Assembly (NCBI GenBank): GCA_963921825.1
Contig: OY997594.1
Location: forward strand, 3,601,001-3,665,000
Origin: Erodium maritimum
Taxonomy: Eukaryota; Streptophyta; Magnoliopsida; Geraniales; Geraniaceae
DNA: 64,000 nt
Reading direction: 5' to 3'
Shown here: positions 1 through 64,000 of the stretch, piece after piece
Numbering within the stretch: the first letter of the stretch is position 1
How the letters are laid out: every line of letters begins with the position of its first letter
Program-made: the position numbers and the translations under genes
The notes under the pieces: generated by a model
Databases searched by the model: none
What the model was told of the DNA's origin: nothing
What the model saw: the letters and a program-made list of their open reading frames with translations, nothing else

Positions 1-2225
1 GTGATGCGGTCAATTTTGCGTTCATTCATCATCTTCTTCTGACGTATAGTGTAGTTGGGCTTATGTAGTTGATGGGCCGAGGCCCAAACGAGTACGTAAG
101 AGCGTGCCGAACAGAATCGGTAAAGTATTTGATGAGAAACACTTCCAAGCTCATTGTGGCTTAAGGGTGCTCAAAAAATTCCTATCTTACTCAATTCATT
201 TGTTAATCCGGTCAATACTTACCTACGTAAGATATATAAAATCGAATTTTCATGAGCCTGTATCACTATAGACGGATGTCGGATTTTGAGGATCACTTGT
301 CTGTCCGCTTCTCTTGATAAGTCTCCCTATTTTATGTTATGTACAAACTCAAATCGATAAGTTTAACTTTGGTTAGGGTTATTGGGGATTGGCTTTCTCT
401 GGTGGTGGCTTAGCCATCGTCGAATTATGGTTGATTGTGGTGCTGGCCATCAATCAATTGGTTTCCCTTGTTTTGGAGGAGCCAATAGCTAGGATTCTTG
501 GACCGGGTAGGGATAGGGTTTGAGATGGTGGCTCTGCTTCTTCTGTTGGGGTGGTGATTGGCTGGTTTTGATTGTCTTCAGTGAGCCCTTTATCATTGAG
601 CTTCTTGGTTGGTTCAATAGAGTACTAGACTCTTTGTTTCAGTTGTTCTTTAAGTTAGGTTTGCTGGTTTTGAGGATAGTGTTAGGTGCTGAGACCCTGC
701 TTTGGTTTATCTCCCCTTGTTGGGAGTGTTTGATTTTCTTGGTTGCCCCTGCTTGGGCTTAGGTTTGTTGTGGTGTTTTTTCGGTTTCTGCTCTTCATGT
801 TAGTTAAAATTGGGTTTGTAGACCAATGTTGTACCCATTATATGGGATTTGTTCTGGTTTGAGGTGCTTCTAGCATACTCTGGTTTGTACTTGAGGGGTT
901 CCCCTTGTCCTTGTTTTCAAGTTGGAAACTTGGCTTTTATTGGATAAAAAAAAACTTGCTGATCAAAAAAAAAAGTTTAACTTTTGGGTGCGGCGAAGTC
1001 GTTGTAGCGTACTTTGTCCACATAGGAGTTTTGGGAGTGCAGTTCAGATCTGGTGTGGGATTACTTTCCCATCTTCGGTTGTTGATTGTAGCGGCTCTGT
1101 TCTGTTTGCTCTGGGAGTTCTTCTCCGTCGATACCTGGCTCCCTTTGCTGTCATCGATGTTTATACGACGGCTCGTTCTTTACTCTGTGTGGGAAGCGTT
1201 TCTTCTGTAGGAGATCGTTGGGGTTTTGTGTGAGCTGAACCTGTCGTTGGCTGTTGTGGTGTTGGCCCCAGCTCGTCGGAGGTTCTCTTCGGTGCTATAG
1301 TGTTTCTGGATAGGAAAGGGTTCTGCTCATTCGTTGGGTGGCCTGGCGTATCGTTGTTCTCTGGTCGTGGGACGCGTTTCTCCATCCTTGGGTGTTGATC
1401 GTCGTGGATTCAGCGGCGCGTCAGGGTTTTGGTACTGTTGGCCTTCTCGACTGTTTTAGTTTGTGTCCCCGCTTACCCTCTTTTCGATATCTGTTCAGTA
1501 TTCATTTGCTTCCTTCCACTTCGGTGTTAGGGCTTGCCGGTTTAAGCTGTTGGCCGCCGGTGAGAAGTTCGGCATTTGTGCCTCTTAGATGTCTACTTTC
1601 AGTTTCGTTTTTAGGGTTTAGTGTGTCTGGTTGGGTTTGACTCCTCGGACATGTCTTTGTCGTTCGGTGTTGTCCATCGACCTATTATTTTTCATCTTCC
1701 AGTCTTTGTGATCGGTTGATGATCCTAATGAGACAATGTGTTTTCATTATTAGGCAGTCGGTTGGTTTTTTCAGTATCGCTGGTGCTTAATGATTGCAAA
1801 ATCCGGGTGATGGACCATTCCTTTTTATGTGCTTCAGGGTAAGAATATCTGGGTTTTAGACCTGCTTTTCTGTTGAGTTCTTAATGGTTGTAATATTTGG
1901 GTATTTAGACATTTTTCTTTGTTTGCACCCCTTGTTGGGTTAGTCTTGAGGTTGTGCTTTTTGCCAGCGCTCACGTCTGTTATTGGCTTCGCTTGTCTTC
2001 TCTGGTTGTTCCCTTTGTTGGGGCTGTCTTAAGATTGTGCTTTCACGTCAGCGCTTGTCTTTCAGGTTTCTCCCTTGCGTGTGATTTGTTCATCTGCCTC
2101 AGTGTGTTGAGGCTTTCTTAAGATTCCGATTAAAGAGGAATGCTTTTTTGCTGTACTTCACCCCTGCTCTATGCTTTATAGAACTGGTTTTATAATATGT
2201 CTTTGCTGATAATAAAAAATTAATA
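1..2225 (+). repeat. Decayed repeat DNA with non-LTR-like 3' tails; no supported gene
   Basis: This stretch is T- and G-rich and holds only short open frames with no recognisable domain. Two places look like 3' ends of plant LINE-type elements: a 'ttgctgat' motif followed by an A-rich run near 955-975, and another near 2195-2220. Similar T/G-rich text with the same kind of ending occurs at 49243-49928. I read the block as two or more truncated non-LTR or non-autonomous elements in plus orientation. No reverse transcriptase motif is visible, so the family call is an inference. Confidence 0.35.
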
Positions 2226-2865
2226 AGTTTACCTCATAAACCTTACATATGAAACTCACTCCTCTGATACTCCTTCATTCTTATGTTGTGGTAATTGTAT
2301 ATAAGATAGGCTGATTAGACCTGATCCACCCACAAAATATCAATATTCATTGGTACACTAATTACTAATATTATATTTTATGCTAATGATGCATATGTGA
2401 AATAAATATTTAAGGAGGTCAGTAGGCAGGCAACCTAATTGAGTAGAATTGGAGGGAGTGTGGTTATAGGTTGTAATCACTCTGATCTTCTAGCTCCATG
2501 CAAATTTTGGCCAGTATACCTGCTAACAACTTAAGTACAAACTAAACTGCTTCCTGCTACTAATAATGTATTTTAATCGTGTTTCCGAGAATTATTTATA
2601 CTGCGACGGGATTTACAAAACACGTGAGGGTTACAGAGGTTCGGTTGAAGAGGACTTGAGAAAGACTGAAACGACTCTGAGCTCTCATTGTGATGATAGA
2701 GCTCTTCATTGTATTGGAATCATGTGATTGTGATCCACTGGTTCACGTTGTTTTTGTTGTTTCTGCTTTAGGTTCTATTCATTTCGAGTTTATGGATTCT
2801 TCGTCTTGTGTTGATCACTTAATTTACACATCATTTCTTCCTATGAATAAAAAAATGTCTCCTAC
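2226..2865. other. Intergenic, no gene seen
   Basis: AT-rich DNA between the LINE-like tails and the MITE. I see no conserved protein, tRNA or clear terminal repeat in it. Confidence 0.5.
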
Positions 2866-3174
2866 AACCTTCCACAGTGGGAGTCGAAAGAATCGTCGAA
2901 AGCGACGAAAAGTTTCGGCTCTGATTTTCTCTCTCATGGCGAATCGACGTCCTCCGAGTCTACAGATTCATCGACCGTCGTTTCTCTCTTCTGATTCACT
3001 CTCCTCTCCTCCCTCATAATTCTCTCTCCTCCCTCAACGAATCTGCTCCTTACACGTCAGATTTTGTTCAGATTCGACCCTCCAAATCCGACACTCTACT
3101 ACATAATCTGTCAAATCCGACCTGATTTAGACCCATAGATTCAACCTCTAGATACGACGCCACTATGGATAGCC
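2866..3174. mobile_element. Harbinger-type MITE
   Basis: A 309-bp element whose left end (AACCTTCCACAGTGG) and right end (reverse complement GGCTATCCATAGTGGCGTCG) closely match the right and left ends of the larger Harbinger element at 35967-37309. It is flanked by TAC and TAA, close to the 3-bp TTA/TAA target duplication of PIF/Harbinger elements. The inside is low-complexity, C/T-rich, without coding capacity. It is best read as an internally deleted relative of the larger element. Confidence 0.65.
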
Positions 3175-4360
3175 TAAGAGACTGGAATAGCATAACGGTT
3201 GTGAGTTGACATTTTTTTCTTTCTCTCTGGATTTGACTTATTTTAGTATAAAATTGGTCAAAGTGATGACATACAAGGGGGAGAGACAGGAAGTGTTACC
3301 AAACCTTAACCAAATATTCAACCTCTCCCTAACTGTCCCGTGATTCCTAAGATTTAAATAAAACAGAAACTAGACAATACTCCTATACTGCCAAGGTGCC
3401 TTGGTGTACAAGCAACTGATGCTTGACCTGGCTATATGCATATATTATTATTCAAATGTCTGGGTTCATACTATCAACACATTTTTGTGAAGAAACAAGT
3501 GTTTACTTCAATATTCTGATTCCAGAGTTGCCTTTTCATCCATTATTCAAACCAGAAATTAAGGGTTATTTTCTTCATTCTTATTTGTTTATCATGTAAA
3601 TAATGATAGGCCCAGTTCTCCCTATCACAATGGTGTCAGAGCCTGTTTCTGTAGACTCTCTCAAGAAATGGGTCGGGGTAAATCTCTTAGGATTAGGAAC
3701 ACCTGAAAACTATGATTGCTGCCTCTCATGGTGGTCGGTGTAGATAGGATGAAGTGGGCCCGTGAGGAATTGAGTAGACCAAATAAAAGTCTCACATCAG
3801 ATACTTAAGAAATACAGAAATACTTAATATATATCTTGGAACCATAACTTGGTAGGTTAGTCTTTTAGGACAAATATGGTGATCAATCTATATATTATGG
3901 CTTCTTGTTGTGTGTTCCTCCAAAATATGACCCGATTCTCCCTATGAAATAAATGGGAATAATAGTTTTTTTATGCGTCAATCGGAAAATAAACCCGACT
4001 CTTACGATCCTGGCTACCATCCCCAAACAAATACCGTCAGCCCATACTCCCACTATTTCATCAAAAGTAGTCTGTACAAGACGGATTTTTCACCCAAACA
4101 GTCTTTTCAGACAAACCCGTTAACCGATATATTCATATTAAATTTCCCATGAGTTTATAGGATGTAACAACTAATGGAGCTAGTGTCTATCTAGTGGGTG
4201 CACCAAACCCTCTTTATGGTTGGACTTAGTCCCCCCCCCCCCCCCCCCCCCTTAAAATACAAGTATCCCTATTGACTCCGAACCTAATGTCCCTCTCAAA
4301 CCATTTCTTTTTTATTTTTATTTTCAAAAAAAAAAAAAACTCTCTTCCCGCTTTATCACA
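3175..4360. other. Intergenic / laccase upstream region with a C homopolymer
   Basis: No gene is visible. A run of 21 C sits at 4231-4251, about 190 bp before the laccase start, followed by an A-rich run near 4327-4339. A tRNA-Met primer-site-like string (ATGGTGTCAGAGCC) near 3630-3643 hints at an old LTR-type fragment, but terminal repeats could not be established. Confidence 0.45.
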
Positions 4361-4370
4361 ATATAAATAG
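4361..4370 (+). promoter_or_regulatory. Putative TATA box of the laccase gene
   Basis: ATATAAATAG lies about 70-80 bp before the laccase ATG and is followed by a C/T-rich stretch typical of plant transcription starts. Position and consensus are seen directly; use as a promoter is inferred. Confidence 0.6.
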
Positions 4371-4440
4371 CTCCCCTCCCATCCCTCCATAGCTCACACA
4401 ACACAACCTCATCTCTCCCATTTCCATAGCTCTACTCCAC

Positions 4441-7400
4441 ATGCTGAGTCGAGCAATGGAAGCTCACTATCTCACTACCAACTCATTGTGCTCTCTTCTC
4501 CTTTCCCTCCTCGTCCTCTCCCCGCTCCTCGCCTCCTTGGCCAACGCTGAGACTCACTTCCACAACTTCGTCGTAAGTCTTTTTAGTTTTGTTTGTTTCT
4601 TTGTTTTTCGGTCTTTTTAGGCTTCTGGTTCTCTGCTAGACTTTGTTAATGATTTGATGGTTCTAGGTCGGGAATTAAAAGAAATTGGATTCATAACCGA
4701 CTGAACGCTTTTCATTACCGATTGAATATGTCATTCGGTAATGTATTGTTCAGTGGTAGTGAATCCAGACTATTTTTTCTTGATAGAAAACAAATTTATG
4801 TTTGTCTTTTTCTTTGTATCCTGATGTTTTCAATCCGATTGAATCAGATCCAAACGACGCCTGTGAGGAGGCTATGTAGGACCCACAATAGCGTCACGGT
4901 CAACGGGCAGTTCCCAGGGCCGACGTTGAACGTGCGGAACGGAGATTCCCTGGTGATCAGGGTCACCAACAGGGTTCAATACAACATATCCCTTCACTGG
5001 TGAGCCAACAATCTCAAACACATTAACGATCTTTTGCCGTGACTTGCCACTGATTTATGATCTTGGGCTTGGGCTTGTTCAGGCACGGGCTCTTCCAGCT
5101 CCGGAACCCGTGGGCCGATGGCCCAGAGTACATCACACAATGCCCGATCATGCCCGGAGGGACTTACACGTACCGGTACACTATTACGGCCCAAGAAGGG
5201 ACCTTGTGGTGGCACGCCCACAGCAAGTGGCTCCGAGCCACCGTCTACGGTGCTTTGGTGATCCGGCCCAAGTTGGGGTCTCCTTACCCCTTCCCTACGC
5301 CCAAACGTGAACTTCCGATCCTTCTAGGTATTGCTTCAAACCATTCGCTACGGGTCGATTTGTTTAGGCGAATATGGTCGATACTAGTCGGTTTTGTTCG
5401 GTCTCCGACAAAGAAATGACAAGCGACTACATACCACATTTTTCGGATTAATAGATTTAGGTTGCGAATTGATAGGGACGAAAAACTCTTTGATAAAAGA
5501 GAATCGCCCAAATTGTCAAAAACTGCTGAAAATCAATTTTCTGTCGCTAATTCGTGTGTTGATTTGATATCACTACGACCATCTCTAGTGTACTGGGCGA
5601 TTTGCCTAGGAGAATCTGATTGATTCACCCGCCCTCCCCATATACAAATGGAAAGTGGTCATAAACCATTTTTTTGGACAAATTGATATGGACGATAAAC
5701 TTTTCGCTTGGAGAGAATCGTCCCAAGTTACTGGGAACGGTTAAAAACCAATTTTATTGTATTAATTCACATACAGATTTATTACCATTAAAAGTATCTC
5801 CGGGGTGATTTGCGTAAGGGAATCTAATTGATTCATCCAGCCTCCTGAGATGCAAATGAAAAGTGGTCCCAAACCATTTTTTCGGACGAATTGATAGGGA
5901 CATTAAACTCTTAGCCTAGAGAGAATCGTCCCAAACTGTCGAAAACGGTTAAAAACATTTCCCGGGCGATTTGCCTAGGGGAATCTGATCGGTTCATCCC
6001 GCCTCCCGAGGTGCAAATGGAAAGTGGTCACAAACCATTTTTTCGGACGAATTGACAAGGACAGTAAACTCTCCGCCCAGAGAAAATCGTCCCAAACTGC
6101 CAAAAACCGCTAAAAATCATTTTTTTTTGTCGATTCGTCCTGCATTGGAGCTGCTCTGGCTCAATTTTCTTTGAGATAAGTTCTCATTTCTCTGTTTCTC
6201 TATGCCCAAAACAGCGGAATGGTGGGACAGAAACCCTATGGACGTCCTGAAGTTGGCGCAATGGACCGGAGCGGCTCCGAACATCTCCGACGCTTACACC
6301 GTCAACGGCCAGCCCGGCGATCTTTACCGGTGCTCCCGGACAGGTACATTACCATCAATTTTCTTAATTTGCTTCAAAGTTTCGATTTTTAACCCGAATT
6401 TGAAAAAAAAAACAGGGACTACGAGGTTCCAAGTCCAATCCGGCGACACTGTTCTCTTGAGAGTCATCAACTCTGCACTCAACCAAGAGCTCTTCTTCTC
6501 CGTCGCCGGCCACCAGCTCACCGTCGTGGCCTCCGACGCCGTCTACACCAAGCCGTTCACAACGAATGTGATCATGATCGGCCCCGGCCAGACCTTCGAC
6601 CTCCTCCTGACGGCCAACCAGCCTCCGGGCCGGTACTACATGGCGGCCCGAGCCTACGTCACTACTCAAAACGCACCCTTCGACAACACCACCACAACGG
6701 CTATTCTAGAATACAGATCGGCCCGAACCGGTCCGGTTCTTCCCCGGCTTCCGGCTTACAACGACACGCCCACCTCGACCGCTTTTACCGCCCGGATCAG
6801 GAGCCCGAACCGGATGCAAGTACCGAACAAGATCGATCACAACCTATTCTTCACGGTCGGATTGGGACTCAACAATTGTACCCACCCGCTGCCTAACCCG
6901 CGGTGCCAGGGCCCGAACGGAACCCGGTTCAGTGCCAGCATCAATAACGTCTCTTTCGTGTTCCCGACGTCCAATTCCCTGATGCAGGCTTACTATAACC
7001 GTCAGCCTGGCGTGTTCACGACCGATTTCCCGGCCAGGCCTCCGGTGCAGTTTAATTACACCGGGAACGTACCCAGAGGGTTGTGGCAGACTTCTTTCGG
7101 AACTAAGGTCTATAAGGTCAAATTCGGTGACACGGTCCAGGTCGTGCTACAGGTAAATTTTATTTTAAACAATTATTTATATCGGGTCGGGTTTTCATAA
7201 CTAAAAATTTAATTTAATTAGTTGAGTGTAACCTTAAGCTTTATAACAGTCCCCCGAGTCATAGCAGAAGTCAACATCTACATATAGACCATAGACCATC
7301 CGAACCAAGCCTAAATATCATATAAACTTTGTTTTAAAGATATCGGACTAGACTTTCATAACTAAAAGACCAATCTTGCTAGTCAGGTGTAACCCTAATC

Positions 7401-7772
7401 TTTATAAATGACTCTTTATTCTTATATTTTTCACTTGAACAGGACACGAGCATAGTCACGACCGAGGACCACCCGATGCATCTCCACGGATACCATTTCT
7501 TCGTGCTCGCATCGGGTTTCGGCAACTTCAACCCGAGCACAGACACGGCCAAGTTCAACCTCATCGACCCGCCTCTCAGAAACACCATTGGAACTCCCCC
7601 GGGCGGGTGGGTGGTGATCCGGTTCGTTGCTAATAACCCGGGGATGTGGATTATGCACTGTCACATTGATGCACATCTCGGTACCGGTTTGGCCATGGCT
7701 TTCCTGGTCGAGAACGGGGTCGGGAAGTTGCAGACTGTGATCCCTCCACCGCGCGATCTGCCCCGCTGTTAA
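4441..7772 (+). CDS. Laccase (multicopper oxidase), LAC3/LAC13-like
   Basis: Secreted blue copper oxidase that oxidises monolignols and other phenolics in the cell wall. Six exons join in frame: 4441-4572, 4848-4999, 5083-5327, 6215-6343, 6416-7152, 7443-7772, giving 574 aa, normal for plant laccases. The N-terminus has a hydrophobic signal peptide ending near SLANA. Copper sites are complete: HWHG (split by intron 2), [16 protein letters not shown] and [16 protein letters not shown], with Leu as the type-1 axial position. Blocks such as [17 protein letters not shown] and [11 protein letters not shown] resemble Arabidopsis LAC3/LAC13 as I remember them. A second Met (4456) is an alternative start. 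Intron 3 holds a degenerate tandem repeat, and exon 5 holds a diverged miR397-like site. No stop or frameshift was seen. The exact clade member is uncertain. Confidence 0.93.
5460..6170. repeat. Degenerate tandem repeat in laccase intron 3
   Basis: A block beginning 'gggcgatttgcctagg' recurs at about 5595, 5813 and 5964. Each copy is followed by shared text (aatctgattgattcatcc, aaagtggtcacaaaccatt, gagaatcgtcccaaact). Spacing is about 218 then 151 bp, so the units have unequal length. The repeat fills most of the 887-bp intron. Confidence 0.75.
7170..7440. repeat. Dispersed repeat in laccase intron 5
   Basis: Two related segments (about 7179-7244 and 7342-7409) share 'atcgg...tttcataactaaaa' and 'gtgtaacc(c)taa'. 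Related segments occur at 48625-48695, 48845-48925 and 49007-49075. The pattern suggests a dispersed repeat, perhaps terminal repeats of a small element, but the family is not identified. Confidence 0.5.
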
Positions 7773-8202
7773 GATCAACTGTCATTATTACAACATTCTC
7801 TGTTCGGATTGTTCCTTGATCTGCAAGTATTTGCTTAATCGATTAAGCAGCTGTTATTTTTGGATTATGTTTTTTGAGCAAGTGTGTTAGATTTGTAATA
7901 GCTTTATTGTACCAAAGGAGGTTCAGGCATTTGCATTTAGCAAACCTGTGTCACCAAAGGAAATGGATTTGTTTTGAATGATGTGATCTTTTTCTCTTTA
8001 TTACTTCGATTTCCGATGATAAAAAAACACACATAAACTTGACTTTACATGTAAAATTGAAAATACGAAAGTAATCGCTGTTGAACATAAAACGACAATA
8101 TGGCATTTCGAGCTGAGATGAAAATTTATATGTCGATTAAGTGCAGACTAAATTGACGTTCCTCTACTAAGTCGAGATAGTGAGAAAATATTTTTAAAAA
8201 AT
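7773..8202. other. Laccase 3' flank; no other gene
   Basis: AT-rich 3' untranslated and intergenic DNA. The laccase 3' end should lie here, but no single poly(A) signal stands out. Confidence 0.4.
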
Positions 8203-8273
8203 TGCACCAGCCGGGAATCGAACCCGGGTCTGTACCGTGGCAGGGTACTATTCTACCACTAGACCACTGGTGC
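8203..8273 (-). tRNA. tRNA-Gly (GCC anticodon)
   Basis: The reverse complement reads as a 71-nt tRNA: acceptor stem GCACCAG paired with CTGGTGC plus discriminator A, D-loop GTCTAGTGGTAGAAT, anticodon GCC at 8239-8241, and T-arm CCGGGTTCGATTCCCGG. A run of six T on the minus strand (8196-8201) directly after the gene fits an RNA polymerase III terminator. No intron. It decodes GGC/GGU glycine codons. Confidence 0.97.
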
Positions 8274-9075
8274 TGGACGTTAGAAAAACCTTTTTGTTAA
8301 ATATTATCATAGTTTAAATCATAACAACTCACCCCAGAAAATTTGTTTTTATTTTAATTTGATTTTTATTTTATAGTGACAAAATTTCCCTTCAAATATA
8401 AAATTTATAAAAGATGAACTTAATAATTATCTAAATTTCGATTTTTTTTCTTATTTTTTTTATGATTGACATTTTTATCATTGAATTTGAAGCTTAAATT
8501 AGGATAAATTGAAACAAAAACAAATTACATCATAATAAATTGATAATACTCTAAAATACAGGTATTGAAGTATAATTTCCCCTTAAACCTACTTTGCAGT
8601 TTATTCTAATGACTCAGAGACAGTACTGAAACATATAAAGGAACAAATAGTTTGCAAGTACATGAATCACTAATGATATATAGAAAGGACCAAATAGCAA
8701 TTAAACAGCATCGCAAATTCAGCTAAATAAGTAAGCTGGAATTATTCTGAAATACAAATGACAAGCCAGGCCTCAAAAATGCCGGAGATAAAATGACGAA
8801 CCTATCCCTCGAAAAAACCCAGGAAAAAAAACATCTTATCAAAATTATCTGATCGCACTACCCCAAGAAACTACTCAACAATGACATGTAGAATACAAAT
8901 AAATTCCTAAATTTGATTAATCAAATCGATCACAACCGTCTATTAAATAGGGTGTGATCAGGCATCTTCAACTTTCTCACTTTACCTTCATGTGAAGAGA
9001 CTTTTTTTCATCTATAATACAGAGTAGTTCTGCTTGTGAAGCTGCATGATGGCTACTTCTCCTCTTCTGGTTTCT
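8274..9075. other. AT-rich intergenic / mitoferrin 3' flank
   Basis: No gene seen. The part next to 9075 should hold the mitoferrin 3' untranslated region (minus strand). Confidence 0.45.
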
Positions 9076-12000
9076 TTATGTGACAGTGTCACTCTTGTTG
9101 CTATCATTGAGTTCTTGAAAGAAAGTTTTTGAAGCTTCGTATGTAGACCAACAGATGGCGGCTGCCGGAGCATGGAAAAGCATCCTCGGGATCCATCCCC
9201 TCATCAGTCCCTTATATCCGTCTTTCTTCACTATGGTACGAAAAACGTCGCTGATGGACCCGTTCTTGAATCTGTCACATCCACAAACACCCTGCAAAGG
9301 CGTGTAAATGTTGTTAAAATATTATGATAGATCCCAACTAAACTTGTAAGTTGTATGTATGATTAGCATCACCTCTATATTCATTGTATAACTCTAGAAA
9401 CTATTAATACTAATAATGAATAGGGATAATTGCAAAATAGTACCCTATGTATCCATTTTTTGCAACTTGTGACCCTTTTCTTAGGTAATTGCAAAAAGTA
9501 TCATGACCTTATCTTTTTGTTGTAATTTGTATAAAAATGACGATTTTACCCTTACAACTTAGATTTAAAAGACAACAATTAAAGAGCAAAAGTCCAAATT
9601 TTCTTTCTTCTTTGTAATTTGTATTGTACAAAGAGTAAGAAATTTAAGGGATATGCAAATTTGGGTTTTTTGTTCTTTAATTATTATTTTTGAAATTTAA
9701 ATTTCCAAGGGTAAAATCATCATTTTGAAACAAATTTATACAAAATGCAACAAAAAGGCAAGTTCAAGGCACACTTTTTTGCACCTATCAAAGAAGAGGG
9801 GCCTACTAGTTGCAAAAAGTTATTACCTCAGGGTACTTTTTTGCAATTACTCCTAGTGAATATTATCACCAGCTAATACCTTGTGAATTGATAGCTGAGA
9901 ACCACACATACTAAATAGCAGGACCAAACAAAAAATTGACTGGAGACCGCAAAAACACAACTACCAAAACAAAAATGAAATTATAATACCCAGTAGTGAC
10001 TACTGACTAGTGACAATAGTTAGGACCATTGGCTTTAACAAGTTTGCATGTTACTCTCTGTCCTACGACACATCAGTGTTTTTTTTCTCGAGTTTGCAAA
10101 ATAAAGTGAAGTATTTAGATGGTAGTTTTTTCTTTGTTTTATAGAGGAATTGGGTCTAACTACAGCACAGACAGCATAAGAGAACGGACATCTTACACAG
10201 TTAAAAGGATGCTTTTCTTTGTTTGGTAGAGGAATTAGTCACGATTTATAACAACTTACACATCAAACGGTGATCTTGCCATACTACGTTGTGTAAACAA
10301 ACAGTCTCAAAATTCCCCAAAAAAAAACATGGAACAAGGGGCAACCTAATATTATATACTAGAGACATTTAATACAGGAACCCAAAATTAGCCTTGATAA
10401 ATATATGGTGGTTTGATATGTTGAATGTTATAAATCGGAATTAGGGGTGAGAAAGAATTTGCCCTTCACAAGGGTTAAGGTTGATAGCACATTAGAAGTA
10501 AAAAATAGGGATAATTGCATACAAGGATATGAAAATTTGGATTTTTTGTTTTTTACTTTTATTTTTTAAATCTAAATTGGAAGGGTAAAATCATCATTTT
10601 TATACAAAGTACAACAAAAAGACAAGGTCAGGGGACTTTTTACAATATCTCAGGGGTACTTTTTGGCAATTATCCCTAAAAATATCACACATTGGACTCA
10701 ATGAAGTCAATAACAAAAAAGAAGGTGTTGCAATAATTAGAGACACCGGTGCAAGAAGTCAAACCCCAAGAACGTGCAATATAAGGCGGAAGAAGAGCAT
10801 ACGCATATCCTACAATTAATTTAACAAATAAAGCACGTTCCTTGAACATAAGAAGCTTCATTAATAATGAGACACGTCACTTCATGACAAAAGCATGGCA
10901 CAATCAAGAACAGTTAGTATCACCAGTTATGCACCACAGTGTGTGTTCACAACACAAGGATTACATCAGCAACTACACAACCACACAGAACTGAGTCTAG
11001 TAATATATCTAAGAACATCTCCAATGGGGAGCGAGAATCACCTAAAACGGGGGTTTGGCTCGAAAAATGACTTTGAACACTGGTGGCGGACTAAATTAGT
11101 GCAAAGGAACAGGAAGGTTTAAACCAGCAATGCCGTGATGTATTCTGAGCAGAGAGTGCTCATATCTACATTTTCAAGTAGATTGAGATTAGACCTGTCC
11201 TATCAAATTGGAGAGTGGGTTTCTACAAAGTCATTTTTTTCAGCAATTAAAGCATCCAAGTAAAGTAATACAAAGGGATAATTGCAAAAGCTTGCGGTGA
11301 ACTATGCACGTTTTGCCAATACTGGTGAACTATCTGCAAATCTGTTATCTTTAACAAAAATGAGTCATATGACTTCATTTTTTAGGAAATGACAGTTTTA
11401 CCCTTTACATTATACGCGTTTTGCAGTTTGGAACCCTTATGTATCCACTTTTGCAAGGTTACTTACAACTTTAAGCAAAAACAATTAACTCCATTAGTGG
11501 ATTTGCGGGCGGAAAATAGTTAGGGGGTGTCACCTATAGGCTATAGTATCTGCAAAACGTGCATAGTTCACCGCAAGTTTTCGCAATCATCCAAATACAA
11601 ACATACAAAACAATATATCGGGATTGCATTAAGGATCTGAATGTTGGAAAGTACTGAGATTCTCACCTGACACTGCAACTGAGTTTTCACCACATCCAAC
11701 GGCGTAGTGACAGCAGCAGCCAATGCACCGGCGGCAGCACCGGCGGTGGCATGAACAACCAATCTCTCATCACTGGCACTCTCCGGCGAAACCTCCATCA
11801 AAGCCCTCTTTGCAGCCTCGTAAGTAGAGAAATGCACCGCCGTGAACGGCGCATTCATCAGCACCGTGGTCTTATACGAAGCGTAAAAAGCCCTAAACCC
11901 CTCTTCCCTCAGCACCCTCTTCACACAGTCCCAAACACCCTTGTACGGACTCTCGGTCAGCTGCAATCTCTGCTTCACCATATCCATGGGCGTGAACACC

Positions 12001-12440
12001 GCGTCGCTCGCCACCGTCGCGAACACGCCGGAGACCGCGTGAGCCGCCGGATTGTTCGGATTCCCGGCGGAGAAGTACCTCTTGCAATTCTCGTACACCG
12101 AGAAATAGACGGCGTGAGCGGGTCCGGCGCCGAGGCCCATGGCCGCAATGCCGCGGTAGAGCCCCCTCACACCCTCCGTCTTCATCACCGACCGGACGGC
12201 TTCGCCGACTCCGGCCGATTTCATCGGGCAGGCGACGAGGGCTTGCATGTGGGTCTTGACGGTGTCGACGGGGAACATGGCCATGTGCTCGATTGAGCCC
12301 GCGATGGATCCGGCGACCATGAATTGCCAGAAGTAGAGGCCGTCGTGAGCCGCGGCGGCGATCTCCGGCTGCGAATCTGGTGATTGGGTCATTGATTTGA
12401 ACTCCGGTTTCTGGAATTTGGGTGTGGCGTCAGTCGCCAT
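9076..12440 (-). CDS. MIT: Mitoferrin-like mitochondrial iron carrier
   Basis: Inner-mitochondrial-membrane carrier of the SLC25 family, expected to import iron for Fe-S cluster and heme synthesis. Two exons, 11667-12440 (258 codons) and 9076-9291, join in phase 0 to give 329 aa. The three carrier signatures are complete: FPVDTVKTHMQ (about residues 56-66), TPMDMVKQRLQ (150-160) and TPLDVVKTQLQ (246-256). Mitoferrin-type contact motifs are also present: GPAHAVYF, MNAPFTAVHF and HAPAAAICWSTYEA. The basic N-terminus (MATDATPKFQK) has no obvious cleaved signal. The 2375-bp intron (9292-11666) is filled with inverted-repeat elements. No coding defect was seen. Iron specificity rests on the family match. 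Confidence 0.93.
9421..9855. mobile_element. Foldback MITE in mitoferrin intron
   Basis: The left end TAGGGATAATTGCAAAATAG mirrors the right end, whose reverse complement is TAGGAGTAATTGCAAAAAAG. The 435-bp element has no coding capacity. A shorter relative lies at 10506-10678. Confidence 0.65.
10506..10678. mobile_element. Shortened copy of the same foldback MITE
   Basis: Starts TAGGGATAATTGCA and ends with GCAATTATCCCTA. It shares the internal 'gtaaaatcatcattttt' and 'acaacaaaaa(g)acaagg' text with 9421-9855 but is about 260 bp shorter, as expected for an internally deleted copy. Confidence 0.6.
11272..11595. mobile_element. Foldback MITE, family also found in PG intron 1
   Basis: Long terminal inverted repeats of about 40 bp: 'ttgcggtgaactatgcacg' near the left end and its reverse complement near the right end. 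The same family (...ttgcgatgaactatg..., ...tttgtaaat...ggtgaatta...) sits in intron 1 of the polygalacturonase copies. It lies in the mitoferrin intron close to the exon 1 donor. Confidence 0.7.
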
Positions 12441-13919
12441 AGAGATTTGGGCTCGAATCAGGGAATTTTAGATTATTTTTTTTGCTCCTATTTTCTGGGA
12501 ATTGATCGAAATAGCAATTGAGAGTTGCAATTGAACGAGAACAGACACAGAGAGAGCCGTTACTGACAGCGCAGAGAGGCTACAGGACATAGACGTGGGG
12601 GAGAGGAGGACGAAGCTTCGATTTTTGGAATTAGGGTTCATTTCCTAATTTACATTTTAGTGTTACTAATTATTTTTTTTTCTTACCCAAATTTCCATTC
12701 AGATTCGTTTCTGAGCCGCCAGCAACTTCCGGTCAAGAGCGTCATTAATACTTACTTTGAAAAAATGTTCCGTCTATGGGTGGAAAAAAAAGCAGTAAAA
12801 CCAACCATCACCAATCGGAAACCGCGCCGAAAAATCCGGAATCAGGGTCACCGACAACATATCTTGTGGAGAGACGGTCGAACCGGAAGGTTAATGGTTG
12901 GTTGTCGGTTATTGAAACGTCAAACTATCGGTTAACCAACCAAATCAGTATTGTTCATCATATAAATGTGGATTCATAATAACCACTGATCTGATATAGA
13001 TGAATGGCTCATGAGCACTCTTCTGTATCATATGGATTGCCAACATAGAACACGATGACTTATATGTATTTTTTCTTTTATTTTGGAGAAGGTAGTAATA
13101 TGTTTTGGCTTGAAATAAAAATCCGGGTATGTTATTGGTATCCAAATTTGTACTTACATAAAGTAAGTGGTTGGTTGGTTAAGATCACTAATCAACCGGC
13201 CAGTAAACTGATTGGTTTCACTGTGAAGAATTGGTTTTTAGGTTGGAACTGGTTTCAAAATATATCAAATCGATAATATCGGGTTGGGTTCATGAAAGGT
13301 CCATTGAGTGGTTAACCACCCAATTCCCACTCTTAATTGTGAATAAGAAGAATTCGTTTGTTTTGGTATATACTTATTTTCAATTAATTATTAACACGTT
13401 TCATCTTAGGGTTATTATTACGTCAGTTTGGTTTGACCCAGCCTAGGAGTTTTGGTGCGGATTAATCTTGGAATCTAATCATATTTTCGTCTGAATTGTG
13501 TTCGATCTTTAGTTTCAGTTTTTAATTCTTTCCAAAATCTTATAGAATTTGATGTAAATGTGACGAAATTCGTCTAACGTTGTAGGAGTGTTTGTTTATG
13601 TATCTCAACCGTTAAAATGCATTTGTTAATTGACAAGGCCGAGTCATGGGTATGCTCGACCCCAACCCGAGTCCTTTGATCGCCTTCTCCTTTTTGCTTA
13701 TAAATCATTAAATCCTCTAGTTTGTATCCTATTCTTTTTCTTATTCCAGTTGATATTAGATGACTTCTCTTACAACCATAGGCGATTGAAATGTATTCAC
13801 CAAGAATAGTGTTACTTATGTTAAAGACACATCGTCGTCATATGAGTGTACTCGAAATAAAGTTGTAACATATTTCTAAGGTCAATTTGATGTGGTCTAC
13901 ATCTACACGATTGATATTT
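12441..13919. other. Mitoferrin 5' flank and intergenic DNA
   Basis: The first about 200 bp upstream of the mitoferrin ATG should contain its promoter and 5' UTR. The rest is AT-rich with no recognisable gene; short open frames lack any known domain. Confidence 0.45.
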
Positions 13920-14515
13920 GTTTTTCTTTTTGTAAATTGCGATATTTCATTAGATGATATCTTTGACTAATAGTTCACCGAGTTCCACCGGAATCTCCAT
14001 GAACCGCCAATCAATAGTACACCAATCGTTAGCATTTCGAGCTAAACAATGCGCTACACAATTTGCCTCTCTACGCACAAAGGTAATATTAAAAACCTCC
14101 AATACCTTCAGTTTTGCTCTGCACTCAATGACTACCGGCCCTATAGGAGACAATATAATCTCTTCTCTATTTATGACCTGGACAACACTCAGACAGTCAA
14201 GATTCAATTGAACCAACCAGTCATCCCTCCTCATACACCCATGTCAACGCTTCATTAATACTCATAATTTCAATCAACTCCGGACTCTGCTTCCCGGGCA
14301 TGACTATGCACCTCGCGTTTATAGCCCACCCCGTCTCGTCCCTGCACACCATACCCCTCCTCCTCCCAATCGACCCATAACCGAGCCATCCACGTTTACT
14401 TTCACCCTCCCTGCCCCCGGTTTTACCAATCTCCTCCTCTGGTCCCCCTTACCCACACTCGGCCCACCTCCTCCTCTCACTCCCCCACCGTCCACCTCCC
14501 CATTTAACATCTTTG
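13920..14515 (-). mobile_element. 5'-truncated LINE: RNase H domain and 3' tail
   Basis: On the minus strand the text encodes an RNase H-like domain as found at the C-terminus of plant L1-type LINEs: KVNVDGSV near 14400, then LDCLSVVQVIN and FVRREANCVAHCLAR near 14050-14200. It ends in an A-rich tail after 'gatgaaatatcgcaattta' (13920-13955). The two parts lie in different frames, and the open frame is broken at least once between them, so this is a decayed 3' fragment. No reverse transcriptase remains. Confidence 0.75.
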
Positions 14516-15023
14516 TGACTTTTATATTGTAGTTATATAGATGTCTAGTTTTATTATGACTTGTATATAAATACCCGGCTTATATGGGAAAGGGGACAGA
14601 TGAAAAGTAATGAGAACCTTAAAAAAATTAACAAATACAAAGTGCTACTTATAGAAACTAAAACCACATGCTATTGTGACTCATTTTGATGTTATATTTT
14701 TAGATGATAGCTTTTTTGAAATAATAACATGTGATTATAGGGAATCGTTAACTGATTATATGCATGTTAAGTTTGTCCTTAAAAAAGTTAGCTAGGGTTA
14801 TGACTTAAAAAATGGTTAGTTAGGGTTATGAAATAATCAACGGTTATGATTTTTTTTGAAGATCGATTAGGGATAAAACGTCCAAAATCATCTTCATCTA
14901 CCTTAATGTTATGGAATTACCCGTTGTAATAAAAACAGTGTTACTCATAAAAGCATTCAAATATGTCTTCCTTAAAGAAAGTGACGGCCAAACCAACCAG
15001 AAACAACAATAGTATGAACCATC
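14516..15023. other. Intergenic, UGT copy A 3' flank
   Basis: AT-rich DNA, no gene seen. It contains short repeats of 'gttagttagggttatga' near 14790-14840. Confidence 0.4.
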
Positions 15024-17941
15024 TCATAGATCCACAATGCCATTTATAAATGAATCGAGACTAGTTTCAGACGATCCATCCTTCGCAACAGCACTCCGAC
15101 ACACCATCCGAAGATCCATACTTCTCTTCCTCATCTCTCGTCCCTCCTGACTCCTTAATTCCATAACCCTTTGCACAAGCTCCGCAACTTCCTCTCTGCT
15201 ACTCACCTCACCTACTTCGTACTTCTTCAACCGCAGCCCAACCTTCCAGTCTTCAACAATCATCTTACTGTTAAGATCCTGATCCGCAATCATCGGGAAC
15301 GTAACAAAAGGCACTCCAGCATACAAACCCTCCACAACAGAGCTCCAACCACAATGTGTCAAAAACCCACCAACCGAAGAGTGAGATAGCACCCTCAACT
15401 GCTCACACCACGGCACCACCAAACACGTGTCACTGCCCGCCTCCCGAAGCCTCTGAGCATTGCCTCTGGCAAAATAACCTTAAAACGGTGAATTCTTTGT
15501 AAACTAATCGTTTTTAATGAATTCTCGATTTTACCCTTAATGACAGTTATCTGGTCGGTTGGGTCATATCCCGATCTGATAAAGTCATTAAGGGTAAAAA
15601 CGTAATTTCACAACAAACAGAAAAGTAGATTGGCCGATACCAGAGTGTTTTAAATGAAGGCTATTTTGTAAAGTAACATTTCTTTAATGAATTTCCGATT
15701 TTATCCTTACTGAAAGTTATCTGATCGGTTGGGTCTTATCCCTTATCAGGTATGACCATTAAGGGTAAAAACGTAATTTCACAACAAATAGAAAAGAAAG
15801 TTGTCTGTTTTGCAAAGAATTTAATGAATTTACGATTTTGCCCTTAATAAAAGTTCTATGACCGGTTGGGTTTGGTCCCCGCTCGGATATAGTTATTAAG
15901 GATAAAAACGTAATTTCACAATAAAAAGAAAATAAGGTTAGCCGGTGAGAGCGTGTTTCAAATGGAGGCTATTTTGCAAACTTACCCTCTAACAACCCAC
16001 AGGAACCGAACACTGGCGATGCGCAGACCGGTCGCGATCTCATCCGTTTGGGCGGTCGAGATCGACTGGTGACTTCCGAATGATATATAGATGACGGAAT
16101 CCGGCGGCTGCCGGTCCAAGAACCGGAATACATCTTGCTCGGGCTCGGGACCGGGGGAGATGTTCAAGTTGAAGTGAGGTATGGTGGGGCCGACAGTGTG
16201 GACCGGGAAGGGGAAGACCGGAGCCAGAGCGGCGACTGCATCGGGTTCGAGTTCGTATACGGAGGATAACAAGAGGTATTGAGCCTTAGAGACCGATGTG
16301 AACTGTTCAAGGAGTTGGTGCATGATATGTGGCCCCTTTTCACCTAACATCATTTGTGGAAGGTCAACTATCTTTGTGGGGGGAACTCCCGGAAGGTAGT
16401 CCACTATTTCTTCTCCCTTTTCTTCTTTCACCTCAATCAATCAAAAGCAAGAATTAAGATTTAATCTTTGTTAAGATAAACTAACTAGAAAAGTTGTTTA
16501 ATAATCAAAACACACAGTCATCTTATTATTAGTCACACAAAACACGATTTTCGTTGAATCGTATCGACACAAACAATTTTATTTCCGGTAGAAACACATT
16601 GCCACCTTGTTTTTTCCTAAAAAAAACAACTCATTTACCATCAAAGGTGATTGCGTGTTTTTGCAGAAAGAAAAATCAAAACGTCAGTATGATTTCACGA
16701 AAACCCGTCATTTTTGTATAAATAAATGAGCTGGTTTTCTAGTTGGCATCAGAAGTTGGTTCTTGTAAACACGCATCAATAATAGTTTGTCGTTTCAAAA
16801 AAAAAATCTTACTATTTTTAAAATAAAAAAATATTTTTCTACTTAATCCATATGGGTTTAATGGACACTCCAACTCTTTTATCATTTTATTTCATTAAGT
16901 TATAAACATATTAGTCCGTAAAAATGTCAAAAATTATTTCCGATCGATGAATTTGATATTGTTTTTAGGGGTAACTTAACTTCAATACCCTAAATATTTC
17001 ATATTTAATTTAGAGTACCCTAAACCTTTCTTTGTGTCACCTCAGTACCCTAAATCGTCATTAATACATTTAGAGTACCTTAATTTTTTTTGTCACCTAA
17101 GTACCCTAAACTTTCATTAATTTTATTTTAGTACTCATTGTTAACTTTCTATATGATTTTTTATCAAAAAAAGTAAAATGACCATATTACTCTTCACTAA
17201 CAACTAAGTTTAGGGTAAACTTAACGGTGAGTACGAAAATAAAATTAATAAAAGTTTAGGCAACTGAAGTGACAAAAAAAGATTTAGGATGTTCTAAACG
17301 AATTATTGATAATTTAAAATATCGATGTGATACAGAAAAAGATTCACAACATTTTAAATAAAATATAAAAAATTTAGAAGAGTATTTATCCCAAATGTAA
17401 TTATAAATCTTTAACTCAAATAGGGTAGAGGCTAACCTCGGAGATTCACCGGAAAATGCCCGTTCCGGGCGAAGAGACGAAAATGGTAGAAAAACGAGAA
17501 CATGGAGGAGGACATGGTCCAGAAAGATGCCACCGGAATATTCCTCCGGTTCCCAACTCGGACGGCCCAACTCAAAAAAGTATCGGCCACGACAACCGTC
17601 GGCGGCGGCTCAAGCAGCTGAGTATCCAGAAGCCGCTCGAACGGAGCTTCCATCTTCGTGCGGACAGCTTCCAAGAACCCGGCCATGTCGGCGGCGCGGA
17701 CCAGTTCGGAGGGGACAACGTTGGGGATGGAGACGAATCGTAGGTTGTCGGGTTTGGGGTCGGAGCCGATGAAGCCGAGCCACTCCTCCGTGAGGACGAC
17801 GGTTACGATGACGTGGCTTCGGGCCTTGACGGCGAGGACCTTGCAGAAATTGAGCATGGGGTTGATGTGGCCTCGGCCCGGGTACGGCATCGCCACCACG
17901 TGTCGGGTCCGGGTCGGGTCGACGGCACCGGAGGGATCCAT
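15024..17941 (-). CDS. UGT87A: UGT87A-type UDP-glycosyltransferase, copy A
   Basis: Cytosolic family-1 glycosyltransferase that moves sugar from a UDP-sugar to small molecules; the acceptor is unknown. Exons 17437-17941, 15986-16424 and 15466 minus one (15024-15465) join in frame to give 461 aa. The catalytic His is in [13 protein letters not shown] (His25), with the partner Asp in VADTFLSWA (Asp120). The C-terminal PSPG box starts WCEQLRVLSHSSVGGFLTHC and ends at DQ. Blocks such as [16 protein letters not shown] and [14 protein letters not shown] are typical of UGT87A. The first intron is at the usual UGT87 place. The second (15466-15985) consists of repeat DNA and looks newly gained. The PSPG box reads HCGWSS where the family and copy B have HCGWNS. 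No stop or frameshift. Confidence 0.92.
15466..15985. mobile_element. Repeat-derived intron 2 of UGT copy A
   Basis: The whole intron is three tandem cores of a dispersed repeat, at about 15512-15620, 15680-15790 and 15820-15930. Each core contains TTTTACCCTTAATGA and, inverted, TCATTAAGGGTAAAA. The intron ends carry inverted GCAAAATAACCTT / AGGCTATTTTGC motifs. AGAGG flanks both sides. Related elements lie at 25796-25930, 55013-55475, 56280-56590 and 56895-57600. Confidence 0.7.
16965..17395. mobile_element. Foldback element in UGT copy A intron 1
   Basis: Segments with 'agtaccctaaa' and 'attaattttattttagtac' at 17020-17150 recur in inverted form at 17215-17300. The arms are imperfect and the ends are not sharply defined. 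No coding capacity. Confidence 0.5.
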
Positions 17942-18170
17942 TTTGGGGATCGAAGTGATTGATTAATTTTGGAAGACGATAGTGTGGTGTAAAACATTAT
18001 ATGGGCATAAGTATCACCACGTGTCATGTTTTCAGAAGAGTCCCATACTTTGGATATCAGTAGGACTTTGGCTGAAAGTGAAACACAATAAAGTAAAAAG
18101 AACCGTTTTTCTAACAACAAGGACACAAGGTGTTCAAAATTTGATACACTGTTATCCATATGTTGATTTA
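17942..18170. promoter_or_regulatory. UGT copy A upstream region
   Basis: The 5' flank of the minus-strand UGT. The text just before the ATG (cgatccccaaa) is shared with copy B, but homology fades within a few tens of bases. No clear TATA box could be assigned. Confidence 0.35.
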
Positions 18171-18478
18171 GAGCATCACAGTGTTATCGTCGATTGCTGG
18201 CGGGGAGTGGTTGACGGGGAGCATTAAAATAATGTTTTTTGCCTCACCGTTAACTTGTCATCGGTGGAAAACTTCAGCATCGTACAATGGTAGGTGGTAA
18301 GAGCTAGTGGTAAGAGCTTTTTCCTTCACAATTTTGCTCACCGCCGGTCCGCCGGTGTTGAGAAGAGATGGATAGCTCCCCATCGGTCCTTACAGCCAGC
18401 TCCCTGCCTGCTCCACGTCGCCGATTGCTCACCTCCAGCACCTCCCCGCCAGCTCCCCGCCAACTATTGTGGATACTC
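18171..18478. mobile_element. Tourist-like MITE
   Basis: A 308-bp element flanked by a 3-bp TTA duplication (18168-18170 and 18479-18481). The ends are inverted: GAGCATCACAGTG on the left and, reverse-complemented, GAGTATCCACAATAG on the right. Subterminal GGCGGGGAG motifs are also inverted. TSD length and end motif fit PIF/Harbinger (Tourist). Confidence 0.7.
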
Positions 18479-18481
18479 TTA

Positions 18482-19545
18482 CATTGAGGTGTGGGTGAAT
18501 AAGATGTTTGATGGATTCATGTATGGGCAAAGATCGCCCAAGATCGATAGGGATCGCCGGAAAGCCTAATTAGGGCTCAATCTCGTACTCCAATTGTCCG
18601 GAAGAAGAAGACCACCACACGCATGTCCTAGTGGTTGTGCTTTTAGGTCCGAAACCTTCTATTGATCCGTCATGACGTCCGTTAGGGGTATGTAAATGGA
18701 ACGATTTAGACGAGATGACAAGTTCGACCACCGCGTAGATGGAACTCATCCTACGGTCCTCTAGCTCCGTCCTAGGAATCACCACTTCCTTTATCGAAAG
18801 TCCACCCCTCCTAGCCCCCAGATCATCAACTCGTCCTTCGATATAGGCTCGTTCTGGGACTTTATAATGTTGACGTGAAGAGGAGTACATCGAACCAAAC
18901 TAAAAGACCCATTATGTTAGAGTGATGGTCGAGGTTTGGGGTACATAAACATGTCTCTCTCGGTGGTGTTAGCCCTAGATTGAGAGAGATGTGCGTAGAG
19001 CCTCTGACCATTGGTTCGACTTGATTTCTTCTAGGTTACTAGGAGCTGTGATGGTCGGACGGTGCTTGGTGTTCTATTGGGTACTAACCTTAAAGTGCAA
19101 GTTCAACTTGGTTGAGGTAAGGATTACTAAGAAAAACCTTACATGAAATTACCATTGTAAGCTCAAATTGTAACTCACTCAGATTTCAAAGTAGATCTCC
19201 AAACAAGAATGATAGAAATGGGCAAGCCTAAATATTTAATTCAGTGTGGAGTAATCTAATAGAAAGGAGAAATGGAGGCTCACTAGACTTACCAGGACCA
19301 ATCTGAGTCCCATTTGTGTGATCGGATGGATAAAAATACCTTAACGACCGGTTCCTCGTTTATAAATATAGACGGCAATAAGTTGTAAAATATAAATACT
19401 GCGATTTTTTTCAAGAAGGTTTGAGCATACATACACCTGACATTTGTAACTTATTTGCAACCTCCATCATATGATTATACAGATGTTCAGTCATGTCATG
19501 ACCCACACATAATGGCCTGATTTTTACACATTAGAATGAACCATC
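18482..19545. other. Intergenic between UGT copies
   Basis: No supported gene; short open frames on both strands match nothing I recognise. Confidence 0.4.
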
Positions 19546-22500
19546 TCATCGCTCTAAGATGCCATCGATGAAGGAACCGATACTAGTTTCAGACGATCCA
19601 TCCTTCGCAACAACACTCCGACAAACCATCCGAAGATCCATACTTCTCTTCCTTATCTCTCGTCCCTCCTGACTCTCTAAATCCATAACCCTTTGCACGA
19701 GGTCCGCAACTTCCCCTCTACTACTCACCAAACCCTCACCTCCTCCATATTTTTTCAACCTCAACCCGACCTTCCAATCTTCAACAATCATCTTACTATT
19801 ATGATCCTGATCCGCCCCTATCGGGAACGTAACAAAGGGCACTCCAACATACAAGCCTTCCATAACTGAGTTCCAACCACAATGTGTCAAATACCCACCA
19901 ACCGAAGGGTGAGATAGCACCTTCAATTGGTCGCACCACGACACCACCAAACCCGTGTCGCCGCCCGCCTCCCTAATACTCCGATCATCGCCTCTAGCAA
20001 AATAACCTTCAAATAATCAATGATGAATACTTTACAAACTAACTTTTTTTTGTAATGAAAATTCGATTTTACATTCAATGAAGGTTACCTGGTCGGGTAA
20101 GTTCATTAGGGGCAAAATCATAATTTTACAAAAATAAATTCATTTCGAAATAAAACTACATCATACTTATTTGGTTCTAATTTTAGGGTTAATTACATTC
20201 ATCAACCCTAACTCATATACGTTTGAAGAATACCTACCCCAAATAACATATACATACCCCGAACTAATAGTTGTAACAACATCCCCATTCCATCAATTTT
20301 TTCGTCCATTTACTTTTCATTTTTTCAGAAATATCGAACTATCCGCGGTGTTACAATCCTAAAACCAACTCCAACCTTAAATTCATCCCTTGATCTCTCT
20401 CCAAACCTAAATCTAACCTTACAAATGGATGGAATGGGGGATATTGTTACAAACTGTTAGTTCGAGGTATATATTCTTTACGAAATAACTTTGAGGTATT
20501 TATCCGTTAAACGTGTATAGTACGGAATAAGTGAATGTAATTAACCCCTAATTTTATTACAAAGTTATGGTATTACCCTTAATAACCTTCCTGGTTGAGT
20601 AAACAAAATACCCGATTAATAGCGGGTAAAATCTGGATAGACTTCATTAAGGGCTAATCTAGGTTTCTACTAAAAATTTATGACTAATTTGCAAAAGATT
20701 TGATATCTAAACTAGTCCTCAGCTCCCCGTATTTTTTTATATATAAAAATGCTATTTTACAAATATCCCCTAGAGAAAAAGGTTGGCTGTGACAAAAAAG
20801 ATTTTGGATATAGTTTTCCTTGCAACGTGTCTAGAAGGGGTGGTACCTGTGATATTTCGGCTTGGGACTATGAGCGTATTTCAAATAGAGGCTATTTTAC
20901 AAACTTACCCTCTAGAAACCCATAAGAACCGGACGCCGGCTATGCGCAAACCGGCTACGATTTCGTCTATCTGGGCGGCGGAGATCGATAAGTAACTTCC
21001 GAATGATATATAGAGGACAGAATGAGACGGCTGCAAGTCCAGGAATCGGAATACATCTTGCTCGGGCTCGGGATCAGGACCGGGGGAGATGTTCAGGTTG
21101 AAGTAAGGTATGGTGGGGCCGACGGTGTGGACCGGGAAGGGGAAGATGGGAGCCAGAGCAACGACGACGTTAGGTTCGAGCTCGTATACGGAAGGTAACA
21201 AGAGGTACTGTGCCTTGGAGACCCATGTGAACGGTTCAAGGAGTTGCTCCAAGATATGTGGATTCTTCCCACTAAACATCATCTGTGGGAGGTCAACTAT
21301 CTTCGTGGGGGGAACTCCCGGAAGGTAGTCCACTATTTCTTCTCCCTTTTCTTCTTTCCCCTCCATCAAATAAAGTACATGAATTAGGATTCAATCTTTC
21401 AATCTCCCTTAAGACAAACTAAATGCACAAGCTGTTTATTTGTAAAATTATATCGTTATCTTTCACTTAGTCATACAAAATAACGATTTCTGTTAAATCG
21501 TATCAATGTGATAGTTCTTTCTACTGTGAGATCACATTGTTACCTGCGCTTTTTCCCTAAAAAACAACCCATTCACAAACAGATGTATAAACAAATTTGA
21601 TATAGTACGATTAAGAACATGGATTCTAATCTCATCATCTTCAAAGTAAAATAATTATTTCTACACTTGGCCCATATGTTCTTAACCGTCTTTTATTAAA
21701 GATTAATTACGGTTATCTATACTAACGTATACATATACTACACTTGTATATACTAATCTTTGAACACTACACATGCTTATCTTAATCTACCTTAATCTTT
21801 ATATTTGGTATGTAGGTTAGTGTATTATTTTTAATGGCAAATATAATATTAATAATCCAATGGTTTGGGGACGAAAACAAAGGACACGAGCGAAAAATCC
21901 GCAGTACAAAACACGAGCATGCGAACAAAGACACTTCAATCCAGGCTCGACAAAAGGTAAACAACCTAGATTTTTTCTATCGTGAAGCAAAAAAAATTGA
22001 GTTATGTAATTTTAACGGATAGGATAATATAGACATTGGTTAAAATCTTAAACATATATAAAAGTCAGTGTAAGTATCTATGATATCTAAACGTTAGTAT
22101 GTACATGTACAATACGTGTCTATGTTAGTAAAGAAATTGTAATTAACCCTTTTATTAAATCTGATCTACAAAACCTTTGTTTCCCTTCTAAAATGGGTTC
22201 TGATCCGATTTGTCGGTCAGAATCTATAAACTATAACCGAGTCTTCAACTATTGTATATAAACCTTGACCCGAATAAGTGTAGGACACTGACCTTGGATA
22301 TTCACCGGAAAATGGCCGTTCCGGGCCAGGAGACGAAAATGGTAGAAAAACGAGAACATGGAGGAGGACATGGTCCAGAAAGATGCCACCGGAATATTCC
22401 TCCGGTTCCCGACTCGGACGGCCCAACTCATAAAAGTATCGGCCATGAGAACCGTCGGCGGCGGCTCAAGCAGCTGAGTATCCAGAAGCCGCTCGAACGG

Positions 22501-22797
22501 AGCTTCCATCTTCGTGCGGACAGCTTCCAAGAACCCGGCCATGTCGGCGGCGCGGACCAGTTCGGAGGGGACAACGTTGGGGATGGAGACGAATCGTAGG
22601 TTGTCGGGTTTGGGGTCGGAGCCGATGAAGCCGAGCCACTCCTCCGTGAGGACGACGGTTACGATGACGTGGCTTCGGGCCTTGACGGCGAGGACCTTGC
22701 AGAAATTGAGCATGGGGTTGATGTGGCCTCGGCCTGGGTAAGGCATCGCCACCACGTGGCGGGTTTTGGTTGGGTCAACGGCGCCGGAGGGATCCAT
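19546..22797 (-). CDS. UGT87A: UGT87A-type UDP-glycosyltransferase, copy B
   Basis: Tandem duplicate of the copy at 15024-17941, same strand and exon plan: 22293-22797, 20909-21353, 19546-19993, joining in frame to give 465 aa. Exon 1 differs from copy A at only about 7 of 168 residues, while exon 2 differs at roughly one residue in five. The catalytic His is in [13 protein letters not shown] and the Asp in MADTFMSWA. The PSPG box is canonical ([20 protein letters not shown], then CGWNSVMEG, ending DQ). Intron 2 (19994-20908) is the same repeat-derived intron as in copy A, enlarged by a nested foldback element. No coding defect seen. The two copies may differ in expression or substrate; this cannot be told from sequence. 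Confidence 0.92.
19994..20908. mobile_element. Repeat-derived intron 2 of UGT copy B with nested MITE
   Basis: The ends match intron 2 of copy A: donor side gtaagtttgtaaaatagcct, acceptor side aaggttattttgctag, with AGAGG flanking. The interior contains one repeat core near 20040-20130, a foldback element at 20184-20552 and further core-like text to about 20660. Confidence 0.65.
20184..20552. mobile_element. Foldback MITE nested in UGT copy B intron 2
   Basis: The left end TTAGGGTTAATTACATTC is mirrored at the right end by GAATGTAATTAACCCCTAA. Inner arms (ccccattccatc / gatggaatggggg, and gaactaatagttgtaacaac / gttacaaactgttagttc) also pair. It is absent from the matching intron of copy A, so it came after the duplication or was lost there. 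Confidence 0.7.
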
Positions 22798-23130
22798 TTT
22801 GGGGATCGGAGTTTTTACAGAAGGAAGGAGTAGTTTAAGTCAACGCAATTAGAGAGATGATTGTAGATGAATGTAGGCATTAATTAATTGATTAGGAAAC
22901 ACAGTAATGTAGTGGGCAGGTAACACCATTGTCGCCATGTCATGATAGAGAGATGTTTGTACATTAATTTATGTACAATGAAATGTTTTTTTTTCTTCTG
23001 AAGATGAGATATTCGTCTTGTCAATATTTGAACGATAACATTCACGTCTCAATCGACCCTTTTCATGTCTATTGTGAGAGGTGAGAGTGCTTATTACAAC
23101 CCGTGCCCAGTTGATCATTCCCCCCATAGG
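22798..23130. promoter_or_regulatory. UGT copy B upstream region
   Basis: 5' flank of the minus-strand UGT copy B. No clear core promoter element was assigned. Confidence 0.35.
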
Positions 23131-24320
23131 AGCGGTTGATCCCAACTTCAAACAAGTATTTGGGTCTGGTGAATCGTCGACAATCTCCCCCTCATTCTTC
23201 TTTCTTTCCCTTCCCCCTTCTCCCTTCTTTTCATCGTTTGCACTCGAGTTTCACTTCCGGTCAGCTTGAAACTACTCCGGTGTTCTTCTACCGCGAGGGT
23301 TTGGTTGGCCGGTGTGAGTCCCTCTTCTGTGGGACACGTTTCGGTCTCGGAATCAGATGGGACACGTTTCTCGGAATCGGATGGGACACGTTTCTCGGGT
23401 TCACGCCTATAGATCATGGATTTCGACCGAGTTACGCCTCTTTTGGGCTGTTGGGGTGTTGGCTAAGCTCGGCTCGCCGGTTTTCCAGATACAATTATGG
23501 CCTCTTCATGGAAATTCCTCTCAAATCTGACTTTGGCTCCAGCTCTGTTGGTGGCTGGCATCCTCCCTTGTCGGCGTGGTCAGTGGCCTTGTCTCTCGAC
23601 AGATCCGACTACTTGGGTAACGAAATCTCACTTTTCATTTTTGACCTTATTCTTAATGAGTCAAAGCTTAGTGCTTTTAGATCTGAACTATTTTAGTCTT
23701 CTTTGTTCCCTCTATATGTTTGGTTGGGACTCGCCGGCTTTTGGTGTTGGTCATCGACGAGTAGTTATCGACTATTGTGCTTGTGTTTGAAGACTATCAT
23801 TTTCTGTATCTTTGAGTCACAAGTTTCGGTGGTTTTCAGCCACCGTCCTAGCTCCTCCGTTTTTTGGTGCTGGCCGTCGACGTGTCGGTCACCATTAACT
23901 TTCCGAATTGATGGTCCCGATGAGTTAGGTTGTTCTTTTCATTTTAGGGTTCGGTTTTGGATTGTTACGAGTGGAGTCTGATGGTTGCCAGGAAAGTGTT
24001 CAGTGTGGTCGATAGTCTAAGACTGTTTTGCTTTATGCTTCTTGGGGGTTATTCTTAGGGTTTTAGACATTTTTTTGTGGTAACTTGTTTACCCCTTCAT
24101 GGGCTTTCTAGGTCTCTTGTTTTATGATAGTTTTGGGCTTTATGGTTGGAATATCAGGTTCTTTAGGCCAAGTTCTGGGTCACCTCTTGTTGGGTTTGTC
24201 TTAAGTTTGTTTCATGATTATAATGTTTAGGTTTTAAACCTGTTTTTCCTCTTTAGGGTCTGTTGTAATTGTTGAGTTTGATTACCTCTAAAGTCCTTAT
24301 TTTAAAAATGCTTTTGGTTG
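23131..24320 (+). repeat. Decayed non-LTR-like sequence
   Basis: T/G-rich text resembling in style the block at 1-2225 (for example 'cctcttgttgggtttgtcttaag'). The GGGACACGTTTC phrase is repeated three times at 23331-23397. Open frames are short and carry no recognised domain. A truncated retroelement is inferred. Confidence 0.3.
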
Positions 24321-26137
24321 TAAACTTGTTTGAGGGATTTTTTTTGCCTCATCTTTATTTCAAAAACAGGTATTATAAAAATTTGCTGGAAAAAAAAACA
24401 ATAATAGGCGTAATTATTTGACGAGAAAGGTGATTTTTTTTTACATTGATTGATTAGTTTGAAAATAGAATAATGAACTTTAACGCCCGCCATGTGACCT
24501 TAAGTTGAAAATATGGACGAACAACTAATATTATACATCACATATTTTGATTGCTCTACTATTGAAAATGATAACAATTCATGGCACTATTTACTGTGAT
24601 GTTGACATTGACATTGACCCAGAACTTCGTGGCAAAAGAAATTTCTGAACGATTATAAATTATTGGACTTACAGGACTGCTAGAGCATGTGGAGCGCAGA
24701 GTTGCTGTTCAACGTCGTTGAATTCACGATTTTCGTCATCAATGCAATCAGCGTTATCGATGTACAAATGGTCGTTGTGTTTAGCGTGTCGTTTAGTATT
24801 TAAGCGTTAGAACCAGTCGTAAGTATCGACAACTCAGCGAAATGTTGATGTCACAGTGTTGATTGTCACACTGTGGTATTTTGGGGACGCGTGACGATGC
24901 CATCAGCAGCTTTTTTACTGGAGTGAAGTCGTTAACAATGGGCTTTTGGCTGGGCCTTGTTTGGCCCAACCCACTCTATCTGTCACCTTCTAAAACCTCA
25001 TTCCTAATCTTCATCTTTTCAGCCATAAACATCACAAATAATCATATAATCCATACTTGATCGAATATCTTCCGACATGGAACACGAGAGAGACCAAACT
25101 AAAAAAAACAAACACCCCTCTTTTCTTTAGGACACGCGGACACGTAGAGTTTGACCAGGAACATTCCTTTTGTCGATTCAAGTTGTCCGAGATAGACTTT
25201 TCTTGTAATAACAACGACAAAATAGTCAGATACACGCACTGCCTTAATAAATATCACACCAAAATAGTTATCTATTTGAAACTATAAAGATAGTTCAATA
25301 AACAGGATAGCCACTGCTTAGGGGGATTAACTTTATTAATTAACACACTTTCGACCACATTTGATTTTCAAATGTATACCATATAAATGAGAGGAGGTTA
25401 TCAATAACAAAAGACCACCTTTCATTATTTAAAAAAAAAACATTTTTTTTTGACGAAAAAATGGGATGCATCAATTTTATATCTCAGCCAAAGTAACATA
25501 TGTACAATCTGATGAAAACGCACGAACGAACGATAAATATTACAGACTCCAAACTAGCTAGCTCATAATATTACCAACTCCCCACCAAAACTAGAACGCA
25601 AACATAGGGAGCCCCAGAACGTGCAACCAACGTACACGTCAAAAATACAACAACATGCACACCAAAATACAAGTAGAGCACATAAGGTACAAACTAGTGC
25701 ACACCAACCTGCAACGATTGATTCGGTACATTTTAACAGAATAACCTTATTTTGCTGACTACCTTTCACTAGCATTCCTTTCAATATGGATACTCGATTT
25801 TACATTTTTACCCTTAATGAAATTCAAATCAGGGTGAGTCTTTTTTCTCGATCCGGACCTCGATAAAAGCTCACCTGATCTGGATTTCATCAAAGGTAAA
25901 ATCATAACTTCAATCCAGAATACAAGATAGTTCAACCGGCTTTAAAAACAAGGTTATAGAACCAATTTTCCCACATTTCATTCCGAAAGACTACTGATAA
26001 ACGAGAAAGATGACAATGTGTTTTTACTAATATCCCTTCATTCTCAAAAGGCGTTTTTGAGAACCAAAGGTGGTCGAAGGGGTGTAAATAAAGTTTACCT
26101 TAGACTAAAAGGAGAATTGAAAGAGATAGCTATTTCT
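24321..26137. other. Intergenic region with dispersed repeat pieces
   Basis: No gene. About 25796-25930 matches the UGT-intron repeat family (tttttacccttaatga ... atcaaaggtaaaatcat). About 25985-26080 resembles the arm of the foldback element at 30450-30658 (gataaacgagaaagatgacaatgtgtt). Confidence 0.45.
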
Positions 26138-27219
26138 TCATTGATGTACATTGCTAGAAGAAGTGAAGCTCATGTAGTGTGGATCGAGGTTACTCATGAT
26201 GAAGTTATCGGTATCGGCCGATAAGAGAAGAGACGTCTCGTTCGCAGGTGGTACTTGCCTCATCTGGCTACAGACCATCTCTGCCTGAGCCATTGCCAGC
26301 TCTGTCTGGAGTTGCGAGACTTGGCTCTGAAGGTACGAGATCGCACCAACACACCCATAAACTGGGTCTCGCACTCTCGCGCTCGCTTCATACACCAAAC
26401 TGCTCACTGCGTCTTCTCTCTGATGGCCTGGTAGCTCCTGGAAGATCAACAAGTCACAAAAATTCTAGTTAGCCAAAAATCCAAGAACTGAGACACTATG
26501 TTTGTAACCTTGACATGGACTTAGGTGAGGGGTTACCAGTAGCAGTATACTGTCACATTTCGTTATTCATCAAAAATCCACAGATTCACAATGAATTGGT
26601 GATGGTTTATCAGGAACACAATATCGCGTTTTTACTGTGCTCCTGATCAAAAACCCATATCTTAAAAGAGTTTCTGATGAATAACGAGTGGTGATATACA
26701 GTGTGTTACTAATAACCCCTCGTCTACATAAGGTGTTTGTGAGAATCAAAGATTATCTAGGATGTGTTCACTACCACATGGCCTTTCATTATTGACGAAA
26801 CCATTCCATCGGTGATGAATCGTTTTTTCCATTACTGACGAAATGTCAGGATGGAAAATAAACGACGGATGAAAATCACTACCGACTAATTTTCATCGGT
26901 TGGTGATGATATTCATCATATCGTCGTCAGTGTTTCCACACTATTCCGACCATATATTTTCCGACGAAAATGGGAACGTTAGTGAAGTTACCTCTAAGAT
27001 ATATAATGAAACAAGATTAGAAGGTAACATCAAGAGAGACAAGTAATGCATGCAGACCTGCAACATTTTGCTAACGTTGCTAGCACCGAAGACCTTGTGG
27101 ACGATGGAGAACTTGAGAGGGTCGGTGGAAGGGAAGTGAGGAGCGAAAATGCAGTCCTTGGTGCAGCGGCGTCGCAACAGTTTACAGGAAGCACAAGGTG
27201 AAGATCCTGATCCCTTCAT
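26138..27219 (-). CDS. LBD: LOB-domain (LBD/ASL) transcription factor, LBD12-like
   Basis: Plant-specific nuclear DNA-binding protein of class I LBD type, a family that acts at organ boundaries and in vascular or meristem development. Exons 27058-27219 and 26138-26437 join in phase 0 to give 153 aa. The C-block CX2CX6CX3C is [15 protein letters not shown]. The GAS block spans [13 protein letters not shown], and the coiled-coil repeat covers [19 protein letters not shown]. The intron after KMLQ is the conserved LBD intron. The start at 27219 (MKGSGSSPC) is chosen because family members begin only a few residues before the C-block; an upstream in-frame Met at 27294 is less likely. The C-terminal tail is short (about 40 aa after the coiled coil). 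The nearest subgroup (LBD12/LBD4) is from memory. Confidence 0.93.
26510..26960. repeat. Inverted-repeat fragments in LBD intron
   Basis: The 620-bp LBD intron holds imperfect palindromes: 'gaattggtgatggtttatcaggaacac' against 'gtgctcctgatcaaa', and 'tcatcggttggtgatgatattcatc'. GACGAAA/TTTCGTC-type repeats lie at 26790-26960. They look like remnants of DNA-transposon ends; no family was assigned. Confidence 0.4.
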
Positions 27220-27295
27220 ATTAATATTTGGGGCTTGACTGGGAATAATATTGTTTGGTTTTGAACAAAATGATGCAGGAAATAAGCTGAGCATG

Positions 27296-27308
27296 CATAT
27301 TTATATAC
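27296..27308 (-). promoter_or_regulatory. Putative TATA box of the LBD gene
   Basis: On the minus strand TATATAAATAT lies about 80 bp before the ATG at 27219, with typical core-promoter spacing. Confidence 0.5.
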
Positions 27309-27309
27309 T

Positions 27310-28358
27310 GGATGCATGATGGAGAGCTTTTGAGCTGGTGGAGGAGAACATGATCCACATGTCTCATTAAAATAATAATAAAATTGCGATAACTATTAAA
27401 GCAATATGTAGTCTCAGATTTGGATAATGATATATCAGGGCTTTTTTGTCATGTTACAATGATAAAAAAAGTATTGACAAAAAAAGAGAAGACCAAGACT
27501 GTATAGGAAGTCTATCTTCTGTTAGAGTATAGAACTATAATAGTACAAATTCGAATTACAAGAGCTTTAAAAACTAATAAGTATCTAATATATATATATC
27601 AAATGAACTCTTTTATCTTCAAAGCCTAAATTTATTCTTTTTTATAGGAAAAAATACAAAGAAATCCTATTTTAGCTTAACTCTAACCCACCACCCGCCG
27701 TGCTCCCAAACAAGTGTACAACCTGAATTCATTCTCAAATGAGTTGAAATATATCCTATTCCTTAAAAAAGTATTTTTCATTATAACTCAAACTTGATGT
27801 TACTCCTTTGATTGAGAATGGACCGAATCATTTCAAGTCAAAATTTATCGGGCCAAAGGGACCACGTAACATACATTTTTATGTATTTCAAATAATAGGA
27901 AATACCATATCCGATAGAGATCAAGTCGAGGTAGAGGCAAGAAAACATGAGGATCTAAACAAGAGTACGGAGACCAGAAATAGAAATTGGGTCCCGATTG
28001 GATGTAATAAATAAACATTAGGTTGTTTTTTCGAAGTGATAAATAAATATGTATCATTACACTATTTTTAAACTGTTAGAAAATTATTTAAACGGGAATA
28101 AAATAATTGGCAACAAAAAAACAAACGAGATTAAAGAGCAATTAATGTTGGGGAGTTATCGAGCTGGTAATAGTACGTAGAAGTAAGGGAAGAATGGGAA
28201 AACAATGTGAAACCCTAAGGAAGACCAAGACTACTTCGAGAGATGAGTAGCAACGTGAATGTCTGTTGTGGGACATCCACATAGAACCATACACACATTA
28301 ATTGCTCAAACAAAAATGCTTAGTAATTTGCAATTAATATTCAGAATGATGGCTCCAC
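27310..28358. other. LBD upstream intergenic DNA
   Basis: AT-rich; no gene or clear mobile element seen. Confidence 0.4.
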
Positions 28359-28817
28359 CTATGGTTGAAAAAAGCGTTAGGTGCTAGTCGGACGGTAAGA
28401 ACCTACGCGTTAGACGGAGATTAGTCGAGGCCTAGACGGGTTTAATTTTTTTTTAATTATTATTAAATATATATTACACAAATATAATAAAAAATTCAAA
28501 ATATATATTATATTTATTTAATATAAAAATATCAAGTATCAAAATACAAAATACAAAAAAAACTAAGCCAAATAATATTCTCATTTTACTCTAATATTTA
28601 ATAAAAATTTAAATTATAATGATAAACCACCAAAAAGGGACTCGTCCCATATTCTTTTTATCAAGAAATTCTAGACCATTACAAAACCAGAGTCTCAAGT
28701 TTCCGATTAATCGGGGAATGTCGAGTCGGATGGTTTTCAGATTTTGAGACCTAAGTGAGGCGGCGAGTCAGACGTTTTTACATATTTTAGGACCTAGGCG
28801 GGGACTTTTACAACAGT
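28359..28817. mobile_element. Non-autonomous hAT-like element
   Basis: Flanked by GGCTCCAC (28351-28358) and GGCTCCAT (28818-28825), an 8-bp target duplication with one change, typical of hAT. The ends are weakly inverted (GGTTGaAAAAAG and, from the right, TGTTGTAAAAG). A relative with the same interior (ccaaaaagggac..., ttttatcaagaaattc..., gattaatcgg) lies at 42271-42799. Confidence 0.65.
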
Positions 28818-29569
28818 GGCTCCATCCTATGCCATTTCTACTAGTACACTTACCCTAACAGATGGCTCGAAGCAAATAAGCTAGAACTAATAATCTCATA
28901 ATTCTTCTCGGTTGTTTGAAGTTATTGAATGCGAGCATCGCCCTACTAGACTACTAGTCCCTGTTGAAGATGCTCTAAGTTGCTTCGTTAATTAATTAGC
29001 ATCAAATACTATATTCATTTTGCTTAAACCATAACTAATAGTACTGTATGTGCAGAAATATAACAAAACAATGGTATATATAACCAGACCCGGACAATCA
29101 GTGGGCATGTGCGTGCACACAAAATAAATTGACTCTGTGACAGATCATAACGTACATGCATGCACCACATTTGTCTACCTAATGTCCAATGCACCACATT
29201 TGTCTACCTAATGTCCAATATGTCTCTATGCCTTAAATGACAAGATAAGAGCAAACAGCCATGCATGAGCTAATTACTGATGCGAGATGTGGCTGACAAT
29301 ATTTAGGCTTAATTACATTTAGTATCCCTTACGTATTGATAAGGCATTATACAAAATTTTGGTATAATTTACCCATTTTGATGAAATTGTTCTGTTACCA
29401 ATACATAAGAGGTATTAAATGATTTGTGACATAAGGGTTACAAAGGTGTGCTACCGAAACGTAAAGACTCTTATTGAACGCTATAACACTTTGGGGTAGT
29501 ACATGTGTGTTACCAATTCAAAAAGAATACAAAAGGTAATTAGTTCATATTAATGTTGGACGTATGATA

Positions 29570-29968
29570 CTCACTCTTAAGTATTGGTCACGAACACTAC
29601 ACTACCCAACGTTTCAAAATGACAAATGCACTACCTTAAGTATTGATCACACGGTTTTTTAGTAAAAATGGACGGAATGGTAAAATGACATTTTTCCCTT
29701 AAGTATTTGACCTTTATGCATTTTATAAGGAACAATAACGAGGGTACAATGGTAATGTTCATCATAAAATGTATAGAGGTCAAATAATTAAAGAAAAACG
29801 TCATTTTACCATCCATTACATGACACTTAAGGTCATATAACTAACCGAATAGAATATTACGTCCATTTTTACTAACAAAACCGCGTGACCAATACTTAAG
29901 GTGGTGCATTTGTCATTTTAAAACGTTGGGTAGTGTAGTGTTCGTGACCTACTTAAGAGTAAGTTTCA
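29570..29968. mobile_element. Long foldback (hairpin) element
   Basis: About 110 bp on the left (cacgaacactacactaccca, ...aaatgacaaatgcac...) recurs nearly unchanged and inverted on the right. A second inner pair of arms (ggtaaaatgacatttttc / gaaaaacgtcattttacc) continues the fold. The right arm has about 45 extra bases. The transcript would form a hairpin of roughly 170 bp. Confidence 0.75.
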
Positions 29969-30449
29969 ATATTTAACCCCAAAACTAAATAATACTGCAT
30001 TTTTAAGGTATTGGAGAAAAATATTTGAGTGCAGCTAATTAAATGTACCAGAATATCCCGTTAAAATGGGTACTTCTAATTACTCAGATCACCTCATAAT
30101 ATGTATGAATACGATTGATGAGATTCGACATGAAGCCGTGTAAGGATTATTAAAGTATAGATTGAAATTGTAACTATAGAAGTTGTGAAGAACCTTAAAC
30201 CTATTCCAAGTACAGTATTTAATGCCCTCCACATGATTCCAAGCTTCTAATCTTCTGTTCCGAGGTAAACAACTCCATTTCCCAAGTTATTACATAAACA
30301 AAAGAGGGGTCTGTCCAGAATCTCTTTCGGGTCCTGAAACTTAATCTTATAGAGACCTTTTTAAAACTCTAGAAATAGACTATTCATATAAGTTTTATTG
30401 GTAATCGAATTAACACCTCCTTTAACCTTTGTTTCTCACATACATAACA

Positions 30450-30658
30450 TAAAGGTGAGACGTTATTAGGAACACACTGTCATCTTTTGTTTGTCATCAA
30501 AAACACCGGATTCAGGTCATTTTGTCGCAATAAACCACTGATAAATGAGAAAGGTGACAGTGTGTTCCCCCGTAAAACCATCCATTTTCTGTGTAAATCT
30601 GGGTGTTTTTTATTAATACGAAAGGTGACAGTGTGTTACTGATAACCCCTCACCTTTA
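30450..30658. mobile_element. Small foldback element
   Basis: The left end 'aaaggtgag...aacacactgtcatcttt' and right end '...aaaggtgacagtgtgttactgataacccctcaccttt' are inverted copies. Related pieces lie near 25985-26080 and in the LBD intron (about 26540-26760). Confidence 0.55.
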
Positions 30659-31288
30659 GGGGGTATTTTGATAGAATAAGGTCAAAGTGAGTATGTAAAT
30701 AACGTTTTCCCTAAGTTTTATTTTGAATTTGGACTTGAATTATTCTTTTTAAACATTAATTTTAAAATAGACTGACAAGCCTAAAATATATATACTCAGT
30801 TCCAAGTTTCAAACCCCTAACCTCTAAACAAAGATACCTCTGCAGTACTCAGTCTTGGCTGGTTGTAAACATTGTTTCAATGTATCTTTAAGCTAACAAG
30901 TAGAATAATGGAAAAAAAACAGACATCTGTCACCATCTTAGCTAGAAAAACAAAACATGCAAGCTACGATGCAAACATTGAATGCACTTGGTGATATGGA
31001 AGAATCTGTTCTTGAGATATGCATGGTTTTCAAATTTACAATTGGTGAAGTAGAAGAACTACTATTTTATATTAGCAATATGTAGTAAGGAAACTGAGCT
31101 CGGGACGTACCTGACCTGAAATTTACACGAATACAGTGGTTGGATTTCCAATGCCAGCATTTCTACTCAAAATGCAGGTCTACATTATCAGCTCAGCGAT
31201 AAGCATGCTGCAGAGATGCGCTTCCTATTAAAAGACGTACCAGTTTTCAGGTATCCCAAAGTTTGCTGCATGAACCCAAAATCAAAAT

Positions 31289-31671
31289 TAAGGCTAATTG
31301 TCAAAAACTACCCTAAGTATTGTCCACAAACCAAAAACTACCTAAAGTTTTGTCCACCGGCTTCCGTTAGAAAAACGTAACAGGGAGAAACTGAGATGAA
31401 TGTTCAGAATGAATGGTCTGGGCAGTTCTGCACGGATTCAATAGATTTGTGGGCAATACATAATGCATTCTTATGTTGTGTGGGCAATTCATAATGCATT
31501 ATATAGTTGTGTGGGCAATACTTAAGGGTAGTTTTTGACAATCAACCTGTTACGTTTTTTTAATGGAAGTTGGTGGACAAAACTTTAGTGTAGCCTAAAA
31601 GTGTGGACGAAAAATTAGGTAGTTTTTCGTTTGTGGACAATAATTTAGGGTAGTTTTTGACGATTAACCCT
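31289..31671. mobile_element. Foldback MITE
   Basis: The left end 'aaggctaattgtcaaaaact' and the right end, reverse complement 'gggttaatcgtcaaaaacta', pair over roughly 100 bp (gtattgtccacaaacc..., acaaaactttagtg...). No coding capacity. Confidence 0.65.
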
Positions 31672-32927
31672 CAAAATTACAAGGCATGTGAAGACAAATC
31701 ACAATGACAGATATCATGTGTTTGGAGATTATTAAGGGATGGATACATCATTATTGCGGTCTATTATTTTCATTTGACCAGAAAATATTTGTATATCTAG
31801 CTGCAATCGAAGGTATATGTATAATACCCTAACACAAGTGGGAGTGGGACTTCAGCCAGCCAAAGCCATTTTTGTTCATCTGTGATGCCCATTAATATTT
31901 GGGCCTTGATTTTTTATCAGCAATAATCGCAAGTGTAGCGATTAGAATCCGTGCTACTTCACCCACAACCCCTTTTATTCATCAATGCTGGCCACAAAGT
32001 TCCCCATCAATCATGCCATTGATTAAGGAAGTTACTGACAGTTCATGAAGCATACCAAAATGGACTATCCTTCATTCCATTCTAGCATTTTTAGATGACA
32101 AGCTAGTCCACTGAAGCACTCAAATTAGAACAAGCTCTAATTCTCTCTAGAAATAGACTCCACTAATCAAGAATCCATCTATGCCCAACTCTCTTCATGA
32201 AGATAAAATTAATCAAAAGCGTACTCGTTCAAATAGTCAAGTGCTTGGTCTCGTGGCCTTGTGGTCAGGGGTTCGAGTCACGGCATCGTTTTAAATCTTA
32301 ATTCTAGTAAAGATAAAAATTGATGTTTTTATTAATTATGGAACCCGTTGGTTTTTACACTAATTATGCAATCTATTCACTTTTGCCATTTATCATCTCT
32401 CTACTTTTCTTTTTCAAGAAAGGTTAGACTTTAAAAGACCGGACTTACCTAATCTAACCATCAAACTAAATATCCAAATATTTGACCAAATAAGCTTTGT
32501 TCTTCTCTTCAATTTCTATTTACACAAAAGACAAAGACTTTAAAATTTGACCAAGCAAGTTTTTGTCAAAATTTCACGCTGATAACAGAAAAAAGGTCAT
32601 TGTTTTAGGTATGGACCCAGATTTTTTTCCTAAGGGATTTCTTATTTCACTCCCACCTTCAAGTTTCCATGCCAACTCTTAACCTCATATATTTGTTCTC
32701 TATAACTCCAAATTGGTCTTATTACTACACGATATAGTTGAAATAGAATCCAACAACGAGCTCCTATTCATTTTCAATTCTTCATACCTATCACTCCTAT
32801 AATTGCCATAATTAAATTGAACCAGAATTATTTAAAGACCAATCTATATAAGTTATATAACACACCCAATAACCATTGAGAAGATTGGCAGCAGTTTAAA
32901 CCTGAGAGGGGATTGTTAGGTAATCCA
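31672..32927. other. Intergenic, DFO 3' flank
   Basis: No gene. A Pol III box-B-like string (GGTTCGAGTC) at about 32270 could mark a SINE head, but box A and the 3' end are not clear. Confidence 0.4.
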
Positions 32928-35663
32928 CTATTGGCATTGCCGCGCATGTAAGTTTCTAATGTTTTGCTTCTTAATTCCGTTTCTGAACAGACTACTTGCT
33001 GTGCATTGTTTCTCTTTGCAGAGCAAGAGACTCTCTTTGGTCTTTTTAGTTGTTCTCTTTCCCAGGTACTCTGCTGATTGTACCTGAACTGATAGAACAA
33101 AATAAAGTTGGAAGGAGAACACGACACCATAGGCTCCACAACCCCACTTAGATTATTAGTTAGATGTCAGGAAATTGGTCAGTAAGATAACATAAACAGT
33201 TAATATACCAAACGAACTTAGATCCATTAAACCGAGAACACTTGACACTCAAGTCCAAAAGTCATGTTTGTGACGATAAAGATACAGAACATTAGCCATT
33301 ATGCTTTTATTGCAGATATATAAATGAAATATTATAGAAATGCTACCAATCACCAAAGCTTACTTGGCCAAGTGAAAGTGTTTGGATCTTTGGTCTGGCA
33401 GTTACGATTCAAGTCACGGTGGCAGTATATGCATATTTTTTGCTTTAAAAAAAGATATCATTTTATGAAATGGAGTTATATCATTATGTCCACACATCCC
33501 ACTACCTAGAATTGACTAGAAAGAGTTTCATGGCCGAAGGGAGTAACAGTGTACCCCACAAAATGCTTGGCCATAGTGATTGGAATAAAGGCCTTTGAGG
33601 ATATGTAGTACCAGTTGATGAGGAAATTTCTTAACTAATTAAGTAAGATAGGGATTGTATCGTTAATCAACTTATACGGAGAATGGCTTACATTTTAAGC
33701 TGGCCTTAATTGAGTTACTGACCAAGCAAGTCAGTGGCTGGGGTAGGAGTTTTCTCCAAACTGTGACTAGAAGGATATCCTGACCCACAGTGTTAACTCT
33801 ATTATTGATTAGCATTTGGCAATTACTCGGTATGTAGTGAAAGATGCAGTCTCTTTTGAAATGTCCAAATGAATATGGACATAAGCTTTGAGAAACAAAA
33901 TACCAAATATAAAAGATATACCAGATTGTGGAGCAGCAGATGTCATAGCTATGTCCTTAAGCCTTTTTATCTTTTCGATCACTTGTGGACTTTCAAAGAG
34001 TTCATCTTCTTTCAGGTCTGTAGACTCATTCCTATGAAGGCTTACCAGAGCATTTTCACATGCCTACAAAAACCAAATGCTAGAATTGAAGGCTATAAAT
34101 GGAACTTAAATGGAAAAAGGTGTAAGTTAATATTCCAGTCAAAATGATACCCGTAACAAATAAATAAACAATTCATGCCATTTTTTGTATGAATAATTAT
34201 GGCAGCATGAAAACATAGTACTGACAAGAGATATCCAATCCCTGATGTATGCGACTGCCCATTCTGAAAAGGGCATGATCATTGTATCAAGTGATAGTGA
34301 GACAATCTACCCCCACTTCTGCCTATCTACACTTAATATACATGTTTATTTTACAAACTGCACTGTCAAAAACTGTGCCGTCAACACTGTCATCATGTAC
34401 CGAAGTACCAGCCTGTTGTAATATCATAGTTTGAACTTGAAACTTATGATGTGCTAATGGTCTCAATTTTATATAATGTTGATTCAACACAATGGATGCG
34501 CAAATCGATATGACATATGAATGCAGCCACACAAATTAAATCCTTAACAGGTTTCAATACACACACTTGCCTTGCCTATACTTCACTTTGAAATAGATAA
34601 TTACTACTAGATTAACTAGTAAATTTGGAAAGGAAAATTACTTTCTGGGCAACCGCATAAAAACCAGAATCCAGTGAGTGCTCAGCAAAGTTCAGCCATT
34701 CCATGTACGAGACTTGTAGCCACCGACAGCTCACAGACTTGAGTTCCCGTAGAGCCAAGGCCTCATATCTTATAGCCAAGCAACTCTGGAAATGTAAAGA
34801 GTGCAGCACCTCACATGAATAAGACGATCAGATATCCACATTTAAATTCAACAGCATACGGATCAACAACATCATGATAATATCCCGAACTTATTGAACA
34901 GCACCTTTGGTCCATCGAGTTCTGTTTACCCATAACTAGTTTAAGATCAAAGACAATAAACAGTCTCTGACCTATAATCACAACAAGCTTGTGGTTTACC
35001 AAAAGAAATTTACATGTTGCTAGTTAGGCCTTGACAAACAAACAAACAAACCCTAGTTATGTATACATCTATCTATCAGAGAAAGAGACTGAAAATTTCA
35101 ATGATCTGGATAAATTCAACAGAAATGCACACATGATTTATGATGAATTTAAATTTCAATAAATTTCACCACCTCAGTTGGACATCAAAATGGCAAAAAA
35201 TGAACATCAATTACAACAAACAAAGAAGATTGAAGGAAAAAAAAAGTAAGAAAATGAAATTGATATGATTTGGTGACATGAAATTACAAATCACAACGAA
35301 GGAGACAGAAAACAAACCTCTACATCGCCAATCATAGCAAAAGCACGAACGAAAAATTCGAGAATCGAGAGCTTCTCCTGGACAGTTTTCTCTGCGATTT
35401 CACGAACGACGGAGAGGTATTGCGATCTCATGAACTCTCTCAAGCTAGATCTGACATCAACCAACGATTTCACGTCTTTGCAAACCAGACTCCATTCGAG
35501 AATCTGAAGAGTTTGGTCGTCAAATCTGCCACAACAACAAATCGAATCCGTAAATAAAGCTGAAGAACAGTCGGAACAAATTAGGGTTTAACCTCTTGTT
35601 GATGATTTGGGAGCGAACGAGAGAGGTTGGTTCTTCTTCAGCTGCTCTGGCGAAGCTCCACAT
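32928..35663 (-). CDS. DFO: DFO-like protein (meiotic double-strand-break formation factor)
   Basis: Resembles the plant protein DOUBLE-STRAND BREAK FORMATION, needed in Arabidopsis for meiotic recombination breaks. Exons 35593-35663, 35318-35525, 34642-34785, 33922-34063 and 32928-33088 join in frame with GT-AG sites, giving 241 aa. Key blocks are RFDDQTLQILEWSLVCKDVK, SLVDVRSSLREFMRS, LSILEFFVRAFAMIGDVESC, LAIRYEALALRELKS, WLNFAEHSLDSGFYAVAQKA and a basic C-terminus (RNGIKKQNIRNLHARQCQ). No signal peptide or membrane segment. The start MWSFARAAEEE is preferred; an in-frame Met lies at 35759. The family call rests on recalled similarity of the RFDD...DVKSL and CLAxRYEALxLR blocks. Several exons are too short to be found as open frames alone. 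Confidence 0.75.
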
Positions 35664-35710
35664 TTTGGTGGTGAAATTGGCGGGTAAGTTTCTTCTCGAA
35701 TTGAGCTCTG

Positions 35711-35845
35711 GTTTAAATGGTACAGAGTCTACAGCTTTTTCATATTTGATGTAACCCATAGGGTTTGGGCCACCGAGTTTCAGGTGACGGACTAATGAAA
35801 ATGGGCCAGGGCCTTAATATCAGGCCATGTGTGTCGGTTTGGGTC
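35711..35845. repeat. DFO 5' flank segment, duplicated at 42142-42268
   Basis: From 'ttaaatggtacagagtct' to 'aatatcaggccatgtgtgtc' this segment matches 42142-42268 in direct orientation with only scattered changes. Homology resumes at 'cttgagatac' (35940 and 42801). It marks one edge of a tandem duplication that includes the first polygalacturonase. Confidence 0.8.
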
Positions 35846-35966
35846 AAAGGCCAGTAAGTAGGCCCAACGCTCCTTCGATTCGGTTATTTTCGGTTAGTAA
35901 TTGGTTTTCATTATTGAAGACAAGATTTGGACCGTCGAGGCTTGAGATACGCGTATCATATTATTA

Positions 35967-37309
35967 GGCTATCCATACTGGCGTCGAAACAGTGTGATTT
36001 TTGGTTGTCGAATCTGGCGTGACGGTGGAAGCGGTCGTCGATTTTGCGGTGTAGAGTCGGATCGACCTCGAATATGCGAAAGCGCAGATTCGACGTCGAT
36101 GGTTCTGTAGACTCAACGAGCCGTCGAATCGACGTATTCGGGGCCCAGCCGAATCTTGGACCGACGAACCCGAGTGTGACGCGTGGCACGATTCGACCTT
36201 AAATGGTGGCTTCAACGCTTCGTCTTCCTCACGATTCTTCTTCAACGCTTCTTCTTCCTTCGTTTCTTCGAATTCATCCACCTCTGTCGTTTCTGTCATG
36301 ACTGTTTCTGCCTCCAGAGTATCTCCACAAACGTTTTCCCCTCACATTTTCCGACCTGCGCCGTTTCCACCACCACCGTTTCCATCAAACCGTTTTCTCC
36401 ATCGGAAGTACCACTGTTTCTCCAGCACCGGAGCGTCACCACCGTTTCTCTAGCGTCGTTTCTCCACCATCGGAGCGCCACTACCGTTTCTCTACCAGCA
36501 TTACCTCGCCATTACCGATTGTCCACCTTCCGTGTCTTCCACGTCCGATTCTCTTCCAATGGCCGACAACACCCCTATTTAAGGGCTCTTCAACGGTGCC
36601 GAGCTCGAGCTCAACCCCCCGTATCACGGCCAGCCAGAACCGGGAACACAAATCCCATCGATGGTCTTGTACGCACAACTTAACGTCAACCCGCCAAAGA
36701 TGCTACACATGTACCAGGAATGAAGTCCACCCGAAGAGGTCACATTGGTGTGTGCGTGGCTCAAAATGGCGGAGCCAGTGGTTGACCAAGAGGGCGATGC
36801 CTTTTGGGATGGCATACGGGGGGGGGGGGGGGGGGGGGGGGGGCTCGCCCACGTGACCAGTTAAACCCCGACGACTGAGTGGTCCGCCGAGAACTGTAAA
36901 TATCATTGGACCGTCGTCAACCGGAAGGTAAAGTGTTTCAATGAGTGCTGGTCGGAGATGAAGCGCATTTACCAACCCGGTTGGTTCGACGCTCAGGTCA
37001 TGGAAATTGCAGATGAGGTGTATGCCGGAAGATACGGACACTGACACGTAGATCGTATGGCGTTGTACTTCTATTCAAACATTTCAAGAAATATTAATAT
37101 GCGTTGGGTCGTCTTGCGGTTTTTATACATATTGTTTTGAACAACTTTTCGATTTTTATCTAGGCATTAGCCTCGGAATAGACGAAATCGGTCCATTCCT
37201 ACTACGACAATAAAATCATTAGACCCACGAATCGGGTCTAATCTCCTTTTCATTTCCTCTAAAAAAATCTAATTAGACCGATTCGGGTCTGATCCCACTG
37301 TGGAAGGTC
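35967..37309 (+). mobile_element. PIF/Harbinger element with decayed ORF
   Basis: A 1343-bp element bounded by TTA duplications (35964-35966, 37310-37312) and imperfect ends (GGCTATCCATACTGG; from the right GACCTTCCACAGTGG, 10 of 15 alike). The paralogous flank at 43636-43660 (catatcattacggtgaattg) lacks the insert and has a single TTA, which confirms the borders. No transposase DDE domain is visible, so it is non-autonomous. The MITE at 2866-3174 shares both ends. Confidence 0.85.
36559..37044 (+). pseudogene. Broken Myb/SANT-like ORF of the Harbinger element
   Basis: Reading from ATG 36559 gives a plant Myb/SANT-like (PIF ORF1 or 'GST-T3-like') protein: PPEEVTLVCAWLKMAEPVVD, then GDAFWDGI and, in another frame after a G-run, CKYHWTVVNRKVKCFNECWS ... 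GWFDAQVMEIADEVYAGRYG. There are two in-frame stops (about 36580 and 36721) and a frame change around the 26-G tract at 36818-36843. In the family this protein pairs with the transposase. The family assignment is from motif pattern only. Confidence 0.6.
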
Positions 37310-37551
37310 TTACGGTGAATTGCGATTCTTCTGTAGTTTTAACGAAAAGATATACTACATTGTATACTTTCGACGTAAAATTCTAACACATGTATCTGAA
37401 TCTCTGACTCAGTATCACACATTCAAGTCTGGGAAACGATTTTGCCGAAGGTTGTTTATCGTTATTATTAATATGATAGAAAAACAACACAATCGTTATT
37501 AGTGTGCCACATATGACATATACATGACGTACGCCATAGCGGTCTATTCAA

Positions 37552-40500
37552 TTAATCTAACAAGCAATCGACTCTAGGAGTAACTTGGCCACCACATTTT
37601 CCATGAGCATTGATGCAAGACGCCTTGGTGCTCACCACCCTGCCGCCGCTCGGCGCTATGTTGACTCCCTCCAGATATATATTCGTACATCCTACGGTCC
37701 TACTACAATGCAATTTGATCGCATCCTCGCTCACGCTCGTTCCTCTAAACCCCGTGAACGATACATCACTTATCTTTACCGTCTTCGGCTTGACGATGAT
37801 TTTCACGCAAGGAAATCGAACCGATTAGATAAATAATATGGCATTCCACGTCTCATTTGATTTGTATAAATATGTTTATTTACCTCAATTTTGCATGCTC
37901 CTAAATCGGGAGGACAATAGTACTGGTCTATAATGATCGGTTGATTGGTATTGATTAACGTTATGTCGCTGAATGATATCTTTCTAGCGTATCCCGCTCC
38001 TCCCTGAACGAACAATTGTTTTAAGAACACATAGACGATCTCTATGGATCAATTCGATAAAACGAAGATTTATGTTGAATCATGAGAATATATGACCTGC
38101 CATGTTTTGATCCTTGCTCCATTCTGAGTTGCACTGAAGGTAGTTCGTGTGACATGTACTTCTTCAACCATGCCTGTTCCTCCATCTTTACCTAAGCTTC
38201 CAATACTGCACGTGTTACAAACTTTATATTACGATATCATTGTTCACATACTAAAAAAAACCCGACTCACTTAAAAACTCAAATTTATAAGTAAGGACTT
38301 CAACTCGGAGAAAACGATGACAAACCTTATACCGTGCCCCGGACCACAATTCACGTTGGTGATATTGACAAACGAAGTGGCAGTACTAATGGCAATACAA
38401 TCATCCCCTACGAATATTGCACAAAATATGGTAAGTATGGTAAAATAACCAAATATATTAATCACTATCAAATAAAAGCTGTCCCTCCCTCGTTGTGTCA
38501 ACTACAAACTCCGTGTTAATATTTTTGGAACATGTAATACAAACCGTTAAAACCTGTAATGCAGACTATTGGAACTAATGTGCGCTACAATCACGTTCCA
38601 ACACTTTATTGTACAGTTCCAAAGGTTTACATGACAAGTTCCTACGGTAACAGCATCGTAAAATAACCAAATATATTAATCACTATCAAATAAAAACTGT
38701 CCCTCCCTCATTGTGTCAACTACAAACTCGATGTTAATATTGTTGGAACATGTAATACAAACCGTTAAAACATGTAATACAGACTATTGGAACTATTGTG
38801 CGCTACAATCATATTCCAATACTTTATTGCACAGTTCCAGCGGTTTAAATGACAAGTTCCAACGGTAACATATTGAGTCTATAGTTGGGTAAATTACAAA
38901 TACCTACCCTTAACTTGTCACGTTTAATTGATACTAACCATAAAGTTTTTTTTAACTGATACCTACTCCGATGTTTAGTTATATAACAAATCAAGTCGTC
39001 AGCTAAAATGACGAAAATGCCCTCAATGATTTTTTAAAATAATTTTTTTAAATAAAACTGAAGTGATTTTTTAAATAAAAATGAAGTCATTTAATAAGTA
39101 AACATATATATATATATATATATATATCAAAAGTGATTTTAAAATAATTATTGAAGTGTAGTTGAGGGTATTTTCGTCATTTTAGCTGACGATTTGGGCT
39201 ATTTATTATATAACTAAACATCATAGTAGGTATCAGTTAAAAAAAACTTTATGGTAAGTATCAGTTAAACGTGATAAGTTAAGGGTAGATATTTGTAATT
39301 TACCCTTTATAGTGAGTATAATAAGAGCGTTTTATACTGGACAGTGTCGTTGTGTATATACCGGTTCCAATGTGACTGTGATGAATCTTGATGTTTTTCG
39401 AGCTCCAGACGTCGATTCCATCAGTGTTGTGGCTATCCTCCGGAGCTATTATATGAAGTTTCGAGAGAGTTGCACGTTCACAGCCATTGATACTAATGTG
39501 GTTCTTTGGACTGTTGAGGGATGTCAGTCCATGCACTACCAAGTCGTTACAGGCGGTAAAAATCAATGCCTGGTTAATTATCAACAATAAAAACACAATA
39601 AGAACGTAACGTTTAAATGATGTGTCTCGACGGTCCAAAATATCGTGTTGTTATACTTATACACTCACAGTGGGTCTGGCGACTGCATAGTTCTTATACC
39701 ATTCGGAGCCTCGACCGTCAATGACTCCGACTCCATCCATTGTCAGCCCGTTCACACGACGGAACATAATCCAATAATCATTTCCGTTCCAATCTGACGG
39801 TGACTTTGGTGCAACAATGTTCCCTCTAAGCTGAAATTCAATAGGCTTCGTATATAATAAGAGTAATTATATTTAACTATATCTAATTATATTCGATGTT
39901 CACATAATTATTCAATCTACAAAAAATTGGCTGCCACCCGAATTTTACAACATGAAGTACGGTGAAAATTTTGGAAACTTAGGGTACCATCTAGACGATT
40001 TTTTAGTAAGGATAGTTATTTGAAAATCGAACATAGTTAGGTGTAGCATACACTCGTCCTTCACCTATTAACCGTTTATAATATATTTTTAATCGAGTTT
40101 TCAGATCTGAACATGAGGTACTATCCAGATGAATTCTTTAGTTAGAGTAATTATGTAAAAATCGAACATAACTAGGTGTAGTATACACTCGTCCTTCACC
40201 TATTAACTGTTTAATTGAGTTGTCGGGTCTCAACATGTCACCGGTACGAGTTCAAGTTTCAATTACTCTCCCTAATGTAAGAGATTAGAAAAAATACCTC
40301 AAAATGAATGGTAGGGGACTTGCACGGACCTTCGAACGTAAGTTTTTTGACCAAAAATGTTTTGCCAATAGGCACCTGAATCAAGGGAGTGATGCCTTGC
40401 GGTAAAACTCCATGGCAAGCAGCATCCCATGCCTTGGTAAAAGCCTTGCAGGTCGACGTAACGAGTTAGCGTAAATAACGATTAAAGGTAACATTTCAAA

Positions 40501-40977
40501 CACAAAATAATATAGGGATGATTGCAAACATTTGTGATGAATTATGAGCGTTTTGTAAATATTATCGGTGAATTATTTTTCGTCTGTAAATCCACTAACA
40601 TGGATGGTTATAAATTACATAACACGCATAATCTAAAGAATAAGACCGTCATTTCCCCCAAAATTGATGTCATGTGACTCTCATATGAATAACATCCGTT
40701 GAAGATTACAAATTTACAGCAGTAAAATAGTTCACCAACAGTATTTGCAAAAAATAATTCACCGGTAATATTTGCAAAGCGCACCCATTTCATTTACAAT
40801 TATCCCAATAATATTTAAGAATAAAACCTGGGTATCATCTGTATTAGAATTTCCGACAGCTCCGAACTCCATGACATTGAATATCTTTTCTTTTGCTTCA
40901 CAGTTTAATAATCTTGAGATCAACATAAACACAAAAACGATAGAAAATACCCGTGAAGTTGTAGAACGATCCTGCAT
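37552..40977 (-). CDS. GH28 polygalacturonase PG1
   Basis: Secreted pectin-degrading glycoside hydrolase acting on polygalacturonan in the wall. Eight exons: 40828-40977, 40298-40444, 39669-39830, 39362-39569, 38326-38407, 38097-38205, 37884-38003, 37552-37788, all joining in frame to 404 aa. The signal peptide is [19 protein letters not shown]. All four GH28 motifs are present: [20 protein letters not shown] and GARIKTW. The start at MQDRSTTS is used because it is shared by all copies (MQDLSTTS in PG4); an in-frame Met at 41007 is not. Intron 4 holds a 218-bp tandem duplication and a MITE, and intron 1 holds an older foldback element. First member of a five-gene array. Endo or exo action cannot be told. 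Confidence 0.92.
38440..38875. repeat. Two-copy tandem duplication in PG1 intron 4
   Basis: The segment starting 'gtaaaataaccaaatatatt' at 38440 recurs at 38658 (period about 218 bp) with few changes. PG2 and PG3 have one copy each, so the duplication is specific to PG1. Confidence 0.8.
38885..39307. mobile_element. MITE in PG1 intron 4
   Basis: A 423-bp foldback element. Left end TTGGGTAAATTACAAATACC; right end reverse complement AAGGGTAAATTACAAATATC. TATAG duplications flank it (38880-38884, 39308-39312). PG2 lacks it at the same place (ttgagtatgtagttagtata near 44930-44950). A (TA)n run lies inside at 39107-39127. Confidence 0.8.
40510..40806. mobile_element. Foldback MITE in PG1 intron 1
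   Basis: Begins 'gggatgattgcaaacatttg' and ends '...tttacaattatccc', with inner arms 'ggtgaattatttttcgtctg' and 'aataattcaccggtaatatttgc'. It is the same family as 11272-11595. Counterparts sit in intron 1 of PG2 (about 46440-46802), PG3 (about 52525-52877) and, decayed, PG4 (about 58742-58860), so insertion came before the array expanded. Confidence 0.65.
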
Positions 40978-42141
40978 GCACGTCAGAAACAAAAATATGC
41001 ATTTCATATTTCATATATTTGTAAAAATATCTACAAGTTGAGATGAATTAACAAAGAGATATTCATATCCTCACCATCTTATTATAAACTAAGATCAACA
41101 ATGGAAGAAAGTGACTAGAATAATAAGATTGATGGTATATGTATGTATATATATATATATATAGGTGGGGATGTGTAAAAATTCAATCAGTACACATTCA
41201 TGATTAATTGGGATGGTCACATTTGCTAGTTGGTTTCTAGAATACATGCATGGAGTTAATTCACACAATGTGCTTAGACTGATAATTAATGTGTTATGGT
41301 CATATATAGGAATTAATATAGTCATTGCAAATATATTAATTCCAGATTTAATTTTATTTAATTCTAAAATTAAATTAAATTTCCATATGTAGTACATAGG
41401 ATAGGAGCATATATATATATGACAAATAATAATGATGTAAATTCCTAATGGTACTATGCAAGGGAGCATGAATCATTTACATTTATCATATTTGTTAATT
41501 CATTAATTATTTCATCCCAAATTTAGTAGTTGTTTTGGATTAGTTATTTATTATTTTTATGTTCATGCATTCAACTAAACAAACTAGGAAATTAAATTGT
41601 TATAGAAAAAAACCAAATCAATTAGATAATTCTATAATTTCATATGTAGAGTGGGGTGTACTAAAACCCATTAGGAATTCATATATTCAAGAAATCCAGA
41701 GAAGAAGGTGCATTGAATTCAAGTTAGGTTGACTTTTTTTAGGTTTATGTTATTTAAGGTTGAAGTGAATTCAAATTAAGGACCAATTTTTCATTGAAAG
41801 ATTGATAATTCGGGTTTGCGTTGTATTGTTGAATTCAAATAGAACGTAGAGCATATAAACAACCGGGCTGGTAATGTAATGTAAACGTCATACATAATGA
41901 GTTAACGAGAAAACCTACCTACACGTGAATTATATTATAGGCGGGCTTAATATATGGAAGTTCATGTAGTATTGAAGGAACATGTTAGATAAGATATTTA
42001 CTATTTGTATTTTGTATTCATGATCATGTTTGTCTTATATTTAAACATGAGTATACTTGTATTTATACAAGAGTAAACTACAAATACATGCCCTTAAGTA
42101 TGCACGTTTAACCGATGAATACCCTGAAGTTTAAAGTTAAA
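40978..42141. promoter_or_regulatory. PG1 upstream region, shared with PG2 and PG3
   Basis: About 1 kb upstream of PG1 is highly similar to 46978-47940 (PG2) and 53052-54065 (PG3). Shared text includes (TA)n tracts about 170 bp before the start that may serve as TATA region, and 'gacaaataataatgatgta'. No gene is present. Confidence 0.6.
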
Positions 42142-42268
42142 TGGTACAGAGTCTTCAGCTTTTTCATATTCGATATAGCCCATTGGGTTTGGGCCACTGA
42201 GTTTCAGGTGACGGACTCATGAAAATGGGTCAGGGCCTTAATATCAGGCCATGTATGTCAGTTTGAGC
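42142..42268. repeat. Copy of DFO 5' flank between PG1 and PG2
   Basis: Direct repeat of 35711-35845. See that entry. Confidence 0.8.
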
Positions 42269-42270
42269 AT

Positions 42271-42799
42271 GGTTGTAAAAAGTGTTATGTGTTAGTCGAG
42301 TGGTGAGGATCTATAGGCGTTAGGTGGGGATCAGTCAGGGCCTAAGGGGGGGGGATTTTTTTATATTTTTAATATTATTAAATATATATATTACACAAAT
42401 ATAATCAAATAATCAAAATATATGTTATATTTGTATAATATAAAATATATCAAGTATCAAATTACAAAAAAAAACTAAACCTATTTATGCTCTTATTTTG
42501 ATGTACTCTAAATTTTAATAAAAATCTAAATTATAATGATAAACCACTAGAGAGGGACACGTCTCATATTTTTTTTTATCAAGAAATTCAGGAGTATTAC
42601 AAACATATTGTGTCTCTCACTTGTTCATCTATGTTCTATACGTCTAGTTTTACGAACCAGAGTCCCAAGTTTCGGACTAATCGGGTGGGACGACGAGTCA
42701 GATGGTTTTAAAATTTTGGGGCCTAGGTGAAGCGGCAAGTCGAAAGTTTTTACATATTTTGAGGCCTAGACAGACTAGGTGGGGACTTTTTACAACTGT
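42271..42799. mobile_element. Non-autonomous hAT-like element, second copy
   Basis: Ends are CATGGTTGTAAAAAG and, from the right, CCACAGTTGTAAAAAG. The interior matches 28359-28817. The target duplication is unclear (tttgagca / cttgagat). It interrupts the copied DFO flank. Confidence 0.6.
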
Positions 42800-43857
42800 G
42801 GACTTGAGATACAGATAAATAAAAAACTATTACTGGTTTATAATAGGTTGAATCCGATTCGAGGTCTAAAATATTGGGCTCAATTTGGCTATCCCGAGTT
42901 TATACTTTTCGTTATTTTTTGCGCACTCCTAATTCCATGGGTGGATTCAAGGGGGTTTAGGGTATGCCACAACATACCCTATCCCAAGAAAATTATGTAT
43001 AATTGTAGAGTTTTTAGATATCTTCGATTTGATATTTTACGGGGTTAAATCGAAGTTCGTATAAAAAAAAGTTCGGGTCATTTGAAGATCTGCTACGTGT
43101 ATAACCTCATTTTACACTCCAAATGTTTATTACACTTTCCAACATCCGTATTCACTGATTTTTATAGATTGTCTTTGAAATAGTTAGATGTAAAATATAG
43201 CGGTTTAGTAATATACATGTATAAGTATTTGTAGTTATTGACAATGAAGCAGTTTTGACTCATTTTTAAAAGAAATCATGTCTTATATATATTATATCAT
43301 ATACGTTCTCGTATACGTCGTATGACTGATGATATGTTTTGTTTAGAGTGTTCTGCCCATAGCGTACCAAACAACGTATACTTGACCGTTCGACTTCCAC
43401 AACCTGTATGGGTTCATGTATTATATTTTTTACGGGTCCAAGTCGGAGATAGTATGACAAAGTTATGTCATTTGAAAAACCGATCAAACTCCAACACTTC
43501 TTAAACCGACTTTGATTCTTTTTACATTTAATCATTATCCGTGACATAGCCTAAATTAACTTTCTAGATCCACCTCTGCCTAATTCGTACACACTTCTCG
43601 AAAATGATCTTAACTCATTATTGGCATATCATATCATTACGGTGAATTGTGATTCTTATGTAGTTTTGACGAAACGATTTACTATACTGTATACTTTAGA
43701 CGTAAAATTCTGAAACAAGTATCACACTTGAAGTCTTGGAAACGATTTTTTTGAAGGTTGTTTATCGTTATTATTAATATGATAGGGAAACAACACAATC
43801 GTTATTAGTGTGCCACATATGACATATGCATGACGTACGTCATAGCTGTCTATTCAA
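42800..43857. other. Intergenic, PG2 3' flank
   Basis: No gene. From 43636 the text is homologous to the PG1 3' flank (37313-37551) and contains the empty site for the Harbinger element. Confidence 0.55.
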
Positions 43858-46800
43858 TCAATCTAACAAGCAATCGACTCTAGGAGTAACATCACCCCCA
43901 CTTTTTCCATGAGCATTGATGCAAGACGCCTTGGTGCTCACCACCCTGCCGCCGCCCGGCGCTATGTTGACTCCCTCCAGATATATATTCGTACATCCTA
44001 CGGTCCTACTACAATGCAGTTGGATCGCATCCTCGCTCACGCTCGTTCCTCTAAACCCCGTGAACGATACATCACTTATTTGTACCGCCTTCGTCTTCAC
44101 GATGATTTTCATGCAAGGAAATCGAACCGATTAGATTAATAATACGGAATTCCACGTTTCATTTGATTTGTATAAATATGTTTATTTATTTACCTCGATT
44201 TTGCATGTTCCTAGATCAGGAGGACAATAGTACTGGTCTATGATGATAGGTTGATTGGTACGAATTAACGTTATGTCGCTGAATGATATCTTTCTAGCGT
44301 ATCCAGATCCTCCCTGAACGAACAATTATTTTAACAACACATATATATTATAACGAAGATTTATGTTGAGTCATGAGAATATATGACCTGCCATGTTTTG
44401 ATCCTTGCTCCATTCTGAGTTCCATTGAAGGTAGTTTGTGCGACATGTATTTCTTCAACCGTGTCCGTTGCTCCATCTTTACCTAAGCTTCCAATACTGG
44501 ACATGTATATTTCAATATCGTTGATTCATATATTGATAAAGCCGACTCACCTAAAAACTCAAATTTATTAGTAATGACTTCAGGTCGGTGTTGACGATGA
44601 CAAACCTTATACCGTGCCCCGGACCACAATTCACGTTGGTGATATTGACAAACGAAGTGGCAGTACCAATGGCAATACAATCATCCCCTACGAATATTGC
44701 ACAAAATATGGTAAGTACGGTAAAATAACCAAATATATTCATCATTAATAAACAAAAACCGTCCCTCATTGTGTCAATAATGAACTCGGTGTTATTGTTG
44801 AAACCTTTCATAAAAAGTGTTGGAATCCATAGTGTATAATGTTGGAACATGTAATACAATCCGTTAAAACCTGTAATACACTTTATTGCACAGTTCCAAC
44901 ATTTTGCATGACAAGTTCCAACAGTAACATATTGAGTATGTAGTTAGTATAATAAGGGCGTTTTATATTGTATAGTGTCGTTGTTTATATACCAGTTCCA
45001 ATGTCAGTGTGATGAATCTCGACGTTTTTCGAGCTCGAGATGTCGATTCCATCGGTGTTGTGGCTGTCCTCCGGAGCTATTATATGAAGTTTCGATAAAG
45101 TTGCACCATCACATCCATTGATACTAATGTGGTTCCTTGGAGTGTTGAGGGAGGTCAGTCCACTCACTACCAAGTCGTTACAGGCGGTAAAAGACAATGC
45201 CTGATTAATTATCAACCATAAAAAAACAATAAGAACGTAACGTTTATATTAGAGAACCAACTCAACTAAAAGCTCAAGCTGATAATTGAAGGTCCAATTA
45301 TAGTTATATTCTAACACACGCCCTCACGGACAAGCCCGTTTACGGGTTTGGATGTGAATTATTTAGAAGAGGAGATTAGCCCATTGAGAATAATGATAAA
45401 GGCTGACCTATTTTGGGCAAATTTGATAAATAGAAAAGAAATAGATTTTTTTTTGTAGAGAGTGGGGTTTGAACCCCAGTCCGTGAGGTGCCAAGCTCTG
45501 ATACCATATTAAAGAATCAACTCAACTAAAAGCTCAAGCTGATAGTTGAAAGTCCAATTATAGTTATATTCTAACAGTTTAGATGATGTGTCACTACGGT
45601 CCAAAATATCGTGTTGTTATACTTATACACTCACAGTGGGTCTGGGGCGTGCATAGTTCTTCCACCATTCGGAGCCTTGACCGTCAATGACTCCGACTCC
45701 ATCCATTGTGAGTCCGTTCACACGACGGAACATAATCCAATAATCATTTCCGTTCCAATCCGATGGTGACATTGGCGCAACGATGTTCCCTCTAAGCTGA
45801 AATTCGATAGGCGTCATATATAATAAGAGTAATTACATTTACCTGTATCTAATTATATTCGATTTTCACATAACTATTTTGTTTTAAAAAAATCTGGCTG
45901 GCACCCAATTTTTACAACATGAAGTAACATGAAAATTTTGGAAACTTAAGGTACCATCTAAACAATTTTTTTAGTTAGGGTAATAATGTGAAAATCGAAC
46001 ATAATTAGGTGTAGCATATACTTGTCCTTCACCTATCAATCGTTTTAATACGTTTTTAATTGAGTTGTCTGATCTGAACATGAGGTACATAACTAGGTGT
46101 AGTATACACCCGTCCTTCACCTATTAACCGTTTATAATACATTTTTAATTGAGTTGTCGGATCTCAACATGTCACTGGTACGAGCTCAAATTTCAATTAC
46201 TCCCCCTGATGTAAGAGATTAGAAAAAATACCTCAAAGTGAATGGTAGAGGACTTGCATGGACCTACGAACGTAAGTTTTTTGACCAAAAATGTTTTGCC
46301 AATAGGCACCTGAATCAAAGGAGTGATGCCTTGCGGTAGAGCTCCATTGCAAGCAGCATCCCATGCCTTCGTAAAAGCCTTTCGCGTCGACGTAACGAGT
46401 TAGCGTAAATAACGATTCAAAATAGCATTTCAAACATAAAATAATATAAGTATAATTGTAAAAACATACGATAAATTATACACATTTTGTAAATACTATC
46501 GGTGAAGGATTTTCTGTATGCAAATCCATTAACAAGTGCAAAATAAAAAAAAAAACAAAAGTAATTAACCATCAAAATTGAAAAAACATGTAAGCATGAA
46601 TGTTACAAATTACACAACACACATAATGTAAAGAATAAGACTGTCATTTCCCCCAATATTGAAATCATGTCTCTCATATGAATAATATCCGTTGAAGAAA
46701 ACGGTTTACGGACCAAAAATAGTTCACGTCCAGTATTGCAAAATAATAATTTATCGTAATATTTGCAAAACATGCACATTTCATTTACAATTACCCCAAT

Positions 46801-46977
46801 AATATATACGATAGTTAAGAATAAAACCTGAGTGTCATCTACAATAGCATTTCCGACAGCTCCGAACTCCATGACATTGAATATCTTTTCTTCTGCTTCA
46901 CAGTTTAATAGTCTTGAGATCAACATAAACACAAAAACGATAGAAAATATCCGTGAAGTTGTTGAACGATCCTGCAT
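43858..46977 (-). CDS. GH28 polygalacturonase PG2
   Basis: Close paralogue of PG1. Eight exons: 46828-46977, 46232-46378, 45635-45796, 44993-45200, 44606-44687, 44388-44496, 44194-44313, 43858-44094, all in frame to 404 aa with GT-AG borders. Secretion signal [18 protein letters not shown]. Motifs [20 protein letters not shown] and GARIKTW are intact. Exon 3 ends in [11 protein letters not shown] and exon 8 in [12 protein letters not shown]. Intron 3 has taken up a small LTR-type (TRIM) element at 45247-45576. Intron 4 lacks the MITE and the tandem duplication of PG1. Substrate use is presumably as in PG1. Confidence 0.92.
45247..45576 (-). mobile_element. TRIM-type miniature LTR element (fossil)
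   Basis: A 330-bp element with 70-bp direct terminal repeats (45247-45316 and 45507-45576) flanked by a 5-bp GTTTA duplication (45242-45246, 45577-45581). On the minus strand the repeat starts TGTTAGAATATAAC and is followed by a tRNA-Met primer-site-like TGGTATCAGAGC (45495-45506). No coding region, as usual for TRIMs. The unoccupied site is seen in PG1 (aacgtttaaatgatgtg). The two repeats differ at several places, so it is not very recent but is younger than the PG1/PG2 split. Confidence 0.85.
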
Positions 46978-47940
46978 GCACGTCAAATTCAAAAATATGC
47001 ATTTCATTTTTCATATATTTGGAAAAATATCTACAAGTTCAGATGCATTAACAAAGAGATATTCAAATCCTCACCATATTATTATAAACTAAGATCAACA
47101 ATAGAAAAATGTGACATGAATAATAAAATTTATTGTGTGAATGTATATATATAGGCGGGGATGTGTAAAAATCCAATCAGTACACATTCTTGATTGGGAT
47201 GGTCACATTCATGCATGGAGTTATTTCACCTACAGTGTGCTTAGATTTATAATTAATGTGTTATGGTAATATATAGGAATTAATATAGTCATTGCAAATA
47301 TATTAATTCCAGATTTAATTTTATTTAATTCTAAAATTAAATTAAATTTCCATATGTAGTACATAGGATAGGAGCATATATATATATGACAAATAATAAT
47401 GATGTAAATTCCTAATGGTACTATGCAAGGGAGCATGAATCATTTACATTTATCATATTTGTTAATTCATTAATTATTTCATCCCAAATTTAGTAGTTGT
47501 TTTGGATTATTTTCTTTTATGTTCATGCATTAGACTAAACAAACTAGGAAATTAAATTGTTATAGAAAAAAACCAAATCAATTAGATAATTCTATAATTT
47601 AATATGTACAGTGGGGTGTACTAAAACCTACTAGGAATTCATATATTCAAGATGAAGATGCATTGAATTCAAGTTGAGTTGAATTTTTTTTAGGTTTATG
47701 TTATTTAAGGTTGAAGTGAATTCAAATTAAGGACCAATTTTTCATTGAAAGATTGATAATTCGGGTTTGCGTTGTATTATTGAATTCAAATAGAACGTAT
47801 AGCATATAAACAACTGGACTAGTAATGTAATGTAAACGTCATACATAATGAGTTAACGAGAAAACCTTCCTACACGTAAATTATATTATGGAATCGGGCT
47901 TATTAATATATGGAAGTTCATCTAGTATTGAAAGAATCAA
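46978..47940. promoter_or_regulatory. PG2 upstream region
   Basis: Homologous to the PG1 upstream block. A TATATATA tract lies near 47143-47152, about 170 bp before the start codon. No gene seen. Confidence 0.55.
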
Positions 47941-49242
47941 ATGGCTAAGAATCAATGAGTGTAAATAATTTAGCAAACCATAAAAACCGTCTTACACAAT
48001 CGAGTTTAGAGAAAGTTTGTTTAACTCGTAGCATTGTGGTGTAATCGAGACTCAACATCATGTTGTATTATATTTTTTTAAAGTGAGATTCTAACAACTG
48101 CCATTTACTTCATGTTAATTTTGAAACAATTGAGTTGTCTGAATCTTTGATACGATATCATATACAACGAGACAATGTAACGATGGATTTGTAAGTTAAT
48201 TGATATTGATAATATGATAGGAAAACAACTCAAGCTATTGAATTAATCTAAGAAGAAATCAACTTTGGGAGTGTGGTATCACTGCCACTTTCCATAAGCG
48301 TCGATTTATGTTGACTCGGTGCTTCTCAACTTTCCACGACCGATTCTATATCGACATTGAAAGTTTGGAATTTTCGGTAGGGTTTTCTGTTATTGATTGA
48401 TAATATATACAACTATTATGAGTAAATACAATACTAATGGAAGTATGAGAATGATTACAATGTGGAAATACAAGCCTAATACCAAAAGAAAAACACTAAT
48501 GTAATACAGGAAGAATGTTGAAACTGGACATAAACTCCTTAAAAAAGTGCCGATCAGAGATCTTTTTAAAGATATCCACAAACAGATATGATGGTAATAC
48601 ACGTTGATTTAATTTTATTTGAAACGAGACACTTATATCGGACTGGGTTCCCATAACTAAAATATCAATCTCGGTAGTTGGATGTGACCCTAGTATTTAT
48701 GAATACATCTTTATTTAACACTCTCCCTAACGTGACATAGCAAGGCTGGACATCTTCATATGGACGGGAGACCATAATGTGGAAGTGACAAACGGGTCAT
48801 GGGCCAAAACAGCACTGCTACCATATAAATATGGTTTCAAAAGAGCCATTTATCAGGTCATACTTCTACAATAAAAATGTCAACTTTATTAATTGAGTAT
48901 GATCCTAACCTTATATAAGTAAACATTTATTCTTATATATATATTTTTTAATATGGGTTCAACTTCAACACTGTATAAATTTTGTTTAAAGCGAATAACT
49001 TATATCGGGTCAAACTTCCACAACTAAAAGGTTAACTTTATTAATTGGGTGGGTTCCTAACCCTTATACAAGTGGACATTTATTCGATATGGATTCAACT
49101 TCAACACTCCCCTCATGTGTAGGATTGAGAATCTACACGTGAGTCATAGCATGACCAAACATCGGTATATGGACCATAGACCGAGCATTATGTCATATTA
49201 TATAAACATTTAGTCGATATGGTTTGTTGAGGGAGAAATTTG
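47941..49242. other. Intergenic between PG2 and PG3 with repeat pieces
   Basis: About 48240-48320 looks like a decayed PG last-exon fragment (minus strand; 'cactgccactttccataagcg' resembles the PG C-terminal region). About 48618-49235 holds three related repeat segments also seen in laccase intron 5. Confidence 0.4.
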
Positions 49243-49928
49243 GGCACCCAAATCCGTCTCTGCTTTCTAGGAAATCTTTGCACCATAGGTTTTGCAACGA
49301 TGAACAACTTATAGTCTTCTAAGCATTTGCCATTGAACTCTGTTTTGACTGCGAGAGCTGCCATCTCTGAGTATTAGATAGAGCTTTTCTAAGAGTTCTA
49401 AATCTCTCTAGTCTTCGGTATCTTCAAGAGGTCGTCCCGCTTTCCTCTCATTCTTCGTCGGCTCCGGTTGTGTTAGATACGAGGCGACCATAGTATGCCT
49501 ATAGAAAACCTTTTCCATTTAGATGGATCTTTATGGAGCTGTATTGGCTGATTTGGACTTGTGTTAGGGTTGTCTCGGGTAGTTGGGAGGTTATCGGTTC
49601 TTGGTGCTTCATGGTAGTGAAATCCGGTTGTGAGGCCTGTTTTTAAAATCAAAATCGAGCTTCAAGGTGGTTAAATTTGGTGTTTAGGCCTTTTTTTTCG
49701 TTGTTCTTTTTCTAGTATCGATGTTGGTTGTATGTCTGTTGTATTGGTTGTGGCTTCTTGCGTGAAGCGTTGTGTTGTTGGTTGTTGGTTTGTATTCTCT
49801 GTGTGTAGAGAATTGGTGGTTGAGGATCCTCAATGGATTGCTCTTGTGGTTGTAGTTCAACTCTGTTCTTCCTTCCAAATAACAGTTTCAATTTAAATTT
49901 GCTTTGCTGATCAAATAAAAAGAAAAAA
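49243..49928 (+). repeat. Decayed non-LTR-like fragment with A-rich tail
   Basis: T/G-rich sequence ending 'tttgctgatcaaataaaaag', much like the tail near 955-975. It is inserted just downstream of PG3. No protein domain recognised; family inferred from the tail. Confidence 0.4.
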
Positions 49929-50067
49929 GAGATGATACAATAGTTTTCTTCAAAACGTTTTCGAAGGTTGTTAATATTTTTTATTAATATGATAGAAAAA
50001 CAACACAATCGTTATTAATGTGCCACATATGACATATACATGATGTACGCCATGGCTGTCTATTCAA

Positions 50068-53051
50068 TCAATCTAACAAGCAATCGACGCTAGGGGTAAC
50101 ATCACCCCCACTTTTTCCATGAGCATTGATGCAAGACGCCTTGGTGCTCACCACCCTTTCGTCGCCCGACACTATGTTGACTCCCTCCAGATATATATTC
50201 GTGCATCCGACGGTCCTACTACAGTGCAATTGGATCGCATCCTCGCTCACGCTCGTTCCTCTAAACCCCGTGAACGATACATCGCTGATTTGCACTGCCT
50301 TCGTCTTGACGATGATTTTCATGCAAGGATATCGAATCAAATCAACATATATTCTACGGTGTTCCATATTTCATTTGATTTGTATAAATATGTTTATTTA
50401 TTTACCTCGATTTTGCATGTTCCTAGATCAGGAGGACAATAGTACTGGTCGATGATGATCGGATGATATGTACGGATTAACGTTATATCACTAAACGATA
50501 TTTTTCTAGCATATCCAGATTCTCCCTGAACGAATACACGGACACAAATTAGAACTATATATTACAATCTTGGGGTAAGTACGGAACATGCTCCTAATGA
50601 CTTTTCGTCTCAAAAACTGGCACGTCATCACCTTCATTGCCTCATACACATCTGGTAGAAGGTCAATATCTTATACATTAATCTTTTTAGGACCAAAAAA
50701 CACGTTTTTTTATGAGACGTTAAAGGTGGAGCAAGTATATTCCCGATAAATATTTCTTACATTAGTGAAGGTTTTGTCCCCAAAAGTGAGTATCTAAGGT
50801 ATTGACTTTCTAGCATGTGTGTACGTGAAAATAAATACGACGACGGGGTAATTTTTGAAACGAAAAGTCACCTGGTTACGATTAGGTGTAAAAGAGAAAT
50901 TTGAAGATTTACGTTGGATCATGAGAATATATAACCTGCCATGTTTTGATCCTTGCTCCATTCTGAGTTCCATTGAAGGTAGTACGTGCGACATGGATTT
51001 CTTCGACCGTGTCCGTTGCTCCATTTTTACCTAAGCTTCCAATACTGGACATGTATATTTCAACATCGTTGATTCATATATCGATAAACCCGATTCACCT
51101 AAAAACTCAAATTTATTAATAAGAACATATGGCCGGTGTCGACGATGACAAACCTTATACCGTGCCCTGGACCACAATTCACGTTGGTGATATTGATAAA
51201 CGAAGTGGCAGCCCCAATGGCAACACAATCATCCCCGACCAATATTGCACAAAATTTGGTAAGTATGGTAAAATAACCAAATATATTCATCACTATCAAA
51301 TAAAAACGGTCTCTAGTTGTGTAAACTACAAACTCAGTGTTATTGTTTTGTTGAAACCTTTCGTACAAAGTGTTGAAACCTATAATGAATAATGTTGGAA
51401 CATGTAATACAAACCGTTAAAACCTGTAATGCAGACCATTGGAACTATTGTGCGCTACAATCACGTTCCAACATTTTATTGCACGGTTCCAACAGTTTGC
51501 ATGACAGGTTTCAATGATAACACATTGAGTTTGTTATTTGTATAATAGGTACGTTTTATACTTGATAGTGTCCCTATATATATATACCAGTTCCAATGTG
51601 ACTGTGATGAATCTTGATGTTTTTTGAGCTCGAGATGTCGATTCCATCGGTGTTGAAGCTGTCCTCCGGAGCTATTATATGAAGTTTCGAGAAAGTTGCA
51701 CCATCACAACCATTGATACTAATGTGGTTCCCTGGAGTGTTGAGGGAGGTCAGTCCACTCACTACTAAGTCGTTACAGCCGGAAAAATACAATGCCTGAT
51801 TAATTATCAACCATAAAAACATAATAAGAACGTAACATTTAAATGATGTGTCTGCGGTCCAAAATATCGTGTCTTATCTATAGTATCATTAAAACGACGT
51901 AATAAAAAAACTATGTCATCTCAATGGTCTGGGAGACACAGTATTTCTCCTACGTCGTTTTGGATGAGTCACTTAGGAGACGTAATTTAATCGATTAGAC
52001 TAGTTGTTATACTTATACACTCACAGTGGGCTTCTTAGCGCCTACGTCTAGTTTCCACCACTCGGAGCCTCAACCATCGATGACTCCGAGTCCATTCATC
52101 GTGAGTCCGTTCACTTGACTGAACATAATCCAATAATCATTTCCGTTCCAATCCGATGGTGACTTCGGCGCAACAATGTTCCCTCTAACCTGAAATTCAA
52201 TACGACAATATATATAGTATGAATTTTCACACTTAATTGTACTTATTTATGTCCGATTTTCACTTAACTATCATATTTAGAAAAATTGTAAGAAATTAGA
52301 AAAATACCTCAAAATGAATGGTAGGGGACTTGCATGGACCTACGGACGTAAGTTTATTGACCAAAAATGTTTTGCCAATAGGCACCTGAATCAAGGGAGT
52401 GATGCCTTGCGGTAGAGCTCCATTGCAAGCAGCATCCCATGCCTTCGTAAAAGCCTTTCATGTCGATGCAACGAGTTAGCGTAAATAACGATTAAAAGTA
52501 ACATTTCAAACTTAAAACAATATAGGATAATTGCAAAAAACTTGCGATGAACTATGTCGTTTTGTAAATGTAATTGGTGAATTACTTTTCGTCTGCAAAT
52601 CCACTATCATGGTTAATTTTTTATTTTTGCAAAAAAATCAAAAGTAATGACACAAAAGTGTATACATAAGGGTTTCATATTACATAACGCGTATAATGTA
52701 AGGAAAAAAAACTATCATTCCCCCCAAATTGAAGTCATTGACTCTTACATGACTAATTTTCGTTGAAGATAACGGATTTGCAGACGAAAAATAATTCATC
52801 GATAATATTTGCAAAACAAATAGTTCACCGGTAGTATTTTCTAAACAGACACATTTAATTTAGAATCATTCCAATAATATACACGTAATTAAGAATAAAA
52901 CCTGGGTATCATCTGCATTAGAATCTCCGACAGCTCCGAACTCCATGACATTGAATATCTTTTCTTCTGCTTCACAGTTTAATAATCTTGAGATCAACAT
53001 AAACAGAAAAACGATAGAAAACACCCGTGAAGTTGTAGAACGATCCTGCAT
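50068..53051 (-). pseudogene. GH28 polygalacturonase PG3, inactivated
   Basis: Third array member, very similar to PG1 and PG2. Exon equivalents: 52902-53051, 52308-52454, 52025-52189, 51588-51795, 51154-51235, 50936-51044, 50406-50525, 50068-50304. Two defects are visible. In exon 3 the codon after VIDG is TGA (52070-52072) where PG1 and PG4 have CGA. The intron 4 acceptor before GDDC is CG (51236-51237) instead of AG, with no nearby substitute. Motifs NTDGID, GDDC, GPGHGI and GARIKTW are still readable, so decay is recent. Exon 3 encodes 55 codons as in PG4, not 54 as in PG1/PG2, which suggests mixed ancestry of this segment. Confidence 0.88.
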
Positions 53052-53219
53052 GCACGTCAAAAACAAATATACATTTCATTTTTCATATATTTGGAAAAAT
53101 ATCTACAAGTTGAGATGCATTAACAAAGTGAGATTCATATCCTCACCATCTTATTATAAACTAAGATCAACAATGGAAGACTTTGACAAGAATAATATGA
53201 TTGATTGTATGTATGTATG

Positions 53220-53251
<32 letters not shown>

Positions 53252-54475
53252 GGTGTGTGTAAAAATCCAATTAGTACAAATTCATGATTGCGATGTTCAC
53301 ATTTGCTTGTTCATTTCTAGATTACATGCATGGAGTTAATTCACCTACAATGTGCTTAAATTTATAATTAATGTGTTATAGTAGTATATAGGAATTAATA
53401 TAGTAATTGAAAATATATTAATTCCAGATTTAATTTTAAAAGTAAACTAAAATTTCCATATGTAGTACATAGGATAGGAGTATATATATGACAAATAATA
53501 ATGATGTAAATTCCTAATGGTACTATGAAAGGGAGCATGAATCATTTACATTTATCATATATGTTAATTAATTCATTATTTCATCCCAAATTTAGTAGTT
53601 GTTTTGGATTAGTTTTTTTTTTATGTTCATGCATAGTCTAAACAAACTAGGAAATTAAATTGTTATAGAAAAAAAAACATATAAATTAGATAATTCTATA
53701 ATTTAATATGCAGAGTGAATTGAATTAGATAATTCTACTAAAACCCACTAGGAATTCATATATTCAAGAAATCCAGAGAAGAAGGTGAATTGAATTCAAG
53801 TTAAGTTGCAATTTTTTTAGGTTTATGTTATTTAAGGTTGAAGTGAATTCAAATTAAGGACCAATTTTTAATTGAAAGATTGATAATTCAGGTTTGCGTT
53901 GCATTGTTGAATTCAAATAGAACGGAGAGCATATAAACAATCGGACTAGTAATGTAATGTAAACGCCGTACATAATGAGTTAACGAGAAAACCTAGCTAC
54001 ACGTGAATTATATTATGGAATCGGGCTTAATATATGGAAGTTCATCTAGTATTGAAGGAACCCGTTAGATAAGATATTTACCGTTTGTGTTTTGCATATA
54101 TGATCATGTGTGTCTTATATTTAAACATGAGTATACTTGTATTTATACAACATACATCAACGATCCTATACCATATATGTTGGAGCATTGTATTGGCAAC
54201 TAATCTATAGTATATTTTTGTTTTTGAAAATATACTATAGATTAGTATCACTCCGACACAATGCATGATAGGTTACCACGGGAAATTACCTTGTAATTTA
54301 CACGACAATAGAAGTTTGTACTGGATAATATTCCTATACATACTTTTTTTTAATATTGGAACGATGAATCGTGATGTTTTCGAAGGTTGTTAGTCATTAT
54401 TATTAATACGATAGAAAAACAACTCGATCGTTATTAACGAGCAACATAGTACGTACGCCATAGCTATCTATCCGA
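53052..54475. promoter_or_regulatory. PG3 upstream region and PG4 3' flank
   Basis: 53052-54065 is the PG3 version of the shared upstream block, with (TA)n at 53219-53252. Beyond it lies a near-perfect hairpin (54184-54265) and the PG4 3' flank. No gene seen. Confidence 0.5.
54184..54265. repeat. Hairpin-forming inverted repeat
   Basis: CTAATCTATAGTATATTTT at 54200-54218 is followed after an 8-base loop by its exact reverse complement (54227-54245). Weaker pairing continues outward (gcattgtattgg / cgacacaatgc). Confidence 0.75.
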
Positions 54476-55969
54476 TTAATTCAACAAGCAATCGCGTCTA
54501 GGAGCGACATCGCCACCACTCTTCCCATGAGCGTTGATGCAGGACGCCTTGGTTCTTTCCACTTTTCTGGCCGGTGCTATGTTGACTCCATCCACATATA
54601 TATCCGTACACCCTACGGTTTCGCTGCAATGCAATATGATCGCATCCTCGCTCTTGCTCGTTCCTATAAACCCTGTGAAGGATACATCGCTTATCTTTAC
54701 TGCCTTCGTCTTGATGATGATTTTCATGCAAAGAAATCGAATCGAATCAATATATGTTTTCGCGTTTTGATGAATAATATGATGTTACACGTTTCATTTG
54801 ATTTGTATAAATATGTAAATATACCTCGTTTTTGCATCCTACTTTATGAGGACAATAGTATTGGTCTATGATGATAGGTTGATTGGCGCCGATCAATGTT
54901 ACGTTATCGAATGTTATCTTTCTAGCGTATCCAGATCCTCCCTGTACGAACAATTACGTTAAGAATGAGCATACGTAATTCGTACTATATATTATAGTCA
55001 TGATTTGTGTTGGTGAAATTTATAAAATAATCTTATTCTGAAAAATAAATAAATTGTTGTATAGCCTTCAAGGCTAGTTTTGCTCTCACATATTTGCAAA
55101 CTGGCCTTCAATTTTAGTGAATACTCGGATTTACTCTTAATGAAGGCTATCCGGATTGTACCTGACTGGAAAATTTATAAAATAATCTTATTCTGAAATA
55201 TAAATAAATTGTTGTATAGCCTTCAAGGCTAGTTTTTGCTCCCGCATATTTGAAAACTGACCTTTAATTTTAGTGAAAACTCGGGTTTACTCTTAATGAA
55301 AGCTACCAGGATTTTACTCGACCGAGCAAAATTTGTTATCGACCGGGAATTTTGATTAGCTATCCGGATGGGCATTTATCCGACCTGAGAGCTCATTAAG
55401 GGTAATATTGTAATTTCATCATGGTGCAATTATATTTCGAAATAAGGTTATTTTACAAATTTCCCTGATTTTTAGGTATCTATTCGATAAAACCCGAAAA
55501 AAATTAAAAGATTTATGTTGGATATTGAATGAGAATATATGACCTGCCATGTTTTGATCCTTGCTCCATTCTGAGTTCCATTGAAGGTCGTACGCGTGAC
55601 ATGTATTTCTTCAACCATGGCTGTTACTCCATTGATACCTAAGCTTCCAATACTTCACATGCCACAACATTATCTTTCACTATATTGATTCACATACTGA
55701 TAAACCCGATTCACCTAAACACTCAAGTTTATTTGTAAAGACTCTAATATGATGATCGAGTTACATCTTTTCCTAACACGTCCAATACCTTAATATCGAA
55801 ACTAATTTCATGCAATTTGGTGAAAATTAGTTAGTGTTGACGATGACAAACCTTATACCGTGTCCTGGACCACAATTCACCGAGGTGATGTTGACGAACG
55901 AAGTGGCAGTCCCGATAGCAATACAATCGTCACCTACGAGTATTGCACAAAATATGGTAAAATAACAGA

Positions 55970-56013
<44 letters not shown>

Positions 56014-59000
56014 GTATTTGGGGTAGCCACTGTCTTTTACCATGTTGTCGAAGTTACGATTTTATCTTTAATGAATCCAGATCAGGTTGGTTTTTTCCAG
56101 ACCCGAACCTAAATTAGGCCTAGACCTGAAAAACGCTCATCTCGATCTGGATTTCAGTAAAGGTAAAATCAAGTTTTAATTAAAAAGGAGGTAATTTTGA
56201 AAAGTTTCTGTAAGTGAAGGTTAGAAAGAAAATAAACTTTAAAATAAGACTATTCCTTCAATTACCATCGAAAACATGGTGAAATCTCTAAAATAACCTT
56301 ATTCTGATTTATTTATTTTTGCTGAACAACCTTCAGGGCTAGTTTTGTTCTCAATTTTTTGCAAACTAGCCTCAATTTTCAATGAAAAGCTGGATTTTCC
56401 CTTAATGAAGCCTAGATCTGGTAAAATCCGCAATCGGTCATGTATTTTGCTTACCGACCAGGGTATTGTATTTATCCGACCGGAGAGCTCATTAAAGATA
56501 ATGTCGTAATTTTACCAAAAAGTAAAATTGAAGGAGTATGGTGTAATTATGTTTCAAAATAAAGGCTATTTTGCAAATTTCTCATCGAAAATTCGTTATT
56601 GTATGTATATATATGCTCTCTCTCTCTATATATATATACCCGTTCCAATGTTGGAGTGACGAATCTGGATGTTTTTGGAGCTGGAGATGTCAATTCCATC
56701 GGTGTTGGGGCTGTCCGCCGGAGCAATTATACGAAGATTGGAGAGAACTACACCATCACAACCCGTTACAGCAATGTGGTTCCTTGGAGTGTTGAGGGAT
56801 GTCAGTCCATCCACTACCAGGTCCTCACAGTCAGCAAATACCAATGCCTGATTAATTATCAACCATAAAAACAAAATAAGTGTATGTAAAAATAAATCTT
56901 CATCGCAAAATAACCTCGATTTTTAGTGGAAACCCCGAATTAACCCTTGATGAAAGCGGTCTGCCTAGGCACATAGGTAGGCCTAGATTTAGAGCTGGAA
57001 TTAGAGCTGCAGCTGGTAGCGACTGAGTGAAGTGGGGCTCGGTTAGTGAACCCCGGGATGATCAGGCGAGGGTTGGTAAGCAGCCTCGCCAAGAGGAATG
57101 TTAGGTCCTCAGGTTTCAGGGACTGGCTTCGGAAGGGGTCATTGGCTCAAACCTTGTCTCCTACCACTGATGCAGTCCACGCTCGGGCTTTTGAGCATGA
57201 CTTTCGGTTTCGCTTTCTTACCCCCACCTTTCTTTCCTACCTATGTGCCATATTGATACCGTCTGTGACAGTTCTAGTCTTAAAAAAACTGCGAACGATT
57301 CTATTCAATGTCTATTTTTGTCTTGGTGGTCAAGAATTTTTCTCTCGCGCATCCATATAGTTGATTTTCTGAATTAATAAAATTGCACATTTCAGTAAAA
57401 AAAAAACTTTGATGAAAGCTACCTGAAATTCACCCATCTGGGTATGACCCGCTTTTCGATCTGGGTATTTTAATTTCCAACCGAGTATTCCATATACCCG
57501 ACCGAAAGCTCATTAAGAGTAACATCGTAACTTCGTTAGAAAAATAGAAATTATACAGTAGTGTAAATATATGTCAGAAATAAACCTATTTCTCAAATAT
57601 ATCCTGAAATAACCACCCAATACAGATTCTCTAATTGCGTTATTATATTTATACACTCACCGTTGGTTTGGTGGCGCCTGCATGTAGATTCCACCACTCG
57701 GACCCTCGACCATCTATGACTCCGACTCCATTCATTGTTAGCCCGTTCACATTACGGAACATAATCCAATAATCATTTCCATTCCAATCTGATGGTGACT
57801 TTGGAGCAACAAGTCTCCCTCTAACCTGAAATTCAATAAGCGTTAGGGGTGTCCAAAAACATTCGGTGATCCATCCTACCCGTTTAACCGTCTGCCTTAC
57901 TATACAAGAGATGAATAGTGGATCGGATTTTATTGATCCGTATCAATATGAGCGGATTGCGGATCGGAGTAGATAGATCTGGGGACCATCCGTTCGTCAG
58001 CATATGGTGTCTAGGCTATACATAGAGTCCAACCAACCATACTATAAAATTCAGCATAAACCGACTTAATTACATGTGTGAAATCAATATTTTGTAATGA
58101 AATCATGGTTAATACTTTTATAGTGAAACAAGTATTTGAAAACTACTTAAATCAGAAAATTGTGTTAGTTTTTTTCTGAAATAATTTTCATTATAGATTT
58201 TAATATACAGTTTGTGAATCATGTGGATCGGACACGATTCACCCACATATTTGTACGGATGGAATCCCAAAAATATTCATTTGTTAGAGGCGGGTTGTGG
58301 ATTACGAAAATCTAAATTTGTTTCCGCGTGAACGGATGAATATTTGCTTCCCATAAACAGATATTCACCCATGAACACTCATTGTCATAATACACACAAG
58401 TCCTTCACGTGTTAACTATTTATAATAAGATTTCAAGTGAGTTGTCAGATTCCGATATGTCACTGTCGTGGGCTCAAATCGAACTCATGCGATTATTTCA
58501 TGTACGATTTTCATTCGAAGGGAAGAGATAAACAAAAGTACCTGAAAACGAATGGTAGGGGACTTGCATGGACCTTGGAACGTCAATTTTTTGACCAAAA
58601 CTGTTTTGCCAATAGGCACCCGAATCAAGGGAGTGACGTCTTGACGTAAAACTCCATTGCAAGCAGCATCCCATGCCTTCGTAAAAGCCTTTCATGTCGA
58701 CGTAACGAGTTAGCGTAAATAGTGATTAAAAATAACATGGTATAGGGATATTGCAAAAACTTGGAATGAACTATAAGTGTTCCGTAAATACTACTGATCA
58801 ACTATTATTTTCTACAAATACTATTCATAAAACTATTTTCCGTCTATAAATCCACCAACAGGTTTGCTGACATATCGAGTTAGCATAAAAATAATGAAGA
58901 AAAGTAACATTTTAAACATAAATAATATATGAGATTTAAGAATAAAACCTGGGTATCATCTACATATGAATTTCCAACCGCTCCGAACTTCATGACATTG

Positions 59001-59098
59001 AATATATTTCCTTTTGCCTCGCAATGTATTAATCTTGAGATCAACATAAACACGAAAACGACATAAAATACCAGTGAAGTTGTAGAAAGATCCTGCAT
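54476..59098 (-). CDS. GH28 polygalacturonase PG4
   Basis: More diverged array member that appears intact. Exons: 58949-59098, 58542-58688, 57661-57825, 56640-56847, 55852-55933, 55544-55652, 54825-54941, 54476-54709, in frame to 403 aa. Signal segment [20 protein letters not shown]. Motifs [20 protein letters not shown] and GARIKTW are complete. Differences from PG1/PG2 include SPNTDGID for [17 protein letters not shown] before the last intron and [11 protein letters not shown] in exon 3. Introns 3, 4 and 6 are swollen by dispersed repeats of the family that makes UGT intron 2. It may have a different expression or pH optimum; nothing here decides this. Confidence 0.9.
55013..55475. mobile_element. 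Dispersed repeat (UGT-intron family) in PG4 intron 6
   Basis: Begins 'aaatttataaaataatctta' and ends 'aataaggttattttacaaat'. Two successive starts (about 55013 and 55168) show an internal duplication. It contains 'ggtttactcttaatgaaagc' and 'gctcattaagggtaatattg', the inverted cores of the family. Confidence 0.6.
55975..56012. repeat. (TA)n microsatellite in PG4 intron 4
   Basis: About 19 TA units, seen directly. It lies about 40 bp upstream of exon 5 on the coding strand. Confidence 0.9.
56280..56590. mobile_element. Dispersed repeat (UGT-intron family) in PG4 intron 4
   Basis: Ends 'ctaaaataaccttattctg' and 'aaataaaggctattttgcaa' are inverted. Inner cores 'ttttcccttaatgaag' and 'gctcattaaagataatgtcg' match the family. 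Confidence 0.6.
56895..57600. mobile_element. Dispersed repeat in PG4 intron 3 with a nested insert
   Basis: Outer parts (about 56900-56960 and 57400-57600) match the UGT-intron family. The middle (about 56975-57400) is unrelated, ends in an A-rich run after 'attaataaaattgcacattt', and looks like a separate inserted retro-type fragment of unknown family. Confidence 0.45.
57845..58540. other. PG4 intron 2, expanded
   Basis: About 700 bp of AT-rich text with no counterpart in PG1-PG3 intron 2. It includes 'gatccg/cggatc' phrases near 57915-57985 and 58220-58340 suggesting an inserted element; ends not defined. Confidence 0.4.
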
Positions 59099-59870
59099 GC
59101 ACACACGAAACAAATATACATTTCATTTTACATTTATTTGGACAAATCTCTACAAGTTGAAGTTTATATCAACAAAGAGATCCTCACCATCTTATACTAT
59201 AAACTAAGTTCAACAATGGGAGTATTAATGTGACACGAATAATATGATTTAGTGTATGTGTATATATATGTGTGTGCAAAGTCCAATTCGTAGAAATTAA
59301 TGATTGAAATATGGTCAATTTGCTAGTTCGTTTTTCTAGTATACATGCATGTACGTAGTTAATTCATGTACAGTACGGTTAGGTTTATGATTAATGTGTT
59401 GTGGCTATATATAGGAGTTAATATTGCTTTCTTTTGAGTCAATATGTAAGAGTATTGTATCAATATACCTTATAATAACTTCAGTAACTTCTAAAATTTA
59501 AATTTAAATTGCCATATTTAGTAGTAAAGGATCATATATAAGACAATAATAATTATGATACAGCAGTTCTAAAAATTCATATATACTATGTTTGACTTTG
59601 GTAAAATGCCTCTTTGCATAGGTTTAATGGAGTATGAATTCATTTATATATTTATCATATTTGTTGCTCGATCACTTATTTCATCACAATTTTAGTTGAC
59701 AATTTGGACCAGTTTTATTTTTTTCGTAAGTTCATGCATAATTTAAACAAATTAGGATATTAAATTGTTATAGAAAATAAAAACAAATCAGTTGGACTAT
59801 TCTTTAATTTAATATAAACGCCTTTTATAGATTGAATTTAGGAACAGTGAAGTTGCAATAAAAGATTTCC
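59099..59870. promoter_or_regulatory. PG4 upstream region
   Basis: Recognisably related to the PG1-PG3 upstream block (for example 'gtgttgtggctatatatagg' near 59395-59415) but diverged. No gene. Confidence 0.45.
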
Positions 59871-60610
59871 AGTCTCATGTTTTCTGTTAGGGTTTTCGAG
59901 CCACTAGCATAGGCGGCTGATGTTCCTCAAACTCGTCGTTGTAACTCCCGGCCTAGGTCTGTTCGTTCTTTTAGGGTTTTCTGTGTGCATCCACTAGCCA
60001 CCGCGTTGCTGGCTCCCCCCTCCCTGCCACCAGCAACGTGCCTCCAGTCTCGTCTTCGTCCCCCTCTGCAATCCCGATGGTTGCCGCTTGCGTTTCCTCG
60101 ACGTCAGTCGTCATCCCCGCCTCGAATCCCCTCTTCTGAGTATCCACCGTCGCCTCTGCAACCGCCATTGAAGCAGCCATCGGTGTATCCAACTCCTTGA
60201 CCTCCTTCTCGATCTCTATCCCGATTATGGGTCAAGATGATCGACTGGTTTTGTTTTACTTTACCTGTTTTGTTCCTTTTACAAGGTTAATGATTAGTGA
60301 ACGAAGATTTAGGGCTTCTACCCAAGGATTCAGAGACTTTTACCGGGAGGGATCCCTGAATCACATCTATCATTGTCGCTCTCCTCTCGTTGAGACTGAT
60401 GAGGTCGAGTTCAGTTTTCAGCCAGACAAAACGAGTCCTCTCCATGGGATCGAGCAGCGTTCATGCCACACCTTAAGCAGTCTTCATCAGTTTCGTCGGT
60501 TCCGTAGTTTAATTTTTTTGTAAGAAGACCTTTCTAGGGCACTATACAGTGTAATGACTCTCTTTAATTATTAATAAAATCTCGACTATGTTGGGGCCAA
60601 CTATAATTTC
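59871..60610 (+). repeat. Decayed retroelement-like fragment
   Basis: A C/T-rich and then T-rich block that interrupts the PG intergenic pattern and ends with 'ttaattattaataaaatct'. Short open frames (for example 60197-60523) show no known domain. It is likely a truncated non-LTR or non-autonomous element. Confidence 0.35.
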
Positions 60611-60910
60611 TTTTAATTGAGTTAATTCTCCAATATAGTATCAGAATATGGTTTTCCACGAACGATTTTATGCTCTACGCTTTTCAAAATACATAAATAT
60701 TTCTCTATTTATCTTATATATATATAAAACTGTAATTAGACTTTTATTTATGTAGGTATCTGAATCATTTACATGATGAACCATACTCAAGTTGCGAGAG
60801 AACTACAAGACGGAGTAGCGATAAGTTTGTTGGTTGTTAATCGATATTATTGATATACATGATAGAAAAACAACTCAAGCTTGGTAGAGATTAGACATTA
60901 CAAACATAAA

Positions 60911-63900
60911 TTAAGCTAACAAGCAACCGACTTTAGGAGAGACATCACTCCCACTTTTTCCATGAGCATTGATGCAGGTTGACTTGGTGTTTCTCGTCTT
61001 TCGGCTGATCGGTTTTATGTCGATATCATCCAGGTATATATTCGTGCACCCGACCGTTTTACTACAATCCAATATGATCGCATCCTCGCTGCTGCTCGTT
61101 CCTCTAAATCCCGTAAACGATACATCGCTTACCTTCACTGCGTTCGTCTTGGAGATGATTTTTAAGCAAACATATCGAGTCAAATCAATAAATATTTACA
61201 TTCCAAATTTCCAATCAATAATCAGTTGGAAGTTTATAGAGTTTATTTACCGCATTTTTGCATCCTATGTTATGTGGACAATAGTACTGGTCTATGATGA
61301 TCGGTTGATTGGTATTGATTAGGGTTATGTCGTGGAACGTTATCTTTCGAGCGTATCCAGATCCTCCCTGCACGAACAAGTGTTTTAAGGATCCAAATAT
61401 GCATTATTTAGTTTATGTAATTCGTGTCCCTAAATAAAACAAAAAATCATAGCAATTTATACTTTCCTTAATTTGCACCGTCCATCAAAAAGTTCAAAAA
61501 TAAATAAAAGGCTTATTTATTCTTAATTACAAATTATTAAAATATCATATTTGAGGGACCTTTCCTGCAAGTATATAATATTTGAGGGGTATTTTCCGTA
61601 AATATATAATATTTGAGGGACATTTTTGTGCAAAAGAACACTTTAGTATCATAATAAAAGTGATATTTTAAAAAAAGATAATTAAGTGTCATGTGTAAGG
61701 CATGTGACCTATTTTGGATGGAAAATTTAACTTTCTGTCAACCGTGCAAATTAATAAAAGTATAAGAGTACAAATCGCTAGAGTACTTTGTTTAAAAACA
61801 CAAGTTGCAAAAAAACGAATATATGAGGGTTATTTTTTGCGATTAGCCCTTATTAGTGCTTATGATCAGTGGTGGAACTAGGTAGGGCCCAGGGGGGCAC
61901 GTGCCCCCCCTAAATATTTTTTATTTTGAAATTTTGTTATTAATTTTTGAATTTTTTGAAAAATACCCCTTAAATTCTTAATTGTTTAGTTGTGTCCCTC
62001 CTCAAACTATTGAAATTTTTTGGTGCCCCTCCTCACCAAAAAAGCTACCTTCGCCCTGCTTATAATATTTTATCTCTATATATGTATTTGATAATATCAA
62101 GAGGAAGAAAAAGAATATTTATGTTGGATCGTGAGAATATATATAACCTGCCATGTTTTGATCCTTGCCCCATTCTGGGTTCCATTGAAGGTACTACGTT
62201 GGACATGTATTTCTTCGACCTTGCTCGTTGTTCCATCTTTACCTAGGCTTCCGATACTGCACATGCCACAATCATGTTACGTTAAAACCCGACTCACCTA
62301 AAAATTAACTCAATTTCATCGGAGACTTTAAGATGATTATCAAAAGGTGTACACATAATTTCTTGTGATCTGATGAAAATTATCTAATTAATGTTGACGA
62401 TAACCAACCTTATACCGTGCCCCGGACCACAAATCACTGCTGTGACATTGACAAACGAAACGGCATTCCCAATAGCAATACAATCATCGCCTACGAAAAT
62501 ATTGTAGAAAATACGGTAAGATAACGAATTATATATCCACGAAAGCATCGGTATTGTGTGAAATTTATACACTAGAAACCATATATAGTACACAACTACA
62601 CATACACACTACGGACCATTTATAATTATTAGATCAAGTATAAGAGATCTAGAGTTAAAAAAAATACGGTAAATATACAAAAAAAAAATTAATTTGAATT
62701 GATTCTTATTATTAAGAAAAACCTTTAAAAAGTATAGGGTTGGATCACCTGATTGATAATTCTTCAATATATAGCGCTTATATATATAGAGAATGATAAT
62801 TAGGTGCAAACCTTTCTTACGGTGTAAATCTACTAATTTTAAATTTGGTTTAAGAAAATCACGAATATGGTTTGAGAAAATAGCATTCCGGTTTGAAGAA
62901 AAAAAATTGATAAAAAAACATTTTACTTTGAGAAAGTATAGTTTGAGAAAATACTGTTCTCGGTTTGAGAAATTTTTGTCTGAGAATATTCACCTCAAAC
63001 CGGGAATGTTATTTCCTCAAACCGCATCCACTATTTTTGCGAGTCCGCAGGTTCACACCGTGGTTCGGACCTGATTCACTCAATATATATATGTATAGGG
63101 GACAATCAGGTGCGAATATCTCTTACGGTGTGAACATGCGAACGTTAAATCTGGTTTGAGAAAATAGCATCCCGGTTTGAGAAAAAAAAAAGTTTGAGAA
63201 AACAACATTTAAGTTTGAGAAAATAGTGTTCCCGGTTTAAGAATTTTTTTGTCTGAGAATATTCACCTCAATTTAGGAATGTTATTTTCACGTATCCATT
63301 GTTTCGTAAGTTCACATATTTAAACCATCAAAAGGAATTCACACCCGATTCACTCGCTATATACATATATAATTTGATCTATTTCGTCTAATAGTTATTA
63401 GATCTAGTTGATTTAATGGACCAAATAAATTTATTGTCCATATGTAAGCGTTATTTATCATAGATAGTGTCCTTATGCATACCTGTTTCAACGTGGGAGT
63501 GATGAATCTTGATGTTTTTGGACATGCCGATGTCGATTCCATCGGTGTTGGGGCTATCCCACGGGGCGATTATACGAAGATTTGAGAAAATCGCACCGTC
63601 GCAACCAGAAACACTAATGTGGTTCCTTGGACTATCGAGGGATGTCAGTCTATCGACTACCAGGTCGTTACAATTGCTATACAATAATGCCTAGTTATCA
63701 ACCATAAAAACACGATTGTAAGTGTATATATAAGCAGAAACAAACCCTTTATATGTAAACATAAATTATTTACATTTTATAGTACGAAGATCTATTTACA
63801 ATGGACTACCCTATATACATATATATTCACTTAATTACGTAGGAGGTAATTGAATATATGTATATACTTACGGTTGGTCTGGCGCCTGCATTACTGGCTT

Positions 63901-64000
63901 TCTTCCACCACTCGGAGCCTCGACCATCAATAACGCCGTTCCCGTTCATCGTAAGTCCGTTCACTTCACGGAACATAATCCAATAATCATTTCCGTTCCA
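60911..64000 (-). CDS. GH28 polygalacturonase PG5 (partial, 5' part beyond window)
   Basis: Fifth array member; exons 1 and 2 and the start of exon 3 lie past the window end. Visible exons: 63872 to the edge (part of exon 3), 63483-63690, 62409-62490, 62148-62256, 61251-61367, 60911-61147. These are in frame with good splice sites. Motifs [22 protein letters not shown] and GARIKTW are complete. It is the most diverged copy: exon 4 ends HHSHVETG where others have HIGTG or similar, and the C-terminus is [11 protein letters not shown]. Intron 4 contains a pair of direct repeats (62787-63355). No defect is visible in the part present. Confidence 0.88.
62787..63355. repeat. Two-copy direct repeat in PG5 intron 4
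   Basis: Text from 'aattaggtgcaaacctttct' (62798) recurs from 'aatcaggtgcgaatatctct' (63104), each copy about 260-290 bp, including 'cttacggtgt', several 'gtttgagaaaatag' subrepeats and 'gagaatattcacctcaa'. The inner 'gtttgagaaaat' motif recurs about every 30-40 bp. Confidence 0.75.

Follow-up and report, generated by a model that had tools for sequence, protein, structure and literature searches.

A putative intron gained from a transposon-like insertion in a tandem pair of UGT87-like genes of Erodium maritimum

The second intron of two UGT87-like genes of Erodium maritimum is, judged from the sequence, probably a spliceosomal intron that was gained from a transposon-like insertion, a reading to which we give a probability of about 0.6. 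The window analysed is a stretch of 64,000 nt (GCA_963921825.1, OY997594.1, 3,601,001-3,665,000, forward strand), in which genes with multicopper oxidase, mitochondrial carrier and LOB domains were identified by Pfam, and was judged from these genes to be plant DNA. The two UGT genes, copies A and B, form a tandem pair, and both lie on the minus strand. In the spliced model, copy A consists of exon 1 (17437..17941), intron 1 (16422..17436), exon 2 (15986..16421), intron 2 (15466..15985) and exon 3 up to the stop codon (15024..15465), and copy B of exon 1 (22293..22797), intron 1 (21351..22292), exon 2 (20909..21350), intron 2 (19994..20908) and exon 3 up to the stop codon (19546..19993). The spliced proteins have 460 (A) and 464 (B) residues without any internal stop. 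Intron 2 is in phase 2 and interrupts codon 314; its length is 520 nt in copy A and 915 nt in copy B, or 544 nt when an element nested in the latter is subtracted.

The spliced protein of copy A, the one copy on which the Pfam search was run, contains a UDPGT domain (E 2.5e-21), and its relatives of solved structure are glycosyltransferases, including chains of UGT74AN1 and UGT74F2. We assume that both copies belong to UGT87 (group J), following a sequence-only reading of the same DNA; the group J features that they carry, the UDPGT domain and a conserved phase-1 intron, are common to other UGT groups. A third UGT copy lacking intron 2 was searched for across the 64-kb window and none was found. 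Viral and prokaryote sequence collections, in which plant DNA would hardly be expected, likewise yielded no match to UGT87 or to the repeat of intron 2. Intron 1 is in phase 1 in both copies and follows residue 168 in copy A, and its proposed location at the UGT87 position agrees with published maps, which in the passages available describe the oldest UGT intron as a phase-1 intron located at 150-200 aligned residues (PMC9498546, PMC5789830) and report a conserved intron at this place in group J (PMC3412749, PMC5360731, PMC7542425, PMC10742590). The further claim that UGT genes usually have none or one intron holds for most genes, namely 154 of 168 in peach (PMC5360731) and 133 of 145 in pomelo (PMC7542425), but among the three pomelo genes of group J, one has two introns (PMC7542425). 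This pomelo gene may fit a different explanation, in which an older intron already occupied the site, was invaded by repeats and lost its original sequence through deletions, apart from minimal splice signals, so that repeat DNA now seems to fill it. We regard such an origin as possible but doubtful; among the points against it, the map passages of the four papers on group J name no conserved second intron (PMC3412749, PMC5360731, PMC7542425, PMC10742590).

Both copies of intron 2 are largely repeat-derived. With the two UGT loci masked and window matches accepted at E<=1e-3, 64% of intron 2 in copy A and 56% in copy B is covered by sequence that recurs elsewhere in the window, compared to 0% for intron 1 of either copy and for exons 1-3 of copy A. 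Among 20 shuffled versions of each sequence, the highest coverage of intron 2 was 0 in A and 0.067 in B, while intron 1 of copy A reached 0.257 in a single shuffle. The remainder of intron 2 in A is mostly made up of internal repeat units, the interior consisting of three related units, and about half of the uncovered part in B is the inside of the nested 362-nt element. Intron 2 had been described as entirely repeat DNA in both copies, which is too strong for copy B, where a stretch of about 75 nt close to the 5' border had no match elsewhere in the window even at E 0.01. The GC content is 0.34 (A) and 0.32 (B) in intron 2 versus 0.49-0.61 in the exons. Exon duplication was also considered as the origin of intron 2 and rejected, as tblastn of both proteins (E<=10) gave no match inside either copy.

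The repeat filling intron 2 appears to be mobile, as indicated by inverted ends and one exact target duplication, and can be described as a putative MITE-like element with an end of about GGGAAATTTGYAAAATARCC, possibly Mutator-like. Three other family members lie on the plus strand of the window: E2 (56275..56582), E1 (approximately 55005..55466), the first part of which is repeated, and the distant copy E3 (approximately 25733..25962). Terminal inverted repeats are present on E1 and E2, the ends being aligned by eye and unscored against shuffles. Mutator-like MITEs generate target duplications of 9 bp, and E2 is flanked by an exact 9-bp CATCGAAAA (9/9, P 0.0015), making a Mutator-like family possible, whereas the best 9-base duplications of E1 (7/9, P 0.57) and E3 (7/9, P 0.42) are not significant, so that the label is provisional for a family known here from few copies in the 64-kb window, where no transposase was seen. 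The unrelated nested MITE-like element of copy B (20186..20547, minus strand), with ends GGGTTAATTACATTCA, is likewise flanked by an exact 9-bp TAAAATTAG (9/9, P 0.013). Parts of this nested element match around 38.9-39.3 kb of the window.

Intron 2 reads GTAAGTTTGCAAAATAGCC...GGTTATTTTGCCAG from end to end in copy A and GTAAGTTTGTAAAATAGCC...GGTTATTTTGCTAG in copy B. The inverted GCAAAATA-type ends previously noted at both borders were recovered in both copies, with the 3'-side end shortened. The R-end of the element in copy A (GGGTAAGTTTGCAAAATAGCC..., 15950..15987, minus strand) contains the predicted donor, and the 5' end of intron 2 was matched to the R-end of E2 with a score reached in 0/1000 shuffles for either copy, to that of E1 in 1/1000 (A) and 0/1000 (B), and to that of E3 in 18/1000 (A) and 378/1000 (B). 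For the 3' side compared to the L-ends, the corresponding values were 3/1000 (A) and 27/1000 (B) for E2, 74/1000 and 479/1000 for E1, and 8/1000 and 22/1000 for E3, and the two ends of intron 2 compared to each other gave 15/1000 in A and 221/1000 in B, the latter not significant. Element end and intron border coincide on the 5' side; on the 3' side the element is short by about 10 bp, since the L-end (15466..15480 in A, minus strand) breaks off at GGTTATTTTGC, the outer part of the inverted repeat being absent in both copies, while the L-ends of E1 and E2 run about 10 bp further. Under the insertion reading, these bases would have been lost.

The same borders bear on the older-intron explanation. 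The shortened 3' side fits erosion, and the BLAST homology of the R-end of copy A to E2 (56580-56491) starts at intron base 3, so the GT of intron 2 could be old. As a point against the insertion reading, the R-ends of the other members read GGGAAATTTG (E1), GAGAAATTTG (E2) and GGGAAAATTGG (E3), none with GT at this place, and hence the donor of intron 2 differs from the usual end of the family. In line with an older intron, E1 and E2 themselves sit, as judged by eye, in introns of genes that we take to be polygalacturonase-like, away from the splice sites. On the other hand, each splice site coincides with or adjoins a repeat end in A as well as in B, and a direct repeat flanking the intron reaches into exon 2, both being points against an older intron. 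Several copies of the family are found at 55004-57605 among exons of presumably polygalacturonase-like genes, again away from splice sites by eye.

AGAGG flanks intron 2 on each side in both copies, as had been observed, and the direct repeat extends beyond this motif. In copy A, the left member (TTGTTAGAGG, 15986..15995, minus strand) forms the end of exon 2 and the right member (TTGCCAGAGG, 15463..15472, minus strand) comprises the intron end and three exon bases, including the acceptor AG; 8 of 10 bases are identical (shuffle P 0.021). In copy B, the members TTTCTAGAGG (20909..20918, minus strand) and TTGCTAGAGG (19991..20000, minus strand) agree at 9/10 bases (P 0.003), a level reached by 49 of 19216 random pairs of places within both genes. 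At 9 bases the P values were 0.086 (A) and 0.019 (B). No comparable direct repeat was found across intron 1, where the best matches were 4/10 (A) and 5/10 (B). The sequence-only reading had called the duplication provisional on account of its overlap with the family's own end. The direct repeat, longer than was noted then, overlaps the inverted repeat and the splice site: TTGC of the right member admits two readings, inverted repeat or target copy, and the former leaves an independent duplication of 5-7 bp that is partly fixed by the splice site. With TTGC shared by the inverted repeat and AG required for splicing, we rate the direct repeat as moderate evidence. The short AGAGG repeat would also fit an origin in which an exonic segment carrying AGG or AGGT was duplicated in tandem and repeats entered the new intron later, the route to which most events (188) are assigned among the Table 1 rows available from PMC3443670 and by which an intron gain is described in the passages on potato (PMC4974935), but with much of intron 2 belonging to the repeat family, this origin seems extremely improbable.

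In line with the earlier proposal, the predicted donor lies within the element's own end: in both copies it reads GTAAGT (GG^GTAAGT), matching the consensus at 8/9 positions, and the acceptors read CCAG (A) and CTAG (B). Up to 60 nt from the borders, the frame is restored by 19 GT-AG pairs in A and by 11 in B; the chosen donor is the best among them and is contained in three pairs per copy. The alternative acceptors, at +15 and +33 in A and at +15 and +21 in B, would cost coding residues, so the chosen model retains most protein while other models are possible. Deletion of everything from one AGAGG to the other does leave an open frame reading VRGN (A) or SRGD (B), as stated before, but this join differs from the splice join by exactly three bases, and the in-frame status of one thus fixes that of the other, so that the two are not independent.

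At the intron-2 junction the predicted proteins read R-G-G-N/D. The earlier proposal that the AG of the right AGAGG serves as acceptor and adds one Gly codon stands as far as the AG is concerned, which lies inside the right repeat member. In contrast, the best five solved chains among those listed, all named 'Glycosyltransferase', align here without a gap, their gap being further on, and hence do not show the added residue. Other UGT87 sequences appear to be mostly one residue shorter at the junction, which would fit an added Gly. The candidate codon lies 19 residues before the PSPG box, which we take to open at W, residue 333. UGT87 sequences with W-V-A-R-G are known, and on this basis AGA may once have been preceded by GCT (Ala), where A now has GTT and B TCT; this codon may survive in the right member of B, GCTAGAGG. 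In that case, the present right border would result from the loss of about 15 bp lying between two TTGC repeats, an idea that we keep although it is not proven.

Comparison of A and B indicates that exons 2 and 3 are under purifying selection. For both exons together dN was 0.104 and dS 0.371, a ratio of 0.28 over 291 codons (0.228 for exon 2 and 0.350 for exon 3), and both indels are multiples of three. In a neutral simulation with substitutions only, at 0.145 per site per copy, 1 of 2000 runs left both copies without a stop, and the mean number of stops was 8.9. It is therefore likely that the exons flanking intron 2 have served as a single reading frame ever since the gene was duplicated, which would imply that intron 2 is removed from the RNA. 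Had the insertion instead broken the gene, A and B would be pseudogenes in which no splicing takes place; the open frames, the in-frame indels, the dN/dS ratio, and the near-consensus donor and AG acceptor of both copies make this very unlikely.

The two copies of intron 2 share a 5' arm (87.5% identical over 40 nt, distance 0.137) and a 3' arm (79.3% over 92 aligned nt, distance 0.242), and their divergence is below the synonymous divergence of exons 2 and 3, which fits a single insertion predating the duplication. In the sequence of events that we propose, an ancestral UGT87 gene would have received a MITE-like element within a coding exon, at W-V-A/V-R-G. The element's end would have become the 5' splice site GG^GTAAGT, with the 3' splice site YAG^AGG located in the target copy at the far side. 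Splicing would then have removed the AT-rich insert, possibly with the addition of one glycine codon, and after this single gain and the tandem duplication, internal repeats would have arisen in A and a second, nested MITE would have entered B. The original suggestion that a repeat landed in coding DNA is favored by the repeat-derived sequence, the placement of donor and acceptor, the presence of the conserved UGT intron elsewhere in the gene and the selected open frames; the shortened right end and the ambiguity of TTGC for the duplication weaken it.

Intron gains by transposon insertion have reportedly been described by Giroux in 1994 for maize Ds and by Iwamoto in 1998 for plant catalases. 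Table 1 of PMC3443670 lists such gains for Oryza, Drosophila, Oikopleura and Zea. Transposon-made introns have thus been recorded in maize and rice, and other eukaryotes have them as Introners (PMC9860276). Intron 2 resembles the Zea and Oryza gains in that mobile DNA in a plant gene is removed by the spliceosome, here as predicted from sequence, and differs from them in involving a MITE-like family and a UGT87-like gene and in having persisted across a tandem duplication while under purifying selection (PMC3443670). Element end and target would divide the splice-site roles in the same way as in Introners whose donor lies in the element and whose acceptor is co-opted, but those are described without terminal inverted repeats, and intron 2 represents a single locus in 64 kb; codons of the insertion may also remain in the transcript after splicing, as in Aureococcus, where four amino acids are added, compared to at most one candidate codon here (PMC9860276). 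It is very unlikely that we are dealing with an Introner-like family in a land plant, with an end giving the donor, a target copy giving the acceptor and further introns made by the same family; if true, it would be the first according to the passages of a survey that reports no Introners in land plants (PMC9860276). Among the literature matches listed, no title named a transposon-born intron in a UGT gene, which is weak evidence of absence. Introns traceable to their birth are few, and if confirmed, intron 2 would name the element, the target, the origins of the splice sites and the protein change, would allow its later evolution to be followed in two diverged copies, and would serve as a test case for the rarity of transposon-made introns in land plants.

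Exon 1 and its surroundings differ from the rest of the gene pair, with 94% identity between A and B over 556 nt (17402-17956 and 22257-22812) and a dS of 0.089 versus 0.31-0.44 in exons 2 and 3, suggesting that gene conversion has probably occurred around exon 1. Intron 1 of copy A contains another MITE-like hairpin at 17085-17280, a 64-nt inverted repeat with arms that are 86% complementary and 68 nt apart. Finally, the single match of the Rfam and tRNA scans was a tRNA-Gly (GCC) at 8203-8273 on the minus strand, near the multicopper-oxidase gene.
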